This document shows positions 1 through 64,000 of a stretch of DNA of 64,000 bases, piece after piece (positions within the stretch are counted from its first letter, which is position 1; every line of letters starts with the position of its first letter). Source of the stretch: Peribacillus kribbensis DSM 17871. GTDB lineage: Bacteria > Bacillota > Bacilli > Bacillales > DSM-1321. The notes under the pieces were generated by a model, which was not told where the DNA came from, did not search any database, and saw nothing but the letters and a program-made list of their open reading frames with translations. The stretch spans positions 243,729 to 307,728 of the forward strand of contig NZ_KE387239.1 of the NCBI RefSeq assembly GCF_000430765.1, read 5' to 3'. Both the position numbers and the translations under genes were made by a program.

Positions 1-53
1 AAAAGCGGGTATTCAAGCGATAAACAAATCCTGATGAAGGAGATGGTTAGCAA

Positions 54-125
54 ATGAGTACATTAAGAGCTTTTTGGAACAAAGAAAATGACGAGGCGAT
101 TTTTAGTCCAGGTGATACTGAATGA
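54..125 (+). CDS. Small peptide, 23 aa, unknown
   Basis: A short frame opens at an ATG with AAGGAGAT (37-44) nine bases upstream and closes at TGA. The product contains FWNKENDEAIFSPGD. The next small gene (192-368) has YWHKEEQEALTKIGD at the same place, so the two look like diverged relatives sharing aromatic-W-x-K-E-x-x-E-A and a later G-D. No signal peptide or membrane segment is visible. I do not recognise a family. The good ribosome site and the resemblance to the neighbour are the only support; it could also be the shortened remnant of a longer paralogue. Confidence 0.4.
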   Translation: MSTLRAFWNKENDEAIFSPGDTE

Positions 126-191
126 AACACGTATTCATGGGAACCCTGTCTTCATAGTTATGGTATCCCACTACCAAGGAGTTGGTTAAAA

Positions 192-368
192 ATGAATACA
201 TCAAGTAATTATTGGCATAAAGAAGAGCAAGAAGCACTTACAAAGATAGGGGATAAGCATGCATTTCATATTTCCCAAAACCTGTTGGATGAAAGTGCTC
301 TATTAAATGCAGATGTAAGTAAGAAGCTGGAATTTGACGTTACAGGGACAGCTTTAAATATTTTATAA
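192..368 (+). CDS. Small acidic protein, 58 aa, unknown
   Basis: A 58-residue frame starts at ATG 192 behind AAGGAG (176-181) and stops just before a rho-independent terminator. The N-terminus (YWHKEEQEALTKIGD) resembles the 23-residue peptide encoded immediately upstream; the rest is soluble and mildly acidic, ending in DVTGTALNIL. Position between a ribosome site and a terminator suggests a real gene, the last of a short unit. Family and function are not recognised. Confidence 0.5.
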   Translation: MNTSSNYWHKEEQEALTKIGDKHAFHISQNLLDESALLNADVSKKLEFDVTGTALNIL

Positions 369-371
369 TCT

Positions 372-401
372 AAAGCCCGGGTGCAATAGCATTCGGGCTT
401 T
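372..401. terminator. Bidirectional terminator
   Basis: Arms AAAGCCCG (372-379) and CGGGCTTT (394-401) form a hairpin between the small gene ending at 368 and the convergent methyltransferase ending at 404. It is followed by T-rich sequence on the plus strand and TA-rich sequence on the other, so it can serve both. Confidence 0.7.
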
Positions 402-403
402 AC

Positions 404-1129
404 TTATTTGGTTACGCGGAATACGCAATAGCCAAGCTGATTTCCATAGACCATGGAGATTTGCTGGTGCTTTTTCATAATTCCATCATAGACGGGGCTT
501 GGCATGGAGCCTTGTGCTCCCAGATTGGCAGGAAGACGGCCGGGATCATAGCTTGCAAGCTCTTCATTGATGGTTGAAGTTTTAAGTACAGAAATCCCCC
601 TAAAGCCAGCTTCTTTAAAATAAGCGGTCCATTCTTCTGGCGTAAGCACCTCATGGACGCCATAAAATCTTCTCACTTCTTCTCTTGCGCGTGCGCTGAG
701 GCCCCGAGCGGCCATATCGATGGTAAGGAGTACTCCCTCCTTTTTCAAGACGCGATGATACTCGGAAAGCGCTTTGGGTACAGTTGTAAAAGCGGTGGAG
801 GATTCAGCCAGAATCATATCAAATTTCTCACTTTTAAAGGGCATGTGCTCGATGCTCGACTGACGAAGCCTCACAGGAAGCCCTTCGGCTTCGAATCTAG
901 AATAAGCCTTCTTCACCATCTCAGGATGGCTGTCAATCGCATACACCCTGCATGGATAATTCTTGGAGATATAAGCAGAAGTCTGACCGGTCCCGCATCC
1001 TGCATCAAGCAGCCTGGTTTTTGGTCCGATGGCTTCATTCTGAAGCAGCTGTTTGGTTAACCCCAGGCTTCCCGGATGAGCTCCTTCAATGCCATAATAG
1101 GCTAATGCATCCTGATATGAACGATTCAC
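404..1129 (-). CDS. Class I SAM-dependent methyltransferase
   Basis: The 241-residue protein has a Rossmann methyltransferase core. Motif I, LLDAGCGTGQ, lies at residues 40-49, the acidic motif II ending at Asp66 (AIDSHPEM) follows, and a motif IV-like stretch DMILAESS is near residue 105. This matches small-molecule methyltransferases of the Methyltransf_11/25 type. The C-terminal part (about 160-241) is a lid-like extension. The substrate cannot be told from sequence. The gene stands alone, reading toward the small peptide genes, with a shared terminator at its 3' end. Assignment to the superfamily is secure; any narrower name would be a guess. Confidence 0.85.
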   Translation of the reverse strand: MNRSYQDALAYYGIEGAHPGSLGLTKQLLQNEAIGPKTRLLDAGCGTGQTSAYISKNYPCRVYAIDSHPEMVKKAYSRFEAEGLPVRLRQSSIEHMPFKSEKFDMILAESSTAFTTVPKALSEYHRVLKKEGVLLTIDMAARGLSARAREEVRRFYGVHEVLTPEEWTAYFKEAGFRGISVLKTSTINEELASYDPGRLPANLGAQGSMPSPVYDGIMKKHQQISMVYGNQLGYCVFRVTK

Positions 1130-1300
1130 AATGTATCTTCTCCTCTGCAGCCTTGTTTTGTCTTGCTATTTTATGCGGCCAATCCTGCCTTGGTTAGGTT
1201 TATCCATAAAATGGGTCAAGTTATTGGTTGCATGACTAGTCCAACTTCGATCGATGGACATACCCTGATAAGGAATCTCAAACATCAGGAGGTGCAGAGA

Positions 1301-1573
1301 ATGTCAGCACGTTTTTACAACCAATGTCAGTCCGGCATAGGCAGAGCTGTTGAAATAAGGACCCATAACGGAAGAATTCACAGAGGCATCATAACTAGAG
1401 TGGATCGGAACAGGGTATTTTTAAGGCCGTTAGGAGGTTCCCCCAGAAACTATGGAGGATATGGATATGGCGGATATGGATACGGCTGGGGAGGCTGGGG
1501 CTATGGATTTGGCTGGGGCGTAGCCCTTGGAGCCATCGCCGCCTTGGCGTTTATTCCATTTTTATTCTTTTGA
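1301..1573 (+). CDS. Sm-like small protein with Gly/Tyr-rich linker and hydrophobic tail
   Basis: I start this gene at ATG 1301, which has AGGAGGTG (1287-1294) in front, not at the earlier in-frame ATG. The 90-residue product has three parts. Residues 1-45 contain VEIRTHNGRIHRGIITRV, the beta-strand pattern of an LSm/Hfq-like small barrel (a 'V-x-T-x-x-G-x-x-x-x-G' strand-turn-strand). Residues 46-72 are a Gly/Tyr/Trp repeat (GGYGYGGYGYGWGGWGYG). The end is a hydrophobic helix (VALGAIAALAFIPFLFF). The tail could anchor it to a membrane or bury it in a spore layer. The Sm-like reading is inference from pattern. A terminator follows directly, so the gene is probably monocistronic. Confidence 0.7.
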   Translation: MSARFYNQCQSGIGRAVEIRTHNGRIHRGIITRVDRNRVFLRPLGGSPRNYGGYGYGGYGYGWGGWGYGFGWGVALGAIAALAFIPFLFF

Positions 1574-1585
1574 ATTCTTGAGAGA

Positions 1586-1616
1586 AAGCCTGTATTTGAA
1601 GAAACAGGCTTTTTTT
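1586..1616 (+). terminator. Rho-independent terminator
   Basis: AAGCCTGT (1586-1593) pairs with ACAGGCTT (1604-1611) and is followed by a run of T. It sits 12 bases after the Sm-like gene. Confidence 0.8.
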
Positions 1617-1760
1617 AATGCTTCCTTTTAGTGGCAGGATTCTGCTTTTTCCTCCCCCTGAGGCAGTAAGGGGTCTTCTGTTGAATCTCTCCATCTCATA
1701 AAAAATATACTGATAAAAAAACATAATTAAGGAAAAAGTAAGGTAAAGGAGTGAAGATTC

Positions 1761-1904
1761 ATGAATAAGAAGAATGAACCTACAGTGGCCCCAGGCCTTG
1801 ATAATGATCAGTTTTTGGATCGGGAAGCAACAAAAGAGGAGATTAAAAAAGGGGAGTCTACCCATGTGACTACATTATCCTGGGACGAGGTGGACCCCAG
1901 TTAA
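1761..1904 (+). CDS. Small hydrophilic protein, 47 aa, unknown
   Basis: ATG 1761 has AAGGAG (1746-1751) nine bases upstream, and the frame closes at TAA 1902-1904. The product is highly charged (MNKKNEPTVAPGLDNDQ at the start, TLSWDEVDPS at the end), with no cysteines and no membrane segment. The composition resembles small, soluble, often sporulation-linked Bacillus proteins, but no family is recognised. It stands between a terminator and the LCP gene. Confidence 0.5.
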   Translation: MNKKNEPTVAPGLDNDQFLDREATKEEIKKGESTHVTTLSWDEVDPS

Positions 1905-2063
1905 CAGAAGACCGGAAAAATTCTATTGTCATGTATAGACATAAAGTACTATTATTGGGAAGTACAGGCTTTTTAAAGCTGAAGGCTGCTTTCACAAATC
2001 GTGTTGGCAGGGATTTCTGCGCGATTGTTCAACAAAATTTGCGAAATTAGCTTTTAAAAGAGC

Positions 2064-2091
2064 TTTGATTTTATTAATAAGTCTGTATAAT
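2064..2091 (+). promoter_or_regulatory. Candidate sigma-A promoter of the LCP gene
   Basis: TATAAT at 2086-2091 with TTTGAT at 2064-2069 gives a 16-base spacer. Two short palindromes flank it: AATTT-GCG-AAATT at 2037-2049 and TTCGCGAA near 2116-2123. A regulatory role for these is inference. Confidence 0.4.
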
Positions 2092-2174
2092 TAAAACTAT
2101 CTTTGTTTTACAAATTTCGCGAATCAATAGACAAAAATGACATGTAAGGTATTTAAAGATATGGAAGGTGCTTT

Positions 2175-3128
2175 ATGGGACGGGTAGAAGAGCGGGGAAA
2201 AAAGAAGAAGAAACATAAAAAGTCGAGATGGATATTATGGATTCTTTTGCTGGCCATTGTGGGAGCCGGCGGTTATATATTTTATCAATACAATCAGGGC
2301 CTAAAAATGGCAGACACAAAAAATACAAAGCAAGCTGAGAAGAATAAGGAAAGCTTTCAGGGAGAAGAGGTTCATTACGGTGAAATGAACGTGCTGCTGA
2401 TTGGGAGTGATACCCGTGGAGAAGGAGGGGGACTTTCTGATTCCATTATGGTCGCCCACTATGACCAGGACAATCATATCCCAAAACTGGTTTCTTTTAT
2501 GAGGGATACTTTTGTTGAGATCCCTGGACATGGGAAGCATAAAATCAATGCAGCCTTTTCCATTGGCGGGCCTGAGCTTTTAAGGCAGACCATAAAAGAG
2601 AATTTTGATCTTGATATCAACTATTACGCTATCGTTGATTTTAAAGGCTTCTCTAAAGTGGTGGATATTGTGGCACCGGATGGTATTGAGGTGGACGTGC
2701 CTCATAGGATGTCAAAAGGAATCGGTATGACATTACAGCCGGGCAGACAGGTGCTTCATGGAAAAAAGCTGTTAGGGTATGTCCGCTTCCGGAAGGATAA
2801 CGAAGGAGACTTCGGAAGGGTAAAAAGACAGCAGGAGGTAATTGGAAAGCTTAAGGAGGAAGCCATGAGTGCAAGCAGCATTGTGAAACTTCCCAAGCTG
2901 ATTGGAGTCATAACTCCTTATGTCGATACCAATATTGATTCAAAAACGATTTTCTCTTTGAGCAAGGATGTTCTATTCGGGAACACAAAGCCTACTCAAG
3001 ATTTCCGGATTCCGGTAGACGGTTCTTATAGAGATGCACGATATCCATATCCTGAAGGTCTTGTATTAGAAATAGACATGGAGAAAAACAAGCAGGAGCT
3101 GAAACAATTTTTAGATTCTAACTCCTGA
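2175..3128 (+). CDS. LCP-family (LytR-CpsA-Psr) cell-wall polymer ligase
   Basis: LCP proteins transfer undecaprenyl-phosphate-linked polymers such as teichoic acids onto peptidoglycan outside the membrane. The 317-residue product has a Lys-rich cytoplasmic start, one membrane segment at about 19-37 and an extracytoplasmic LCP domain. The domain shows NVLLIGSDTRGEGGGLSD near residues 73-90, the FMRDTFVEIPG strand with its catalytic-type Arg, and GYVRFRKDNEGDFGR with the polyprenyl-phosphate-binding Arg cluster. Length fits the B. subtilis TagT/TagU/TagV class, but I cannot assign which one. The gene stands alone between its promoter and a terminator. Confidence 0.9.
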   Translation: MGRVEERGKKKKKHKKSRWILWILLLAIVGAGGYIFYQYNQGLKMADTKNTKQAEKNKESFQGEEVHYGEMNVLLIGSDTRGEGGGLSDSIMVAHYDQDNHIPKLVSFMRDTFVEIPGHGKHKINAAFSIGGPELLRQTIKENFDLDINYYAIVDFKGFSKVVDIVAPDGIEVDVPHRMSKGIGMTLQPGRQVLHGKKLLGYVRFRKDNEGDFGRVKRQQEVIGKLKEEAMSASSIVKLPKLIGVITPYVDTNIDSKTIFSLSKDVLFGNTKPTQDFRIPVDGSYRDARYPYPEGLVLEIDMEKNKQELKQFLDSNS

Positions 3129-3146
3129 AAAGGTGGACTATAATGT

Positions 3147-3179
3147 AAAAAAGGGAATAGCTTTTGCTATCCCTTTTTT
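3147..3179 (+). terminator. Terminator of the LCP gene
   Basis: AAGGGAATAGC (3151-3161) pairs with GCTATCCCTT (3166-3175), with one bulged A and a T run after it. It lies inside the open frame that precedes the next gene, which is why I reject the upstream start for that gene. Confidence 0.8.
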
Positions 3180-3285
3180 GCAGACTTTAAAATATAAAAA
3201 GAACTACGATACGTGTCGAATTTTTGATATACTTAAGGGAAAGTTTTTTTATGAAGATCCAGTAGGAATAGGAGATAGAGGATTT

Positions 3286-4302
3286 ATGAACTGGGCCAAA
3301 GAATTAATCCAGAGTAAAGGATTTCTGCGTTTTATCACACTTTTAGTTTTAATTGTTTTTATTTTCAGCATTAAAAGCATGCTGAACCTTCTGTTATTCA
3401 CCTTTATTTTCTCATTTCTCATGGGAAGGCTGCAGGATCTTATTACCAACCGACTCAGAAAGATTGTTCCTGCAAATTCCAATTTAATTGTAATCCTGTT
3501 ATATTGTATAGTAGTGGTCTGTCTTGTGGTAGTGATCTGGAAATACATACCGGTCGTTATAGCCCAGGTTTCAACATTGATCAAGCAGATTCTTTACTTT
3601 TACGATCATCCGCCGGATAACCGGACGATCCGCTACGCTCTTGAGATGTCAAAGAAGGTTGTCACTCCTGATGATATCCAGAAACACTTTAATGCAATCT
3701 ATGCATATGTGACCAATCTTGGAAAAGCTAGCATTCAGGTGCTGCTTGCCATCATTTTGAGCTTGTTTTTCCTTCTCGAAAAAAGAAGAATTCTAAAATT
3801 CTCATCAAGCTTTAAGCACGGAAAGTTTGGCGCATTCTTCGGTGAACTTGAGTATTTTGGGAAAAAGTTTGTAAACACCTTTGGTAAAGTCATTGAAGTA
3901 CAATTCACGATAGCTTTTGTGAATGCGTTCTTATCCACCATTGCCCTATGGGCTTTAGGCTTCCCGCAGCTTATTGGACTTGGAATCATGATCTTCTTCC
4001 TTGGACTGATTCCCGTAGCAGGTGTGTTTGTTTCCCTTGTTCCGCTGGTAACCATTGCTTATAGCATTGGAGGCGGCATGAAGGTTGTGTCTGTGCTTAT
4101 TATGATTGTGGTGCTTCATGCTCTGGAGGCGTATGTGCTGAATCCTAAGTTCATGTCTGCCAAGACTAACCTCCCAGCATTTTACACTTTTTTGATCCTG
4201 ATTTTCTCTGAGCATTTTTTAGGGGTTTGGGGTTTGATCATCGGTATTCCCATCTTTATATTTCTTCTTGATATTTTGGATGTTAAAGACTACGAAACAT
4301 AA
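3286..4302 (+). CDS. AI-2E family (UPF0118) membrane transporter
   Basis: I choose ATG 3286 (GGAG near 3270) because the longer frame would be translated from within the LCP terminator. The 338-residue protein has seven or eight predicted membrane segments and the family layout: two N-terminal helices, a soluble middle part (about 75-150) and a C-terminal block with GLIPVAGVFVSLVP and later AYVLNPKFMSAKTNLP. Members export signals, ions or, in some bacteria, autoinducer-2; the substrate here is unknown. A second family member is encoded at 28195-29301. tatA follows 39 bases downstream and may be cotranscribed. Confidence 0.85.
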   Translation: MNWAKELIQSKGFLRFITLLVLIVFIFSIKSMLNLLLFTFIFSFLMGRLQDLITNRLRKIVPANSNLIVILLYCIVVVCLVVVIWKYIPVVIAQVSTLIKQILYFYDHPPDNRTIRYALEMSKKVVTPDDIQKHFNAIYAYVTNLGKASIQVLLAIILSLFFLLEKRRILKFSSSFKHGKFGAFFGELEYFGKKFVNTFGKVIEVQFTIAFVNAFLSTIALWALGFPQLIGLGIMIFFLGLIPVAGVFVSLVPLVTIAYSIGGGMKVVSVLIMIVVLHALEAYVLNPKFMSAKTNLPAFYTFLILIFSEHFLGVWGLIIGIPIFIFLLDILDVKDYET

Positions 4303-4341
4303 TATTACCGGATATCATTCGGTTAACAAAGGGGTTAAAGT

Positions 4342-4524
4342 ATGTTTTCCAACATCGGGTTTCCTGGTTTAATTCTGATTTTAGTCATTGCACTAGTCGT
4401 ATTCGGCCCGCAAAAGCTCCCGGAAATCGGAAGGTCCCTGGGACAGACATTAAAGGAATTTAAAAAATCATCGAGAGAAGCAATCGAAGACTTCAAGGAA
4501 GAAGAAAAGGATAAGAGAATGTAA
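4342..4524 (+). CDS. tatA: Sec-independent protein translocase subunit TatA
   Basis: The 60-residue protein has the TatA/TatE plan: a short N-terminal membrane helix (about 6-22), a hinge containing [14 protein letters not shown], then an amphipathic helix and a charged tail. TatA forms the pore that exports folded proteins with TatC. No tatC is nearby, so this is a solitary TatA as in several bacilli. Start at ATG 4342 after a GGGGTTAAAGT ribosome region. A strong terminator follows four bases after the stop. Confidence 0.9.
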
Positions 4525-4527
4525 ATG

Positions 4528-4561
4528 AAAAACGGCTGATCCATTAGGGTCAGCCGTTTTT
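4528..4561. terminator. Bidirectional terminator after tatA
   Basis: AAAAACGGCTGA (4528-4539) pairs with TCAGCCGTTTT (4550-4560), flanked by T on the plus strand and by A on the left, so it can also end the opposing small gene that stops at 4561. Confidence 0.85.
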
Positions 4562-4803
4562 CATTCCTGCTTGAAGGATTTCCGGGTTAAGTATTCCTCT
4601 TCACTTCCGAGCTCCCTGTTTAACAAAAGCTCCATCTGTTCCAAATCTTCTTTTTTTACAGAAGGATCCAAATCAGACCATTCCATCCCGTAGGCAAAAT
4701 AAAAGCCTCGTATCCTCCTGAAAATGATCTTTGTATCTGGATGTGAAGAAAATGAGGCTTTGATATGGTTCCGTCTTGAGTAAGACCATTTTATGAGTTC
4801 CAT
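4561..4803 (-). CDS. Hypothetical protein, 80 aa
   Basis: An 80-residue basic, soluble protein: residues 1-35 are rich in Arg/Lys and aromatic residues (KWSYSRRNHIKASFSS), residues 45-80 are acidic and helical (PSVKKEDLEQMELLLNREL). No cysteine pairs, signal peptide or membrane segment. No family recognised. It lies between two hairpin terminators, convergent with tatA, and is likely transcribed alone. Confidence 0.5.
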   Translation of the reverse strand: MELIKWSYSRRNHIKASFSSHPDTKIIFRRIRGFYFAYGMEWSDLDPSVKKEDLEQMELLLNRELGSEEEYLTRKSFKQE

Positions 4804-4840
4804 CTTAGGCTTTTACCCGTTTCGGGTTGAGCAGAAACTA

Positions 4841-4878
4841 AAAGGGTGCAGGCCTTGTATTGGGCCAGCACCCTTTTT
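4841..4878 (-). terminator. Terminator of the sigma/anti-sigma operon
   Basis: AAAGGGTGC (4841-4849) pairs with GCACCCTTT (4868-4876) with an inner GGCC/GGCC stem. A-rich sequence on its left gives a U tract for minus-strand transcripts arriving from 4897. Confidence 0.75.
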
Positions 4879-4896
4879 GTATACGTATCTTTCGTA

Positions 4897-5622
4897 TTAC
4901 AGATGGGAGGCAAGCACCATGCTGCCCTTTGGTGTTTGGCTGTCCGCATTGGGTTCAAGGGTGATCGCGATTGTATCCCAGTTTTTCAGCATATCCTTGC
5001 TGAGCTGGAATACAACTGTTCCTTCACCCTTCCCTGTGGAAACGAAGGTGCCGGCCCGGTATGGTTTATTTTCTTTGATCAGCCATACCTGGTATACTTC
5101 TTTATCTCTTAATTCGTTAAGCTGTGAAGCTTGTACGACTATACTCAGCCTGCCATTCTGCTTCAGGATGGAAGCTGTTCCGGTGGCCTGGCTTTTTACA
5201 GGCTGGAGTGAAATATAGTTCTCTACTTTTCCTACGGATGGAGAAGCCGTCTCGGACGGGCTGGGTTTTTTATCTGTATTCAGCAGGTAAACGTTGGCCC
5301 CAAGCGAGATCAGCAGGGCTGCAGCCATTGCGGGCATCATCCACCCTTTTCTTCTATGGGTCTTCTTTGGCAGCGGAATCAGATTTTCGTTTTCTGTTTT
5401 TTCCTCTTCCCCAAAAATACCAGCCAAAACTCTTTCTTTCATTCCTTCAGGAGGGGAGACAGGCTCAGACTGGAAAATAAGGTCTTCTGAAACAGAATTC
5501 CATAATTCAAGTTCTGCCCTGCATTCACTGCAGGTTTTCAAATGCTCTTCAAACTGTTGTTTTTCAGCAGGGGATAGATGCCCGTTCAGGTAATCAATGA
5601 GTGTATCACAGAGCTCAGCCAT
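4897..5622 (-). CDS. Membrane-bound zinc anti-sigma factor, RskA-type
   Basis: The 241-residue protein is a typical anti-sigma factor. Residues 1-40 form a ZAS zinc-binding domain with His27, Cys31 and Cys34 (H-x3-C-x2-C), which should hold the partner sigma factor. A membrane helix lies at about 92-113. The extracytoplasmic C-terminus (about 128-241) resembles the anti-sigma-K factor RskA domain (YQVWLIKENKP, then FQLSKDMLKNWDTIAITLEP). Its ATG follows the sigma gene's TAA directly, and its ribosome site lies inside the sigma coding end, so the two are translationally coupled. The released signal is not evident. Confidence 0.87.
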   Translation of the reverse strand: MAELCDTLIDYLNGHLSPAEKQQFEEHLKTCSECRAELELWNSVSEDLIFQSEPVSPPEGMKERVLAGIFGEEEKTENENLIPLPKKTHRRKGWMMPAMAAALLISLGANVYLLNTDKKPSPSETASPSVGKVENYISLQPVKSQATGTASILKQNGRLSIVVQASQLNELRDKEVYQVWLIKENKPYRAGTFVSTGKGEGTVVFQLSKDMLKNWDTIAITLEPNADSQTPKGSMVLASHL

Positions 5623-6177
5623 TTATATTTCCTCCTCCCGGTCCATAAAGTCCTTTAAATGCTTCAATGCAAGCCGTATCCGCCCTTTAACCGTCCCCAG
5701 GGGCAGGTCTGTCACCTCAGAGATTTTACTCTGAGTAAGGCCTTTAAAATAAAACAGATCAATCACTCTTTTCTGGTCATCTTTTAATGTAGAAACAGCC
5801 CGCCTGATCAGACTGCCCCTTTCCTTCCATTCCGCGAGATCTTCGGCACTCTCACCGGCAGCTTCGGACGCTTCCGTTTCGATATATTCATACGGAGTCT
5901 CTTTTTTCCGCTTCCTTAAGATATCAAGCGCTGTATTCCTGGTCAGGGTCAACAGCCAGGAGGAGAATTTCCCTTTATCCTCTGAGTAGGTGGAATGATT
6001 CCGCCACAGTTTGAGGAACACTTCCTGAATCACTTCTTCGCAAATCTCGGGATTTTGGGTCATTTTATAGATAAACGAATAAATAAGTTTTTCATACCGA
6101 ATATAGAGCATTTCAAGAGAGTTTTTATCTCTCTGCAAAATCCTCTGGTATAGTTGGACGTCCTGTAAATCGGGCAT
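5623..6177 (-). CDS. ECF-type RNA polymerase sigma factor
   Basis: A 184-residue group 4 sigma factor. Region 2 spans roughly residues 20-90 (LEMLYIRYEKLIYSFIYKM, then ICEEVIQEVFLKLWRN), region 4 roughly 125-178 with the helix-turn-helix GLTQSKISEVTDLPLGTVKG. The ribosome site AAAGGAG is close to the ATG at 6177. It is the first gene of a two-gene operon with its zinc anti-sigma factor. The combination with an RskA-like partner suggests a SigK-like envelope- or redox-responsive system, which is inference. A cluster of palindromes (6192-6250) lies directly upstream. Confidence 0.92.
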   Translation of the reverse strand: MPDLQDVQLYQRILQRDKNSLEMLYIRYEKLIYSFIYKMTQNPEICEEVIQEVFLKLWRNHSTYSEDKGKFSSWLLTLTRNTALDILRKRKKETPYEYIETEASEAAGESAEDLAEWKERGSLIRRAVSTLKDDQKRVIDLFYFKGLTQSKISEVTDLPLGTVKGRIRLALKHLKDFMDREEEI

Positions 6178-6191
6178 ATGCAGCTCCTTTT

Positions 6192-6250
6192 AATCGTTAA
6201 TATAGTTGTATATTAACAGAAGGAATTTCCTTCTACTATAGATAACGATT
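6192..6250 (-). promoter_or_regulatory. Nested palindromes upstream of the ECF sigma gene
   Basis: Within 60 bases three inverted repeats occur: GTTAATATA/TATATTAAC (6196-6204, 6209-6217), AGAAGGAA/TTCCTTCT (6218-6225, 6227-6234), and an outer pair AATCGTTA/TAACGATT (6192-6199, 6243-6250). They begin 15 bases before the sigma start codon. They could be operators or fold in the leader RNA. No protein is assigned. Confidence 0.5.
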
Positions 6251-6290
6251 ACAAGCCTGTTTTGGATGATAAATCGAGCTGTTTTTTTCG

Positions 6291-6323
6291 GTTAAGTAAA
6301 AGTTAAGAACCGGATTTTATAAT
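6291..6323 (+). promoter_or_regulatory. CiaR-type box and -10 element of the two-component operon
   Basis: GTTAAG at 6291-6296 and again at 6302-6307 form an 11-base direct repeat; ten bases later TATAAT lies at 6318-6323. No good -35 hexamer is visible, so the repeat sits where an activator would. Streptococcal CiaR is known to bind TTTAAG-N5-TTTAAG placed 10-11 bases before the -10 element. The transcript would have a leader of about 200 bases before the regulator gene. Confidence 0.72.
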
Positions 6324-6525
6324 GGTCGTGCCGCAGGTTTAGCTTTTTTTTGGCTGTATTTGGTACACTGTATGTAATTAGGAAGTCTTTTTATCTTCCG
6401 TTCCAATCAACCTGTTTAAAAAATAACCACTTTATAAGCATGCTTAATCCACCGGTATCTCCGGTTTTAATAAGAGCTGAAAAAATGATTTTACTAAAAG
6501 GGATAGAGTAACAGGAGGTCATATT

Positions 6526-7206
6526 ATGTTGAAAATATTGGTGGTAGAGGATAATCTCTCCCTGCTGGAGTCTATTAGGGACTTTCTTTCGGATGAATTT
6601 GAGGTGGATACAGCAAGTGATGGGGATGATGGATTATTTTATGCACAGCAGGGAATATATGATGCGATTGTGCTGGATGTGATGCTCCCTGGCATGGACG
6701 GCTTTGAGATTGTTCAGCAGATTCGAAAAGAGAAGGTGGCGACTCCGGTGCTTTTCTTAACAGCCAAGGATTCGCTGGAAGACCGGGTGAAGGGGCTGGA
6801 GTATGGAGGGGATGATTATCTCGTCAAACCCTTTCAGTCTCCTGAACTGAAGGCGAGGCTCAGGGCGCTTCTTCGCAGGAGCGGTGCACTCGGGATCGAC
6901 CAGGGCGTCCGCTACCGGGAAATTGAAATGACAGGAAAGGAAAATGATGTCGTTGTTAAGGGGCAGCCAATTAAGCTGACACTGAAGCAGTATGAGCTGC
7001 TGGAATACCTCATCCAGAATCAGGGCAAAATTTTAACCCGTGAACAAATTTTTGACCGCATATGGGGCTTTGATTCTGATACGACCATTGTGATTGTGGA
7101 AGTCTTTATCCATCACTTGCGGAAAAAGCTAGAGCCATTTCACTATCATAAGGATATCCAGACCGTACGCGGCATCGGGTATATGCTGAAGCAGCAAGAG
7201 GAGTAG
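6526..7206 (+). CDS. ciaR: CiaR-like OmpR-family response regulator
   Basis: The 226-residue regulator has a receiver domain with the acidic pair near residues 8-9, phospho-acceptor Asp51, Thr79 and Lys101, and an OmpR-type winged-helix DNA-binding domain (about 130-222). The C-terminal half contains QIFDRIWGFDSDTT followed by VEVFIHHLRKKL, which I recognise as very close to pneumococcal CiaR. CiaR controls htrA and other envelope-stress genes. Here prsA and htrA follow downstream, and both promoters carry the CiaR-type direct repeat, so autoregulation is likely. Ribosome site AGGAGGT precedes ATG 6526. The symbol is by similarity; CssR-like function is the alternative. Confidence 0.88.
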   Translation: MLKILVVEDNLSLLESIRDFLSDEFEVDTASDGDDGLFYAQQGIYDAIVLDVMLPGMDGFEIVQQIRKEKVATPVLFLTAKDSLEDRVKGLEYGGDDYLVKPFQSPELKARLRALLRRSGALGIDQGVRYREIEMTGKENDVVVKGQPIKLTLKQYELLEYLIQNQGKILTREQIFDRIWGFDSDTTIVIVEVFIHHLRKKLEPFHYHKDIQTVRGIGYMLKQQEE

Positions 7207-7209
7207 AAG

Positions 7210-8442
7210 ATGTTCCGTAAAACAAGGCTGCAGCTCACACTGCTCAATTCGATCGTGTTTATCATCATCCTTATTTTTCTCGGCAGGGCGATCTACTTTT
7301 ATATGGAATCACAGGTATATAAGGGTGCAAATGAATCTCTGCATTTGCTCATGCAGCGAGTTTCGGTGACGGCGGCAGGCTCCGATGTCTTTCATGTTAA
7401 TGTTCCTGATAATAAAGACCCTAGCACCTATGTGCTGGTCTGGAACCAGGATAATAAACTAATTGAGGAATTTTCCGAACCTTCTCCGTTTTTCGTGGCA
7501 AATCAGAAAAAGTTTTATTCTTCTAAAAGGAATAAAATTGAAGAGTTTTCGGTTAAAAACTATACATTTAGAAGCCTGACGACTGAGGTGGGGCCGGCCA
7601 AAATTCAGGTGGTCCGCCTGGTTACTGCTGAGAAAAAAGTATTAGACCGGCTCGTTCTGATCTTGATCATCGGCGGGGGAATCGGGATCCTGTTTGCCAT
7701 CCTTGCCGGCTTCTTTCTTGCGGGCCGTGCCCTGGTTCCGATCCAAAGGGCATGGGACAATCAGCAGCAGTTTGTCTCCGATGCCTCCCATGAGCTTCGG
7801 ACTCCCTTATCAGTCATCCAATCGAGGACGGAAATGCTGTTTCGATCGCCTTCCGCCACCATTGAGGAAAAGGCGGTGGATATTTCCATTATCTCAAAAG
7901 AAGCACGAAGGCTTAATAAGCTTGTTGCCAGCCTCCTGACACTTGCAAAGTCCGATACAGGCAGAGTGGCTGTGAACAAGGAAAACTTCTCGCTGGATTC
8001 ACTTATACGTGAAATCATTGAGCAGTACTCGGATATTGCAGCATTTCAGGATAAAACCATCAAGGAGGGAAAAGTTGAGCCTGTCATGTTTATGGGAGAC
8101 AAGGAGAGAATTCATCAGCTGATTGTCATCTTGGTGGACAATGCGCTGAAATATACGGAAGAGGGCGGAGAAATTGAGCTGTCCTGCCGGAAGGATTCTC
8201 TGTCTGTCGTTCTCTCGGTCAAAGATAACGGCATAGGCATTGAAGCTGGAAACATCCCGAAAATATTTAACCGTTTCTTCCAGGTGGATTCTTCACGTAC
8301 CTCCCAGGAGGGCGCAGGTCTTGGCCTGTCGATCGCAAAGTGGATTGCGGATAACCACAGCGGCTCCTTTAAAGTCAAGAGTTCCCCGGGGAAAGGAACA
8401 CTCATCGATGTTATATTTCCAAAAAACCAAAAGAAAATATGA
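7210..8442 (+). CDS. ciaH: CiaH-like sensor histidine kinase
   Basis: A 410-residue membrane kinase encoded three bases after the regulator gene. Membrane segments lie at about 9-31 and 147-171 and enclose an extracytoplasmic sensor of about 115 residues. The DHp helix has phospho-acceptor His194 (SDASHELRTPLS). The ATPase domain shows the N box (VILVDNALKYTEEGG), G1 (VKDNGIGIE) and G2 (GAGLGLSIAKWIADNHSG). No full HAMP domain is evident between helix 2 and His194. It should phosphorylate the adjacent CiaR-like regulator. A terminator follows the stop codon. Confidence 0.88.
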   Translation: MFRKTRLQLTLLNSIVFIIILIFLGRAIYFYMESQVYKGANESLHLLMQRVSVTAAGSDVFHVNVPDNKDPSTYVLVWNQDNKLIEEFSEPSPFFVANQKKFYSSKRNKIEEFSVKNYTFRSLTTEVGPAKIQVVRLVTAEKKVLDRLVLILIIGGGIGILFAILAGFFLAGRALVPIQRAWDNQQQFVSDASHELRTPLSVIQSRTEMLFRSPSATIEEKAVDISIISKEARRLNKLVASLLTLAKSDTGRVAVNKENFSLDSLIREIIEQYSDIAAFQDKTIKEGKVEPVMFMGDKERIHQLIVILVDNALKYTEEGGEIELSCRKDSLSVVLSVKDNGIGIEAGNIPKIFNRFFQVDSSRTSQEGAGLGLSIAKWIADNHSGSFKVKSSPGKGTLIDVIFPKNQKKI

Positions 8443-8446
8443 TCAG

Positions 8447-8475
8447 CACTCTCCTGGGCCGGAGGGTGTTTTTTT
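8447..8475 (+). terminator. Terminator after the kinase gene
   Basis: CACTCTCC (8447-8454) pairs with GGAGGGTG (8461-8468), one T-G wobble, followed by seven T. It separates the two-component operon from the prsA-htrA operon. Confidence 0.8.
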
Positions 8476-8598
8476 GTAGGTTATGCTGGCAGTAAAGAGG
8501 TTGATTTCTGCTCCAGGATGTTCGTTTTCCGCAGGGCGGGCAGTGAGCCTCCTGTATGTACTTAAAAATACTGCTAAAAATTTAAAATATTTTCCATC

Positions 8599-8631
8599 GT
8601 TAAGATAAAGTTAAGGATTACGTTGTTTAAT
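8599..8631 (+). promoter_or_regulatory. CiaR-type box and -10 element of the prsA-htrA operon
   Basis: GTTAAG at 8599-8604 and 8610-8615, then ten bases, then the -10-like TTTAAT at 8626-8631. The geometry (6-5-6-10) is identical to that at 6291-6323 in front of the regulator gene. The start codon of prsA lies 33 bases after the -10. Confidence 0.75.
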
Positions 8632-8663
8632 AGAGTCACAAAGAAAGAGAAGGGGATTAATTG

Positions 8664-9554
8664 ATGAATAAAATGACACGTGCCGGAAGGGCAATTATAT
8701 TAACCATGGTTATAGGAGGTGTGGCTGCAGTCGGAGCAGGCTGCTCGAGCGATAAGGATAAGGCTGCGAGCGTGAATGGAGACAATATCACCAAGCAGGA
8801 GCTGTATGACAAGCTGTACAAGCAGAATGGAGCGGCCATGCTTAACTCTTTAATTACTGAGAAGATGGTAAAAATGGAGGCTGACAAGAAGAATGTCAAG
8901 GTTTCCAGCAAAGAGGTTGACGCTGAATTGAAAAAGCTTGAGGCGCAATACGGCGGGGAAGATGCTCTTAAGAGCCAGCTTGCGAATTCAGGTCTTACGG
9001 CCGATGATTTAAAGGGTGATCTCAAGGTGAACCTTGAAATCAAAAAGCTGATGGCGCCGGATATTAAAGTAACCGATCAGGAAATGAAGGATTACTTCAA
9101 CCAAAATAAAGACTCCTTTGCACAGGCGGAACAGGTCAAGGCATCCCACATCCTTGTGAAAGACAAGAAAACCGCAGATGAGGTAAAGAAGAAGCTTGAT
9201 GAAGGCGGAAGCTTTGAAGAGCTCGCCAAGAAATACTCCACGGATACAACGAAAGATAAGGGCGGCGACTTAGGATACTTTTCTAAGGGAAAAATGACCA
9301 AGGCTTTCGAAGATAAAGCCTTCTCCTTAAAGAAAGGGGAAATTTCGGACCCGGTTAAGACTGAATATGGCTATCACATCATAAAGGTTGTGGATCATAA
9401 GGCGGCCAAGCCTGCGGTATTTGAAGATCATAAAGAAGCCATCAAGCAGGCCGTAATCGATCAAAAGGTCCAGAGCACATACGACAGCTGGCTCGAGAAG
9501 ACTAAGAAAAAATATAAAATCAAAAACTATTTAGATAATAAAGGAAACGCATAA
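8664..9554 (+). CDS. prsA: Foldase lipoprotein PrsA (parvulin-type peptidyl-prolyl isomerase)
   Basis: PrsA helps exported proteins fold at the membrane-wall interface. The 296-residue product starts at ATG 8664 (the TTG just before it is ignored) with a lipoprotein signal: basic start, hydrophobic core, lipobox VGAGC and acylated Cys27. An N-terminal helical chaperone part is followed by a parvulin domain (about 139-230, with ASHILVKDKKTADEV and later FSLKKGEISDPVKTEYGYHIIKV). It heads an operon with htrA under a CiaR-type box. B. subtilis PrsA is of similar length. Confidence 0.95.
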   Translation: MNKMTRAGRAIILTMVIGGVAAVGAGCSSDKDKAASVNGDNITKQELYDKLYKQNGAAMLNSLITEKMVKMEADKKNVKVSSKEVDAELKKLEAQYGGEDALKSQLANSGLTADDLKGDLKVNLEIKKLMAPDIKVTDQEMKDYFNQNKDSFAQAEQVKASHILVKDKKTADEVKKKLDEGGSFEELAKKYSTDTTKDKGGDLGYFSKGKMTKAFEDKAFSLKKGEISDPVKTEYGYHIIKVVDHKAAKPAVFEDHKEAIKQAVIDQKVQSTYDSWLEKTKKKYKIKNYLDNKGNA

Positions 9555-9575
9555 ATCAAACAGGAGCTGATTTAA

Positions 9576-10796
9576 ATGGGTTACTATGATAGTCAAAATG
9601 ATAACCAGCATGAACCGTTAAGGAAGATTTACCGCAGATCCTACAGAGGATATTTCTTAATAGGTCTTGTAGGGGCCGTTTTGGGAGTTGTCATCATGAT
9701 GGTCTGCCAGCCATACCTTATGAAACAGGGTGTTTCGGCTGAAAAGTCCACCGTGCAGCAGTCAACGAATACTAGTTCAGCCCCAGCTAATGTCCAAACC
9801 GTAAATGTTAAAAACGTGAATTTCACGGACGCCGTGAGTAAGACCATTGACTCTGTAGTCGGAGTCAATAACTATCAGCAGGATAACTCCTTTGGCGGAG
9901 ACGGCCAGCTGAAGGAAAGCAGCACAGGCTCCGGAGTCATTTATAAAAAAGACGGAAATAAGGCTTATATTGTAACCAATAACCACGTAATTGAAGGAGC
10001 CAGCCAGGTTGAAGTCAGCCTGAAGAATAAAACGAAGCTAAAAGCGAAAATTCTTGGCGCTGATCCATTGATGGATCTGGCTGTTCTTGAAATCCAAGGC
10101 AGAAATCTCCCTAAAGCGGCAGAGCTTGGAAACTCCAATGCGCTGAAGCCGGGTGAGCCTGTAGCCACAATCGGGAATCCATTAGGCTATTTGGATTATT
10201 CCATCACTCAAGGGATTGTCAGCAATCCGCAGAGGGAAATCCCTATCGACATTAACCAGGACCAGTCCTATGACTGGGAAGCGGATGTTATCCAGACGGA
10301 TGCCTCCATTAACCCGGGGAACAGCGGAGGGGCGCTGATTAATATGGCTGGCCAGCTTGTTGGGATCAACTCCATGAAAATCGCAGAACAGGGAGTCGAG
10401 GGCATCGGATTTGCCATCCCGGTCAATTCAGCTCTACCTATCATTAACTCTCTTGAAAAGGATGGGAAGGTCAATCGTCCATATATGGGAATCGGAAATA
10501 AATCCCTTGATGAAATTTCGCTTGATGACCGACAGCAATACCTGCGGCTTCCTCAGAGTGTGAAGAGCGGTGTCGTAGTACTGCAGGTCGGCCCTAATTC
10601 CCCAGCAGCAAGAGCTGGTATACAGGAGCGCGACGTCATCACAGCGCTGAACGGCCAAAAGATTGAAAATGCTGTAGGCTTAAGGAAATTCCTTTATACA
10701 AAGACCAAAATTGGCGACAGAATCACGGTTGAATATTACCGTAACGGACAAAAGAAAACCACACAAATGACACTGTCCGTAGATCAGCAAAATTAA
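9576..10796 (+). CDS. htrA: HtrA-like membrane-anchored serine protease with PDZ domain
   Basis: A 406-residue surface quality-control protease. A cytoplasmic start is followed by a membrane helix (about 27-46), a Ser/Thr/Gln linker, the trypsin-like domain with the triad His137 (VTNNHVIEG), Asp167 (PLMDLAVLEI) and Ser250 (NPGNSGGALI), and a C-terminal PDZ domain (about 300-400, GVVVLQVGPNSPAARAGIQ). It lies 21 bases after prsA, so chaperone and protease share one promoter with the CiaR-type box. In Bacillus such proteases are otherwise controlled by CssRS. A 47-residue frame follows. Confidence 0.93.
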   Translation: MGYYDSQNDNQHEPLRKIYRRSYRGYFLIGLVGAVLGVVIMMVCQPYLMKQGVSAEKSTVQQSTNTSSAPANVQTVNVKNVNFTDAVSKTIDSVVGVNNYQQDNSFGGDGQLKESSTGSGVIYKKDGNKAYIVTNNHVIEGASQVEVSLKNKTKLKAKILGADPLMDLAVLEIQGRNLPKAAELGNSNALKPGEPVATIGNPLGYLDYSITQGIVSNPQREIPIDINQDQSYDWEADVIQTDASINPGNSGGALINMAGQLVGINSMKIAEQGVEGIGFAIPVNSALPIINSLEKDGKVNRPYMGIGNKSLDEISLDDRQQYLRLPQSVKSGVVVLQVGPNSPAARAGIQERDVITALNGQKIENAVGLRKFLYTKTKIGDRITVEYYRNGQKKTTQMTLSVDQQN

Positions 10797-10816
10797 AAAG
10801 CGGGGAAGTGAACACT

Positions 10817-10960
10817 GTGCAGGCGATGAAAATCTGGATAGGAGAAAACGTCGAGCAGAGCGTGGATGGAGAGCTGCTTCAGGTCGTTTCTATATGGCCC
10901 GATGAGCTGAGTAAAGAAGGACCAGCCGCCTATCAGGAATTAAAATATAAATGGATATGA
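10817..10960 (+). CDS. Small protein, 47 aa, cotranscribed with htrA
   Basis: A GTG at 10817 (GGGGAA upstream) or an ATG at 10826 starts a short soluble product containing KIWIGENVEQSVDGELLQ and ending in YQELKYKWI. It begins 20 bases after htrA and ends just before the operon terminator, so it is very likely transcribed with prsA-htrA. No family recognised. Confidence 0.5.
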   Translation: MQAMKIWIGENVEQSVDGELLQVVSIWPDELSKEGPAAYQELKYKWI

Positions 10961-10964
10961 AACG

Positions 10965-10995
10965 AAAACCGGATCGGGACAGATCCGGTTTTTTT
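10965..10995. terminator. Terminator of the prsA-htrA unit
   Basis: AAAACCGGATC (10965-10975) pairs with GATCCGGTT (10982-10990), followed by T. It may also end the convergent HAD gene (stop at 11000). Confidence 0.85.
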
Positions 10996-10999
10996 ACGA

Positions 11000-11767
11000 T
11001 CAGCCTTTCTTTAATACCCAGTGCCTGATGGCTTGTGCGACACCGTGCTCTGTGTTGGTGCCGGTTACCCAGTCGGCTGCCTCTTTCACGGCATCCTGGG
11101 CATTGCCCATTGCTACACCGACTCCGGCTTCTGTGATCATGGCAATGTCATTAAGGCTGTCGCCAACCGCCATCATTTCCTTAATTTGGATACCAAGCCG
11201 TTCGCAGACATGCTTTAAGGCTTTGGCTTTGTTGATGCCGAGCGCATTTACTTCAATATTGGTAGGACTGGAGTTGCTGACTTCCAGCGCCTCTGTCTTT
11301 TTGAGTGTATCCAGGATGATATTCCTGGTTTCGTCGTCCTCTGTATCAAAGCCGAATTTAAGCCATTCATGAGCCTCGATATCCTCGGGAAATCCTTCGT
11401 ACCAGACCTTTTCCGTTGTTACGGCCCAGATCCGGGTTTTATACTTTTTGGAAAGCTCATGCATCATTCTGATATGCTCGTTATCGATTCTATTTCTCTG
11501 GATGAGCCTGCCTTTTTCATCATATACTTCGCTGCCATTCACCGTAACAAGATAGGAAGATAAGTTCAGTGACTTTGAAAGCTCCCTGCATGACGCAAGA
11601 GCACGACCGGTACTAAGTACCACATGAACCCCCTTTTCCTGGGCCTCTGTTATCGCCTTTATGTTTTCCTGGGAAATTTCCTGTTTCTCATTCAATAAAG
11701 TGCCATCCATATCCAGGGCTATCAGCCTGATATTCTTGTCCTCTCCCACCTGATCCATCCTTTCCAT
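11000..11767 (-). CDS. HAD-superfamily hydrolase, Cof/type IIB
   Basis: A 255-residue phosphatase of the HAD IIB (Cof) subfamily. Motif I is LIALDMDGTLLNEKQEIS near residues 16-33 with the nucleophilic Asp, motif II VLSTGRA near 55, and motifs III/IV are K in GINKAKALKHVCERLG and GDSLNDIAMITEAGVGVAMG near 200-220. The variable cap lies between about 85 and 185. Relatives dephosphorylate sugar phosphates or pyridoxal phosphate; the substrate here cannot be read. Start uncertain: Met1 and Met4 are both possible. The gene stands alone. Confidence 0.9.
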   Translation of the reverse strand: MERMDQVGEDKNIRLIALDMDGTLLNEKQEISQENIKAITEAQEKGVHVVLSTGRALASCRELSKSLNLSSYLVTVNGSEVYDEKGRLIQRNRIDNEHIRMMHELSKKYKTRIWAVTTEKVWYEGFPEDIEAHEWLKFGFDTEDDETRNIILDTLKKTEALEVSNSSPTNIEVNALGINKAKALKHVCERLGIQIKEMMAVGDSLNDIAMITEAGVGVAMGNAQDAVKEAADWVTGTNTEHGVAQAIRHWVLKKG

Positions 11768-12127
11768 CTGTTCTTTAAGTTCTGCCTTCCATAAAATTAT
11801 AGCAAAGCATGAAGGTCAAAATCCAAATGAAGGCTGTGGAAAACTAGATTAAGTAAATTTCCTGAAACATTCCGAGATTTCCCAAAAGCAGGGTGCCATC
11901 CTTATTCCGTTTATCCATCCATCTCTCTCCTTATCCAGCCAGAAGCAGACCATATTAGGATGAAGCGGAGCGGTACCTCCTGAAAGAAAAAGGGACTGCC
12001 GCAAAAAACGGAAGTCGCCTAGAATCGTAATCATAATTATTAGGCAGTGATGAATTTTTTACCGGCAGGGAAGCGATCGTGCAGCTTTTTGTCTGTGCTG
12101 AAATTGTTATTTTTATCATGACTTTTA

Positions 12128-12418
12128 TCAGTCTTCTCGTGAGGAATCCTCAGCAATCGCCCGTAAATCAGTGTAAAATAACTCTTCGCTGCAGGTTAAA
12201 TTATGCTCAGAGGGGGCACCCTGGCTGGGCTGAATGCTTTGATAAGCGGATTCTGCCTGTGTGAATTCACTTTCCTGGGAACTGTCCGGACGGCGGTTCT
12301 TGACGATTTCCCTCAATTCCCCTTCATCTCCTTTGGCGTTGATGATCTCAAAAATCTCATTCATGCCCTCGGAAGCCTGCTCGTCGGAAATATATTCATC
12401 ATCGTGTTTAGTCATCAT
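12128..12418 (-). CDS. Acidic hydrophilic protein, 96 aa, unknown
   Basis: I start at ATG 12418 because AAAGGAGG (12424-12431) lies five bases upstream; a longer in-frame start has no ribosome site. The product is acidic and Glu/Ser/Gln-rich (TKHDDEYISDEQASEGMNEI, later EFTQAESAYQSIQPSQG), with no membrane segment and one Cys. It looks intrinsically disordered in its second half. No family recognised. It lies alone between the HAD gene and the antiporter gene. Confidence 0.6.
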   Translation of the reverse strand: MMTKHDDEYISDEQASEGMNEIFEIINAKGDEGELREIVKNRRPDSSQESEFTQAESAYQSIQPSQGAPSEHNLTCSEELFYTDLRAIAEDSSRED

Positions 12419-12761
12419 GTATTCCTCCTTTGGATATTTATAACATTTCCTAAAGAGATTATAATTACTCATAGCTCCTATTTACCCTTGAATGTTTAAG
12501 GGAAACAGGAAATGCTGGCAGCAAGCGATTCCCATACCTACTACGAATCACTTGGCTTCAGGCCTTTTTACGGCTTCAGGAGGACACTTAGGGAAACAGT
12601 GGAAAATACGGAAAGGGGGACTGTCCTTCCTAACCAAAAGTTGGCAATGGACTTTTATTTCTCTACCACTTTACCAAACTAAAGGATTATGTTATAGTTA
12701 ATATCGTTGTTAATACTTATGGACTAGGATCATCTAGAATAAATCAAAAGGTGCGATATTA
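12419..12761. other. Intergenic stretch with a possible GNAT fragment
   Basis: These 343 bases hold the ribosome site of the minus-strand gene and the 5' region of the antiporter gene. A plus-strand frame at 12512-12682 reads ASDSHTYYESLGFRPF, which resembles the C-terminal 'FYExLGF' strand of GNAT acetyltransferases, but it lacks the rest of the domain and a ribosome site. It may be a relic or chance. Confidence 0.25.
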
Positions 12762-14180
12762 ATGAATAAACAATGGGGTTTGTGGATTCTGACAACCTTT
12801 GTAATAGGGAACATGGTAGGCAGCGGGGTGTTTATGCTGCCGGCAAATTTATCTTTAGTTTCAAGTCCTCTGGGCACGATCTTTGCCTGGGGAGTAACGG
12901 GTATCGGGGTTCTTATGATTGCCCTTGTATTCGGTAATTTATCTACTAGAAAGCCAGAGTTAAAGACTGGGCCGCAAAGCTATGCCATGAATCTGTTCAA
13001 ATCTGAAAAAGCAGGAAAAACAGCAGGCTACAGCATGGCCTGGGGCTATTGGGCGGCCAACTGGGCAGCGACTGCTTCGGTCATCATTTCCTTTGCCGGC
13101 TATTTATCCACTTTCTTCCCGGTTCTCGAAAGCAAGAAAGTTCTTATGACAATCGGCAGCTTTGATTTAGAGGCAGGAAAGCTATTGACTCTTATCGTCT
13201 GCTCAGTGCTTCTGTGGGGAATTCAATTCATCGTCAGCCGCAACTTTAACTCTTCTGGCAAGCTTAATTTTGCGGCAACTGCTGCAAAAGTCATTGGCTT
13301 TGCGTTATTTGTCATATTGACACTTGCTGTTTTTGATGCAAGCAGTGTCTTCTCAGGAACTTCTTTCAGCGATGAAAAAGGGCATGCTGTTGGTCTTGGC
13401 GGGCAGGTAAACTCAGCGGCGATCTCCACCCTATGGGCATTTGTCGGAATCGAGGCAGCAGTCATGCTCTCGAACCGTGCCAAGTCTCAAAAAGATGTTA
13501 AAAAGGCTACCCTGCTGGGCTTATTGGTTGCAGTCTTAATTTATGTAGGAATTACTACTCTTACTATGGGAGTGCTTCCGCTTGATAAACTTCAGGCTTC
13601 CCAAAAACCATTGGTCGATGCTCTGGATATGGCAATCGGCAGCAGCGCTGCCAGCATTGTGGCTCTCCTTGCGTTGGTTTCTCTCTTCGGTGCTGCTGTA
13701 GGCTGGATTGTCGTAAGCTCTGAGGTTCCCTATCAGGCAGCCAAGCAAGGAATTTTCCCTGCATTCTTTGGGAAAACGAATAAAAAAGGTGCACCGATCG
13801 GTTCATTACTGGTCACTAATATCCTGACACAGATTTTCCTTTTCGCTACCATTTCAGCAACGATCAGCAAAGCTTATAACTTTGCCATTGTCGTGGCAAC
13901 CCTTGCTTATTTGATTCCGTATCTGGTTTCAGCGATCTATGCATTGAAGCTTGTGATCACTGCTGAAACGTATACATCAGCAGCAGAGCGGGTAAGAGAC
14001 GGAATTATCACCATCCTGGCTTTAGTTTACTCTCTATGGGTCATTAAAACCGGAACAGCTGATTTAAAAACCTTCTTCCTTGGAATTGGCTTATTTGCAG
14101 TCGGCCTTGTCATTTATCCGATTCTTATGAAGCCGAAAAATACCCCTAAAACTGTCCTTAAAGAACGGGAAGACTATTAA
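12762..14180 (+). CDS. APC-family basic amino acid/polyamine antiporter
   Basis: A 472-residue membrane protein with about 12 helices of the amino acid-polyamine-organocation family. The first helix has the substrate-binding GNMVGSGVFMLPA pattern typical of arginine/ornithine and lysine/cadaverine antiporters (ArcD/AdiC/CadB/YvsH types), and IVVSSEVPYQAAKQGIFP lies near residue 320. It probably exchanges a basic amino acid for a product amine or ornithine; the exact pair is inference. A ribosome site AAAGGTG precedes ATG 12762, and a strong terminator follows. No decarboxylase gene is adjacent. Confidence 0.85.
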   Translation: MNKQWGLWILTTFVIGNMVGSGVFMLPANLSLVSSPLGTIFAWGVTGIGVLMIALVFGNLSTRKPELKTGPQSYAMNLFKSEKAGKTAGYSMAWGYWAANWAATASVIISFAGYLSTFFPVLESKKVLMTIGSFDLEAGKLLTLIVCSVLLWGIQFIVSRNFNSSGKLNFAATAAKVIGFALFVILTLAVFDASSVFSGTSFSDEKGHAVGLGGQVNSAAISTLWAFVGIEAAVMLSNRAKSQKDVKKATLLGLLVAVLIYVGITTLTMGVLPLDKLQASQKPLVDALDMAIGSSAASIVALLALVSLFGAAVGWIVVSSEVPYQAAKQGIFPAFFGKTNKKGAPIGSLLVTNILTQIFLFATISATISKAYNFAIVVATLAYLIPYLVSAIYALKLVITAETYTSAAERVRDGIITILALVYSLWVIKTGTADLKTFFLGIGLFAVGLVIYPILMKPKNTPKTVLKEREDY

Positions 14181-14187
14181 CATGAAT

Positions 14188-14222
14188 AAAAAACGATCAG
14201 GAATTTTCCTGATCGTTTTTTT
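14188..14222 (+). terminator. Terminator of the antiporter gene
   Basis: CGATCAGGA (14194-14202) pairs with TCCTGATCG (14207-14215), flanked by A and followed by seven T. Confidence 0.9.
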
Positions 14223-14333
14223 GCGGTAGAAAAGCCTAATAGTCCGTTTATTATAGCAGATTGTTGAATGATGGAAGTTTAGCAGACAGAAAAAATTTCA
14301 GGTATCTGAAGGTCTTAACAAGAATCAAGGCTC

Positions 14334-14363
14334 AAAAGTTCCCGGCAAGAACCAGCTGGGAAC
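14334..14363 (-). terminator. Terminator of the lipid kinase gene
   Basis: GTTCCC (14338-14343) pairs with GGGAAC (14358-14363); four A on the left give the U run for minus-strand transcripts ending the gene at 14372. Confidence 0.6.
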
Positions 14364-14371
14364 CCTCCTTT

Positions 14372-15268
14372 TTATTCATTCTTTCTTCGGGGTACAAAGA
14401 TATTCAAATGACTCTTTAGCACCTGGGCATCAAAAGGAAGGGGAGTCCCTTCATCACCATCAATATTGACAGCAAGGTTTTCAGAGCTGGATACCTCTAT
14501 AAACGATGACCGGATATATTCAACTGAATCGTGCTCTTTTAATTCTCCTTTTAATAAACCTGGGATGATTGTAAACAGATTGGGGATAGAAAAGTCCTTG
14601 AGCACAAAAATATGGAATTTGCCGTCATTTACTCTGGCTTCTGGATTGAATGATTCAAATCCGCCCACAGAATTGGTGAGGGAAGCGAGCATCAAGTAAG
14701 CAGAGCCTTCCCAAGTGCCTGACTCATGTTTAATGGACAGCTCAAACGGAGTCTTTTTTATAAATGCCTTGATTCCCTCCATTACATATGCGAAGGGGCC
14801 GAACTTGGTTTTCTGTTCGGGTGTCACATTATAAGAAGCTTCAGCGATCGCTCCGACTGCCAGAACATTCATAAAATACCTGTCGTTTATCTGGCCGATA
14901 TCCACGGGTCTTATGCTCTGAGCCTTCAGTATTTCAATGGCTTCCGAAGGCTTCAGGGGGATCTTCAGAGCCCTGGCGAAATCATTGACCGTCCCCATGG
15001 GAATCAGCCCGAATTTTGGCCTGTCCGTCTGTTCGGCAAGACCGTTGACAGCCTCATTGATGGTTCCATCCCCTCCCATGGCTATAACTGCCTCATATTC
15101 ACTGCTGCAGGCATTTCTTGCAAAATCGGCGGCATCGCCTTCCTTGGCTGTTTCTTTCATGTCGATTTCTTCATATATGCTTTTAAGTGCTTCTTCAGCC
15201 TCAATTTTATATTCGGCGGCCTTTTCCTTTCCGGATGAGGGATTAACGATCAGCATAGCTTTCGCCAT
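14372..15268 (-). CDS. Diacylglycerol kinase-family lipid kinase (YegS/BmrU-like)
   Basis: I prefer the ATG at 15268, nine bases after GGAG, over one five codons upstream that has no ribosome site; this gives 298 residues. The N-terminal DAGK catalytic domain shows LIVNPSSGK, the nucleotide loop AVIAMGGDGTINEAVNGL and GTVNDFARAL; the C-terminal beta domain has VNIDGDEGTPLPFDAQV. Such enzymes phosphorylate diacylglycerol or related lipids at the membrane and recycle lipid made by lipoteichoic acid synthesis. B. subtilis has several relatives (DgkB, BmrU, YtlR), and I cannot choose between them. Confidence 0.87.
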   Translation of the reverse strand: MAKAMLIVNPSSGKEKAAEYKIEAEEALKSIYEEIDMKETAKEGDAADFARNACSSEYEAVIAMGGDGTINEAVNGLAEQTDRPKFGLIPMGTVNDFARALKIPLKPSEAIEILKAQSIRPVDIGQINDRYFMNVLAVGAIAEASYNVTPEQKTKFGPFAYVMEGIKAFIKKTPFELSIKHESGTWEGSAYLMLASLTNSVGGFESFNPEARVNDGKFHIFVLKDFSIPNLFTIIPGLLKGELKEHDSVEYIRSSFIEVSSSENLAVNIDGDEGTPLPFDAQVLKSHLNIFVPRRKNE

Positions 15269-15418
15269 ATTTTTAGTCTCCATTCAATAATTAAATTAGC
15301 ATGCATTAATGAGTTACCTCGATTGCCTGAAGAATAAACGGAAAAGAAAAAACTAAAGGACTTGATGTCCGGAAACTGGGGAATATATAGTCAGCAGATT
15401 AGAAGAGGAGGGGAATGC

Positions 15419-15793
15419 ATGGAGCAAAAATCGTTAAGGGCGTCCATCGTATTAGGGATTAACAGCGGATACGGAGAAAACCGGGTGCGCCATACACTTC
15501 AGAAGGCAGCCGAGGCTTGGCAGAGACTGGCGGCTGAGTTATATGAAGAAACGCAGATCTATGTATCAGCGGCGGCCCATCAAAGTAAGACGGTCTATCA
15601 TACGAAATGGGGATGTCCCCAGGGAGGAGAGGACACAGTCACCTTTACGGCAAGCGCCAATCATGAGTATGTCAAGGATATCAATGCCTGGAAGGAGGCC
15701 GTCATCACCCTTACCAAAAGAATAAAATCCGAGTTTGGGCAGGATACCGTGACCATTGAATTTGAAGATATCAGCTTGGTGTTTTTGGATTAA
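15419..15793 (+). CDS. Hypothetical protein, 124 aa
   Basis: ATG 15419 has GAGGAGGGG a few bases upstream and is chosen over an earlier in-frame start. The product is soluble with helical and strand segments: SIVLGINSGYGENRVRHTLQ near the start, a middle with TKWGCPQGGEDTVTFTAS, and an end in VTIEFEDISLVFLD. One Cys, no signal peptide. I do not recognise the family. It stands divergent from the lipid kinase and convergent with proC. Confidence 0.6.
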   Translation: MEQKSLRASIVLGINSGYGENRVRHTLQKAAEAWQRLAAELYEETQIYVSAAAHQSKTVYHTKWGCPQGGEDTVTFTASANHEYVKDINAWKEAVITLTKRIKSEFGQDTVTIEFEDISLVFLD

Positions 15794-15822
15794 AAAAGCT
15801 GCCATACTGCGGCAGCTTTTTT
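15792..15822. terminator. Bidirectional terminator
   Basis: AAAAAAGCTGCC (15792-15803) pairs with GGCAGCTTTTTT (15811-15822). It overlaps the stop codon of the plus-strand gene and lies downstream of the convergent proC. Confidence 0.9.
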
Positions 15823-15850
15823 AATGACTTTTTATCCTATCATCAACGTT

Positions 15851-16675
15851 TTAGGAGTTTTCCTTCTGCAGTTCCTTCGATTTCTCTGTACAGCTTTTCA
15901 TGGCAGTAAGGATGGCGGAGCGGAAGTTATGCTGTTCAAGCGCGGCCACTGCCTGGATGGTGGAACCGCCTGGAGTGCATACATGGTCCTTTAGCTCACC
16001 GGGATGCATGCCGGTCTCAAGGACCATTTTGGCCGCGCCGAGCACTGCCTGTGCGGCCATCGTATAGGCCTGTTTCCTTGAGATGCCGTCCCTTACGCCT
16101 CCATCGGCCAGTGCCTCGATCATCATATACACATAAGCGGGTGAAGAGCCGCTTATAGCTGGGACTGAATCCATCAGTTCTTCCTTCAGGACCTCCGTTT
16201 TTCCGAAACTATTAAACAGTTCCAGGATATCCTGGAGTTCCTTGGGAGATACATTTGTATTTGGGCAGATTGCACTCAGGCCTTCTCCGACAAGTGAAGG
16301 TGTGTTCGGCATGGTTCTGATGACCTTTGCCTCCTGGCCCAGCTCCTGCTGCATAAAAGCAAGGGAGATTCCTGCAGCAATGGTAACCACCACAGCTTCC
16401 TTTTTAAGGGAAGGGGTTATTTCCTCGATAATCTTGCGGTGAAGATCCGGTTTAACGGCTAAAAAGATAATATCCGACTGAGCCGTGACTTCGGCATTGC
16501 GAAGGGTTGTATGTATGCCAAATTTATTTCTTACATGCTCAAGTGTTGTGTCAGAAGACGCACTGGCTGTAATCTGGCCAGGAGTGACCGTTTCCTTTGC
16601 CAGCATTCCTTCAATCATGGCCTGTGCCATTTTTCCACAGCCAATAAAGCCTATCTTATGATTCAATTCCTGCAC
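15851..16675 (-). CDS. proC: Pyrroline-5-carboxylate reductase
   Basis: The 274-residue enzyme reduces 1-pyrroline-5-carboxylate to proline with NAD(P)H, the last step of proline synthesis. The Rossmann loop is IGFIGCGKMAQAMIEG at residues 8-23, followed by DIIFLAVKP. The C-terminal dimer domain carries the family signature around VPAISGSSPAYVYMMIEAL and later VCTPGGSTIQAVAALE. Length matches ProC/ProI. It stands as a single gene; B. subtilis keeps several isozymes, so the exact counterpart is not assigned. Confidence 0.95.
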   Translation of the reverse strand: MQELNHKIGFIGCGKMAQAMIEGMLAKETVTPGQITASASSDTTLEHVRNKFGIHTTLRNAEVTAQSDIIFLAVKPDLHRKIIEEITPSLKKEAVVVTIAAGISLAFMQQELGQEAKVIRTMPNTPSLVGEGLSAICPNTNVSPKELQDILELFNSFGKTEVLKEELMDSVPAISGSSPAYVYMMIEALADGGVRDGISRKQAYTMAAQAVLGAAKMVLETGMHPGELKDHVCTPGGSTIQAVAALEQHNFRSAILTAMKSCTEKSKELQKENS

Positions 16676-16745
16676 CTCGTTCTTTTTGGGATATGGGAGT
16701 TATTATACTCTTATTGACGATTGAAACAACAGAAAAGAAAAAAAT

Positions 16746-16767
16746 CCCTGTCCGCATCTGGACAGGG
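16746..16767 (-). terminator. Terminator of the S-box operon
   Basis: CCCTGTCC (16746-16753) pairs with GGACAGGG (16760-16767), with an A-rich stretch on the left that becomes the U tract for minus-strand RNA from 16784. Confidence 0.85.
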
Positions 16768-16783
16768 CAGGAGAAGAAGCTTA

Positions 16784-17731
16784 TCAGCTTAGAACAGCCT
16801 GCTTTTCGAGCTCGGCCGCGAAGAATTTGGCTGCCTCAAGCATACCATATTTTCCTGCTTTTGCTTCCGCTTCAGAATTATAGTTGGTATTGGTGTTGAT
16901 ATCATAGGTGAAAATTTCACCTTTTTCATTTCGGATAAATTCGATTCCGGCTACCTCTATGGAATTGGCTTTAAGGAATTTCTCATATTTTTCTATGATT
17001 TCTTCCTGGAAATCTTCGATAATCTGGAATTTCGGCTTCTGTTCTGCCGCCTCACCGGCCGGGCAGAATAAATCGCCGATCTGGCAGGCATCAGCCGGGC
17101 AGAGCTCAAAGCCTTCTGAAGTATCCACCCTTACAGCATAAACAAATTTTCCGCCAATGAATTCACAGCGGGTAATATAAGATTCCGGTGATTTGATATA
17201 TTCCTGTACAAGTGTAATTCCATCAACCGGCTCCTCGAAATCCGGGCTTTCCAGATATTCTTCAAGGGCTGCAAGAGAATGGAACAAACGGACGCCCAGG
17301 CCTTTGCCCGCTCTGTTATGCTTTGTAATGAACGAAGGGGTATCCAGCTTCACGGCTGCCGTGAAAATTTCATCCTTGCCTATTGCAGCAAGAGTCTTTG
17401 GAGTTTTAATCCCTGCAGCCTCAAGTGCGGTATACTGATTGACTTTGCTCAGCTCGAGTCTTAGAGCCCGGCTGCCATTGATGACTCTGCGGCCATGGCT
17501 TTCAAGCCAGGATAGGACCGCTTCCGTAAGCTCTGGTGCATACCGGTGCTCCCTTGTATGGGAGGAGGCGCTCATCCTGCTGTAAAAAACGCCTTCCGGA
17601 GGCTCTGATGTCAGATCGACGATTCCGCGGTCAAGGAACATTTCTTCATAAGGGACACCAAGTTCTTCCAGGCGATTGGTCAAATGCGTTGTCCACTCCG
17701 TATTTTCATGGATGATATATAATTTACTCAA
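16784..17731 (-). CDS. ATP-grasp amide ligase-like protein in a SAM-riboswitch operon
   Basis: A 315-residue protein with a RimK/glutathione-synthetase-like ATP-grasp fold. The N-terminal part (1-100) has LYIIHENTEWTTHL and FYSRMSASSHTRE. The ATP-grasp part has the glycine-rich loop ITKHNRAGKGLGVRLF (about 145-160), VQEYIKSPESYITRCEF, and a metal-binding end with VAGIEFIRNEKGEIFTYDIN then TNTNYN. Such enzymes join a carboxylate to an amine using ATP. It follows the luciferase-like gene by 17 bases and ends at a terminator, so it is controlled by the SAM riboswitch. A role in sulfur assimilation or in modifying a sulfur metabolite is inference. Confidence 0.72.
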   Translation of the reverse strand: MSKLYIIHENTEWTTHLTNRLEELGVPYEEMFLDRGIVDLTSEPPEGVFYSRMSASSHTREHRYAPELTEAVLSWLESHGRRVINGSRALRLELSKVNQYTALEAAGIKTPKTLAAIGKDEIFTAAVKLDTPSFITKHNRAGKGLGVRLFHSLAALEEYLESPDFEEPVDGITLVQEYIKSPESYITRCEFIGGKFVYAVRVDTSEGFELCPADACQIGDLFCPAGEAAEQKPKFQIIEDFQEEIIEKYEKFLKANSIEVAGIEFIRNEKGEIFTYDINTNTNYNSEAEAKAGKYGMLEAAKFFAAELEKQAVLS

Positions 17732-17748
17732 GATTCTTCCTCCTCAGG

Positions 17749-18801
17749 TTAAGCTTGTACCCGTATTTTTCTTTTTTCCTCTATTAGAGGCATAACCTTC
17801 TCTGAAAATCTCTGCATTTCTTCAAGCTGCGGCGAGAATTGAAGCAGCAGAAGATCAACGCCCGCTTCCTCATAGTCGAGGATTTTTTCCGCAATCTGTT
17901 CAGGAGTCCCAATTAAATCCGGTCTCAAACCGCGGTTGGAAACCGAATAATCGTAAAGCTTGATCTGCTGCTCAAGCTGAGATTTCGTTGTAAAATCGTT
18001 ATAGCCTGCGTAAGCGCTGGATTCCTTTACATCTGTAATTCTTGCGAGCTCCTGCTGGGCTTCCTCTTCTGTATCCCGGCAGACAATATAGGCCGCCATC
18101 CCGAAGGATTGAAAAGGCACCTTGCCGGAAGCGCTGCGCTTTTCCTTCATATCCGCTATTTTTGCACCGATTTCCTCCACGGTTCCTCCGTGCATCACAT
18201 ACGCATCACAATGGTCCACAATCGCCTGCTTGCCTCTTGGGCTTTCACCGCCGGCATATAGAATGGGATTCGGCTTTTGGACCGGTTTCGGCTCTAAATG
18301 GGCATTTTGGATATCGTAAAACTTCCCTTTATAGCTGAACGTTTCCTCTGTCCACAATCCTTTTAGTACCGCTAAGAATTCTTCTGTCCGGTCATAGCGC
18401 TCATCGTGCTCCGTAAAGATTCCGCCGTACTGCCTTGCTTCTTCTTCCCACCAGGCGGAGACCACATTCAGGGTAAACCGTCCATTGCTGATCTGGTCAA
18501 TGTTTGCCGCCATTTTGGCGGTAACCGCAGGATTATGGAATCCAGGCCGGACCGCAGTCATTATTTCGATTTTTTCTGTGACAGATGCAAGCGCTGCCGC
18601 AGTTGTCCAAGCTTCAAGTGAATCGTGCTCAGGACCCTTTATATCATTTAAATACAGCTCAGCAATGAGTGTTGTGCTATAGCCCCAGTTTTCTGCGGAC
18701 TGCATCACTTTTTTTGCATACTCAAAGGTAGGAGGCATCTGCTCGTTTTCTACATTCCTAAGCCAGCCTCCGAAGATAGGAAGCCAAAATCCATACTTCA
18801 T
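17749..18801 (-). CDS. LLM-class flavin-dependent monooxygenase (SsuD/SfnG-like)
   Basis: I start at ATG 18801, behind TTTTAGGAG, giving 350 residues; the longer frame would begin with TTG inside the riboswitch terminator. The protein is a bacterial-luciferase-like TIM barrel: KYGFWLPIFGGW at the start, SNGRFTLNVVSAWWEEEARQ near 120-140, and ILYAGGESPRGKQ near 195-207. FMNH2-dependent relatives release sulfite from alkanesulfonates or attack dimethyl sulfone. Control by a SAM-I riboswitch supports a sulfur-scavenging role. No ABC transporter or flavin reductase is adjacent; an ATP-grasp gene follows instead. Confidence 0.87.
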   Translation of the reverse strand: MKYGFWLPIFGGWLRNVENEQMPPTFEYAKKVMQSAENWGYSTTLIAELYLNDIKGPEHDSLEAWTTAAALASVTEKIEIMTAVRPGFHNPAVTAKMAANIDQISNGRFTLNVVSAWWEEEARQYGGIFTEHDERYDRTEEFLAVLKGLWTEETFSYKGKFYDIQNAHLEPKPVQKPNPILYAGGESPRGKQAIVDHCDAYVMHGGTVEEIGAKIADMKEKRSASGKVPFQSFGMAAYIVCRDTEEEAQQELARITDVKESSAYAGYNDFTTKSQLEQQIKLYDYSVSNRGLRPDLIGTPEQIAEKILDYEEAGVDLLLLQFSPQLEEMQRFSEKVMPLIEEKRKIRVQA

Positions 18802-18832
18802 CTGTCCCACACTCCTAAAATCTGTATAACGC

Positions 18833-18861
18833 AAAAAAACTTCCTCGATAAGAAGAAGTTT
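18833..18861 (-). terminator. Riboswitch-controlled terminator
   Basis: AACTTC and GAAGTT arms (18838-18860 region) form a hairpin followed by a U run on the minus strand. Its loop side carries CTTATC, which can pair with the 3' strand of riboswitch stem P1 (GATAAG), giving the usual antiterminator choice. Confidence 0.8.
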
Positions 18862-18877
18862 GGCATTTAGCTTCAGT

Positions 18878-18975
18878 CTTATCTTTCAGAACTACGTCTG
18901 CTGGATTTAGCACCTTACTGAATATCAGTGGTTGCCGGGCTTCAAAGGGCCATTCCCTCCGCCTCTCGTGATAAG
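18878..18975 (-). ncRNA. SAM-I (S-box) riboswitch
   Basis: Read on the minus strand, the leader shows the conserved S-box elements: P1 arms CTTATC and GATAAG (18970-18975, 18878-18883), GAGAGGCGGAGGGAATGGCC, GAAGCCCGGCAACC, GGTGCTAAATCC and the closing TGAAAGATAAG. SAM binding should stabilise P1 and allow the terminator at 18833-18861, so the monooxygenase/ATP-grasp operon is off when SAM (sulfur) is plentiful. Confidence 0.93.
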
Positions 18976-18994
18976 AAATATTTAATTCGAATTA

Positions 18995-19023
18995 ATCCTA
19001 CCATAGATGCAGACTTTAGACAA
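18995..19023 (-). promoter_or_regulatory. Sigma-A promoter of the S-box operon
   Basis: On the minus strand TTGTCT (19018-19023) and TAGGAT (18995-19000) are separated by 17 bases, 20 bases before the riboswitch. Confidence 0.7.
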
Positions 19024-19171
19024 GTAAAGTAACCTATTATTCTAAATTATCTGACCTTATTTTTGGAAGATTACGGAAATAGAATCTCTCTTCCAAATAT
19101 GCTTTAGTAACGGAAGCACCTCTGGTACATTTAGAAGGACAGGCAAATACTCGCGCAGGAGGACGTCCCCT

Positions 19172-19756
19172 TTGATATTATTAATCGATAATTATGATTC
19201 ATTTACATACAATTTGTATCAATATATCCTGGAGCTCGGGGAAGAATGCAGAATTGCGAGGAATGATGAAATTACAGTGGAAGAGGCTCTAAGCCTCGAT
19301 CCCGAGTCTATCATTCTATCACCAGGTCCCGGAAAACCGGCAGATGCGGGAATATGCCTCGAACTGATCCGGAGGCTGCATCAGGAAGTGCCTATGCTGG
19401 GCATCTGCCTGGGGCATCAGGCTATAGCAGAGGCATTTGGCGGCAGGGCAGTCAAAGCCAGAAGGCCCATGCACGGCAAAGTATCCCTTATTAACCATGA
19501 CCATAAAACCATCTTTAGGAACATTGAAGGACCATTCTCGGTTACCAGATATCATTCATTAATTGCTGAAAAATCCACCCTTCCTTCCTGCCTGCAGATT
19601 TCTGCAGAGGCAGAAGACGGCGAAATCATGGCGCTGCGGCACCGGACTTCTCCAATAGAGGGACTGCAATTCCATCCTGAATCCATCATGTCTGAGCACG
19701 GACATGAGCTGCTTCAGACCTTTATCCATAGCTATAAAAGGCAGGTTAAACAATGA
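19172..19756 (+). CDS. pabA: Aminodeoxychorismate synthase glutamine amidotransferase (PabA/TrpG)
   Basis: A 194-residue class I glutamine amidotransferase that supplies ammonia for 4-amino-4-deoxychorismate (folate) synthesis. The triad is visible: nucleophile Cys in MLGICLGHQAIAEAFGG (near residue 79), and His/Glu in GLQFHPESIMSEHG (near 170). The start is TTG 19172, nine bases after AGGAGG (19157-19162). The stop overlaps the ATG of pabBC by four bases, so the subunits are translationally coupled. In bacilli the same protein can also serve anthranilate synthase. Confidence 0.92.
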   Translation: MILLIDNYDSFTYNLYQYILELGEECRIARNDEITVEEALSLDPESIILSPGPGKPADAGICLELIRRLHQEVPMLGICLGHQAIAEAFGGRAVKARRPMHGKVSLINHDHKTIFRNIEGPFSVTRYHSLIAEKSTLPSCLQISAEAEDGEIMALRHRTSPIEGLQFHPESIMSEHGHELLQTFIHSYKRQVKQ

Positions 19757-21495
19757 CTATAAAGAAGCCTTATCTCCAATTTGATTTTTCTGATTCAGAC
19801 AGGCATCAAAAGCCGCTTGTATTTTCGAATCCTATTGCCATCCTGGAAGCGCGCCGTCTGGATGAGGTGTTGGGCATGCTGGAGAAAGTGGAAAGATTTG
19901 TACAGGAAGGAAAGTATGCGGCCGGTTATGTTTCCTATGAAGCAGCGCCTGCTTTTGAAAAGTCCTTCAAGGTACAGAAAAACCCTAAGATGCCGCTCAT
20001 CTGGTTTGGCATTTATGATGCGCCGCAGTCAGAAGACATTTCCAGAGTTCCGCTCCCTTTTCATGTGTCAGACTGGAAGTCCCCCTGGAGCAGAGAAAAG
20101 TACCAGGCAGGCTTTGAAAAAATAAAAAACGAGATAGAAGAAGGCAATACCTATCAGGTCAATTATACAATGAGGCTGAGATCACGGTTTGAAGGAGATT
20201 CTTTTGCTTTCTATAAGCAGCTTTCAAAGGCGCAGTCCTCCAAGTACTGTGCATACCTGGACATTGGCGAATACAGCATCTTATCCGCTTCCCCGGAATT
20301 GTTCTTTAAGCTTGAGAATCATAAAGTAACAACGCGGCCGATGAAAGGGACCGTCCAGAGAGGGAGGACGCTGCAAGAAGACCGAGGAAATGCAGAGTGG
20401 CTGTACAACTCTGAGAAGAATCGGTCTGAAAATTTGATGATCGTGGATTTGCTGAGAAATGATCTGGGAAGAATTGCAAAGGCGGGAACCGTAAAAGTGC
20501 CGGAATTATTTGCGATTGAGAAATATCCGACAGTCTGGCAGATGACCTCTGGGATTACAGGAGAGCTTCAACCGAGATGCACATTTCTTGATGTGTTCAA
20601 AGCCCTTTTCCCCTGCGGTTCTATCACCGGAGCTCCTAAGATCAGTACGATGGGCATCATTACGGAAGTGGAGGATGAGCCAAGGGAGGTGTACTGCGGG
20701 GCCATCGGCTATATTACACCTGAAGGAAAAGCTGTGTTTAATGTGCCAATCCGTACGGTTTCGATCCATAATCAATCCGGTGAAGCCTGCTATGGAGCAG
20801 GAGGGGGAATTACCTGGGATTCAGGAATGAAGGATGAGTATCATGAAGCATTTGTAAAAGCCAGGCTGTTAACCCAGAAGCCGTTCCATTTTGAATTGCT
20901 GGAATCTCTCAGGCTGGAGGAAGGCGGCTATTTTATTCTGCCCGAACACATGGAAAGGCTTCAAAATTCGGCGGAATACTTTGACTTTCCATTTGAAGAA
21001 AAGAAGGTGCTAGAGGCTCTGCGTGCATTTGCTGAGAAGCATAAAAACGGTCTATGGAAGGTAAGATGCCTCTTAAGTCCAAATGGGGATCTAAATGTCG
21101 AAGGAGCAGAATTGTCCAAGAATGAAGATGGGGTCACATGCTCCCTGGCCCAAAAGCCCATTTCTTCCGACAATATCTTTTTATATCATAAAACTACCAA
21201 CCGGAAAGTGTATGATGATTTCAAAAAGGAAGGCACAGACTTCGACGTTCTGCTGTGGAATGAGCGCGGAGAACTCACGGAATTCACCTTCGGCAGCCTG
21301 GTTCTTGAACTGAAAGGAGAGCTCCTGACCCCTCCCGTCTCAAGCGGTCTCCTGCCGGGAACCTTCAGGGAACATCTCCTTAAAACCGGAAAAATCAAAG
21401 AACAAACCCTCACAAAAAGCGATCTAGAAAAAGCCCAAAACACCTGGCACATAAACAGCGTGAGGAAATGGGTCAAGGTGAAACTAAAAGCGTAG
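19753..21495 (+). CDS. pabB: Fused aminodeoxychorismate synthase component I and ADC lyase (PabBC)
   Basis: A 580-residue two-domain protein. Residues 1-370 are the chorismate-binding domain of PabB: EEGNTYQVNYTMRLRS, SASPELFFKL, RPMKGTVQRG, FPCGSITGAPKISTM and GAGGGITWDS. Residues 375-580 are a class IV aminotransferase-fold lyase (PabC type) with the PLP lysine in YHKTTNRK and ELTEFTFGSL. One chain therefore turns chorismate plus ammonia from PabA into p-aminobenzoate for folate. B. subtilis has separate pabB and pabC, so the fusion is a difference. Its last codons and stop lie at the edge of a dispersed repeat. Confidence 0.93.
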   Translation: MTIKKPYLQFDFSDSDRHQKPLVFSNPIAILEARRLDEVLGMLEKVERFVQEGKYAAGYVSYEAAPAFEKSFKVQKNPKMPLIWFGIYDAPQSEDISRVPLPFHVSDWKSPWSREKYQAGFEKIKNEIEEGNTYQVNYTMRLRSRFEGDSFAFYKQLSKAQSSKYCAYLDIGEYSILSASPELFFKLENHKVTTRPMKGTVQRGRTLQEDRGNAEWLYNSEKNRSENLMIVDLLRNDLGRIAKAGTVKVPELFAIEKYPTVWQMTSGITGELQPRCTFLDVFKALFPCGSITGAPKISTMGIITEVEDEPREVYCGAIGYITPEGKAVFNVPIRTVSIHNQSGEACYGAGGGITWDSGMKDEYHEAFVKARLLTQKPFHFELLESLRLEEGGYFILPEHMERLQNSAEYFDFPFEEKKVLEALRAFAEKHKNGLWKVRCLLSPNGDLNVEGAELSKNEDGVTCSLAQKPISSDNIFLYHKTTNRKVYDDFKKEGTDFDVLLWNERGELTEFTFGSLVLELKGELLTPPVSSGLLPGTFREHLLKTGKIKEQTLTKSDLEKAQNTWHINSVRKWVKVKLKA

Positions 21496-21710
21496 AACGG
21501 TGCTTTTCAAACTAAAACTCATGTGGTGCAGTATGATGCACGATCTATTTAGATAAACATGCCATTTTGAAAAGCAGACATCCGAAAAGCATAAGACGAG
21601 CTGGCTATGGGGAGCGGTCTTCTCCCCATGGACTGATTGGCTTATGACTCGAGGATGTCAGTTCGGAGCTGGATATGCCTAAAGCTGAAAGCAGTGCCTT
21701 CCGAGCTAAA
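21485..21710 (+). repeat. Dispersed hairpin repeat, copy 1
   Basis: The stretch from the last codons of pabBC carries AGAACGGTGCTTTTC, AAGCATAAGACGAGC, a GGGGAG...CTCCCC hairpin and TGATTGGCTTATGACTCGAG. The same string of modules recurs at 42.1, 46.9 and 47.1 kb, and in diverged form at 26.3-26.6 kb, in either orientation. It fills the 336-base gap 21496-21831, which has no gene. Confidence 0.75.
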
Positions 21711-21801
21711 CTTTAAATAGTATACATGACCAGCCATAAAAGTTTATAAAGACTCTCTCAATTGGAAGGCAGAGACCTGTCAAGCACAAGAATTCATATA
21801 G

Positions 21802-21829
21802 AAAAAAGCGGCAGCCTGCCGCTTTTTTT
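21802..21829. terminator. Bidirectional terminator
   Basis: AAAAAAGCGGCAG (21802-21814) pairs with CTGCCGCTTTTTTT (21816-21829); it directly precedes the stop codon of the minus-strand gene at 21832. Confidence 0.9.
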
Positions 21830-21831
21830 AA

Positions 21832-22074
21832 TCAGCACCAACCGCCCTGATCGCAGTCGGTGTATTTCATGTCTGGTGTTTCCGTTACATCAACGGTTTG
21901 GTAGATGCGGTCGTTTTCGGCTTGATAGCCGTCTTCTAGTGCATATGCAATTCCACTATCAGAGTGAGTAACCTTTCCGATTCTGTCTTCTCCGGAAAAC
22001 AGATTCATTTCCCCGTTTTCAATCCTGCCTACGACTCCCTCGGTGATATCTACCTGTGTTTGCTTAAGTACCAT
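21832..22074 (-). CDS. Small protein, 80 aa, possibly YusG-like
   Basis: The 80-residue product is acidic and strand-rich: VDITEGVVGRIENGEMNLF near the start, IAYALEDGYQAENDRIYQ in the middle, and a conserved-looking tail KYTDCDQGGWC. It has an AAAGGA ribosome site. The character recalls the small YusG-type proteins that bacilli carry in the yus region, but that is a memory-based suggestion. The role is unknown; the C-terminal Cys pair is the most distinctive trait. Confidence 0.65.
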   Translation of the reverse strand: MVLKQTQVDITEGVVGRIENGEMNLFSGEDRIGKVTHSDSGIAYALEDGYQAENDRIYQTVDVTETPDMKYTDCDQGGWC

Positions 22075-22385
22075 TGAAAACAGTCCTTTCTTTTTGTTTT
22101 ATCATTTCCCTTGGTTCATGAAACATTCCAAAAATAATTTTGTGCAATAGTAAATTCCGCAAAACAAGGAATGTATGGATTCTATCCCTCATAATGCGAT
22201 GCTGTGCTATGCTAAAGGTTTTATTGGTATAAATCCATATGCATAGGATTTTTGTGAACTTCCTGCCCATTATTATAGTTGTAAAATGCGTTCCTTATAT
22301 TGGCTGGTTTAGAGATCCCGAATTCATGGTATTTATAAACATCAGCTGATAACTAGTTCTTAAACAACAATTTCGGGGTGTAATT
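22075..22385. other. Intergenic region between divergent genes
   Basis: 311 bases holding the 5' regions of the YusG-like gene and the permease gene. I see AT-rich promoter-like sequence but no riboswitch elements; in particular the lysine riboswitch present before the paralogous permease is absent here. Confidence 0.5.
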
Positions 22386-23891
22386 ATGGAACATACAGAA
22401 GTAAGAAGAACCAAGGCTGCTTCAGGCAGGCTGGGAAATGCAATCATAGCCACTAAACAAAAAACAGGCTTAAAGCGCAAGCTTCAGGCCAGACATATCA
22501 CAATGATCTCATTGGGAGGAACCATCGGCACAGGCTTATTCCTGGCCAGCGGGAATGCCGTTCATAGCGCAGGCCCTGGCGGTGCGCTGCTTGCCTATGG
22601 ATTAGTAGGAATCATGGTATTCTTTCTGATGACAAGCCTGGCAGAGCTGGCGTCATATATGCCGGTCGCAGGTTCCTTCAGTGTTTATTCTTCAAGGTTT
22701 GTAGATGAATCCCTGGGGTTTGCCATGGGCTGGAATTATTGGTACAGCTGGGCTGTCACCATCGCGGCAGAGCTGTCGGCAGTCGTACTGGTCATGAAAT
22801 ATTGGTTTCCTCATACCCCTTCACTATTATGGAGCGGGTTAACACTAGCTATTTTATTTCTTTTAAATGTCCTCTCAGTAAAAAGCTTCGGAGAATCTGA
22901 ATATTGGTTCTCACTCATTAAAGTCGTTACCATTATCATTTTCATCGCTGTAGGCATCTTAATGATCTTCGGAATCATGGGCGGGGAGGCACCAGGCTTT
23001 AAAAACTTCACCGTCGGCGATGCACCGGTGCACGGCGGACTGATGTCGGTTCTTGGTATCTTTATGGCTGCCGGCTTTTCCTTCCAGGGAACTGAACTGC
23101 TCGGGGTAACGGCAGGGGAAAGTAAAGATCCGAAAAAGCATGTTCCGAAAGCCATTAAGCAGGTTTTCTGGAGAATATTATTATTTTATATCCTGACGAT
23201 TGCCATCATTGGCCTGATTATTCCTTACACTACTCCGGAGCTGGCGACCAGTGATGATATTACAGTCAGCCCATTTACACTGGTTTTTGAAAAGGTGGGA
23301 TTTGCGTTTGCGACCTCTGTGATGAATGCAATTATCCTGACTGCGATCTTATCAGCGGGGAATTCAGGGATGTACGCTTGTGCGCGCATGCTCTGGAATA
23401 TGGCGAAAGAAGGGCAGGCGCCGAAGGTTTTTGGGAAAGTGACAAAAAGCGGGATTCCATTAAATGCACTGATCCTTACAGCGCTTGTAGGCTGCTTGGC
23501 TTTTCTTTCCTCCTTATTTGGAGATGGTGTGGTTTACACCTGGCTGTTGAATGCTGCAGGTCTCTCCGGGTTTATCGCATGGATTGGGATTGCGGTAAGT
23601 CATTATAGATTCAGGAAGGCTTATGTGGCACAGGGGAGAAGCCTGGAAGATTTGCCATATCGTGCAAAATGGTTTCCTTTCGGACCGATTTTTGCCTTTG
23701 CACTCTGCGCCTTCATCATCATCGGGCAGAACTATTCCGCCTTCACTGAAGGGCCGATTGATTGGAAGGGGATGCTTGTATCTTATATCAGCCTTCCATT
23801 GTTCTTTATTTTATGGTTTGGCTATAAATTCATAAAGAAAACGAAGGTTGTTAAGCTTGCTGACTGTGATTTAAGCCCGACCAAACATTAG
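22386..23891 (+). CDS. Lysine-permease-like APC transporter (paralogue without riboswitch)
   Basis: A 501-residue amino acid permease with 12 membrane segments of the AAT/LysP subgroup: RHITMISLGGTIGTGLFLAS at helix 1, MPVAGSFSVYSSRFVDES, FSFQGTELLGVTAGESKDP and SAGNSGMYACARMLW. It is closely similar, segment by segment, to the convergent gene at 23943-25397 but has about 20 extra N-terminal residues and no lysine riboswitch. Basic amino acid uptake is probable; lysine versus arginine or histidine cannot be told. A shared bidirectional terminator separates the two tails. Confidence 0.85.
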   Translation: MEHTEVRRTKAASGRLGNAIIATKQKTGLKRKLQARHITMISLGGTIGTGLFLASGNAVHSAGPGGALLAYGLVGIMVFFLMTSLAELASYMPVAGSFSVYSSRFVDESLGFAMGWNYWYSWAVTIAAELSAVVLVMKYWFPHTPSLLWSGLTLAILFLLNVLSVKSFGESEYWFSLIKVVTIIIFIAVGILMIFGIMGGEAPGFKNFTVGDAPVHGGLMSVLGIFMAAGFSFQGTELLGVTAGESKDPKKHVPKAIKQVFWRILLFYILTIAIIGLIIPYTTPELATSDDITVSPFTLVFEKVGFAFATSVMNAIILTAILSAGNSGMYACARMLWNMAKEGQAPKVFGKVTKSGIPLNALILTALVGCLAFLSSLFGDGVVYTWLLNAAGLSGFIAWIGIAVSHYRFRKAYVAQGRSLEDLPYRAKWFPFGPIFAFALCAFIIIGQNYSAFTEGPIDWKGMLVSYISLPLFFILWFGYKFIKKTKVVKLADCDLSPTKH

Positions 23892-23907
23892 GAAAAAAAT
23901 CAAAATA

Positions 23908-23936
23908 AAAGGCCCCTATCAGCTGTAGGGGCCTTT
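23908..23936. terminator. Bidirectional terminator between permease paralogues
   Basis: AAAGGCCCCTA (23908-23918) pairs perfectly with TAGGGGCCTTT (23926-23936). Confidence 0.85.
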
Positions 23937-23942
23937 CGTATG

Positions 23943-25397
23943 TTATTTATCTGTCGTTAAATCGGCTTTTTCAATCGGTACAATCTTAGTCTTTTTCAAA
24001 AGCTTGTAGCCCAGCCACAGGATCAGGAATAAGGGAAGTCCGATATAGGAAACCATAACACCGTTCCAGTCGATTGAATCGCCGAAGAATGCCGAGTAGT
24101 TTTGCCCTAGAATAACAACGATACAAAGGGCAAATGCAAACAGAGGTCCAAACGGGAACCATTTTGCACGATAAGGAAGGTCTTTAAGATCTTTACCTTG
24201 TGCAACATAAGCCTTTCTGAAGCGGTAATGGCTGATGGCAATTCCGACCCAGGCAATGAATCCTGACATTCCTGAAGCGTTTAAGAGCCATACATACACT
24301 GTTCCTTCTCCAAAAAGGGAGGCTAGGAAAGCGATAGTTCCGACCAGTGCCGTGATAATCAGGGCATTGACAGGTACCCCGCGGTGATTTAATTTACCAA
24401 GAAACTTTGGAGCATAGCCTTCCCGGGCAAGATCCCAAAGCATACGGGTAGAAGCATACATACCTGAATTTCCTGCGGAAAGTACAGCTGTCAAAATAAT
24501 GGCATTCATTACCGAAGCAGCAAACGCAATACCAGCACGCTTGAATACTAAAGTGAACGGACTCACAGCAATATCCCCGCTTAAAAGGTCTTTATTCGTA
24601 TAAGGAATCAGCAAACCAATCACAAGAATCGCAAGAATATAAAATAAAAGAATTCTCCAAAAAACAGATTTAATGGCTTTAGGAATGTTTTTCTCCGGAT
24701 CTTCACTTTCACCGGCAGCAACTCCCAACAGTTCTGTTCCCTGGAAAGAGAATCCAGCAGCCATAAAGATTCCAAGGATAGCAAGGAAACCGCCGCTGAA
24801 TGGTGCATCCCCCGCGGTGAAGTTTTCAAACCCAGGCGCATGATGTCCGCCCATAATGCCAATCACCATTAATAATCCGACAATAATGAAAACAATAACT
24901 GTCACTACTTTGATCAAGGAGAACCAGAATTCAGCTTCCCCAAATCCCTTTACGGATAAATAATTTAATAAAAACATAATAATCAGGCATATTCCGCTCC
25001 ATAATAGGGAAGGAGTATGTGGGAACCAGTACTTCATGATCAGGGTCACAGCTGCAAGTTCGGCAGCAATGGTGATTGCCCAGTTGTACCAATAGTTCCA
25101 TCCCATGGCAAATCCGAATGCAGGATCAACGAATTTAGATGAATAAACACGGAAGGATCCTGCCACAGGCATATAGGCAGCCATTTCAGCAAGTCCTGTC
25201 ATCAGAAAGTAAACCATAATGCCGATAGCAGCATAGGCGGCAAGCGCCCCGCCGGGTCCCGCATTATGGATGGCACCGCCGCTGGCTAGAAATAGACCAG
25301 TACCAATTGTGCCTCCGAGGGAAATCATGCCTAAATGTCTGGATTTTAAGCTTCTTTTTAATTGAGAAGGCTTTGTGTTTCTACTTGTTGTACTCAA
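23943..25397 (-). CDS. lysP: Lysine-specific permease under a lysine riboswitch
   Basis: The 484-residue product starts at TTG 25397 after AAAGGAGATG; an upstream in-frame start would lie inside the riboswitch terminator. It has 12 membrane segments and the LysP-type motifs SRHLGMISLGGTIGTGLFLA, MPVAGSFRVYSSKFVDPAFG and FQGTELLGVAAGESEDP. The lysine riboswitch in its leader identifies lysine as the regulated, and hence probable, substrate. Its close paralogue faces it tail to tail, suggesting an old inverted duplication followed by regulatory divergence. Confidence 0.92.
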   Translation of the reverse strand: MSTTSRNTKPSQLKRSLKSRHLGMISLGGTIGTGLFLASGGAIHNAGPGGALAAYAAIGIMVYFLMTGLAEMAAYMPVAGSFRVYSSKFVDPAFGFAMGWNYWYNWAITIAAELAAVTLIMKYWFPHTPSLLWSGICLIIMFLLNYLSVKGFGEAEFWFSLIKVVTVIVFIIVGLLMVIGIMGGHHAPGFENFTAGDAPFSGGFLAILGIFMAAGFSFQGTELLGVAAGESEDPEKNIPKAIKSVFWRILLFYILAILVIGLLIPYTNKDLLSGDIAVSPFTLVFKRAGIAFAASVMNAIILTAVLSAGNSGMYASTRMLWDLAREGYAPKFLGKLNHRGVPVNALIITALVGTIAFLASLFGEGTVYVWLLNASGMSGFIAWVGIAISHYRFRKAYVAQGKDLKDLPYRAKWFPFGPLFAFALCIVVILGQNYSAFFGDSIDWNGVMVSYIGLPLFLILWLGYKLLKKTKIVPIEKADLTTDK

Positions 25398-25435
25398 TTT
25401 TACATCTCCTTTTCTTGTATTTGGAAGGAGCAGAA

Positions 25436-25468
25436 AATAAAAAAAGCCGTCGAAGGATCGACGGCTTT
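25436..25468 (-). terminator. Lysine-riboswitch terminator
   Basis: AAAGCCGTCGA (25443-25453) and TCGACGGCTTT (25458-25468) form a stable hairpin with a four-base loop, followed on the minus strand by a U run. It lies between the aptamer and the lysP ribosome site. Confidence 0.85.
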
Positions 25469-25510
25469 CAAATATAGTCCGAATCAAACCTTCCGATGAT
25501 TAGCTCCCCA

Positions 25511-25676
25511 CGCTTTTTAGAATAAAAAGCGTGACAGTGTTGTCCCTCTTAGGTGACAGCCCCAATTTGCTTTCAAAGAGATGAACAGCAAATTTCGGCA
25601 GCTTTTCCTTTCAGGCGTAGTCGTCGATCTCTCAATATCTCGTACGCATTACTGATAAAAACTGCAACCTCTACTT
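25511..25676 (-). ncRNA. Lysine riboswitch (L-box)
   Basis: On the minus strand the leader has the L-box signature: AGTAGAGGTTGCAG at the 5' side, GAGAGATCGACG, GCCTGAAAGGAAAAGCTGCC followed by GAA, and the CTGTCAC elements near the 3' end. A further hairpin ACGCTTTTT/AAAAAGCGT (25511-25533) lies between the aptamer and the terminator. Lysine should promote termination and shut off lysP. Confidence 0.85.
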
Positions 25677-25717
25677 AATCGGTGTATGAGGAATTATTAA
25701 ATTAAGAATCTTTTAGA

Positions 25718-25746
25718 AGTATAGTTGAAATTAACTAGAATAGCAA
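25718..25746 (-). promoter_or_regulatory. Promoter of the lysine riboswitch leader
   Basis: Minus-strand TTGCTA (25741-25746) and TATACT (25718-25723) with a 17-base spacer, about 40 bases before the aptamer. Confidence 0.65.
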
Positions 25747-25986
25747 CAGTTATTTTATACCTGTGGAGGTGTTCCTATCTGATTCGGGGCATTTAAAAGA
25801 AAACCCCTGCTGGTGTCGGCCCTGCGGGAGCGGTGCTTTAGGGAATTGAGCGCGGTTTAATATGGGAACTTACCTAAGATAGGAAAGAACGACTCGGTGA
25901 TGGGGCTGGGGTTTAATAGGTTGTGCCATGGAAGAGACCGAGAGTGGTGAGGATTCGGACTGATTCCGGGTGAAGTGGAGGAAAGT

Positions 25987-26180
25987 TGTCCGAAGGGAGC
26001 TCCGCTTAGGACAGTTTGGAGAGGAAAGGGCTTAAAGTTGTCCGAAGGCAGCTCGACTTCGGACAGGTTGAGGAGGAAAGGACATGAAGTTGTCCGAAGG
26101 CAGCTCCCCTTCGGACAGGTAGAGGAGGAAAGGGCATGAAGTTGTCCGAAGTCAGTTCCACATTGAACAGGTGTGGCGGG
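25987..26180 (+). repeat. Tandem 52-bp hairpin repeat, 4 units
   Basis: TGTCCGAAG recurs at 25987, 26039, 26091 and 26143, a strict 52-base period. The two middle units have the full palindrome, TGTCCGAA with TTCGGACA about 10 bases later; the outer two are worn. Linkers read like AGAGGAGGAAAGG. The palindrome is shared with the larger array at 42356-42797, but the linkers differ. No coding gene is supported here. Confidence 0.85.
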
Positions 26181-26218
26181 TTCTGTTCGTAACTGACACC
26201 TTCAGTCATGAGTCAGGT

Positions 26219-26655
26219 GTCTGCTTTTCAAAAAGTTTTCTTTATAAGAATAGATTGTATATCATTCTTATTCATCTTAAATATAGTTGAAAAGCACCGT
26301 TCTCCGCTTTTAGGGATATCCAGCTGTAAGCTGAGACCTTCGAGTCACAAGCCAAACCGGCTACGGGGAGAAAGGCACTCCCCATAGCCGGCTCGTCTTG
26401 TGCTTGTCAGGTCTCTGCCTTCCAAATGGTAGAGTTTTTATAATTCTTGATGAGAGACATATTAATGGTAGTTTATAGTAGAAGGCACCGCTTTCCGCTT
26501 TTAGGGATATCCAGCTGCGAACTGCCTTCCCATAGCCGCCCTGGCTTATACTAGTCGGAAGGCTGCTTTTCAAAAAGCTTTCTTTATAGAATAGATTTGT
26601 ATATCATTCTTTTTCACCTTAAAGTTAGTTGAAAAGCACCGTTCTCCGCTTTAAA
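26219..26655 (-). repeat. Dispersed hairpin repeats, copies 2 and 3, with an 85-bp direct repeat
   Basis: GAAAAGCACCGTTCTCCGC occurs at about 26289 and 26632 and the related GAAGGCACCGCTTTCCGC at about 26480. A GGGGAG...CTCCCC hairpin plus GGCTCGTCTTGTGCTTGTC mark an inverted copy of the family (about 26288-26425), and a shortened copy follows to about 26570. The 85-base stretches at 26219-26305 and 26565-26650 are near-identical direct repeats that bracket the pair. The stretch 25747-26855 has no supported gene. Confidence 0.75.
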
Positions 26656-26672
26656 TTTAAGCATTTTTTAAG
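26656..26672 (+). promoter_or_regulatory. Possible third CiaR-type box
   Basis: TTTAAG-N5-TTTAAG, the exact streptococcal CiaR consensus, lies about 180 bases before the rodA-like gene. The sequence ten bases further on (GAGAAT) is a poor -10 element, so this may be chance at the edge of a repeat. Confidence 0.3.
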
Positions 26673-26855
26673 CTTTTTGGTTGAGAATAAGGGGGATGGG
26701 GAAAGGCAATTATCACCATCGCTTTTTTGGATGTTGAGAAATTCTTTTGTTACAGTATAATTAGTAAGTGCTGTCTGACAGAAAAAGATGGGAATTTAGT
26801 GATTTTTTTGCCGCGCGGATGATTAGTGCGGGTTAGATGTAAAAGGAGAGTCCAC

Positions 26856-28028
26856 ATGCAGTCTCAAAAAAATATTTCATCTCGAATTGATTATGGATTA
26901 GCGTTCATTCTTTTGCTTCTATTTTTGGCTAGCTGTACAGCTATTTACAGTGCCCAGTCGACCGGGCAATATGGGGAAAACTTTGTCTTGAAGCAAGTCT
27001 TTTGGTACATAGTGGGGTGCGGCCTGATTGGCGGGATCATCACCCTTGATTCGGACCAATTAAAAAAGCTGTCATGGTATGCATATGGCTTTGGGATTTT
27101 TTTGCTTCTTCTGATTATTGTGGCTCCTGCAAGTATTGCGCCGGCAAGGAACGGGGCGAAAAGCTGGTTTGTCCTGCCGGGGCTTGGATCGCTTCAGCCT
27201 TCTGAGCTGGTGAAGGTATTTATTATCTTGGCGCTTGCCACCGTTATTTCTAACCATCATGCCAAGAATAGGGTCAAGACTGTGAAAAGCGATTTCTGGC
27301 TCCTCATCAAATTGGGGTTAGTCACGATGGCTCCTCTGATGCTTGTCATGCAGCAGCCGGACCTTGGGACATCGCTTGTGTTTTTAGCGATTCTGCTTGG
27401 GATGATCTTTATTTCAGGTGTCTCCTGGAAGATCCTGCTGCCCATCTTTGCGGGCGGTATTACATTGATTGGGATCATCTTTTTCTTTGTTCTCTGGCAT
27501 CCTGATCTGCTGGAAAAATATCTGGGCGTTAAGCAATACCAGTTTGGGCGGATTTATTCCTGGATCGATCCTTATAATTACCAGAGCTCTGAAGGCTTTC
27601 AATTGACCCGTTCCCTGCTTGCCATCGGATCTGGTGAAACTGGCGGGAAAGGCTTCGGACAGAGGGTAGTCTATCTTCCGGAAAGCCATTCTGACTTCAT
27701 ATTCAGCGTCATTGGCGAAGAATTCGGATTTGTCGGCTCAAGCGTAGTCATCAGTCTTTTGTTTTTACTGATCTACCATATCACAAAAATTGGCATGGAT
27801 TCTAAAAATGATTATTATACGTATCTATGTGTTGGAATCATTAGCATGATTACCTTTCACGTATTCCAAAATATCGGCATGACGATCGGTGTCCTTCCGA
27901 TTACAGGGATTCCTCTTCCGTTCATCAGCTACGGAGGGAGCTCGCTCCTCGGGAACTTCCTTGCCATGGGAATCATTTTCAGCATCCGTTACCACTATAA
28001 GAAATATATGTTTTCTACTGAAGCCTAG
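26856..28028 (+). CDS. rodA: SEDS-family peptidoglycan polymerase, RodA/FtsW type
   Basis: I start at ATG 26856 (AAAAGGAG seven bases upstream), giving 390 residues rather than the longer frame. SEDS proteins polymerise lipid II at the membrane together with a class B penicillin-binding protein. About ten membrane helices are visible, plus the family elements RNGAKSWFVLPGLGSLQPSE, MQQPDLGTSLVF, the large outer loop with YLPESHSDFIFSVIGEEFG, and ITGIPLPFISYGGSSL near the C-terminus. Length and order favour RodA over FtsW/SpoVE, but the paralogues are hard to separate by eye. It has its own terminator. Confidence 0.87.
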   Translation: MQSQKNISSRIDYGLAFILLLLFLASCTAIYSAQSTGQYGENFVLKQVFWYIVGCGLIGGIITLDSDQLKKLSWYAYGFGIFLLLLIIVAPASIAPARNGAKSWFVLPGLGSLQPSELVKVFIILALATVISNHHAKNRVKTVKSDFWLLIKLGLVTMAPLMLVMQQPDLGTSLVFLAILLGMIFISGVSWKILLPIFAGGITLIGIIFFFVLWHPDLLEKYLGVKQYQFGRIYSWIDPYNYQSSEGFQLTRSLLAIGSGETGGKGFGQRVVYLPESHSDFIFSVIGEEFGFVGSSVVISLLFLLIYHITKIGMDSKNDYYTYLCVGIISMITFHVFQNIGMTIGVLPITGIPLPFISYGGSSLLGNFLAMGIIFSIRYHYKKYMFSTEA

Positions 28029-28030
28029 TT

Positions 28031-28066
28031 AAGAGCAATTCCTCAAAAAAGGAATTGCTCTTTTTT
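28031..28066 (+). terminator. Terminator of the rodA-like gene
   Basis: AAGAGCAATTCC (28031-28042) pairs with GGAATTGCTCTT (28051-28062) and runs into T. Confidence 0.9.
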
Positions 28067-28194
28067 AGAATCATTTACCCTTTAGGAAAATTACAGGTAT
28101 AATGAAAGGTAAGATGGAAATATTGTTGTTCTTAACTCTGTACAATAGGGGAAAAAACAGAGATTATAGACGTTCATTTTGAAGAGGTGAGAGT

Positions 28195-29301
28195 TTGCCA
28201 AATACTAAGTTATTCCGGTTTGGGTATGGGATCATCATTCTATTTCTCATTATTTTGCTTGGCACCAAGGTCCGCTTCATTTTTCGGCCGATTGAAGTGC
28301 TGTTTCAAACGCTGTTTTTCCCTTTTCTTATTTCAGGGGTCCTTTATTATCTGCTGAGGCCGATCGTTCAATTCCTTCAGAGGCGGAGAGTGCCCAAGGC
28401 TCTATCTATTCTTTTGATCTACTTATTGTTCATCGGGATTGGGACTGTATTGGTCCTCTGGATCGGACCTGAGCTTCAGAAGCAGTTCAAGGGGTTAATT
28501 GATAATTTCCCGGCCCTCCTTGATACATTGAGAGAAAAAATAGTGGGATTAAAGGAGAATAAATGGTTCTCAAGATTCCAGCAGAATGATTATTTGACCC
28601 TGGATACGGTGACCGAGAAAATCAATGCTTACCTAAGCACGAATGTTTCAGATCTCGGAAATAAAATCACAAATATTCTCGGGATCATTACGAATATTGT
28701 CACCATTGCGATTACGGTGCCGTTCATTCTCTTTTATCTATTGAAAGATGGGCAGGGGGCCCCGAACGGAGTGCTGAGGTTTCTTCCGTATCTGCAGGCG
28801 ACAGAAGCCAAAAAGATCTTGAAGGATATGGATACGGCATTAAGCTCCTATATACAGGGGCAGGCTATTGTCAGTTTCATAGTCGGAGTCATGATGTATA
28901 TCGGTTATTTAATCATCGGCATTGATTATTCACTGATTCTGGCTACCATTGCCATGCTCACCAATGTGATCCCATTTATCGGACCGTTCATTGCGATTAT
29001 CCCTGCGCTCATCATCGGGTTTATTGCTTCTCCATTTATGGCGATTAAGGTGGTCATTGTGGCAGTGGTTGTCCAGCAGATCGATGGGAACTTTTCGTCC
29101 CCTTATATCATGGGAAGAAAGCTGGATCTGCATCCGCTCACGATCATTCTTTTGCTATTGGTGGCAGGAAGCATGGCAGGCTTGATGGGAATGATCCTTG
29201 CTGTTCCTTTTTATGCTGTATTAAAGGTCATTGTAAGCCATACATACCGTCTGTACAGGCTGCATAAAGATCGGGAGACAGTTATAGATATTGAATCATG
29301 A
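28195..29301 (+). CDS. AI-2E family (UPF0118) membrane transporter, second copy
   Basis: The start is TTG 28195 with GAAGAGGTGA (28181-28190) in front. The 368-residue protein has the same architecture as the gene at 3286-4302: N-terminal helices, a soluble segment (about 85-165) and a C-terminal core with NVIPFIGPFIAIIPALIIGF and QQIDGNFSSPYIMGRKLDLH. This QxxDGNxxxPxIMG loop is the classical signature of the family (YdbI/YueF-like). The substrate is not known. It stands alone between two terminators. Confidence 0.87.
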   Translation: MPNTKLFRFGYGIIILFLIILLGTKVRFIFRPIEVLFQTLFFPFLISGVLYYLLRPIVQFLQRRRVPKALSILLIYLLFIGIGTVLVLWIGPELQKQFKGLIDNFPALLDTLREKIVGLKENKWFSRFQQNDYLTLDTVTEKINAYLSTNVSDLGNKITNILGIITNIVTIAITVPFILFYLLKDGQGAPNGVLRFLPYLQATEAKKILKDMDTALSSYIQGQAIVSFIVGVMMYIGYLIIGIDYSLILATIAMLTNVIPFIGPFIAIIPALIIGFIASPFMAIKVVIVAVVVQQIDGNFSSPYIMGRKLDLHPLTIILLLLVAGSMAGLMGMILAVPFYAVLKVIVSHTYRLYRLHKDRETVIDIES

Positions 29302-29308
29302 TAAAAAA

Positions 29309-29355
29309 AGGCTGGCTTAGCATGTCCGTAATCTGGACCTGCATGAGCCAGCCTT
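29309..29355. terminator. Bidirectional terminator
   Basis: AAGGCTGGCT (29309-29318) pairs with AGCCAGCCTT (29346-29355); an inner GTCC/GGAC pair extends the stem. It serves the transporter and the convergent carboxypeptidase. Confidence 0.85.
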
Positions 29356-29365
29356 CTTATTTTGA

Positions 29366-30484
29366 TCAGTTATTTACAGGGACTGCGTGGAAATATTCTT
29401 CAAGAGTGATACCTCGCCCCATCACGTCCCTGGCAATGGCTGTCCCGACATAGCGGAGGTGCCAAGGCTCATATTTGTAACCGGTAATGGATTGCTTTCC
29501 TTCTGGATAACGGATGATGAATCCATAATCCGCCGCGTGTTCCTGAAGCCATTTAGCTTCTTTCGTACCTCCGAAACAGGATTCTGCGGCACACTTGCCG
29601 TCGCCGCCGGTAACATCGATCGTGAGTCCGGTCTGGTGCTCACTTGTCCCAGGAACGGCACTGTAGGTCCTGGCCTTTTCATATCCATCCTTCTTCACAT
29701 AGGCATTAAACAGGCCAACCTGTGTTACATATGAGCGGTAGGCGGAAACCCCCAGCAGCTGCATTCCCTGCTGTTTGGCCCCCGCAAATAGACGGCTGAT
29801 GGCATCTGAAGCAGGCTTTCTCATTTTCTTTTTTTCCGAATTGCCGCTAAAAATAAACGGAATGTTTGTATACACTAGATCCCCGGGTACATAGCCATCT
29901 GGAAGCTTATTTTCTTTATTGATCAAAACCTGGATGGAACTTGGCTGGGCTGCAAGATGGATCGACTGATCTTCATTTCCGTCCGGATCCTTTTTGGGAT
30001 CAGGCTTAGAAGGAACCTGTATGTCTGGTTTCTTCACAACAGGAGTCTTTACTTCTCCTGTCGGCTTGGACGCTGGAGCGGAAGGCTCCTCGTTTTTTGG
30101 AGGTACCGTTTTATTTTCCTTTGATGTATCATTGTTATTTTTATTAGCAGGAGTAACTGTTAGGCTATCCTCCTGTTTGCTAGTTTCCTTGTTTGGAAGT
30201 GATTTACTCTCTTGCTGGCTGTCATCCTGCTTTTCCTCCTGCTTGTCAGGGAGGGCAGCTGTGTCGGAGTCCTTCTTTTCCTCAGAGCTTTGTGCAGGAG
30301 CAGTCCCTGAAGTTTTCGGGGACTCTTCCTTTGGAGTCTCTTCTTTTGCCGCTTCTTTTTTAGGAGTGCCCATTGATTGTGCTTTTTCCTCAGGCTTGGA
30401 GCTTTCCTGGTTTTGTGTGCCGCAGCCCGCAAGGATACTGGATGCCAGGAGAAGGGCTGCAGAAATGGATATATACTTTTGCAT
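29366..30484 (-). CDS. Lipoprotein D-alanyl-D-alanine carboxypeptidase (M15B, VanY/LdcB/YodJ-like)
   Basis: A 372-residue secreted zinc peptidase that trims D-Ala from peptidoglycan stems. The N-terminus is a lipoprotein signal with lipobox LAGC (Cys21). A long disordered linker rich in Lys, Glu, Ser and Pro (about 22-185) reaches out through the wall. The catalytic domain (about 190-370) has the M15 zinc motif SEHQTGLTIDV, the QGMQLLGVSAYRS strand and the catalytic EPWHLRYVG. A CAAESCFGG cysteine pair lies between them. The gene is monocistronic, divergent from the broken GGDEF gene. Confidence 0.88.
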   Translation of the reverse strand: MQKYISISAALLLASSILAGCGTQNQESSKPEEKAQSMGTPKKEAAKEETPKEESPKTSGTAPAQSSEEKKDSDTAALPDKQEEKQDDSQQESKSLPNKETSKQEDSLTVTPANKNNNDTSKENKTVPPKNEEPSAPASKPTGEVKTPVVKKPDIQVPSKPDPKKDPDGNEDQSIHLAAQPSSIQVLINKENKLPDGYVPGDLVYTNIPFIFSGNSEKKKMRKPASDAISRLFAGAKQQGMQLLGVSAYRSYVTQVGLFNAYVKKDGYEKARTYSAVPGTSEHQTGLTIDVTGGDGKCAAESCFGGTKEAKWLQEHAADYGFIIRYPEGKQSITGYKYEPWHLRYVGTAIARDVMGRGITLEEYFHAVPVNN

Positions 30485-30752
30485 GATACTACTTCCTTTA
30501 ATTGTATTTTTTTCATATGAAGGGATAACATTCCTATACGCCTATTTTATAACAATTAAAGCGGTCGTTAAATGGAAATTGGTGTATATAATTGTCCTAT
30601 TAATAGAGAATTTATCGACAAGGAACCTTATTCGTCAAAAAATAGTACATAATAACCAAAAAAAGCATATAAAACACATGGCAAATCTACTATAATGTGG
30701 GAGGCGGAGAAGTGCCGCGGAATGTATAGGTTATAGAGGAGTCAATGGTTCT

Positions 30753-31480
30753 ATGAAGCTGCGAACGTACTTTGCTGTAATACTGGCAGCCATCATTTTC
30801 TTGCTGACGGCTTTCCTGGGCATCTCGATCAGCAGAATATCCAGTGCAAAAGTAGAAATGGAAAGCGGAAGCTCTTTATCGGGGCTGGCTTTTCAGATGG
30901 CGGATAAAATGGATTTCTTTATGTGGTCCCGTATGGGAACTGGTGGCTGCTCTTCAGCATTCTGAACAGGAACTGGGGAAAATGGAGGACCTGGCTCAGC
31001 GTGATGTGCTGACAGGACTGCCTAATCGGTTTGCCCTGCAGGAATATTTGCATGAAATCACGGCTGTAAAAGATACCTTTATCCTCTTATATCTTGCCCT
31101 GGATGGCTTTAAGGCAGTAAACGATACTTTGGGCCATCGGGCAGGAGACGAACTATTAAAGGAAATTGGCAAGCGTCTGGCTGCTTGGTCGAATCCCGGT
31201 CAATTCATGGCAAGACTTGACGGTGATGAATTTGTGGCAGTCATCTCCGAAACGGGGAAATCCGCCAGGGAAGATGGATTAGGACATGCCCATGACATTA
31301 TTGCCTAGATTAATAAGCCTTTTAGTTAATGAGGGGAATGAAATGAAGGTGGGATGCAGTGCAGGGGGGGCAGTATCATACAGCCCTTTCCAAGGAGCTG
31401 CTAAAGTAATGGAGATTGCAGACCGTGCCTTACACAGGGCTAAACAGTCCGGGAAGAACCGGGTGCATTTTGATGCTTGA
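30753..31480 (+). pseudogene. Broken GGDEF diguanylate cyclase gene
   Basis: Three consecutive frames make up a decayed cyclic-di-GMP synthase. The first (from ATG 30753) gives a membrane segment and SGLAFQMADKMDFFMWSR, the start of an extracellular sensor. Then most of the sensor is missing and the frame shifts. The second gives DLAQRDVLTGLPNRFALQEY and the signature RLDGDEFVAVIS; the first metal Asp of the usual DxDGFK is replaced (LALDGFKAVND). After a second shift the tail ADRALHRAKQSGKNRVHF follows. Deletion plus two frameshifts mean it cannot make an active enzyme. Confidence 0.8.
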
Positions 31481-31484
31481 TGCA

Positions 31485-31524
31485 AAGAAGAGGCGCTTTA
31501 AGGCAAGCCTCTTCTTATTTTTTT
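31485..31524. terminator. Bidirectional terminator
   Basis: AAGAAGAGGC (31485-31494) pairs with GCCTCTTCTT (31507-31516) and T follows. Confidence 0.8.
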
Positions 31525-31672
31525 ATTGATACTTCAATTCAGGGCTCCATTGCTCTTTTACCTGTCTTAGAGCCGTTTCGAAAATTTCCTCCTCCACTGC
31601 GCTTCTGTTCACTAATACATTTGTTTGATAGTTAAGTCCTTTATATTCAACAGTTACTGTTACTTCAACCAT
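31523..31672 (-). CDS. Small protein, 49 aa, unknown
   Basis: I start at ATG 31672, preceded by AAAGGG and GGAAG, instead of an upstream start without ribosome site. The product is beta-strand then helix: VEVTVTVEYKGLNYQTNV followed by AVEEEIFETALRQVKEQW. It is soluble, has no cysteine and resembles the short conserved proteins common in bacilli; I cannot name the family. Confidence 0.6.
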   Translation of the reverse strand: MVEVTVTVEYKGLNYQTNVLVNRSAVEEEIFETALRQVKEQWSPELKYQ

Positions 31673-31820
31673 ATCTTCCAACCCTTTCTCTCTTAAAAAT
31701 ACTATATTGATATAAATACAAATACTATTTACCATCAATAAGCCTGTTTTAAACCTCTGGACATATTTTTTGGAGGTTATAGTTATATTCTACAGACGAT
31801 AGCTTAATTCCTCCTTAATA

Positions 31821-31848
31821 AAAAATGCCCTGGGGTGCAGGGCATTTT
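31821..31848 (-). terminator. Terminator of the thioredoxin-like gene
   Basis: AAAATGCCCT (31822-31831) pairs with AGGGCATTTT (31839-31848), A-rich to the left. Confidence 0.8.
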
Positions 31849-31857
31849 ACTAACGGT

Positions 31858-32415
31858 TCATGAAAGAATCGATTTAAACATATCCTTTTTAATGGAATTC
31901 CATAACGAATGGTCTTCTGTGAAGACCTGTGCAAGATTAGCGGCAAATTGTTTGAATGCATCATCAAAAGCAGGGTCCTCTTTGGAAGGAAGGTCTTTTT
32001 TAAGCTCTGAAACCTGCTTTTCTGCTTCTGGAGCTCTCGGACCCCATTTTACTGTTTCCTCTCCGTTGTCATTCAATAAGAGGATGATAGGAATGGATCG
32101 GGACTTGCCATTGGTAAGATATTGATCCATCAGCTCAAGGTTTTCATCTCTGATCAGATATCTTTCCTCTATTCCTGCTGCATCCGCGATATGCATAAAG
32201 ATAGGCAGGTTGACCATGGCATCGCCGCACCAGTCAGCAGTTAAAATCACCGCCTTAAGCCTCTTCTCTTTTAATGGTGCAAGAAGCTCGCGTTCCTCAT
32301 TATTCAGTGAAAATCCTTCATATACCTTTTGGAGATGATCTTGGTGCACCTGCATGTTTCCGATATATTCCTCCCGGGAAAGCCCTTTTGAAAACCAGTT
32401 TTCTAAGTTTTTCAT
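31858..32415 (-). CDS. Thioredoxin-fold protein with a single active-site cysteine
   Basis: ATG 32415 follows AAAGGAGG, giving 185 residues; the upstream in-frame start is rejected. The central part, LKAVILTADWCGDAMVNLPIF, is a thioredoxin-fold strand and active-site loop, but the usual CxxC is WCGDA with only one Cys. This matches the Thioredoxin_9 type of putative thiol reductases/isomerases. The cis-Pro loop is KSRSIPIILLLND. The function may be monothiol chemistry or a structural role. It stands alone with its own terminator. Confidence 0.75.
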   Translation of the reverse strand: MKNLENWFSKGLSREEYIGNMQVHQDHLQKVYEGFSLNNEERELLAPLKEKRLKAVILTADWCGDAMVNLPIFMHIADAAGIEERYLIRDENLELMDQYLTNGKSRSIPIILLLNDNGEETVKWGPRAPEAEKQVSELKKDLPSKEDPAFDDAFKQFAANLAQVFTEDHSLWNSIKKDMFKSILS

Positions 32416-32639
32416 GGTGCGATTCCTCCTTTTTCTTCCTATCTTATCACTGGGAATGGAATTTTTCATTTAAGAGGATTATGCTGAGAGGTGCGAACAC
32501 TAAGCCGTCATTTGGTTTAATGGAGTGAAAGTCATCCCATTGACAAGGTAAAAAGGGTTCAATATTCTTATAAAGACTAAAAATGATCAACGGGCAAATA
32601 ATGAAATAAAGTAGAAGAATATCTTTAGGAGGGGATAGG

Positions 32640-32879
32640 ATGTCTGAACTTGATCAGCAGTTCGACGCTTTATTAAGCAAATATACGGAATTATTATTGG
32701 GAACCACAGATGATTCCCTTCAGCAGAAGGTAATGAAGTGGGCTCTGTATACCCACATTTCTAAATCCATGCCGAATCTTTCCAGGCACTGGAACGAAAC
32801 ATATCCTGAAGGCAAGAAAGAGATGATTTCCATTATTTCTGAGATTAAAGCCCTCAATGAAGAGAATAGGAAAAAATAA
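32640..32879 (+). CDS. Small helical protein, 79 aa, possibly YusU-like
   Basis: ATG 32640 is preceded by AGGAGGGG. The product is nearly all helix, with FDALLSKYTELLLGTTDDSL and KVMKWALYTHISKSMPNLSR, and a charged tail. It recalls the small YusU/DUF2573-type proteins of bacilli, which would fit the yus-like surroundings, but this is a memory-based suggestion. A terminator follows at once. Function unknown. Confidence 0.65.
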   Translation: MSELDQQFDALLSKYTELLLGTTDDSLQQKVMKWALYTHISKSMPNLSRHWNETYPEGKKEMISIISEIKALNEENRKK

Positions 32880-32883
32880 TAAA

Positions 32884-32919
32884 GCTGCTGCCTAAGCGGA
32901 ATAAGGCAGCAGCATTTTT
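32884..32919 (+). terminator. Terminator
   Basis: GCTGCTGCCT (32884-32893) pairs with AGGCAGCAGC (32904-32913), then ATTTTT. Confidence 0.85.
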
Positions 32920-33002
32920 AAATTGTCTGTTTTCACAAACTTCGCGGGCTTTGGAACAAAAATGAGCCTTTTACAAAAAAATGGTCTCGCCGCCTGTGTT
33001 TC

Positions 33003-33119
33003 TTATCGATTTTTTGTTTTTTGATTGCGGCTTGCCATTTCAACTGTAGGACCTGCGTTTCCTTTGACACTTGCGGCGCTTACACCTGCTTTAGAAGGAT
33101 TCTTCTTGAGTTTTGCCAT
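33003..33119 (-). CDS. YuzL-like small basic protein, 38 aa
   Basis: ATG 33119 is preceded by GAGGGGTGAG. The product, starting MAKLKKNPSKAGVSAASVKG, is basic and disordered-looking and matches my recollection of the YuzL family of bacilli, also encoded beside fadN. Its function is unknown. I reject a longer in-frame start because it lacks a ribosome site. Confidence 0.6.
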   Translation of the reverse strand: MAKLKKNPSKAGVSAASVKGNAGPTVEMASRNQKTKNR

Positions 33120-33296
33120 TGTACTCACCCCTCTACTATCGTGCCCTTCCGTATGGTTTTCTGTTCGTTGAAAGTTTTGTAAAAATGACATTCCGCCCCT
33201 TTTTCAATAAAGTGAAGATTCCCGGTTGCCAAATTTTCAGAAATATTTTATATTTGATGTAAGAGGATTTTTAGGTAAATTTTTTTACAGGAAAAA

Positions 33297-33314
33297 TGAA
33301 TGAGTATTCATTCA
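33297..33314 (+). promoter_or_regulatory. FadR operator of the fad operon
   Basis: TGAATGAGTATTCATTCA is a near-perfect palindrome and matches the Bacillus FadR consensus (TGAATGAATA-N-TCATTCA). It lies 36 bases before the fadN start and just after a TTTACA hexamer (about 33285), so bound repressor would cover the promoter. Long-chain acyl-CoA should relieve it. Confidence 0.85.
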
Positions 33315-33349
33315 AGAATTTTTATTGATAAAAAAAGGGGGATCTTATT

Positions 33350-35734
33350 TTGGCGCGTCAAATAAGAAAAGCGGCTGTTCTTGGCTCAGGGGTGATGGGC
33401 TCGGGAATAGCGGCACATCTTGCAAACATTGGAATTCCAACACTATTACTGGATATTGCTCCTTCAGAGCTGCTTGAACAGGAAGCTAAAAAAGGGCTTT
33501 CCCTAAATGATAAAGAAGTAAAAAACAGATTGAGCAGCGGTGCGCTGCAAAAGCTGTTAAAGCAGAAGCCGGCTCCTCTCACTTCCAAAAAAAATCTTGC
33601 CCTCATTCAAGCTGGGAATTTCGTGGATGATATGCCGAGCCTATCTGAAGTGGACTGGGTCATTGAGGTTGTTGTTGAAAATCTGGAAATAAAGAAAAAA
33701 GTATTTGAGCAGGTCGATAAGTACCGCAAACAGGGAAGCATCGTCAGTTCCAATACATCAGGAATTTCAGTAGAGGCCATGATTGAGGGCCGGACAGACG
33801 ATTTTAAAAAGAACTTCCTGGGTACGCACTTTTTCAATCCTCCACGCTATTTAAAACTGCTGGAAGTTATACCAACTTCCTCAACTGATCAGGAAGTTTT
33901 GGCTTTCATGAAGCAATTTGGCGAGGATGTTCTTGGAAAAGGAGTCGTCGAAGCAAAGGATACACCGAATTTCATTGCAAACCGAATCGGTACGTATGGA
34001 CTGCTGGTGACTGTAAGGGAGATGCTTGAAGGCGGTTATAGCGTCGGTGAGGTGGATTCCATTACAGGACCTATGATCGGCAGGCCGAAAAGCGCTACCT
34101 TCCGGACACTGGATGTTGTCGGACTTGATACCTTTGCCCACGTAGCCAAAAATGTATATGACCAGGTGGAGGGGGAAGAAAAAGAAGTATTCAGAATCCC
34201 TTCGTTCCTGCAGAAGATGCTGAATAACAAGTGGCTTGGAAGTAAATCCGGACAGGGCTTTTTCTTAAAGCAGGGCAAGGAAATCCTTGAACTGGATCCT
34301 GAAACACTTGAGTATATCCCAAGAAAGAAGTTAAAAACTGCGGCAACAGAGTTAAGCAAGCAGGAAAAAGGCACGGCCAATAAATTGAAAGCGCTTGTAT
34401 ATTCAGAAGACCGTGCAGGGAGCCTGTTATGGAAAATCCTGAGTCCAGTTCTGGTTTATTCAGCTGAATTGCTTGGAACGATCGCCGATGATATTACAGC
34501 CATCGATCAAGCCATGAAATGGGGCTTTGGCTGGGATATGGGTCCGTTTGAGGTCTGGGATGCCATCGGGCTTGAAAAGTCTGTGGCTAAAATGGAGGCT
34601 GACGGGCTTACATTGCCGGATTGGGTCAAGAAATTGGCGGAAAGCGGCTCGCCGCAGTTTTATAAGGAAGAAGAAGGACACACGTTATTCTACTTGAACG
34701 GAGAATACCGCGTTCAAGCAGCAAACCCGAAGAACATAAATCTTAAGCAGTATAAAAAGATTCACGGCGTCATTAAAAAGAACAGCGGTGCAAGCCTGAT
34801 CGACCTGGGAGACGGAGTTGCCCTTCTTGAATTCCACTCCCCTAATAATGCGATCGGGCCTGACATCAACCAAATGATCAATTATGCCATTGATGAAGTG
34901 GAAAAGAATTACAAGGGCCTTGTCATAGGGAACCAAGGCAAGAACTTCTGTGTAGGTGCAAATCTCGCCATGATCCTAATGGAAGCCCAGGATGATAATG
35001 TGTATGAGCTTGACATGGTGGTCCGCCATTTCCAGCAGGCCATGATGAAAGTGAAATACAGTGCTAAGCCGGTGGTTGCAGCACCATTTGGAATGACTCT
35101 CGGAGGAGGGGCTGAAGTCTGTCTGCCGGCTGCCAAGGTTCAGGCATCCTCAGAAACGTATATGGGACTGGTTGAAACAGGTGTGGGGCTGATTCCTGGC
35201 GGAGGCGGCAATAAAGAGCTTTATATGAAGCATCTGGATTCCCTGCCGAATGGAATTGACTTTGATCTCCAGAAAGTAGCCAACAAGGTGTTTGAGACCA
35301 TTGCATTGGCGAAAGTCTCCACCTCTGGAGAAGAAGCCAGAGACAATAACTTCCTAGATGATGAAGACGGAGTCAGCGTAAATCCGGATCATCTCATCTA
35401 TGATGCAAAACAGGCAGTGCTGGCATTGAGTGAGGCCGGATATACGCCTCCGGTACGGAAAAAGGTTCCGGTTGTAGGAGAGACCGGGTATGCAGCACTT
35501 CTGCTTGGTGCGGAGGCCATGCATCTTTCAGGCATTATTTCAGAGCATGACCTGAAGATTGCCAAAAAGCTTGCGTTTGTGATTGCTGGAGGAAATATCC
35601 CGTACGGTACAGAAGTGGATGAACAGTATCTGCTGGACCTGGAAAGAGAAGCGTTCTTAAGCCTTGTTGCAGAAGGGAAATCCCAGCAGAGAATGCAGCA
35701 TATGCTTTTGAAAGGAAAGCCGCTTCGCAACTAA
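33350..35734 (+). CDS. fadN: 3-hydroxyacyl-CoA dehydrogenase / enoyl-CoA hydratase FadN
   Basis: A 794-residue multifunctional beta-oxidation enzyme, close to the length of B. subtilis FadN. The N-terminal NAD-binding domain opens with VLGSGVMGSGIAAHLANIGI and includes THFFNPPRYLKLLEVIP. The C-terminal domains follow (KWGFGWDMGPFEVWDAIGLE), and the crotonase-like hydratase part has GNFxxG-like NQGKNFCVGANLAMI and APFGMTLGGGAEVCLPA. The start is TTG 33350 behind AAAAAAGGGGGA. It is the first gene of fadN-fadA-fadE and is preceded by a FadR box. Confidence 0.95.
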   Translation: MARQIRKAAVLGSGVMGSGIAAHLANIGIPTLLLDIAPSELLEQEAKKGLSLNDKEVKNRLSSGALQKLLKQKPAPLTSKKNLALIQAGNFVDDMPSLSEVDWVIEVVVENLEIKKKVFEQVDKYRKQGSIVSSNTSGISVEAMIEGRTDDFKKNFLGTHFFNPPRYLKLLEVIPTSSTDQEVLAFMKQFGEDVLGKGVVEAKDTPNFIANRIGTYGLLVTVREMLEGGYSVGEVDSITGPMIGRPKSATFRTLDVVGLDTFAHVAKNVYDQVEGEEKEVFRIPSFLQKMLNNKWLGSKSGQGFFLKQGKEILELDPETLEYIPRKKLKTAATELSKQEKGTANKLKALVYSEDRAGSLLWKILSPVLVYSAELLGTIADDITAIDQAMKWGFGWDMGPFEVWDAIGLEKSVAKMEADGLTLPDWVKKLAESGSPQFYKEEEGHTLFYLNGEYRVQAANPKNINLKQYKKIHGVIKKNSGASLIDLGDGVALLEFHSPNNAIGPDINQMINYAIDEVEKNYKGLVIGNQGKNFCVGANLAMILMEAQDDNVYELDMVVRHFQQAMMKVKYSAKPVVAAPFGMTLGGGAEVCLPAAKVQASSETYMGLVETGVGLIPGGGGNKELYMKHLDSLPNGIDFDLQKVANKVFETIALAKVSTSGEEARDNNFLDDEDGVSVNPDHLIYDAKQAVLALSEAGYTPPVRKKVPVVGETGYAALLLGAEAMHLSGIISEHDLKIAKKLAFVIAGGNIPYGTEVDEQYLLDLEREAFLSLVAEGKSQQRMQHMLLKGKPLRN

Positions 35735-35759
35735 GAAGCAGTAAATGAGGAGGATTGAA

Positions 35760-36938
35760 ATGAGAGAAGCAGTAATTGTAGCTGGAGCCAGAACAGCAGT
35801 CGGAAAAGCAAAAAAGGGGACGCTGGCCAATGTGCGGCCGGACGACTTAGGTGCGCTGACAGTAAAGGAAACGTTAAAGCGCGCGGGAAACTATGAAGGC
35901 AATATAGATGATTTGATCATTGGATGCTCCATGCCGGAAGCGGAGCAGGGTTTGAATATGGCACGGAATATTGGGGCTCTTGCAGGTCTTCCTCATACAG
36001 TCCCTGCGGTTACAATCAACCGCTACTGCTCCAGCGGCCTTCAGACCATCGCATATGGAGCTGAGCGGATCATGCTCGGACATTCGGACACAGTTATTGC
36101 AGGCGGTGCAGAATCCATGAGCATGGTTCCGATGATGGGCCATGTGACACGGCCGAATATCAAACTTGCCGAATCCGCACCAGAATATTATATGGGTATG
36201 GGGCATACAGCTGAGGAAGTGGCCAAAAAATACGGAATCAGCAGGGAAGACCAGGATGCTTTTGCGGTCAGGAGCCATCAGAAAGCTGCTAAAGCCATTG
36301 CGGAAGGAAAGTTTGAGGACGAAATTGTTCCTGTGGATGTGACTCTCCGCAGTATCGGTGCAGACAATAAGCCGAAGGAAAAGAAGGTTGTTTTTTCTCA
36401 GGATGAGGGGGTCCGCCCGGATACAACAATTAACGTCCTAAGCAAGCTGAGACCGGCATTTAATGTCCGAGGATCGGTTACTGCCGGCAATGCGTCCCAG
36501 ACAAGTGACGGAGCAGCGGCGGTCATGGTCATGGACCGTGACAAGGCATATTCGCTTGGTCTTAAGCCAATGGGCAAATTCCGCTCATTTGCTGTAGCTG
36601 GTGTTCCGCCAGAGGTGATGGGGATCGGTCCCATCGCAGCCATTCCGAAGGCATTGAAGCTTGCAGGCTTGGAGCTCTCTGATATAGGGCTGTTCGAATT
36701 GAATGAAGCCTTCGCATCCCAGTCCATCCAAATCATCCGCGAGCTTGGCCTGAATGAAGAGATTGTCAATGTAAATGGAGGAGCCATTGCTCTTGGCCAT
36801 CCACTTGGCTGTACAGGTGCGAAACTGACGCTTTCTCTTCTTCATGAAATGAAACGGAGAAATCAGCAGTTTGGGATTGTGACAATGTGTATTGGCGGCG
36901 GCATGGGGGCTGCAGGAGTATTTGAACTTTTAGCTTAA
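35760..36938 (+). CDS. fadA: Acetyl-CoA acyltransferase (3-ketoacyl-CoA thiolase) FadA
   Basis: I start at ATG 35760, behind GAGGAGG, giving 392 residues. Thiolase cleaves 3-ketoacyl-CoA with CoA to release acetyl-CoA. The nucleophilic Cys lies in [20 protein letters not shown] (near residue 91), the His in [17 protein letters not shown], and the second Cys in [14 protein letters not shown]. It follows fadN by 25 bases and precedes fadE by 32, so all three share the FadR-controlled transcript. Confidence 0.96.
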
Positions 36939-36970
36939 TAATAAAAGGAAAAGTGGAGAGGAGAAGGAAA

Positions 36971-38758
36971 ATGAGCGTAAATCAAACACCAGAAGCTGTT
37001 AAAGGTGGAAGTTTTTTAATAGACGATATTTCTTATGAGCGTGTGTTTACTCCGGAGGATTTTACAGATGAGCAGATTATGATTGCTAAAACCACGGAGG
37101 AGTTTGTAGCAAATGAGGTCCTTCCGGTTGTGGAAAATCTGGAAAATCATGAATTTGAACATTCTGTAAGGCTTTTGAAGGAAGCTGGGGAAATCGGCCT
37201 TTTGGGCGCGGATGTGCCGGAGGAGTACGGCGGTCTTGGTCTTGATAAAGTCAGCTCCGCACTGATTGCTGAAAGAATGTCCCGGGCAGGCGGCTTCTCC
37301 ATCTCCCACGGAGCCCACGTAGGAATCGGATCATTGCCGATCGTCCTTTTCGGCAATGAAGAGCAGAAGCAAAAATACCTTCCTGTCCTTGCTACAGGGG
37401 AAAAGCTTGCTGCATATGCATTGACTGAGCCAGGTTCAGGATCTGATGCGCTGGGAGCAAAAACAACAGCAAAATTGAACGCGGAAGGCACACATTATGT
37501 GCTTAATGGAGAAAAACAGTGGATTACGAATGCAGGATTTGCAGATGTATTTGTCGTCTATGCAAAAATCGACGGTGAACACTTCTCTGCCTTCATTGTG
37601 GAGCGTGAATTCCCTGGAGTCTCAACCGGGGCAGAGGAAAAGAAAATGGGAATCAAGAGCTCTTCCACACGAACACTCATCCTCCAGGATGCCCAGGTAC
37701 CGAAAGAAAATTTATTGGGTGAAGCAGGCAGAGGGCATGTGATTGCCTTCAATATTTTGAATATTGGCCGCTATAAGCTGGGGGTAGGCGCTGTCGGAGG
37801 ATCCAAGCGTGCGTTTGAACTCACTGTACAATATGCGAACCAGCGCCAGCAGTTTAAGACGCCGATCTCTTCCTTTAATCTGACTAGAGAGAAGCTTGCA
37901 ACCATGGCGGCGAAGACGTACGCTGCAGAAAGCTCTGTGTGGCGTACGGTCGGCCTCTTTGAAGACCGCATGAGCAGGCTGTCAGAGGAAGAGGTTAAGA
38001 ACGGAAAGGCTGTTGCAGACTCTATCGCAGAATATGCAATTGAGTGCTCCCTGAATAAATTCTTCGCTACAGAAGTCCTTGATTATCTAGTGGATGAAGG
38101 CGTACAGATCCATGGCGGATACGGGTTCATGGCTGAGTATGAAATTGAGCGTGCATACCGCGACTCCAGGATCAACCGGATCTTTGAAGGAACCAATGAA
38201 ATCAACCGCCTGCTTGTGCCTGGTACTTATATTCGAAAAGCGATGAAAGGTGAGCTTCCGCTATTCCAAAAAGCCCAGGCCCTTCAGGAAGAGCTTATGA
38301 TGATGATGCCGGAGGAGCCGGGTGACGAGCCGCTGGCACAGGAAAAATACTTGGTTGGAAATGCTAAGAAGATCGGCCTCCTTGCTGCAGGTCTGGCTGC
38401 ACAGAAATATGGAAAGGCTCTTGAGAAGGAACAAGAAATCTTAGTGAATATTGCTGATATCATTTCACTTGGATATGCAATGGAATCAGCAGTGCTGCGA
38501 ACTGAAAAGGCCATTGCAAAATCCGGAGCTGAGAAGAACAGCCAGAAGCTGCTGTATACACAGATTTTCTGCCAGGAAGCATTCAATCTGATTGAACAGC
38601 ATGCAAAGGAAACACTGGTTGCTGTGGAACAGGGAGATTCCTTGAGAATGCTGATTTCCGCTCTGCGTAAATTAACAAGGCATACACCGATCAATGTCAT
38701 TGCCAAAAAGCGTGAAGCAGCTGAAAAGCTTGTAGAAGCAGAAAAATATATCGTATGA
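36971..38758 (+). CDS. fadE: Acyl-CoA dehydrogenase FadE
   Basis: The 595-residue flavoprotein (ATG 36971 behind GGAGAAGGA) introduces the 2,3 double bond in acyl-CoA. The acyl-CoA dehydrogenase core shows [55 protein letters not shown] and [14 protein letters not shown], and a helical C-terminal extension (about 430-595) typical of the long Bacillus FadE/YusJ type. It ends the operon, with a terminator immediately after. Confidence 0.96.
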
Positions 38759-38764
38759 TGACAC

Positions 38765-38799
38765 AGGGAACCCTTTGATGACAGGGTTCCCTTAGTTTT
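38765..38799 (+). terminator. Terminator of the fadNAE operon
   Basis: AGGGAACCCT (38765-38774) pairs with AGGGTTCCCT (38783-38792), followed by a T-rich stretch. Confidence 0.8.
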
Positions 38800-38891
38800 G
38801 CCGGACAAACCGCTGTCCTTTTCCGCCTTTTTATGGAAAAATGGATGAGAGTGCGGAAGATGGTTCATACTTATCAAACCGAGGTGATGAA

Positions 38892-39266
38892 ATGGCAGAA
38901 ATCAGCGAAAGCAGCCTGACGTTTTACTGGTATCCAAAATGCGGGACCTGCCGTAAAGCAAAGAAGTGGCTGGATGAGCATTGCATATCGTATGTGGAAA
39001 AGCATATTGTAGAGGAACCGCCGTCCAAAGAGCAGATTGAGGATCTGCATAAAAAGAGCGGACTAGAACTGAAAAAATTCTTTAATACAAGTGGAATGAA
39101 GTATAAAGAGCTTGGTTTAAAGGATACAGTTAAGACCGCTTCTGAAACGGAGCTTTATGAACTGCTGGCCTCTGATGGGATGCTGCTGAAAAGACCCATC
39201 CTGACAGATGGAAGCAGGGTTACCGTGGGATTTAAAGAAGAGGATTTTGAAAAAATGTGGCTTTAA
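38892..39266 (+). CDS. Spx/MgsR-type ArsC-like protein (YusI-like)
   Basis: ATG 38892 follows GAGGTGATG and gives 124 residues. The fold is arsenate-reductase-like thioredoxin, with the redox motif in YWYPKCGTCRKAKKWL (CxxC near residues 17-20) and RPILTDGSRVTVGFKEEDF near the end. Members include Spx and MgsR regulators and uncharacterised YusI/YffB proteins. Position between fadE and gcvH is that of B. subtilis yusI. Reductase or transcription-related function is undecided. Confidence 0.87.
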   Translation: MAEISESSLTFYWYPKCGTCRKAKKWLDEHCISYVEKHIVEEPPSKEQIEDLHKKSGLELKKFFNTSGMKYKELGLKDTVKTASETELYELLASDGMLLKRPILTDGSRVTVGFKEEDFEKMWL

Positions 39267-39366
39267 GAATTTGTACATAGGCATGGCCATTTCTATTATG
39301 TTAATATTGAAAATATAGAAAAAATATCGATATGGGGTCATGTCTCATACATATGGAGGGAATACG

Positions 39367-39750
39367 ATGAATACACCAAAGGATTTACGTTATTCTGAAG
39401 AACACGAATGGGTTAAAATAGAAGGAGAACAAGTCCGCATAGGAATTACGGATTTTGCTCAGTCTGAATTAGGCGATATCGTGTTTGTTGAGCTTCCAGA
39501 GCCAGGAACTGAAATTCAGGCAAACGAGCCATTTGGCAGCGTTGAGTCTGTAAAAACAGTTTCGGAGCTTTATGCGCCTATCAGCGGTAAAATTGTTGAA
39601 GTGAATGAAGAACTAAGCGACAGCCCTGAATTCGTGAATGAATCTCCATATGAGAAAGCATGGATGGTCGTCATCGAGCCATCAGATGCGGCTGAAGCTG
39701 AAAAATTAATGGATGCAGAAGCATACGCAGCCATGATAAGTGAAGACTGA
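39367..39750 (+). CDS. gcvH: Glycine cleavage system H protein
   Basis: ATG 39367 follows GGAGGGAA; 127 residues. GcvH carries a lipoyl group and shuttles the aminomethyl moiety in glycine cleavage; in bacilli it also relays octanoate for lipoate assembly. The lipoylation lysine is Lys63 in [18 protein letters not shown]. The fold is otherwise standard ([12 protein letters not shown] at the start). No other gcv gene is nearby, as in B. subtilis, where gcvH also sits in the yus block. Confidence 0.96.
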
Positions 39751-39955
39751 TTAATTTCGAAGGCTCAATAGTTTGGGCCTTCTTTTGTTTAATATTGTAA
39801 AGTAAGAATTATCTAATTTGCCCATAACATATTCCGGATGCAGAAGTTTTTAATCTGTGTTTAAGGGAAAAGTAAAGACAATTCATACATTTACTCTCAT
39901 ATGTTAACTTGAGCACTTTTCTATATAATAGACTAATCAGCCCAGGGTGATGAAA

Positions 39956-40324
39956 ATGGAAATTGGACAAATTGAAAAGGTTATAATAGTGGAAGGAACC
40001 TCCGACAAGAAAAAGGTAAAGGGAGTTCTTAAGGATCCAGTGGATATTATCTGCACGAATGGAACAATTTCAATTTCTAAGCTTGAAGAGATTATGGATG
40101 AGCATTATGGGAAGGAAGTATATATACTTGTTGATGCCGATGAAGCAGGGGAAAAGCTCAGAAAACAGTTCAAGAGAGAATATCCTGAGGCCATTCACCT
40201 GTACATTGATAAAGCATACAGGGAAGTAGAAAATGCTCCTGCTCATCATATTGCAACTGTGCTGCTGAGTGCTAATATAGATGTGAACGCTGAATATTTA
40301 GAGCAAAGGATGTACAATGGGTAA
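39956..40324 (+). CDS. Toprim-domain protein (YusF-like)
   Basis: I choose ATG 39956, leaving AGGGTGA as ribosome site; GTG 39947 and ATG 39950 are alternatives. The 122-residue protein is a stand-alone Toprim domain: catalytic Glu in VIIVEGTSDKKKV and the DxD in YILVDADEAGEKLRKQF. Related domains occur in RNase M5 and primases. The position after gcvH matches yusF. Its stop overlaps the start of the thioredoxin-like gene by one base, so the two are coupled. Its substrate is unknown. Confidence 0.85.
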   Translation: MEIGQIEKVIIVEGTSDKKKVKGVLKDPVDIICTNGTISISKLEEIMDEHYGKEVYILVDADEAGEKLRKQFKREYPEAIHLYIDKAYREVENAPAHHIATVLLSANIDVNAEYLEQRMYNG

Positions 40325-40632
40325 TGAACGACTGGAATAAACATGAATTTTCGGAAGCAGTAGAAGCACAAAAGACCTTTTGCTTTTACTTATACACGCC
40401 TCTTTGCGGGACCTGCCAGGTAGCCTCTAAGATGCTGGGGGTAATCGAAACATTACTGCCTCGTCTGCTCCTGGGCAAGGCTAACCTGAACTATACAAAA
40501 GAAATTGCGGGAGCATATAAAATAGAGAGTGTTCCCTGCCTGTTAACATTTAAAGAGGGAAAGTTGATTCAAAAGACATATGCTTTTCATTCTGTTACAC
40601 ATTTATACGAGGATCTAAGGAAACTCGCTTGA
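40324..40632 (+). CDS. Thioredoxin-like protein (YusE-like)
   Basis: A 102-residue thioredoxin-fold protein with the active site YTPLCGTCQVASKML (CGTC near residues 28-31) and the cis-proline loop KIESVPCLLTFKEGKL. No signal peptide, so cytoplasmic. It overlaps the Toprim gene by one base (TAATG) and is followed by a terminator. Gene order corresponds to yusE-yusF of B. subtilis. The partner protein is not known. Confidence 0.82.
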   Translation: MNDWNKHEFSEAVEAQKTFCFYLYTPLCGTCQVASKMLGVIETLLPRLLLGKANLNYTKEIAGAYKIESVPCLLTFKEGKLIQKTYAFHSVTHLYEDLRKLA

Positions 40633-40659
40633 AACACCCGCTATGGGTGTTTTTATTTT
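40632..40659 (+). terminator. Terminator
   Basis: AAACACCC (40632-40639) pairs with GGGTGTTT (40645-40652) and T follows. Confidence 0.75.
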
Positions 40660-40735
40660 CCCTGCACTAACCAAATAGAATTTCATACATATAGAAGAAA
40701 GGTGGAAAATAAATCTGAATTTTTAAAATATATTA

Positions 40736-40785
40736 TTGATGTTTGGATTTCCCTGTGTTATATTCCTATTAATTCCATAGGAATT
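40736..40785 (+). promoter_or_regulatory. metY promoter with overlapping palindromic operator
   Basis: TTGATG (40736-40741) and TATATT (40759-40764) are 17 bases apart. The palindrome AATTCC-ATA-GGAATT (40771-40785) covers the expected transcription start. The GGAATT element resembles the core of CymR sites, the Bacillus cysteine-metabolism repressor; this attribution is inference. No S-box is present in this leader. Confidence 0.65.
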
Positions 40786-40808
40786 ATTAAATTAAAGGAG
40801 TGGGATGA

Positions 40809-42128
40809 ATGAGCGAGAACCTGCACTTTGAGACATTGAGCATCCATGGCGGATTAAAAAAAGATTCGATAACGGGAGCAAGAGCTGTTCCCATTTATCA
40901 GAACAATGCCTACTTATTTAAGGACACGGAGCATGCGGCCAACTTATTCGGTCTGAAGGAAGAAGGCTATATTTATACCCGGATTCATAATCCGACTGTT
41001 TCTGTTTTCGAAGAAAGAGTGGCTCTCCTCGAAGGCGGGATTGGAGCTCTAGCAGCAGCGAGCGGCATGGCTGCCATTACTCTGGCTGTCCTGAACCTTG
41101 CAGGGGCAGGTGACGAAATCGTGTCATCTTCGACTCTTTATGGAGGAACCTACAATCTATTTGCCAATACACTCCCCAAATATGGAATAAAGGTACGATT
41201 TGTGGATGGCGATGATCCGGAAAATTTCCGTGCAGCCATTCGGGATAATACAAAGGCAGTCTTTGCTGAAACAATTGGAAATCCAAGCCTTTCTGTTCTG
41301 GATATTGAGAGAACAGCAGAAATTGCCCATGAAGCAGGCATACCATTTATAGTCGATAATACCTTTGCCACCCCGTATCTATGCCGTCCCATTGAATTCG
41401 GAGCAGATATTGTGGTGCACTCTGCTACCAAATGGCTGCTTGGAAATGGCACCACCCTGGGAGGCATCATTGTCGATGGAGGAAAGTTTGACTGGAATTC
41501 CAAGAAATTCCCGGAGTTCACCACTCCTGATCCCAGCTATAACAATTTAGTCTATAGTGAAGCACTTGGATCAGCCGCCTACATAGCCAAAGCAAGAGTG
41601 CAGCTTCTCAGAGACCTGGGTCCGGCCTTAAGCCCCCATAATGCTTTCCAATTCGCACTCGGTCTTGAAACCCTCCATGTCAGGATGAAGGAGCACATTG
41701 CCAATACAAAAAAAGTGGTTTCATATTTAAAACAGCACCCTGCCGTAGAATGGGTTTCTTATCCCGGAGATGAATCCCATCCAGCTAAGAACCTCGCAGA
41801 TAAATATCTCCCAAAAGGTGCAGGCGCTGTCGTGATCTTCGGCATCAAAGGAGGAAGAGAAGCGGGTGCCCGCTTAATTAACTCTGTAGAGCTCTGGTCA
41901 CACGTAGCAAATGTCGGAGACGCCAAAAGCCTCATCATCCACCCGGCAAGCACCACCCACCAGCAGCTGGGGAAAGAAGATCTAGAAGCCTCCGGAGTAA
42001 CCGAAGACCTCGTCCGGATCTCAGTAGGAATCGAAAACCACCAAGACCTCATCAACGACCTCGAACAAGCCATAAAAAAAGCGACGGGGGTGACAAGTAA
42101 AGCGGAAAGCGGTGCCTTCCAGATCTAA
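40809..42128 (+). CDS. metY: O-acetylhomoserine sulfhydrylase / aminocarboxypropyltransferase
   Basis: A 439-residue PLP enzyme of the Cys/Met metabolism family that makes homocysteine from O-acetylhomoserine and sulfide. Signature parts: [60 protein letters not shown] and the PLP lysine Lys208 in [18 protein letters not shown]. The length and [18 protein letters not shown] favour MetY over MetB/MetC. Its last eight or so residues are encoded by a dispersed repeat that begins inside the gene, so the native C-terminus may have been altered. Confidence 0.9.
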
Positions 42129-42325
42129 AATTATTGGGCGAACCATGTATAGTCTAGATATATTGGAAAATGAACCTAATTAGGAAGGAAGAGGCCCGAC
42201 AAGCATAAGACGAGCAGGCCGTGGGAAGCGGTTTTCTTCCCATGGACTGATTGGCTTATGACTCGAGGGTCTCAGCTTGGAGCTGGAACGGAGTAAAGCG
42301 GAGGACGGTGCTTTTCAAATATAAC
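42097..42325 (+). repeat. Dispersed hairpin repeat, copy 4
   Basis: Starts within metY with AAAGCGGAAAGCGGTGCC, continues with CGACAAGCATAAGACGAGCA, a GGGAAG...CTTCCC hairpin and TGATTGGCTTATGACTCGAG, and closes with AAAGCGGAGGACGGTGC. Same module order and orientation as copy 1 behind pabBC. Confidence 0.8.
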
Positions 42326-42355
42326 GAAATTGAGGCAGGATGTTCAGGGTCAATC

Positions 42356-42797
42356 TGTCCGAGTAGATCTGCCTTCGGACAACTTTGAGATGATTCCAAG
42401 ATAACCTGTCCGAAGTGGGTCTGTGTTCGGACAACTTCCGGATGAATCCAAGCCAACTTGTCCGAAGTGGGTCTGTGTTCGGACAACTTCCGGATGAATC
42501 CAAGCCAACTTGTCCGAAGTGGGCCTGTGTTCGGACAACTTCCGGATGAATCCAAGCTAACTTGTCCGAAGTGAGTCTGTGTTCGGACAGTTTCAGATGA
42601 TTCCAAGATAACCTGTCCGAAGTGGGTCTGTGTTCGGACAACTTTCAGATGAATCCAAGCCAACCTGTCCGAAGTAGGTCCGTGTTTGGACAACTTTGAG
42701 AAGAATCCCACCCAACCTGTCCGAAGTGGGGTTTGTGTTCGGACAGGTTTCAGATGATTCCATCCCAACCTGTCCGAAGAGGGTCTGCCTTCGAATA
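42356..42797 (+). repeat. Tandem 52-bp hairpin repeat, 9 units
   Basis: TGTCCGA recurs at 42356, 42407, 42459, 42511, 42563, 42614, 42666, 42718 and 42771, a period of 51-53 bases. Each unit has the palindrome TGTCCGAA...TTCGGACA around a GTGGGTCTG-like loop and a linker such as AACTTCCGGATGAATCCAAG. The whole stretch 42129-43059 holds only repeats and the metNPQ promoter. Long reverse-strand frames across the array are by-products of the repeat. Confidence 0.9.
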
Positions 42798-42971
42798 TCA
42801 AGCTCTCACCATCCAAAAACTGTGCAAAGTAAAAAAAATAATAGGCAAAGCTTCCATAAGGCAGCTCTTTTAAGCGGCTAAAATCCCACTAGCCGCTTTA
42901 TTTACTTGTGCAATGATGTGTCTCCTGCAAAATAGCCTTTAAAATATTTTTAAAAATAAAAAATTTTATTA

Positions 42972-43000
42972 TTGACGACAGGTAAGTAAAATGCTAGAAT
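42972..43000 (+). promoter_or_regulatory. Sigma-A promoter of metNPQ
   Basis: TTGACG (42972-42977), 17-base spacer, TAGAAT (42995-43000), 60 bases before the riboswitch. Confidence 0.85.
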
Positions 43001-43059
43001 CTCATTTATGTGATCCGATTTTGCTATTATACGATAATAATTGAATATACGATTGATTG

Positions 43060-43171
43060 CTCTTATTGCGAGAGGTGGAGGGATGTGCCCTATGAAACCC
43101 GGCAACCGGCAAGGTTTTTCCTTGAAAAGGTGCCAATTCACACAAAGCTTATGGCTTTGGGAAATGAGAGA
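43060..43171 (+). ncRNA. SAM-I (S-box) riboswitch of metNPQ
   Basis: P1 arms CTCTTAT (43060-43066) and ATGAGAG (43164-43170) enclose GAGAGGTGGAGGGATGTGCC, GAAACCCGGCAACCGGC and AAGGTGCCAATTC, the conserved S-box core. High SAM should favour termination before metN. Confidence 0.95.
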
Positions 43172-43191
43172 AAGGTTAACTGTAAAATTGC

Positions 43192-43227
43192 GCCTTTCTG
43201 TTATTTCAACAGAAAGGCTTTTATTTT
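43192..43227 (+). terminator. S-box terminator before metN
   Basis: GCCTTTCTG (43192-43200) pairs with CAGAAAGGC (43210-43218), then TTTTATTTT. Confidence 0.88.
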
Positions 43228-43290
43228 GCAGAAATAGGATAGGTCCAGCAGGGGAAGGGACATAATTTAAAGACAAAAAGAGGTGATTAC

Positions 43291-44325
43291 ATGATTTCAC
43301 TATCAAATGTAAGCAAGATTTACAAATCAAAGCTTAAAGGAAGCCAGCCGGTTAAGGCTGTCCAGAATATAGATTTGGATGTAGACAAGGGTGAAATTTT
43401 CGGCATCATTGGATACAGCGGTGCGGGGAAAAGTACATTGATCCGGATGCTGAATGGTTTGGAGGCACCTACAGATGGCAGCATATCTGTCGCAGGGCGG
43501 GAAATGTCAAAAATCCGCGGATCGGAGCTTCGAAAGGCCCGCCAGGAAATCAGTATGATTTTTCAGCACTTTAATCTGCTATGGTCCAGAACGGTAAGAG
43601 AGAACATTGCCTTTCCGTTAGAAATCGCGGGCGTTTCGAGGGAACAGCGATTAAATAGAGTAGATGAATTAATTAAGCTTGTCGGATTGGAAGGCAGGGA
43701 AGATGCGTATCCATCCCAGCTGAGCGGCGGCCAGAAACAAAGGGTTGGAATCGCAAGGGCCCTGGCCAATAATCCGAAGGTCCTTTTATGTGACGAAGCG
43801 ACTTCAGCACTTGACCCGCAGACTACTGATTCGATTTTGGACCTTCTTCAGGATATCAATGAGCGCCTTGGATTAACCATTGTACTCATCACTCATGAAA
43901 TGCATGTTATCCGGAAGATCTGCCACAGAGTGGCTGTCATGGAAGGCGGTCAGGTCGTAGAGCTTGGCAAGGTGCTGGACGTATTTAAACATCCGGAAAA
44001 GCCAATCACTAAACGTTTTGTTCAGCAGATCACAGAACCTGAGGAAACTAAGGATACAATCAGCCATCTTGCTGCCGAATTTGGCCAAGGCATGGTTATC
44101 CAGCTTTCCTTTGCAGGGGATGACGCTGAAAAACCTGTCATTACTCATTTGATCCGTCATTTTGATGTAGAAGTGAATATTCTTCAAGGAAAAATATCAC
44201 CGACACAAAACGGTTCATATGGAACATTGTTTATCCACATGCTGGGCGATGAGGCAGAAGTCAGCCGGGCCATGGCTTATCTAAATGAAAGCAAGATCGG
44301 AATAGAGGTGATTGAAAATGCTTGA
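43291..44325 (+). CDS. metN: Methionine ABC transporter ATP-binding protein MetN
   Basis: The 344-residue ATPase drives uptake of D/L-methionine. Walker A is GYSGAGKSTLIRML (about 40-53), the signature is QLSGGQKQRVGIARAL, Walker B is VLLCDEATSALDP. A C-terminal NIL/ACT-like regulatory domain (about 265-344) binds methionine and inhibits transport in known homologues. First gene of metNPQ under the SAM riboswitch; its end overlaps metP. Confidence 0.96.
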   Translation: MISLSNVSKIYKSKLKGSQPVKAVQNIDLDVDKGEIFGIIGYSGAGKSTLIRMLNGLEAPTDGSISVAGREMSKIRGSELRKARQEISMIFQHFNLLWSRTVRENIAFPLEIAGVSREQRLNRVDELIKLVGLEGREDAYPSQLSGGQKQRVGIARALANNPKVLLCDEATSALDPQTTDSILDLLQDINERLGLTIVLITHEMHVIRKICHRVAVMEGGQVVELGKVLDVFKHPEKPITKRFVQQITEPEETKDTISHLAAEFGQGMVIQLSFAGDDAEKPVITHLIRHFDVEVNILQGKISPTQNGSYGTLFIHMLGDEAEVSRAMAYLNESKIGIEVIENA

Positions 44326-44986
44326 AAAGTTATTTCCGAATGTTGACTGGGCCATCCTTCTCCAAGAAACCCTTACTACATTATATATGACAGGCATTTC
44401 GGTCGTGGCCACCTTTATTCTGGGAATCATCCTTGGGTTGCTATTATTTCTGACAGGGAAGGGGAATATTTGGGAGAACAGGCCGGTTCATTTAATCATC
44501 GGTGCCTTTGTTAATATATTCCGGTCTATACCATTCATTATCCTGATCGTCCTGCTAATTCCTTTTACAAAGGCCATTGTAGATACGATGATCGGGCCTA
44601 AAGCGGCTCTTCCTGCACTGATTGTAGGAGCGGCTCCTTTCTATGCGAGAATGGTGGAAATTGCTCTTCGTGAAATCGATAAAGGCGTTATTGAAGCTGC
44701 CAGGTCTATGGGTGCGAGAGTAACGACTATTATCTGGAAGGTCCTGATCCCGGAATCCCTGCCAGCGCTTGTGTCAGGGATTACCGTTACAGCGATAGCC
44801 CTGGTTGGCTATACGGCCATGGCTGGTGTGGTTGGAGCTGGAGGGCTTGGAAACCTTGCCTACCTGGATGGTTTCCAGCGCAGCCGTAATGATGTTACGT
44901 TTGCGGCTACAGTTGTAGTGTTAATTATTGTGTTTATCATCCAATTTATTGGAGATGCTATAACATCAAAATTAGATAAAAGATAA
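44318..44986 (+). CDS. metP: Methionine ABC transporter permease MetP (MetI)
   Basis: The 222-residue permease starts at ATG 44318, inside the last codons of metN, behind GAGGTGA; a TTG two codons earlier is possible. Five or so membrane segments are visible, and the loop that contacts the ATPase, the EAA motif, is IEAARSMGARVTTIIWKVLI. GGLGNLAYLDGFQRSRNDV near the end is typical of MetI. Confidence 0.95.
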   Translation: MLEKLFPNVDWAILLQETLTTLYMTGISVVATFILGIILGLLLFLTGKGNIWENRPVHLIIGAFVNIFRSIPFIILIVLLIPFTKAIVDTMIGPKAALPALIVGAAPFYARMVEIALREIDKGVIEAARSMGARVTTIIWKVLIPESLPALVSGITVTAIALVGYTAMAGVVGAGGLGNLAYLDGFQRSRNDVTFAATVVVLIIVFIIQFIGDAITSKLDKR

Positions 44987-44999
44987 GGGGACAAGCATT

Positions 45000-45830
45000 A
45001 TGAAAAAATATGTAAGCTTAGCATTAGCTCTTGTAATTTCTGTTGTTCTTGCTGCCTGCGGCACTGGCAACGGGAACTCAGGCAGTAAAGGTAATGAGAA
45101 GACATTAACAGTTGGGGCATCCAATGTTCCGCATGCAGAAATCCTTGAACAAGCCAAGCCTATCCTAAAGGATAAAGGCATTGACCTGAAAATTGTAAAA
45201 TATCAAGATTATATTATGCCGAATAAAGCTCTTGCTGAAGGCGATCTTGATGCTAACTATTTCCAGCACATCCCTTACCTCAAGGCTCAAATGAAAGAAA
45301 ACGGCTATAAATTTGCGAATGCCGGCGGTATCCATATCGAACCAATCGGTGTGTACTCTAAAAAATACAAGAGTCTGAAGGACCTGCCAAAAGGTGCTGA
45401 AATCATCATGAGCAGTTCAGTTGCCGACCATGGCCGTATCCTGTCTATGCTTGAAGCTCAAGGCCTGATCAAATTAAAGAGCGGCATTGACAAAACGACT
45501 GCTACTGTTAAAGATATTGTAGAAAATAAGAAGAACCTTAAATTCAAAACAGATATTGAAGCATCTCTTCTTCCTAAGGTATATCAAAACAATGAAGGCG
45601 ATGCAGTTTTGATTAACTCAAACTATGCGATTGACGCTGGTCTGAATCCTGTAAAAGACGCGATTGCGCTTGAAAACTCAAATTCACCATATGTGAATGT
45701 AATCGCAGTTAGAAAGGGCGATGAAGACAAGAAGGAAATCAAAACTCTTGTGGAAGTCCTTCATTCAAAAGAGATCCAGGATTATATCAAAAAAGAATAT
45801 AAAGGCGCAGTTGTGCCTGTATCTAAATAA
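45000..45830 (+). CDS. metQ: Methionine-binding lipoprotein MetQ
   Basis: A 276-residue substrate-binding lipoprotein, 13 bases after metP. The signal ends in lipobox LAAC (Cys20). The NLPA-type binding domain has TVGASNVPHAEILEQAKPIL, ALAEGDLDANYFQHIPYL and ALINSNYA-like VLINSNYAIDAGLNP. It delivers methionine to MetNP. A terminator follows. Confidence 0.96.
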   Translation: MKKYVSLALALVISVVLAACGTGNGNSGSKGNEKTLTVGASNVPHAEILEQAKPILKDKGIDLKIVKYQDYIMPNKALAEGDLDANYFQHIPYLKAQMKENGYKFANAGGIHIEPIGVYSKKYKSLKDLPKGAEIIMSSSVADHGRILSMLEAQGLIKLKSGIDKTTATVKDIVENKKNLKFKTDIEASLLPKVYQNNEGDAVLINSNYAIDAGLNPVKDAIALENSNSPYVNVIAVRKGDEDKKEIKTLVEVLHSKEIQDYIKKEYKGAVVPVSK

Positions 45831-45836
45831 TTTGAG

Positions 45837-45867
45837 AAGAAGCGGCCCCCGGGCTGCTTCTTTTTTT
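45837..45867 (+). terminator. Terminator of metNPQ
   Basis: AAGAAGC (45837-45843) pairs with GCTTCTT (45856-45862), with GGCC/GGGC pairing inside and a T run after. Confidence 0.8.
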
Positions 45868-46006
45868 ATTTGGCTGATTTCTAAAGATGAATGCAGATAG
45901 ACCTGAGAATCCAAGTAAGTCGGCCGATTTATATAAAATAAAACAGGATAGGGAGAGAGGGTTTGCCCATAATAAGAGGGACTAATTTTACGGGAGTGAC
46001 AGATTG

Positions 46007-46387
46007 ATGGAACATATACCGCATGTACCGACAAATCCTTCTGAAATGGCGATCAGGGACTATAAGGCCGGCCTGGGGGCTTTTATGAAGAAAATGCCTC
46101 AGCTCGCACAGCATTACAATGCATTTACAGAAGCGTGTTTTCAGGAGGGAAGCATCTCCCAAAGAGATAAGCAGCTGATCGCTCTTGGAATCAGCCTCTA
46201 TTCACAGGACGAATATTGCATCATCTACCATGTTAAGGGCTGCCTGGACCAGGGAGCAACGGAAGAACAGATATTGGAGGCTGTCGGAGTGGCAGCGGCA
46301 TTTGGAGGAGGAGCAGCCATGAGCCAGGCTGTTACCCTTGTTCAGGATACAATTGAAGATTTTAATGATTCTTCATCCCTATCATGA
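46007..46387 (+). CDS. Carboxymuconolactone decarboxylase-family protein (YurZ-like)
   Basis: ATG 46007 (TTG one codon earlier is possible) gives 126 residues. The AhpD/CMD fold is shown by [20 protein letters not shown] followed by [20 protein letters not shown]. The active-site region has EYC-x-x-YHVKGC, a redox-type Cys pair with His between. It lies between metQ and sufC, exactly where yurZ is in B. subtilis. Peroxidase-linked disulfide reduction is a possibility, not shown. Confidence 0.82.
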
Positions 46388-46750
46388 TTGAATACAGCCG
46401 GATTCGGGAAGAAAGATAAGGAATACTATAGAATCCAACTTGCAGCAGCGCAGACGCTTTTATATTTAAAATATTCCTATAATATGAGGGAATATGGCTT
46501 TTGCAGATTGGAAATCCCAGTGCTACAATATTCGGGTATTAAAAACAGAAAGGATTTGAGACTGATTAATAACTTACACTTGCACGTAACACATGACATG
46601 GAAAAAGCTATGCAGCAAAATCATGGAATAGGCTACAGTGAATACAGCCGCAACCTGGATCTTCGTCTTGAAGTAGAAAGGAAACGGGAGAGAAGTTATT
46701 CGAAAAGTCATCAAATAACTGAAGAATTAAGCCGGAAAGCACACATTTGA
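46388..46750 (+). CDS. Doubtful frame, up to 120 aa
   Basis: An open frame begins at TTG right after the YurZ-like stop, without a ribosome site; ATG 46485 is the first ATG. It ends just before a terminator. The C-terminal half is charged (MEKAMQQNHGIGYSEYSRNL, LRLEVERKRERSYSKSHQ). The string GAATACAGCC occurs both at its beginning and in this half, hinting at a local duplication. It could be a decayed gene. No family recognised. Confidence 0.3.
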   Translation: MNTAGFGKKDKEYYRIQLAAAQTLLYLKYSYNMREYGFCRLEIPVLQYSGIKNRKDLRLINNLHLHVTHDMEKAMQQNHGIGYSEYSRNLDLRLEVERKRERSYSKSHQITEELSRKAHI

Positions 46751-46758
46751 CCAATAGG

Positions 46759-46790
46759 AACCAGCCAGGGGGACCAGGCTGGTTTTTATA
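46759..46790 (+). terminator. Terminator
   Basis: AACCAGCC (46759-46766) pairs with GGCTGGTT (46777-46784), then T. Confidence 0.8.
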
Positions 46791-46823
46791 TATCTTTATA
46801 GGTATATCCTCGTAAGTTTGGTT

Positions 46824-46914
46824 ATTGCGTCAAAATTTAAGGGAATTGCGTCTGTTGACCGATAAATGCGTCGAAACTATGGATATTTGCGTCGTTTTCA
46901 GTCATAATTGCGGC
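46824..46914 (+). repeat. 21-bp TTGCGTC tandem repeat, 5 units
   Basis: ATTGCGTC-like octamers start at 46824, 46845, 46866, 46886 and 46907, i.e. every 20-21 bases, while the sequence between them varies. Two helical turns per unit would place every copy on one face of the DNA. Confidence 0.7.
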
Positions 46915-47325
46915 AGGTACTGCTTCCGCTAAGGGGTATCCAGCTCCAAGCTGAGCCCCTCGAGTCATAAGCCAATCAGTCCATGGGAAGAAAAGCGCTT
47001 CCCACGGCCTGCTCGTCTTATGCTAGTCGGAAGGCTGATTTTCAATTTAGTAAGGAAACTCTAATGAATTTGAATGTACATTCTTCCAATAATAAAGCTA
47101 TATCTGAAAAGCACGTTCTCCGCTTTTAGGGGTATCCAGCTCCAAGCTGAGCCCCTCGAGTCATAAGCCAATCAGTCCATGGGAAGAAAAACGCTTCCCA
47201 CGGCCTGCTCGTCTTATGCTTGTCGGCTCTCTGCCTTTCAACTATTCTTAGTCAAAAATGAAGTTAGAGCATCATTCTGCTATAATTAATTTTTTAATTG
47301 AAAGGCACCGCTTTCCGCTTTTAGA
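46915..47325 (-). repeat. Dispersed hairpin repeats, copies 5 and 6
   Basis: Two near-identical inverted copies (about 46918-47045 and 47103-47240) each hold GGGGTATCCAGCTCCAAGC, CTCGAGTCATAAGCCAATCA, a GGGAAG...CTTCCC hairpin and CCTGCTCGTCTTATGC; a terminal AAAGGCACCGCTTTCCGC module ends at 47321. The gap 46751-47486 has no gene; the suf promoter begins right after the repeat. Confidence 0.85.
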
Positions 47326-47326
47326 A

Positions 47327-47354
47327 TTTGCCTTGTGTTTGGATTTGTTATAAT
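47327..47354 (+). promoter_or_regulatory. suf operon promoter
   Basis: TTTGCC (47327-47332) and TATAAT (47349-47354) with a 16-base spacer, directly downstream of a dispersed repeat. Confidence 0.6.
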
Positions 47355-47361
47355 ATTGTAA

Positions 47362-47392
47362 TGAGAATAAATTGAGAATGAAGTTGTTCTCA
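47362..47392 (+). promoter_or_regulatory. Direct/inverted repeat operator candidate of suf
   Basis: TGAGAATAAAT (47362-47372) and TGAGAATGAAG (47373-47383) are adjacent 11-base direct repeats; the second is also inverted relative to TTCTCA (47387-47392). The position just after the -10 suits a repressor. The sequence has some likeness to Fur/PerR-type boxes but does not match them well. Confidence 0.4.
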
Positions 47393-47486
47393 GAGGGCTT
47401 TTAGCCTGATATTCAGATTTGATTTTACATACTCGGACGCTTTCCGGGTTTTTTGAGGTAATTATTTATATCACGGAGGTAATATG

Positions 47487-48272
47487 ATGGCTGGTTCAAC
47501 TTTAACTATAAAGGATCTGCATGTTGCGATCGAAGATAAGGAAATTTTAAAGGGAGTCAATCTTGAGATTAAGGGCGGAGAAATCCACGCGATTATGGGA
47601 CCGAATGGTACCGGTAAATCCACTCTTTCTTCTGCAATTATGGGGCACCCTAAATATGAAGTAACCAGTGGTTCGGTTACACTCGATGGTGAAGATGTAC
47701 TCGAAATGGAAGTAGATGAAAGAGCCCGTGCAGGTCTTTTCCTTGCAATGCAGTATCCGAGTGAGATCACAGGGGTTACCAACGCGGACTTCCTTCGTTC
47801 TGCGGTCAATGCGCGCAGAGAAGAAGGCGATGAAATTTCTTTGATGAAGTTCATCCGTACAATGGATAAGCAAATGGACTTCCTTGAAATGGATCAGGAT
47901 ATGGCTCAGCGTTATCTGAATGAAGGTTTCTCAGGCGGTGAGAAAAAGCGCAATGAGATTCTTCAGCTTATGATGATTGAACCTAAAATTGCAATCCTTG
48001 ATGAAATCGATTCAGGTCTGGATATTGATGCGCTTAAAGTCGTTTCTAAGGGTATTAACGAAATGCGCGGTGAGGAATTCGGATGCTTGATCATCACTCA
48101 CTACCAGCGTCTGTTAAACTATATTACTCCAGATTTCGTCCATATTATGATGCAGGGAAGAATCGTTAAATCCGGCGGTCCTGAACTGGCTCAGCGCCTG
48201 GAAGCAGAAGGCTATGACTGGATTAAACAAGAACTCGGTATTGAAGACGAAACTGTAGGCCAAGAGGCGTAA
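47487..48272 (+). CDS. sufC: Fe-S cluster assembly ATPase SufC
   Basis: The 261-residue ABC ATPase powers the SufBCD scaffold. I choose the second ATG, 47487, for its spacing from GGAGG. Walker A is GPNGTGKSTLSSAIM, the signature EGFSGGEKKRNEIL, Walker B IAILDEIDSGLD. It opens the operon sufC-sufD-sufS-sufU-sufB, the main iron-sulfur cluster system of bacilli. Confidence 0.97.
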   Translation: MAGSTLTIKDLHVAIEDKEILKGVNLEIKGGEIHAIMGPNGTGKSTLSSAIMGHPKYEVTSGSVTLDGEDVLEMEVDERARAGLFLAMQYPSEITGVTNADFLRSAVNARREEGDEISLMKFIRTMDKQMDFLEMDQDMAQRYLNEGFSGGEKKRNEILQLMMIEPKIAILDEIDSGLDIDALKVVSKGINEMRGEEFGCLIITHYQRLLNYITPDFVHIMMQGRIVKSGGPELAQRLEAEGYDWIKQELGIEDETVGQEA

Positions 48273-48288
48273 GGTTAGGAGGATTGCA

Positions 48289-51249
<2,961 letters not shown>

Positions 51250-51298
51250 CAGCAGCCGGAGGCTTTGGCTTCCGGCCCAGGAATGGAGGAAAAGAGCA

Positions 51299-52696
51299 AT
51301 GGCTAAAAAGATGCCTGAGATCGGGGATTACAAATACGGCTTTTCTGATAGAGATGTATCGATCTTCCGTTCAAAACGCGGTCTGACCAGGGAAATCGTT
51401 GAAGAAATTTCCCGCATGAAAAGTGAACCACAATGGATGCTTGATTTCCGTCTGAAATCATTAGAGCATTTTTATAATATGCCAATGCCTCAATGGGGCG
51501 GTGACTTAAACAGCCTGAACTTTGATGAAATTACGTACTATGTAAAGCCATCCGAGAAGTCTGAAAAGTCTTGGGATGAAGTTCCAGATGAAATCAAGCA
51601 GACGTTTGATAAGCTTGGAATCCCTGAAGCAGAACAGAAATACCTTGCGGGTGTATCTGCTCAATATGAATCAGAGGTTGTTTACCACAATATGAAGGAA
51701 GATCTTGAAGCAATGGGAATTGTTTTCAAGGATACAGATTCTGCTTTGAAGGAAAATGAAGAAATCTTCCGTGAGCATTGGGCAAAAGTAATTCCTCCGA
51801 CTGATAATAAGTTTGCTGCCCTTAACTCTGCAGTGTGGTCTGGCGGATCATTCATTTATGTTCCAAAGGGTATTAAGGTGGATACGCCATTACAGGCCTA
51901 TTTCCGCATTAACTCTGAAAACATGGGACAATTCGAACGTACCCTGATCATTGTGGATGAGGATGCAAGCGTGCATTACGTTGAGGGATGTACAGCTCCT
52001 GTATATACGACTAACTCCCTTCACAGTGCGGTCGTTGAGATCATCATTAAAAAGGGCGCATACTGCCGCTATACAACGATTCAAAACTGGGCAAACAACG
52101 TATTTAACCTGGTTACAAAGCGTGCGGTATGTGAGGAAAATGCGACAATGGAATGGATTGACGGGAATATCGGCTCCAAGCTGACTATGAAATATCCAGC
52201 CGTGATCCTGAAGGGTGAAGGCGCCCGAGGCATGACTCTTTCCATCGCGATTGCAGGAAAAGGCCAGCACCAGGATGCCGGAGCAAAAATGATCCACTTA
52301 GCTCCAAACACATCTTCAACCATCGTGTCAAAATCAATTTCTAAACAGGGCGGGAAGGTTACCTACCGCGGAATCGTCCACTTCGGCCGCAAAGCAGAAG
52401 GTGCCCGCTCAAACATTGAGTGTGATACATTAATCATGGACAATAGTTCCACTTCTGATACCATTCCTTATAATGAGATCTTGAATGACAATATCTCCCT
52501 TGAGCACGAAGCGAAAGTGTCTAAGGTATCTGAGGAGCAATTATTCTACCTGATGAGCCGCGGAATTTCCGAGCAGGAAGCAACTGAAATGATCGTAATG
52601 GGCTTCATCGAGCCATTTACAAAAGAACTTCCTATGGAATATGCCGTTGAAATGAACCGTCTGATCAAGTTTGAGATGGAAGGATCTATTGGTTAA
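51299..52696 (+). CDS. sufB: Fe-S cluster assembly scaffold SufB
   Basis: The 465-residue main scaffold protein, ending the suf operon. Conserved stretches include [60 protein letters not shown] and [20 protein letters not shown], with the cluster-related Cys in NIECDTL. AGGAGG-like GGAGGAAAAG precedes the start. The chromosomal backbone shared with B. subtilis ends here; a recombinase fragment follows 80 bases later. Confidence 0.97.
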
Positions 52697-52776
52697 TCCT
52701 CTAAAACACTGTTATATAAACGTTTGAGAGTATTTGATAATGCAAGGAAAAATGAATGTGCCGATTTTGTGCCGAT

Positions 52777-53619
52777 TCAGGGTTTCTTTGCAGTGTAGGA
52801 GGCGAACTTTTTAAGTTCGTCTTCTTCTATTTTTTCGGTAATATCCAAATATGTATCAGCTGTTGTTTTAATCGTTTTGTGCCCTAATCGTTGTGATACG
52901 TATTTAATACTAGCCCCAGATTCAAGCAGAAGCACTGCATGTGTATGCCTAAATCCGTCCGTGCCTTTATATTCTACACCGGCGGCTTTTGCACAGTAAT
53001 CACGAATCGAATCTCGAACAGTTGAAGGCGTTAAGTAGTTCCCTAGATAATTTTGAAAAATGATGCCATCCTTATTTATTTGGAAGCCCTCGTAACTTAA
53101 AATCATTTCGTTTTGCTTTAATTTAAATTTCCTTAATTCATGTACTAATTCTTCTTCCATTTGGATTGTACGATAAGAAGATGAATTTTTTAGCGTGGTG
53201 ATTTTCACTTCATTGTTATCAGTTCTTCTTGTCTGTTTATTTACCGATATTTTATTTCCATCAATATCTGACCACTTTAATGCTAGGGCTTCACTGATAC
53301 GTAAACCTGTCCTACTTAAAAAATACATTAGCATATAGTAAAGTTGATATTCTGGAAACCGTTGATATTTATAGGACATCATGTACTCCAAAAGAATATT
53401 TAGTTCTTTAAGGCTGAAATATTTCACATCTTTCTTCAATGCTACACTGTCCTGCACAGGGACTTTTAAAGCAGGATTCTTTTCCAGCACTACTAACTCG
53501 TGTACGGCATAGTGGAATATACTTTTTAAAACGGAAAGGTACCTCAACCTTAGGATACTCAGTAATGACCTGGTGTTCCTCACCAGCCATTTAACGGAAA
53601 GTGGACAAGCTGTATTCAC
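52777..53619 (-). pseudogene. 5'-truncated tyrosine recombinase (integrase)
   Basis: The 280-residue frame is the C-terminal two thirds of a phage/ICE-type integrase. Catalytic residues: Arg107 (TGLRISEALAL), a beta-strand Lys near 144, Arg224 in DGFRHTHAVLLL, His247 in RLGHKTIKTT and Tyr257. The usual first His of H-x-x-R is Asp221. Residues 20-60 are only the end of the core-binding domain, and what precedes is not integrase-like; normal members are about 370-390 residues, so the N-terminus is lost. Its place right after sufB marks the edge of an imported segment. No att repeats were identified. Confidence 0.8.
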
Positions 53620-53897
53620 GGCAATTCAAAAAGAAGGATGATGAATACAAATCGTTGTAGCAGAATGGAAAACGAAGGCTGAAATGATACCTTTGATCAA
53701 TTCTTTCGCTTTTACATCCCAAAAAATTTTCAATCCACAGTAGGGGTTATCAGGTTCAACCATTTTTATAAGGTGATTTTCCTGTAGGGAGATTTTTTAG
53801 TCACTAAACTAATGTACATTTTTTACGAATCTGTCCATAAAGACACATCATTTTTTCCATTAACATATTATAAACAGATAAGGGGGGTTTGTACAAA

Positions 53898-55298
53898 ATG
53901 AAGCCAATGATAGTTTCAGAGATTCTTCCTATTATTGATGGTCAATTAACAATAGGATCAGAAAAAATAGAAATTCTTTATGGTGCCTATCGTTTAAAGC
54001 AGATAAAAAGGTCAAATACCATTTTTTTTCTAAGAAAAAGTGTAAAGTTAGTAGATTTGAATAAATTAAATAAGTATGCTCCGTTAGTTATTGTGACTGA
54101 ACATTTTTATGACAATGTAGAAGATGAAAACCTTTTAGCCATTATTAAAGTAAATGATATAGAAGCTGCCTTTTGGAAGTTCATCCGTTTTTATCGTAAC
54201 CAGTTCCAGATTCCAATTGTTGCCGTTACAGGTACTTCGGGGAAAACCACGACAAAGGAAATGATCAAACATATTCTAAGGTCCAAACTAAATGTTCAAG
54301 CAACAGGGTTCAGCAATAATTCACGCACAGCCCATATAAGTTACTTATTAGGAATTGATGAGTCTACGGAGGTTGCTGTGTTCGAAACGGCTGTTGGTCA
54401 ACCAGGGGACATATCTCATGCTTGTCAATATTTTCAACCGACAATGGGAGTTATCACAAATATCGGTAGCCATCATTTAAATACCTGTAGGACGAAGGAG
54501 GGGTATATTAAGGCAAAGGGTGAACTGATTGATTCTTTACCGGATGAGGGAGTATTGTTTCTAAATTTTGATGATGAAAATACCAGAAAGTTGAGCTTAG
54601 CTAATTTTTCAGGAAGAGTGGTTACATTTGGCTTGACTGAGCATGCCCAATACCAAGCGACTAATATTAGATATTCAAAAAATGGAATGGAGTATACTTT
54701 GAATGTTGGCACTAACCAATATGATGTATACGTTCCGGGATTTGGGGAGAACCAGGTTTACAATTCGTTAGCTGCCTTAGCTGTCGCTAATGAGATTGGT
54801 GTCTCTTTGCCAGATGGAATTAATCAGTTGACGTCCTTTAAAAATTTGCCGAGGCATTTAGAACAGTGTAGAGGAATTAAAGGCTCAACGATTCTTGATG
54901 ATTCCTGGAATATAACAAGTACTTCATTAGAATCTGCGGTTAAAGTATTAAATGAACTTTCCAACGGAAGAAAAAGAATCCTTGTTATTGACAGCATGAC
55001 AGATTTAGGAGCATGGGGAATAATAATGCAAATGGAAGTTGGAAAAATCATTTGTCACTACGGGGTTGATATCCTCATTACAATTGGTTGGCTTGCGGGA
55101 AAAACTGGTTCCTATGTCGCGGAGCAAGAAATCGGCTGTGAAGTCCATATGTTTGACGATTTCGGTTACTCTCTAGCCTATAATTTATTAGTTGAAAAAA
55201 TAGATGAAAATAGTTTGATATTACTAAAAGGAGACATGGTAAGCAGGGGAATGAAGAGGTTAGTGGCAAAATTAAAGGAAAAAAAGGGATCCGATTGA
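53898..55298 (+). CDS. MurF-like amide ligase
   Basis: ATG 53898 follows AAGGGGGG at the better spacing than a TTG nine bases earlier; 466 residues. The Mur ligase layout is complete: an N-terminal domain (1-105), the central ATPase with P-loop VAVTGTSGKTTTKEMIKHI (near 108-126) and GVITNIGSHHLNTCRTKEGY, and a C-terminal domain with VPGFGENQVYNSLAALAVAN and ILDDSWNITSTSLESAV. MurF proper has DDAYNANP where this protein has DDSWNITS, so the substrate probably differs. An ATP-grasp ligase and a coat protein follow. It is AT-richer than the suf genes. A second MurF-like gene lies at the window end. Confidence 0.85.
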   Translation: MKPMIVSEILPIIDGQLTIGSEKIEILYGAYRLKQIKRSNTIFFLRKSVKLVDLNKLNKYAPLVIVTEHFYDNVEDENLLAIIKVNDIEAAFWKFIRFYRNQFQIPIVAVTGTSGKTTTKEMIKHILRSKLNVQATGFSNNSRTAHISYLLGIDESTEVAVFETAVGQPGDISHACQYFQPTMGVITNIGSHHLNTCRTKEGYIKAKGELIDSLPDEGVLFLNFDDENTRKLSLANFSGRVVTFGLTEHAQYQATNIRYSKNGMEYTLNVGTNQYDVYVPGFGENQVYNSLAALAVANEIGVSLPDGINQLTSFKNLPRHLEQCRGIKGSTILDDSWNITSTSLESAVKVLNELSNGRKRILVIDSMTDLGAWGIIMQMEVGKIICHYGVDILITIGWLAGKTGSYVAEQEIGCEVHMFDDFGYSLAYNLLVEKIDENSLILLKGDMVSRGMKRLVAKLKEKKGSD

Positions 55299-55477
55299 AA
55301 AAAGAACTGTAGAATTAGGCAAATATATATATATGATGATGGAGGAAGGGCGCTTAGAAGTTGCTGCTGTAAACACTTATTCAATTTGGAGGTAACATTT
55401 TTTAAAAAACGTACTTCAGGAATAAACTTTTATACATTAGGGTGACTTAGTTACACTTATTGATGATTGAGCTTAAG

Positions 55478-55504
55478 AAATGATTGCGCCGGCAATCATT
55501 TTTT
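55478..55504 (+). terminator. Terminator downstream of the MurF-like gene
   Basis: AAATGATTGC (55478-55487) pairs with GCAATCATT (55492-55500), then T. Confidence 0.75.
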
Positions 55505-55693
55505 GGTTTTAGTTTAAGATCATATAGGACTTTGATGACCTTCATAACCTAAAAGATAATAATAAAAGAGCATAAAATTTTCTTTATTTTATTACTAATG
55601 TTCACTTTTCGGTTTTGCCTGTAGTGGTAAAAAAGTTATATTACTTGAAGAGATTGTTTAGTAGTCTGTCTTTTCATAACAAATGCTGTCCGG

Positions 55694-55861
55694 CTGTACT
55701 CAGATGGGGTTTTACAGGAAGTTCCGGTTATCATTGCCCTGTTCCAGCAAGAAAGTGGAGGAAACCCCTTGGACGTAATACAATCATCAAAAAGCATCGG
55801 ATTACCCCCTAATACCATTACTGCATTTATAGCTTTTACCCAAGCTTTGCACGGCTTCTAG
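55694..55861 (+). pseudogene. Relic of a CwlT-type lysozyme domain
   Basis: A frame without start codon reads VPVIIALFQQESGGNPLDVI then SSKSIGLPPNTITAF. This matches the N-terminal lysozyme-like domain of CwlT-type cell-wall hydrolases of conjugative elements, whose 'ALMMQESGG...SSES-GLPPNTI' segment I recognise. Only about 55 residues remain. With the integrase fragment it points to a lost conjugative element. Confidence 0.55.
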
Positions 55862-56190
55862 TTAGATCTATATATGCTTCAAAAGCCAATGAGCACGAGC
55901 GGAACAACTTCCCGCGCACTTAAGGCATAAACAATTACACCAGTAGCTGTGCCACTAATGTACAAGTGATGGAAGGGTTCCTATGATTCCTCCAACCAAA
56001 AGATAATCGTTGAGAGAACAAGACGGAAGAGGCAGCCGTACGAATTTCCAATAACACCCCATTCTTGTAAATTGGAAAGCCATAACCACTGTTTCAAAGA
56101 CCTCAAAGAATCCTTCTACCCATAGATCGACCACCAACACCAAAGAATGGATATAATCTGTTACCTTTTGCGGTTTTTTAAAAACTGATT
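55862..56190 (-). pseudogene. Relic of a quinol-type nitric oxide reductase gene (norB)
   Basis: On the minus strand the sequence reads DLWVEGFFEVFETVVMAF, then FTRMG, then GGIIGT. After removing one extra C it continues GTFHHLYISGTATGVIVYAL and EVVPLVLIGF before breaking again. These are hallmark stretches of the large quinol-dependent nitric oxide reductase, including a metal-ligand HH pair. No start, several frameshifts: a fragment only. The remaining stretch 56190-56689 has nothing I can identify. Confidence 0.7.
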
Positions 56191-56689
56191 TACTTCATTC
56201 TCGTTCCAGATAATTCACTACTGTCCATTTAGTTTCCCTTGAATATATATTTTTGCCCACGCAAAACACTTCCAATCTGGGCACTTGTATTGAGTGTACC
56301 ATTTCGAAGGTGTTTTTTAGTGTCTCAATTTTTTATGTTAGTCAACTTCTAATCAAACGGACGGTTGATCTTTTATAAGGACGATATATGCCTATTTTTA
56401 GAACATTTCTTCTCCGTTGTGATTTCTCTGCATATTACTTTGAATACCTTTAAGTCTTCTTCGTCAGTAATACCTAGCTAAATAACAATTATGGTAGTAA
56501 TTATATAATTCTCATAAAATAGTTATGTATAGGCGGATAGTGCTTAAAAGTCACAAACTATAATATTCACCCTGTTACTTAAACGGTAATTCTTTCAATT
56601 TAGCCCAAACCTTTAATGGATAGGTTGAATAACTTGAATTATGACAGGAGGTTAGGATATCTGTAATTTTTCTGAGTGTATGGGAGTGT

Positions 56690-57907
56690 ATGGTTTTGAA
56701 ATCAATTATTTTTATAGGCACGAACAAAACTGGTTCATCCCTTGAAGGTATAAAAGCTGCAAAAAGGCTTGGTTTTAATGTCCACGTGCTCACTGAAAAA
56801 GAAAAATTTTTAACACAAAAGGAGGACTTCTCCGAAATAGATGAGTTTCATCTAGTGGATTTAAAGGATACTGAAAAAATAATAGAGACCATTCTACAGA
56901 TTCACTCAAAACAATCAATTACCTGTATCATTAGTTTTTTGGATTCCTTTGTACATCTTGCAGCCACATTATCTAATGAATTTTGTCAAACCAATCTTTC
57001 AATTGATTCAATGAGAATCATGGAAGACAAATTATTAACAAGACAATTCCTTCATGGTAAGCCTTATTCCCCCATGTATTTTATTTTCAAAAAAAATGAC
57101 ACTATTCCCAACTTGCTCAAACAGGCGAGGGGGAAATTCCCTTTGATTGTAAAATTGCCCCAATCTTGCGGGTCAAAGGATGTTTTTCTTGTTACCTCTG
57201 AAAGACAGTTATGGTATCGAATAAAGAATATACAGAAAAAAACTCCGGAGACTGACATACTGATAGAGGAATACCTTGATGGGCCGCAAGTCATTGTAGA
57301 AGCAATTGTCCATAAAGGAAACATCAATATTGCAGCAATCATTGAACAGAAAATTACAAAAAGTGAGAGGTTTATTGTTACCGGATACAGTATTTCATCA
57401 GAATTAGATCCAGTGTCATATAATTCCCTTATGAGTGTTTCTCATGAAATTATCCGGGATTTAGGGTTAGTGAATGGAAACTGTCATCTTGAGTTAAGAT
57501 GTGTCAGTGAAAATTGGAAGCTTATTGAAGCAAATCCTCGTATCTCAGGAGGGGTAATGAACAACCTGATAAAAGAGGCATATGGAATAGATTATGCGGA
57601 ACAAATTATTAAGGTTTATTTGGGCAGTGAGCCAGTATTGACAAGGGACAGAGAAGATACAGTTTGTGCTCATTTTATGACAGTTGACTCAGCTGGGGAA
57701 CTGATAAAAGTAACAGGAAGAAATCAAGCATCAAACGTGCCTGGTGTTGTAGAAGTATTTATTAAACCGAAAAAAGGGGACTTTTTAATGCCCCCTTTAT
57801 CGATGGGAAATCGTTGCGGTTATGTATTAGCTAAATGTAGTTCTAAGGCAGAAACAGAGACCATAGCATTAGATGCTGCAAGCTTAATCAAATTTCACAT
57901 TAAATGA
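56690..57907 (+). CDS. ATP-grasp protein, L-amino-acid-ligase/carboxylase-like
   Basis: A 405-residue ATP-grasp enzyme. The N-terminal domain (1-105) opens SIIFIGTNKTGSSLEGIKAA, a nucleotide-fold start seen in carbamoyl-phosphate- and amino-acid-ligase-type proteins. The ATP-grasp part has KFPLIVKLPQSCGSKDVFLV, ILIEEYLDGPQVIVEAIVHK, and the metal site in NCHLELRCVSENWKLIEANP then RISGG. The C-terminal part (about 320-405) resembles the extra domain of L-amino acid ligases. Such enzymes couple two amino acids or a carboxylate and an amine. The start is ambiguous: ATG 56690 or TTG 56696, with GGGAG upstream. A coat-like gene follows 33 bases later, probably in one operon. Confidence 0.78.
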   Translation: MVLKSIIFIGTNKTGSSLEGIKAAKRLGFNVHVLTEKEKFLTQKEDFSEIDEFHLVDLKDTEKIIETILQIHSKQSITCIISFLDSFVHLAATLSNEFCQTNLSIDSMRIMEDKLLTRQFLHGKPYSPMYFIFKKNDTIPNLLKQARGKFPLIVKLPQSCGSKDVFLVTSERQLWYRIKNIQKKTPETDILIEEYLDGPQVIVEAIVHKGNINIAAIIEQKITKSERFIVTGYSISSELDPVSYNSLMSVSHEIIRDLGLVNGNCHLELRCVSENWKLIEANPRISGGVMNNLIKEAYGIDYAEQIIKVYLGSEPVLTRDREDTVCAHFMTVDSAGELIKVTGRNQASNVPGVVEVFIKPKKGDFLMPPLSMGNRCGYVLAKCSSKAETETIALDAASLIKFHIK

Positions 57908-57940
57908 AATGAATGAATATTTTTGAAAAGGAGTATTACA

Positions 57941-58369
57941 ATGCACCGTCACCATGAAGATCATTTATACGACTCGTTAAAATTTAGTTTAGCTGAACAG
58001 TATTTTATCAATGATCTTTTTACTAAAGAAAAACTTTTGTTTCTGTTTGATGAGAATGAAAAACCAACTCCGTTTATTCTTTTTAAAAATAGTGGCAATC
58101 CTTTTGAAGGGATAGCGTTGACGGGGTATTTCACTTCACCATTTTTTATTTTGAAAAGTGTAGATGAAAAGCACTGTTGTGCTGTCCTCGCTTTACTTGA
58201 GCCTGTCGGTATCGATGGATGTACAGTTGAATTTCCCGGCCCTCTTTATTCCCTTTTAGAAACTGACCATTTAATTACAGTGTCTCTAAATCACTTTTGC
58301 GGTTTGCAAATATTGCCACGTGAATTAGTCAACCGTCCTATTCCGGATTGTAAACATAACAAGTGTTAA
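57941..58369 (+). CDS. CotY/CotZ/ExsY-like spore coat or exosporium protein
   Basis: ATG 57941 with AAAAGGAG seven bases upstream; 142 residues. The protein follows the CotY/CotZ pattern: TPFILFKNSGNPFEGIALTG, then SPFFILKSVDEKHCCAVLAL, LLETDHLITVSLNHFCGLQI, and the ending CKHNKC. Cysteines (CC near 84, one in NHFCGL, two at the end) suit the disulfide cross-linking of this family. The His-rich start (MHRHHEDH) is unusual. Family members build the crust or exosporium around the spore, so expression late in the mother cell is likely, though I found no clear sigma-K promoter. Confidence 0.78.
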   Translation: MHRHHEDHLYDSLKFSLAEQYFINDLFTKEKLLFLFDENEKPTPFILFKNSGNPFEGIALTGYFTSPFFILKSVDEKHCCAVLALLEPVGIDGCTVEFPGPLYSLLETDHLITVSLNHFCGLQILPRELVNRPIPDCKHNKC

Positions 58370-58509
58370 TCTTTCCTTGCTTTAGATCAATCATGGATTA
58401 AAACGTATTAATGTGTATTACAGTTTCTTCAAATAGCACTAATATTATAAGAAATGTAATGAAGAATGCTGCAGGGAAAAAGCTAACTTATTTTACAGTA
58501 ATTAAGCAC

Positions 58510-58542
58510 AATAAGCCAAAGTCCTTAATACTTTGGCTTATT
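58510..58542. terminator. Bidirectional terminator
   Basis: AATAAGCCAAAGT (58510-58522) pairs perfectly with ACTTTGGCTTATT (58530-58542), between the coat gene and the convergent carboxypeptidase fragment. Confidence 0.85.
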
Positions 58543-58605
58543 ACTTCCTTACTGCCTAAGAAATAATTCCGATAAAATGTAAGATTATCCAAGAGAAAAC
58601 AATAG

Positions 58606-59373
58606 TTAATCAGTAATTAATAACGAAAAAGCATAATCAAGCAGCATTATGGTTTCATTGTTCCTTACTTCTCGTGAGGGTTCGCCCAGCACAATCGCAA
58701 GTACTCTATGATTATTTCTCATAGCAGTAGCAACTAAACAGAAACCTGCTTGTGGCGTATACCCAGTCTTTAACCCATCTGCACCTCTATAGGTTCCTAT
58801 TAATGGGTTTGTATTTTTTATCGTCTTGGGTGCTTGTCCTATAAAAATTTTTGCTGTAGGCAGACTTGAAATTTGAAGTATTGGTTTCCATTCAATAAGT
58901 TTTTGGGAAAGTGTAGCGATATCTCTTGCAGATGAATAATGTTCAGATGAATGCAGCCCATGAGGATTAGTAAAATGAGTATTGACAAGCCCTATTTCTT
59001 TAGCTTTTTGGTTCATCTTTTGTACAAATTCTTCTATGCTTGGCTCTGTATGGGCAGCAAGTGCTACTGCAGCATCGTTCCCCGAAGCAATCATAAGCCC
59101 CTTTAGCAAATCGTTTACAGAAATAGTGTCGTTATATTTAAGCATTAGTCGTGAACCAATTATAGATTCGGCATAATAATTTATCCTAACATGGTCATTG
59201 AGATGAATAGTTTCCTTTTGGACTTCTTCAATGACCAGAAGGGCTGTCATAATCTTAGTAAGGCTGGCGTTCGGCAACCTTTGGTCTGCGTTTTTTTGAA
59301 AAAGAATATCTCCGCTGTTTAAGTGAACGAGAATTACTGATTTAGCATTAAGATCATTAATATTGACAAGAAT
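58606..59373 (-). pseudogene. D-alanyl-D-alanine carboxypeptidase (S11, DacF-like) lacking signal peptide
   Basis: The catalytic domain is intact: SxxK in NASLTKIMTALL, SGN in MIASGNDAAVALAAHTEP and KTG in ADGLKTGYTPQAGFCLV. Homology extends upstream of the first usable start codon (TTG 59277) through VILVHLNSGDILFQKNAD to about 59373, where the frame is soon closed by a stop. No signal peptide or ATG is present, and the C-terminal domain of normal class is missing too. An enzyme made from TTG 59277 would stay in the cytoplasm. I treat it as a 5'-truncated gene. Confidence 0.65.
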
Positions 59374-60068
59374 CCCCTTCCCTCTATTTTATCTTATTTT
59401 TAACTGGTATTCCTCGCCAATATATGCAGAAAAAATATGTTGGTAACGGCATTTGGCAGATTACAAAAAGATAAATACGACCCGGTTATCTGAAAGTAGT
59501 GGAATCTAAAACCATAAAAGGGTAAAAGAGCGAGGGTTTTCCGCTCTTTTATTATTACAAGGGTTACATAGGTTCACAGTTCATCCTAAAGTTACCACTT
59601 CCGCACTGTAAACCGGCCGTAATCACTAATGACAAACCATCCAATTCTTGGATGGTTTTAAAACGAAAAAGGGAGTGAAGGCCGGGAGGGTAGTGAAAAT
59701 TTTTAATGTCAAAGGAACTTTTTTCCTATCATAAAGAAGCCTATAGTTGCAACGCTTTCCTGAATTTTTAATTAAAAAATACAATTTTATTTCACTTTTT
59801 AATAGAACCTTATTTTGATTTTTCAATTACCGAGAAATATTATAGTAATATAATTGTCATTTTTGTAATTGATTTTGCAACTCCCTGTTATTTTTTTGCG
59901 AAATAATCCATGTTAAGATATGTCTGCAACACAGGAAATGGAAGTCTAAAAATGGTAAATAACATTAAAACAATCATTGCAGTGTGGTTTTAATCAGAGG
60001 TCGGAGATTCAGTCCTATTTGACTTATTATTTCTAAAAAAATTATCTTGATATAAGCAGGAGGTACTT
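59374..60068. other. Intergenic region with two hairpins
   Basis: No gene is supported in these 695 bases. Two hairpins are present: AAAAGAGCG/CGCTCTTTT (59524-59532, 59542-59550) and CCATCCAA/TTGGATGG (59638-59645, 59648-59655), both followed by T-rich sequence. The rest is AT-rich and leads to the NlpC/P60 gene, whose ribosome site AGGAGG is at about 60058-60063. Confidence 0.5.
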
Positions 60069-61007
60069 ATGAAAAAACGTATGATAAAAACAGCAGTAGC
60101 AACAACCATTCTATTCTCTGCATTCAGCTTCGAGGTTCCTACCCTACAGGCAACACATAAAGCAGAGGCCGCAACTCTTATACCAAACCCCTATAATAAC
60201 CAAACTGCCGTAAATGCTAAAGCGCAGGCTATCATAAATACTGCGAAGTCATTAATAGGAAAAGCAACTTACAGTAACACAGTGTATAAAAAGACATATC
60301 CATATGAGTTTTCTTGTGCAAGTTATATAAACTTTATCTTTGGACAAAATGGGATTAACCTATCAACATATGATGAAAGTAACTATGCACAAATGGGGTA
60401 TTACGTCCCAAAAAATCAGTTACAGCCGGGAGACTTAGTGTTCTCTTCCGCAACCCCCGGAGGTAAGATTAACCATGTTGCCATGTATATAGGGAACAAC
60501 AAAATAATACAGATGGCAGACCCGAAGCAGAATATTTGTATTACCGACATTACTACTACACCTTACTGGATTAATAACTATATAACAGCTAGAAGAGTAT
60601 TGCCTAGCCTAATGGATGCTAACCCAGCTACATTCGGAGATCACATCTCAGATATAGCATACGGTGAGTTGAATAATGCAAGCAAACTGCCAGCTTCTAG
60701 TCTAACACACATCGGTTTCGTGAAGGATGTATTTAATAAGTACAATACCCCTATTAGTGCAACAACTCTAACTGGTCTAATGAGAATGGGTACTACTATC
60801 TCAGTCCCATCAAAGCTCCGAAAAGGCGACCTGGTCTTCTTAAGTTCAAATGGGACTACAGCCTATTCTGTAGGCATTTACACAGGAGATACTAGAATAG
60901 TTTATGCTTATAACGGTAAGGCGAATACTAGAGTGCTATCAGATTTCCAAAGAGCTGGCGGTGCTAGTCAATTCCTTACAGCAAGACGTATCTCTTATGG
61001 TCAGTAG
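60069..61007 (+). CDS. Secreted tandem NlpC/P60 protein, second domain degenerate
   Basis: The 312-residue protein has a Sec signal peptide (basic start, hydrophobic core, cleavage likely after AEA near 36). The first NlpC/P60 domain (about 45-175) keeps the nucleophilic Cys in YEFSCASYINFIFG and the His in KINHVAMYIGNNKI, so it may hydrolyse peptidoglycan peptides. The second (about 190-312) repeats the fold (LRKGDLVFLSSN, VGIYTGDTRIVYAYNG) but has Ile where Cys is expected (LTHIGFVKDVF) and Ser for His, so it should be inactive and may bind the wall. A decayed further copy of this second domain follows. Confidence 0.85.
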   Translation: MKKRMIKTAVATTILFSAFSFEVPTLQATHKAEAATLIPNPYNNQTAVNAKAQAIINTAKSLIGKATYSNTVYKKTYPYEFSCASYINFIFGQNGINLSTYDESNYAQMGYYVPKNQLQPGDLVFSSATPGGKINHVAMYIGNNKIIQMADPKQNICITDITTTPYWINNYITARRVLPSLMDANPATFGDHISDIAYGELNNASKLPASSLTHIGFVKDVFNKYNTPISATTLTGLMRMGTTISVPSKLRKGDLVFLSSNGTTAYSVGIYTGDTRIVYAYNGKANTRVLSDFQRAGGASQFLTARRISYGQ

Positions 61008-61156
61008 GAGGGGGGCCTTCGGAACCTTGTTCCACCATTCTATGTTTCAATTCTTCAAACCCTCTGAAGCAAGAGGCAAAAACCACGGTAGGGAATTCTA
61101 AATGAAGAGTTGTAATATGAAAAAGGGTGGATTTGGCAACAAGAGCGAGGCGACAA

Positions 61157-61282
61157 TGCTTTGGTATTTACACATTTGATACGGGCATAGTATATGTATA
61201 CAAAGCGATCAATATTTTCAGCAAAACATGTGGTACAATAAAAAATTTTGAACCGACATTCTTATCTGCGGAATTATTTTTC
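61157..61282 (+). pseudogene. Relic of another NlpC/P60 domain
   Basis: The frame reads FGIYTFDTGIVYVYKAINIF and then FEPTFLSAELFF, matching VGIYTGDTRIVYAYNG and FLTARRI of the preceding gene's last domain. No start, no upstream half of the domain. It suggests a formerly longer or duplicated hydrolase gene. Confidence 0.5.
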
Positions 61283-61322
61283 AAAGAACCTGTATCTTTT
61301 AATGGATATAGGTTCTTTGTTG
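61283..61322 (+). terminator. Hairpin after the NlpC/P60 relic
   Basis: AAAGAACCT (61283-61291) pairs with AGGTTCTTT (61310-61318), with GTATC/GATAT inner pairing. A hairpin of similar sequence lies at 63316-63356. Confidence 0.65.
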
Positions 61323-61377
61323 ATTTTCTCTTCGGAGGCTTCAGCTATCCTGCCTTCTAGTCCAGCTGAGAATGAAT

Positions 61378-61613
61378 CTAATAAGACGCATTTACAGTGA
61401 TAACAGCTATTCCTGTAAAGTCCATCGTAATTGGTGCCATTGTAGGAAGGAATATTTTGTAAACTGATAGGTAACCCGAGCAGTGTGAAGTTAACACTCA
61501 CAAGTCCACCTGCTTCAGGTACTGCTACCGTGGCAGATTCGCTGCCTGAAAGGGTAGTTAAGGTGACAGACAGTAACTAAAACCGGCGCAGACGTTGTTA
61601 CTCCCATATTCAT
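61378..61613 (-). pseudogene. Frameshifted small beta-rich protein gene
   Basis: Behind AGGAGATGAA an ATG (61613) opens MNMGVTTSAPVLVT. A frameshift then leads to VTLTTLSGSESATVAVPEAG and SVNFTLLGLPISLQNIP, and a second shift to ITMDFTGIAVITVNASY with a stop at 61378. Joined, these would make a protein of about 75-80 residues dominated by beta strands and Thr/Val/Ser, like small secreted or spore-surface proteins. Two shifts make it a pseudogene in this sequence. It lies just downstream of the YheC/YheD-type gene, same strand. Confidence 0.5.
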
Positions 61614-61741
61614 TTCATCTCCTGTAGGCCAGGATGTTGGAAAAGGATTAGGTACCTAGCAAGAGATATTTTAATGCTTACAATATCTATTTGGGGGTAC
61701 ATTAAAATATTTTGGACGTGCGCAGTAGTCCAATAGCGGAA

Positions 61742-63064
61742 TTATTGGGGAGATTGCTTTCTTACCCAGCCATTCCACTTTTTTACTACATTTTTATACA
61801 CACTTTTGTCCTCTAATCTTAAAAATAGTGAAATATCGGGAACGAGGTTCGTTTCGAAAATCCAAAAATTACCTCTGTTATCGATACCAATATCTATGCC
61901 GATATCCGTAACATTCAGGTAATGTTTTCCCAATACGTCTGAACAAATCGTACAAACCTTATCCATTGTTAACAGTGAACTTTCCTTAATACTTTTAATT
62001 GTAGAAGATTCTAAGGCTTCTTCCAGAGACATAATGGTTTTGGCTGCATTGGTGACCACATAGTCTTTGAAAGCCACTTTCACTGCCTTTGCAGTGATTT
62101 CCCATTCATTGCCACTATGATTCCGCTGGACCATAACACGTACGTCAATGACAGAATCATCGATCTTTGCCAAATCTATTCTTTCCTGGACGATATATCT
62201 TTGTTTTGACAAAAAATTGGCCTCCAGGTAATTAATCATTTCTTGGACGCCTTTAAACCTGAGTTTTCCTCTTTCGTGATGTAACTCGAAACTATCCGCT
62301 TTTTGCCAGGATATTTTTACAATGCCAATCCCCCATTGACCCAAACAAGGCTTTAGCATGATTTCTTGATATTTCATTAAAAAATGAAAGATGGTATCCG
62401 GGGTGGCAAGTTCGGTATGGGGGAGAAAAGGAGGCAATTCGTTAACAGATGATAAGATTTGATGCTGGCTCCACTTGCTCTTGGGGGTGTGCAGTTCGAT
62501 GTCTTTGATCCATAGGTGTTGGTCTAATAATCCTAATTCAACTAAAACGGTGAAACATGCGGGGTCATCACCTGCAATACTTATTGCCGTTTCAATAGCG
62601 ATTTCAGCTATTTTTTTTCGGGAAAACCCGGTAATTCTATTTTTTAAATTTCCCTGCTCCTCAAGAATGTCTGTAACCTGCCATACTGAATTTAAATCTC
62701 TTTGTACTGTGGCCAGCAGTTCAACCATTTCACCTTCCCTTTTGTATAGGAACTCTGTATCCTGCAGCAGATAATATTGCCCTTCTTTGCAAACTCCAGT
62801 TAAGTAATCAAGGACGTCTGCTTTTCCGCTTACGGTGGTTGTAACACTATTATCAACTATATTATATTTCTCATCGTAGTAATCCAATTTAGATATAATG
62901 ATTTCCCTTTGGCCATAGCAAGGCTTAAAGGTTAGGTGAGAGGGCAGGTTACGATAAAAGGTTTTTTCATCAAACAATTCCGTTTTTAATAAAAAGGGTC
63001 TTATGGCCTCAATAGAATAGAGTTTTTGATACTGACGCCATCTTCCTCTTATTTGTTTACTCAT
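61742..63064 (-). CDS. YheC/YheD-type coat-associated ATP-grasp protein with internal duplication
   Basis: A 440-residue protein; ATG 63064 behind AAAGGGGG. The C-terminal half (about 205-440) is a full YheC/YheD ATP-grasp domain: ELATPDTIFHFLMKYQEIML, KPCLGQWGIGIVKISW, RYIVQERIDLAKIDDSVIDV, RVMVQRN and the metal site DIGIDNRGNFWIFETN. The N-terminal half (about 20-165) repeats the first part of that domain (TELFDEKTFYRNLPSHLTFK, PCYGQREIIISKLD, YYLLQDTEF, VQRDLNSVWQVTDIL) but lacks the metal-binding end. B. subtilis YheC/YheD are spore-coat associated and chemically uncharacterised. It follows a 42-residue peptide gene on the same strand. Confidence 0.85.
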   Translation of the reverse strand: MSKQIRGRWRQYQKLYSIEAIRPFLLKTELFDEKTFYRNLPSHLTFKPCYGQREIIISKLDYYDEKYNIVDNSVTTTVSGKADVLDYLTGVCKEGQYYLLQDTEFLYKREGEMVELLATVQRDLNSVWQVTDILEEQGNLKNRITGFSRKKIAEIAIETAISIAGDDPACFTVLVELGLLDQHLWIKDIELHTPKSKWSQHQILSSVNELPPFLPHTELATPDTIFHFLMKYQEIMLKPCLGQWGIGIVKISWQKADSFELHHERGKLRFKGVQEMINYLEANFLSKQRYIVQERIDLAKIDDSVIDVRVMVQRNHSGNEWEITAKAVKVAFKDYVVTNAAKTIMSLEEALESSTIKSIKESSLLTMDKVCTICSDVLGKHYLNVTDIGIDIGIDNRGNFWIFETNLVPDISLFLRLEDKSVYKNVVKKWNGWVRKQSPQ

Positions 63065-63141
63065 TTAAAAACCCCCTTTCCATATTCACATTAAAGTTAT
63101 CAACATGAGGATTACAATTTGGGCAGCCAGTAAAACATTCC

Positions 63142-63270
63142 TCAGCTGAAGTTTATTGTATCTGTGAATCGAGTTTCCACTCCACCAGAGTTAACTACTA
63201 CCGCCGTTGCTGTGGCTTTATTCCCTTGAATATCTAAACGAAACTTACAAGGGCATGGATTTAAACCCAT
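63142..63270 (-). CDS. 42-aa cysteine-containing peptide upstream of the ATP-grasp gene
   Basis: AAGGAGGTGA is placed ideally before ATG 63270. The product begins MGLNPCPCKFRLDIQGNKAT, continues with strand-like TATAVVVNSGGVETRFTDTI and ends NFS at TGA 63142. A shift of one base near the end would extend it through SAEECFTGCPNCNPHVDNF to a TAA at 63057-63059 that overlaps the ATG of the ATP-grasp gene, giving a roughly 70-residue protein with a second cysteine cluster. Whether the shift is a mutation, a sequencing error or programmed is open. The role could be coat protein or substrate of the neighbouring ligases. Confidence 0.6.
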   Translation of the reverse strand: MGLNPCPCKFRLDIQGNKATATAVVVNSGGVETRFTDTINFS

Positions 63271-63315
63271 TTATTTTTCACCTCCTTCTACATCTTTTTG
63301 ACTGTGATATGAAAT

Positions 63316-63356
63316 TAGAAGAACCGATATCTATTAAACAGGTATGGGTTCTTCTT
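63316..63356 (-). terminator. Hairpin between the MurF-like gene and the peptide gene
   Basis: AGAAGAACC (63317-63325) pairs with GGTTCTTCT (63348-63356), with ATATC/GTAT inner pairing. It may end or attenuate the minus-strand MurF-like transcript. Confidence 0.6.
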
Positions 63357-63369
63357 TATCGTGATTAAC

Positions 63370-64000
63370 TTAGACACCTTTACTTGCTTCTGCCTCAATT
63401 TCACCTAATGCAGAAACGATAAACTCAACGGTTTCAAACATATTGGTTTTGCTTGCACCTTTTACCAGAACGGCATCGTTTTCTTGAATGAGTTCTAATA
63501 AATAACGATGCATCAAATCTTTATCCGCAAAATGTCTGACATTTTCAGACGGCATCCCGGCATTAATCGCTCCCAGCCCAATTGTATCCGCTCTGTACCC
63601 GTAAGTGATTAAATGATCAATACCTTGTTCAACAAGATATTTACCAACTTTTTGGTATTGTTCCAGCAATAAATTGCCCAGTTCCCGCATTTGTCCAAGG
63701 ATGGCGACTTTCCTTGCAGGTCCAATATTTCTTAGAACATCAATCGCAGCAAATACTGCTTGCGGCTGGGAATGAACGGTATCATCGATCACAGTTACAG
63801 ATTGATTTAAATGGTAGACTGTCATTCGGCGGGGGGGTTTTTTAAATAGGAGGCCTGATTTTATCTCAAGTGGTGTCATTCCTAAATAATCCGCAACTGC
63901 AATGGCATTTATGGCATTGTAAACATGGTGCTCGCCAAAAATCGGAATAAAAAATGAATGTTCTTCACCGCTAAGCTGCATTTTAAAGTTCATGCCATTC
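63370..64000 (-). CDS. MurF-like amide ligase, C-terminal part (runs off the window)
   Basis: The last 210 or so residues of a second Mur-family ligase; the frame continues past the window edge, so the Met at 63993 is not the start. Visible are IPIFGEHHVYNAINAIAVAD, matching FGENQVYNSLAALAVAN of the gene at 53898, and the C-terminal ligand-binding strand VTVIDDTVHSQPQAV in place of MurF's DDAYNANP, then VAILGQMRELG and VLVKGASKTNMF. The P-loop domain lies outside. It is upstream of, and on the same strand as, the peptide and YheC/YheD-type genes. Confidence 0.85.
   Translation of the reverse strand, partial: NGMNFKMQLSGEEHSFFIPIFGEHHVYNAINAIAVADYLGMTPLEIKSGLLFKKPPRRMTVYHLNQSVTVIDDTVHSQPQAVFAAIDVLRNIGPARKVAILGQMRELGNLLLEQYQKVGKYLVEQGIDHLITYGYRADTIGLGAINAGMPSENVRHFADKDLMHRYLLELIQENDAVLVKGASKTNMFETVEFIVSALGEIEAEASKGV

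Follow-up and report, generated by a model that had tools for sequence, protein, structure and literature searches.

Amide-ligase genes that recur beside CotZ-family genes in Bacillales may assemble a peptide at the outer spore layer

Introduction

What are amide-bond-forming ligases doing beside a spore coat gene? The question is raised by a gene island at the end of a 64,000-nucleotide stretch of Peribacillus kribbensis DSM 17871 (contig NZ_KE387239.1, positions 243,729 to 307,728), hereafter the window. A sequence-only reading had proposed that two MurF-like ligases, two ATP-grasp enzymes, a coat protein and a short Cys peptide form a set that makes or attaches a peptide or polyamide on the spore surface. 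In the outer spore layer, the known chemistry is disulphide bonding, glycosylation and transglutaminase cross-linking. If the proposal is true, this chemistry would also include non-ribosomal peptide ligation, carried out by a dedicated ligase set with its own coat-protein partner, and the set would help explain the arrays of unexplained YheC/D ATP-grasp genes in some spore-formers. A 2009 amidoligase survey reportedly predicted a role for YheC/D in spore-wall modification, and the general idea of YheC/D ligation at spore layers may have its precedent there. In the open-access literature, we found no paper joining ATP-grasp enzymes or Mur ligases with the exosporium and none joining ATP-grasp, YheC and spore; papers naming both ATP-grasp and spore coat were, judged by their titles, unrelated.

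Results

The island and its parts

All named pieces of the island are present in the sequence, confirming that the observation is real, and the island extends ~7 kb past the window's end. Its features are as follows (coordinates beyond the window are those of locus L009).

53845..53872, plus strand: sigma-K-like promoter match, AC-N17-CATANNNTA, 8 of 8 positions of a short consensus
53889..55298, plus strand: 469-aa MurF-like ligase in the "MurAB" clade, its N-terminal domain without the UDP-binding motif, TTG start, internal ATG at 53898
56690..57907, plus strand: LAL1, L-amino-acid-ligase-like (LAL) ATP-grasp protein, 405 aa, PF13535 and PF18603
57923..58369, plus strand: divergent CotZ-family protein, 148 aa, PF10612, ending NRPIPDCKHNKC
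58606..59277, minus strand: S11 D,D-carboxypeptidase-like protein with no obvious signal peptide
60069..61007, plus strand: NlpC/P60 protein whose N-terminal stretch resembles a signal peptide
61742..63064, minus strand: YheC/D ATP-grasp protein, 440 aa
63142..63270, minus strand: short Cys peptide, 42 aa, MGLNPCPC..., interrupted frame
63370..64000, minus strand: C-terminal part (with DDTVHSQP) of a YheC/D-Mur fusion, whole gene L009:11099-13294
L009:13532-14761, plus strand: LAL2
L009:14922-15905, plus strand: YheC/D, one half of a split pair
L009:15906-17039, plus strand: Mur M and C domains, the other half of the split pair
L009:17288-18667, plus strand: MurF-like gene

The first MurF-like ligase is as described earlier, with DDSWNITS and an ATG at 53898, and LAL1 (40% identical to LAL2) does end 33 bases before the internal ATG of the CotZ-family gene, or 15 bases before its TTG. 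The supposed second MurF-like ligase carries DDTVHSQP but is not a separate MurF: it is the final 209 codons, all that the window holds, of a gene for a 731-aa fusion. The YheC/D protein and the short Cys peptide were also correctly placed, but the peptide's frame is closed by TGA and a Cys-rich continuation lies in another frame, so the gene is perhaps broken. In L042 and L049, the corresponding YheC/D adjoins proteins of 143-148 aa that, judged by eye, have only an MG..CxC start in common. With its frame broken and its counterparts unlike it, the Cys peptide is unsupported as a peptide precursor. Relatives of the S11 protein adjoin Mur genes in two other lineages, and in 12 of the other loci read a relative of the NlpC/P60 protein is encoded close to the fusion or the split pair.

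Island Mur proteins are not housekeeping MurF

The best NCBIfam match of the four Mur proteins is murF (TIGR01143), with scores of 240.8, 252.0, 253.5 and 258.6 bits, all under the cut-off of 288.6. By Pfam, the fusion joins a YheC/D ATP-grasp N-terminal half (PF14398, residues 92-341) to a Mur ligase without the UDP-binding domain (PF08245, 370-558; PF02875, 579-704), and the Mur N-domain is likewise absent from the short Mur forms. In the alignment, the N-domain motif D[ST]R, which we take to be the UDP-MurNAc-binding motif of MurF, is present in 15 of 17 MurF and 0 of 27 MurAB proteins. All 73 aligned rows retain the catalytic Lys, Glu, His and carbamoyl-Lys; this set leaves out a 429-aa relative in genome G003 with no recognisable P-loop. 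These residues support assigning the island Mur proteins a predicted amide-ligase activity.

A tree was built from 78 Mur matches minus five (two duplicates of L045, and other or doubtful Mur proteins in L001, L008 and, lacking the P-loop, G003). It contained three clades, each on one side of a branch; the island proteins fall in two of these, apart from housekeeping MurF. Motif changes track the clades: DDSWNITS of the 469-aa protein replaces housekeeping NDAYNASP, most island-type rows have DD-T-(V/W) where MurF has NDAYN, and a separate housekeeping MurF with NDAYNASP is located at C16. The island proteins share the Mur M and C domains and catalytic residues with MurF but differ in an absent or altered N-domain, in this motif and in clade. 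That they are plain vegetative MurF paralogues, the outcome that would have undone the earlier proposal, is rejected on score, N-domain, motif and tree.

An LAL and YheC/D core recurs across Bacillales

Of 299 Bacillales genomes, 29 carry LAL and 25 carry fusion-type YheC/D, and all 25 fall within the 29. Since YheC/D scoring took up to three candidates per genome, its copy counts are at least those found. YheC/D places lie within 2.5 kb of LAL in 29/31 cases and within 500 bases in 23/31; the neighbourhood control comprised 16 genomes from two families. The association of LAL with YheC/D recurs across many families. Random neighbourhood, a second outcome that would have told against the proposal, is ruled out by the co-occurrence and adjacency of YheC/D, LAL and CotZ. 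This recurrence, together with the motif changes that track separate clades, takes the observation beyond chance. The unit differs from the one first drawn: LAL and YheC/D make up the recurrent core, a CotZ-like gene frequently accompanies them, and Mur ligases are added to this core, in some cases within a single polypeptide. SpoIVA was found in 288/299 genomes, including all 29 with LAL, making restriction to spore-formers uninformative as a test.

Most module-linked CotZ proteins share a C-terminal tail

The window's CotZ-family protein passes the PF10612 cut-off (36.1 bits, cut-off 24) and scores 40.3 bits against NCBIfam CotZ_rel (NF040827), under the cut-off of 90. Among 54 CotZ matches, one of which (G003:C26:135076) was dropped as it lacked a reading frame, we separated divergent from canonical members at 90 bits, a split picked after seeing the score table. 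In LAL-bearing genomes, 18/21 divergent members are no more than 2 kb from the module. Of the canonical members, 20/33, from 10 genomes, have LAL or YheC/D within 15 kb, and 5/29 LAL genomes have no CotZ match at all.

An EPK(W/C)-type tail ends 16/18 near-module divergent CotZ proteins vs 0/35 other CotZ-family proteins, with the pattern set after viewing 30 CotZ-family sequences and used afterwards on the full set, newly added CotZ included. Domibacillus indicus carries both the fusion and a CotZ-like protein with such a tail, ending VIEPKW. Across 60 loci, some overlapping, 16 of 2876 open reading frames end in EPK(W/C) plus 0-2 residues, and all are CotZ-like and at the module. The tail is common, not universal, as it is absent from the CotZ of the window and of L056 and, in a further genus, from 5/8 new CotZ beside LAL (present in 3/8; 30 loci, four from genomes already seen, with L163 giving a wrong frame). 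The partners belong with CotZ-family outer-layer proteins by PF10612 but are short and divergent, with fewer Cys on average and, in 16/18 of the main set, this distinctive end.

Structural comparisons of the ATP-grasp enzymes and the fusion

The YheC/D proteins score 218.6, 201.0 and 71.4 bits against PF14398 (gathering cut-off 26.8). Both LAL proteins combine ATP-grasp_4 with LAL_C2 (PF18603; 70.7 and 77.2 bits, cut-off 29.4), as do L-amino acid ligases, which join two L-amino acids. They differ from BL00235 (PDB 3vot) and 4wd3 in that the sequence match is weak (E 1.5e-10 and 1.8e-9) and in their conserved YheC/D and CotZ-like neighbourhood.

The second half of the fusion model is MurF-like (4qf5, Z 37.2, 366 residues, 2.8 Å). 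Among the 50 matches listed, only four entries, all cyanophycin synthetases, aligned over both halves (507-512 residues, Z 29.6-29.8, rmsd 15.4-15.7 Å). The fusion shares with CphA1 a single chain in which ATP-grasp precedes Mur ligase; it differs in its YheC/D-family ATP-grasp, its spore-coat gene setting and its LAL and CotZ-like partners. A true cyanophycin synthetase, whose product is a poly-Asp/Arg polymer, is rejected on a TIGR02068 score of 59.7 bits vs a cut-off of 850. If the proposal holds, the fusion would be an unusual CphA-like enzyme for new amide polymers.

For the ATP-grasp half alone (model pLDDT 67; the first 100 residues are poor in both structure models), the nearest fold was RimK (Z 16.4, 181 residues, 2.6 Å), followed by LysX (14.7), ArgX (14.5) and the tubulin tyrosine ligases TTL and TTLL6 (up to 13.9), at 13-20% sequence identity; Foldseek ranked TTL first. 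This ranking is weak because ATP-grasp folds resemble one another, and many ATP-grasp rows stand at Z 13-14 behind RimK. RimK, LysX/ArgX with LysW, and tubulin tyrosine ligase act on protein tails; for the island ATP-grasp, a protein substrate is putative.

In B. subtilis, yheC and yheD are sigma-E genes raised by SpoIIID (PMC517825). The island proteins belong to the same family but are fused or adjacent to LAL, Mur ligases and CotZ-like genes. We know of no comparable YheC/D-LAL-Mur cluster in B. subtilis.

Promoters and a plasmid-borne pair

The sigma-K-like match precedes the first MurF-like gene, its -10 element starting 25 nt upstream of the TTG. With this short consensus, such sites were modestly enriched at 78 island vs 122 control starts (Mann-Whitney p 3.4e-5, compared with p 0.16 for the reversed -10 control). 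Perfect matches occurred at 9/78 island and 5/122 control starts, and perfect matches to the reversed control were also in excess (3/78 vs 0/122, p 0.058; 5/128 vs 0/220, p 0.0064, in the unthinned set). Sigma-G and sigma-A promoters showed no enrichment at island starts.

The LAL and YheC/D pair is also carried by Priestia megaterium QM B1551 on the 100-kb plasmid pBM600 (BMQ_RS26870 and BMQ_RS26875), and pBM300 has copies of both genes (BMQ_RS25700 and BMQ_RS25695). Strains that have lost the exosporium all lack pBM600, a link that holds at the level of the plasmid and leaves pBM500 as another candidate (PMC4674009). The pBM600 stretches read contain no frame with an EPK(W/C) tail, and a Pfam scan of SmlA, SmlB and the pBM600 Cys-rich proteins gave nothing over cut-off.

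Discussion

A model that accommodates these data, and which we consider evenly balanced between right and wrong, is that the island is a late mother-cell amide-ligase set that assembles, possibly on the CotZ tail, a non-ribosomal peptide for the outer spore layer. It builds on the observed families, catalytic residues, loss of the UDP motif, fusions, co-occurrence and adjacency, CotZ linkage and tail, and promoter enrichment. The link between the ligase module and spore outer-layer genes is strong; promoters and pBM600 give it weaker support. The sequence-only reading is partly supported: the Mur proteins are predicted amide ligases distinct from vegetative MurF, the neighbours recur and the outer-layer link is strong, while the product and its attachment to the spore are putative.

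By family, the LAL enzymes would join two amino acids. YheC/D would activate a carboxylate, most probably on the dedicated CotZ-family protein's tail, and join it to the LAL building block much as RimK, LysX and tubulin-tyrosine ligase act on protein tails; the fold, the linkage of the genes and the conservation of the tail suggest this step, and the suggestion is weaker for the window, whose CotZ lacks the EPK(W/C) tail. The Mur-type domains, predicted to be unable to bind UDP-muramyl peptides in the usual way, may add the next residue or a branch, and the fusion may perform both steps on one growing chain, as cyanophycin synthetase does. The NlpC/P60, S11 or M14 peptidases of the loci may trim or remodel the product.

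LAL could also make free dipeptides, which counts against the tail model. The set might produce a free small peptide or polyamide (dipeptide-type or cyanophycin-like) during sporulation, packed in the spore or released, with CotZ as a mere neighbour or packaging partner. The L-amino acid ligase domains (as in 4wd3 and 3vot) and the ATP-grasp-then-Mur order of cyanophycin synthetase fit such a product, for which the NlpC/P60 neighbours could serve as polymer hydrolases and the two ABC-transporter-like genes that follow CotZ in L044-L047 as a further sign. However, those four loci belong to one family, the cyanophycin synthetase score is far under cut-off, the module is paired with its own CotZ paralogue, whose C-terminus is distinctive, and canonical CotZ-family genes lie within 15 kb in 10 genomes. 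We regard a free product as unlikely, if a serious contender.

Two other readings seem to us improbable to a greater degree. The Mur proteins could be MurF paralogues that use UDP-muramyl peptides and change the stem peptides of cortex or germ-cell wall: murF is their best family match, and the loci contain peptidases of the S11, NlpC/P60 and M14 families, which are known from peptidoglycan. Against this stand the sub-cut-off scores, the missing N-domain of the fusion and short forms, the loss of D[ST]R in 27/27 MurAB proteins, and the separate housekeeping MurF and clades. The acceptor could instead be another small Cys-containing surface protein, such as the interrupted Cys peptide or the SmlA/SmlB type. 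Such proteins adjoin YheC/D in the window, L042, L048, L049, L055 and L089 (three tandem copies there), but they vary between loci with no common tail by eye, whereas 18/29 LAL genomes have a CotZ-family gene no more than 2 kb from the module; we think this poorly probable.

The assembly of a peptide at the outer spore layer admits a more specific version, which we put forward only tentatively and think rather doubtful. LAL, YheC/D and Mur ligases, variously fused, would successively extend the EPK(W/C) tail of the dedicated CotZ paralogue in a template-free form of peptide tagging. The resulting non-ribosomal chain, possibly linked by isopeptide bonds, would decorate or cross-link the lattice of the crust or exosporium.

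Partial counterparts of the fusion occur in phages: 33 records match at <60% identity, none covering >80% of the query, and in the ten phage records among the matches listed the match comprises the Mur half and a little linker.

Gene content of the island

The window corresponds to C3:243729-307728 of a 5.05-Mb genome. All the reading frames named in the sequence-only reading were present, as judged from frames and Pfam, and the ligase and CotZ-family (spore outer-layer) genes were assigned by Pfam as listed.

Ligase and CotZ-family genes in the window (Pfam)
53889-55298: Mur ligase
56690-57907: LAL1, L-amino-acid-ligase-type ATP-grasp protein
57923-58369: CotZ-family protein
61742-63064: YheC/D ATP-grasp protein
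63370-64000: C-terminal end of a further Mur ligase

The second MurF-like ligase proposed from sequence is a Mur ligase by Pfam, but it is only the end of a 731-aa gene that crosses the window edge. This fusion carries a YheC/D ATP-grasp domain (residues 92-341), a Mur M domain (370-558) and a Mur C domain (579-704); Pfam detected no Mur N-terminal domain. The proposed short Cys peptide is real (42 aa), but its frame ends early and the Cys-rich continuation lies in a different frame. LAL2, which is 40% identical to LAL1, lies to the right of the fusion. The other genes there encode a YheC/D protein (327 aa), a Mur M+C protein (377 aa) that follows it directly, and a MurF-like protein (459 aa). 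Thus, each ligase type occurs at least twice in the island.

Mur ligases distinct from MurF

The sequence-only reading had left room for the MurF-like proteins being plain vegetative MurF paralogues. This was ruled out by profile score, motif loss, tree position and the presence of a separate MurF (NDAYNASP) on contig C16 of the same genome. NCBIfam murF scores of the island Mur proteins (240.8-258.6) fell below the cut-off of 288.6. In a Mur-domain tree of 73 rows, each of three groups was set apart by a single branch: MurF (17 rows; support 99/91), full-length island-type proteins (MurAB, 27; 100/100) and fusion or short M+C proteins (29; 96/87). The MurF N-domain motif D[ST]R was found in 15/17 MurF rows (the other two came from outside the order) versus 0/27 MurAB rows, and a looser second motif, [DNA][GA]H, in 15/17 versus 1/27. 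DDTVH(S/A)xP is the signature of most fusion/short proteins, and DDTW or DDSW of most MurAB. The P-loop Lys, Glu, His and carbamoyl-Lys columns were invariant in all 73 rows, which do not include a 429-aa relative from genome G003 that lacks a recognisable P-loop. Muramyl-peptide chemistry is unlikely for the island.

Predicted structure of the fusion and other ligase arrangements

Domibacillus indicus carries a fusion with 72% identity to this one. Its AlphaFold2 model (built from 14 rows; pLDDT 77, pTM 0.53, residues 1-99 poor) predicted a MurF-like fold for residues 344-719 (4qf5, Z 37.2, 366 residues, 2.8 A). Among 50 matches listed, four cyanophycin synthetase 1 entries covered both halves of the model (507-512 residues, Z 29.6-29.8), with an rmsd of 15.4-15.7 A that is probably due to domain placement. 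Although the fusion shares the layout of cyanophycin synthetase (ATP-grasp, then Mur), it is not a family member, since its NCBIfam score is 59.7 against a cut-off of 850. When the ATP-grasp half was modelled alone (9 rows, pLDDT 67, core mostly 70-92), its nearest predicted fold was RimK (Z 16.4, 181 residues, 2.6 A), followed by LysX (Z 14.7) and ArgX (Z 14.5); TTL and TTLL enzymes matched at Z 12.7-13.9, amid many other ATP-grasp folds. Foldseek ranked TTL first for the same model.

The reverse order, Mur then YheC/D (~800 aa), occurs in three genomes (G187, G076 and G544), and in G055 a 716-aa protein has a LAL_C2-bearing domain before Mur (LAL_C2 24 bits, below the cut-off of 29.4). Fusions of these ligase types in differing orders argue that the ligases work together.

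Some chains contain two YheC/D ATP-grasp stretches (L060:9741-12278, 845 aa; L063:8442-10898, 818 aa). In the ~30 kb of loci L085 and L115 (G003:C26:120000-153900), a LAL and a CotZ-like gene are accompanied by some twelve YheC/D genes and by three genes for MurF-like proteins, of which one has no recognisable P-loop; the arrangement would fit the addition of a single residue by every ligase. A related operon (L122:5983-14911 in G098; L123:6219-15156 in G151) encodes, by Pfam on L122, an 868-aa COOH-NH2 ligase-YheC/D fusion, a MurAB-type ligase, a PEP mutase, a TPP enzyme, a CTP-transferase/aminotransferase fusion and a NUDIX protein; the L123 frames are alike in size and order. Its content suggests an amide-linked 2-aminoethylphosphonate.

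Distribution and conserved partnership

The full-length fusion was intact in 8/299 genomes of the order, including the window's own. It was split into two frames in G033 and into two adjacent genes in G061, G103 and G070, and was also found in Bacillus sp. S/N-304-OC-R1 and Lederbergia citrea. Its presence in 5/24 genomes of one family indicates a patchy, accessory distribution. In G355, from another class (398 genomes of the phylum searched), LAL follows directly on YheC/D and a pair of short Mur genes.

Neighbours did not vary at random between genomes; random variation would have counted against a functional set. LAL was detected (E 1e-30) in 14/14 genomes with fusion-type YheC/D versus 1/16 without; the 16 come from two families, and their sole match is a fragment. 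At E 1e-60, LAL was present in 29/299 genomes, which included all 25 with fusion-type YheC/D (E 1.3e-74 or better); the remaining four (G055, G153, G178 and G204) had no fusion-type YheC/D at that threshold. YheC/D lay within 2.5 kb of LAL at 29/31 places, and at 23 of these the distance was no more than 500 bases; the two places farther away hold second copies. In L113, L114, L115, L117 and L121, LAL, YheC/D and tail-bearing CotZ genes (see below) are consecutive on the same strand.

A gene at 52777-53619 (minus strand), with the suf genes on one side and the island on the other, encodes a protein that reads as tyrosine-recombinase-like. This gene and the patchy distribution hint that the island is a mobile insertion.

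Association with CotZ and sporulation signals

A profile search found 54 CotZ-family matches in 24/29 LAL genomes and none in the other five. In 18/21 cases, a divergent member (<90 bits) had LAL or YheC/D no more than 2 kb away. Of the 33 canonical members, six were this close and 20, in 10 genomes, were within 15 kb, where rough arithmetic predicts fewer than one. Sixteen of the 18 near divergent proteins share the tail (I/V/K)E(P/Q)(K/V)(W/C), which up to two further residues may follow and which in one protein stops at K; 13 have the strict tail EPK(W/C) plus 0-2 residues. The tail was absent from the other CotZ proteins, near canonical (0/6) and far (0/29). Among 2876 frames of at least 60 aa in 60 loci, some overlapping, the strict tail occurred 16 times, always in CotZ-like proteins at the module. 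The CotZ proteins of the window (...DCKHNKC) and L056 (...NRYKAE) lack it. In a further genus, the tail was present in 3/8 new CotZ proteins adjoining LAL and in 0/17 readable ones without a ligase neighbour in flanks of only 1.5 kb.

Promoters were scanned at one locus per lineage (78 island versus 122 control starts). Sigma-K-like sites scored higher upstream of island genes (mean 6.68 versus 6.30, p 3.4e-5); p was 0.0046 for sigma-E, 0.93 for sigma-A and 0.16 for the reversed control. Perfect sigma-K-like matches preceded 9/78 island and 5/122 control starts (p 0.044). Because the reversed control also had excess perfect matches (3/78 versus 0/122, p 0.058; unthinned, 5/128 versus 0/220, p 0.0064), we take the enrichment as supporting only. 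In the window's genome, one 8/8 site precedes the Mur gene at 53889-55298 (-10 element 25 nt upstream) and another the fusion gene (37 nt upstream); remaining island starts match at 6 or 7 of 8. The yheC and yheD genes of B. subtilis belong to the sigma-E set, and SpoIIID raises their expression (PMC517825).

On plasmid pBM600 of Priestia megaterium QM B1551, LAL (90199-91428) is back to back with a YheC/YheD gene (91573-92604). The pair recurs on pBM300, ~3 kb from a collagen-like protein gene, and all 17 plasmid records with LAL (E 1e-30) are from Priestia. A tail-pattern search of the plasmid stretches read found no frame with the EPK tail. Exosporium-less strains are reported all to lack pBM600, with a role for pBM500 also possible; a term search of that text found no mention of ligase, ATP-grasp, YheC or YheD (PMC4674009). 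The tie between the pBM600 pair and the exosporium is a plasmid-level correlation only.

A possible product

Three kinds of amide ligase, their catalytic residues conserved, recur together and are linked to a CotZ paralogue and to signals of sporulation. An older survey reportedly predicted spore-wall roles for YheC/D. We suggest that LAL would supply a short building block, which YheC/D would join to a carboxylate on some protein's tail, and that the Mur domains may extend or branch the joined peptide. Alternatively, the product could be a free metabolite or polymer, in favour of which an ABC-transporter-like gene pair, recognised by reading the sequence, follows CotZ in four related loci (L044:13852-17311, 582 and 579 aa; matching frames in L045, L046 and L047).

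Other neighbouring genes

Near YheC/D genes lie members of a small-protein family, 113-143 aa long (three in tandem at L089:5612-7024; L048:11544-11912; L055:17755-18129). Three members scanned matched no Pfam family over cut-off; two sequences begin MGxLQGCxxGFW. The island contains an S11 carboxypeptidase-like gene without an obvious signal peptide (58606-59277, minus strand), and such genes directly adjoin a Mur-type gene at L057:7766-8542 and L073:10194-10973. M14-type zinc carboxypeptidases (assigned by Pfam on L055 only) directly adjoin the split YheC/D-Mur pair at L055:9550-11583 (677 aa) and L056:8420-10474 (684 aa).
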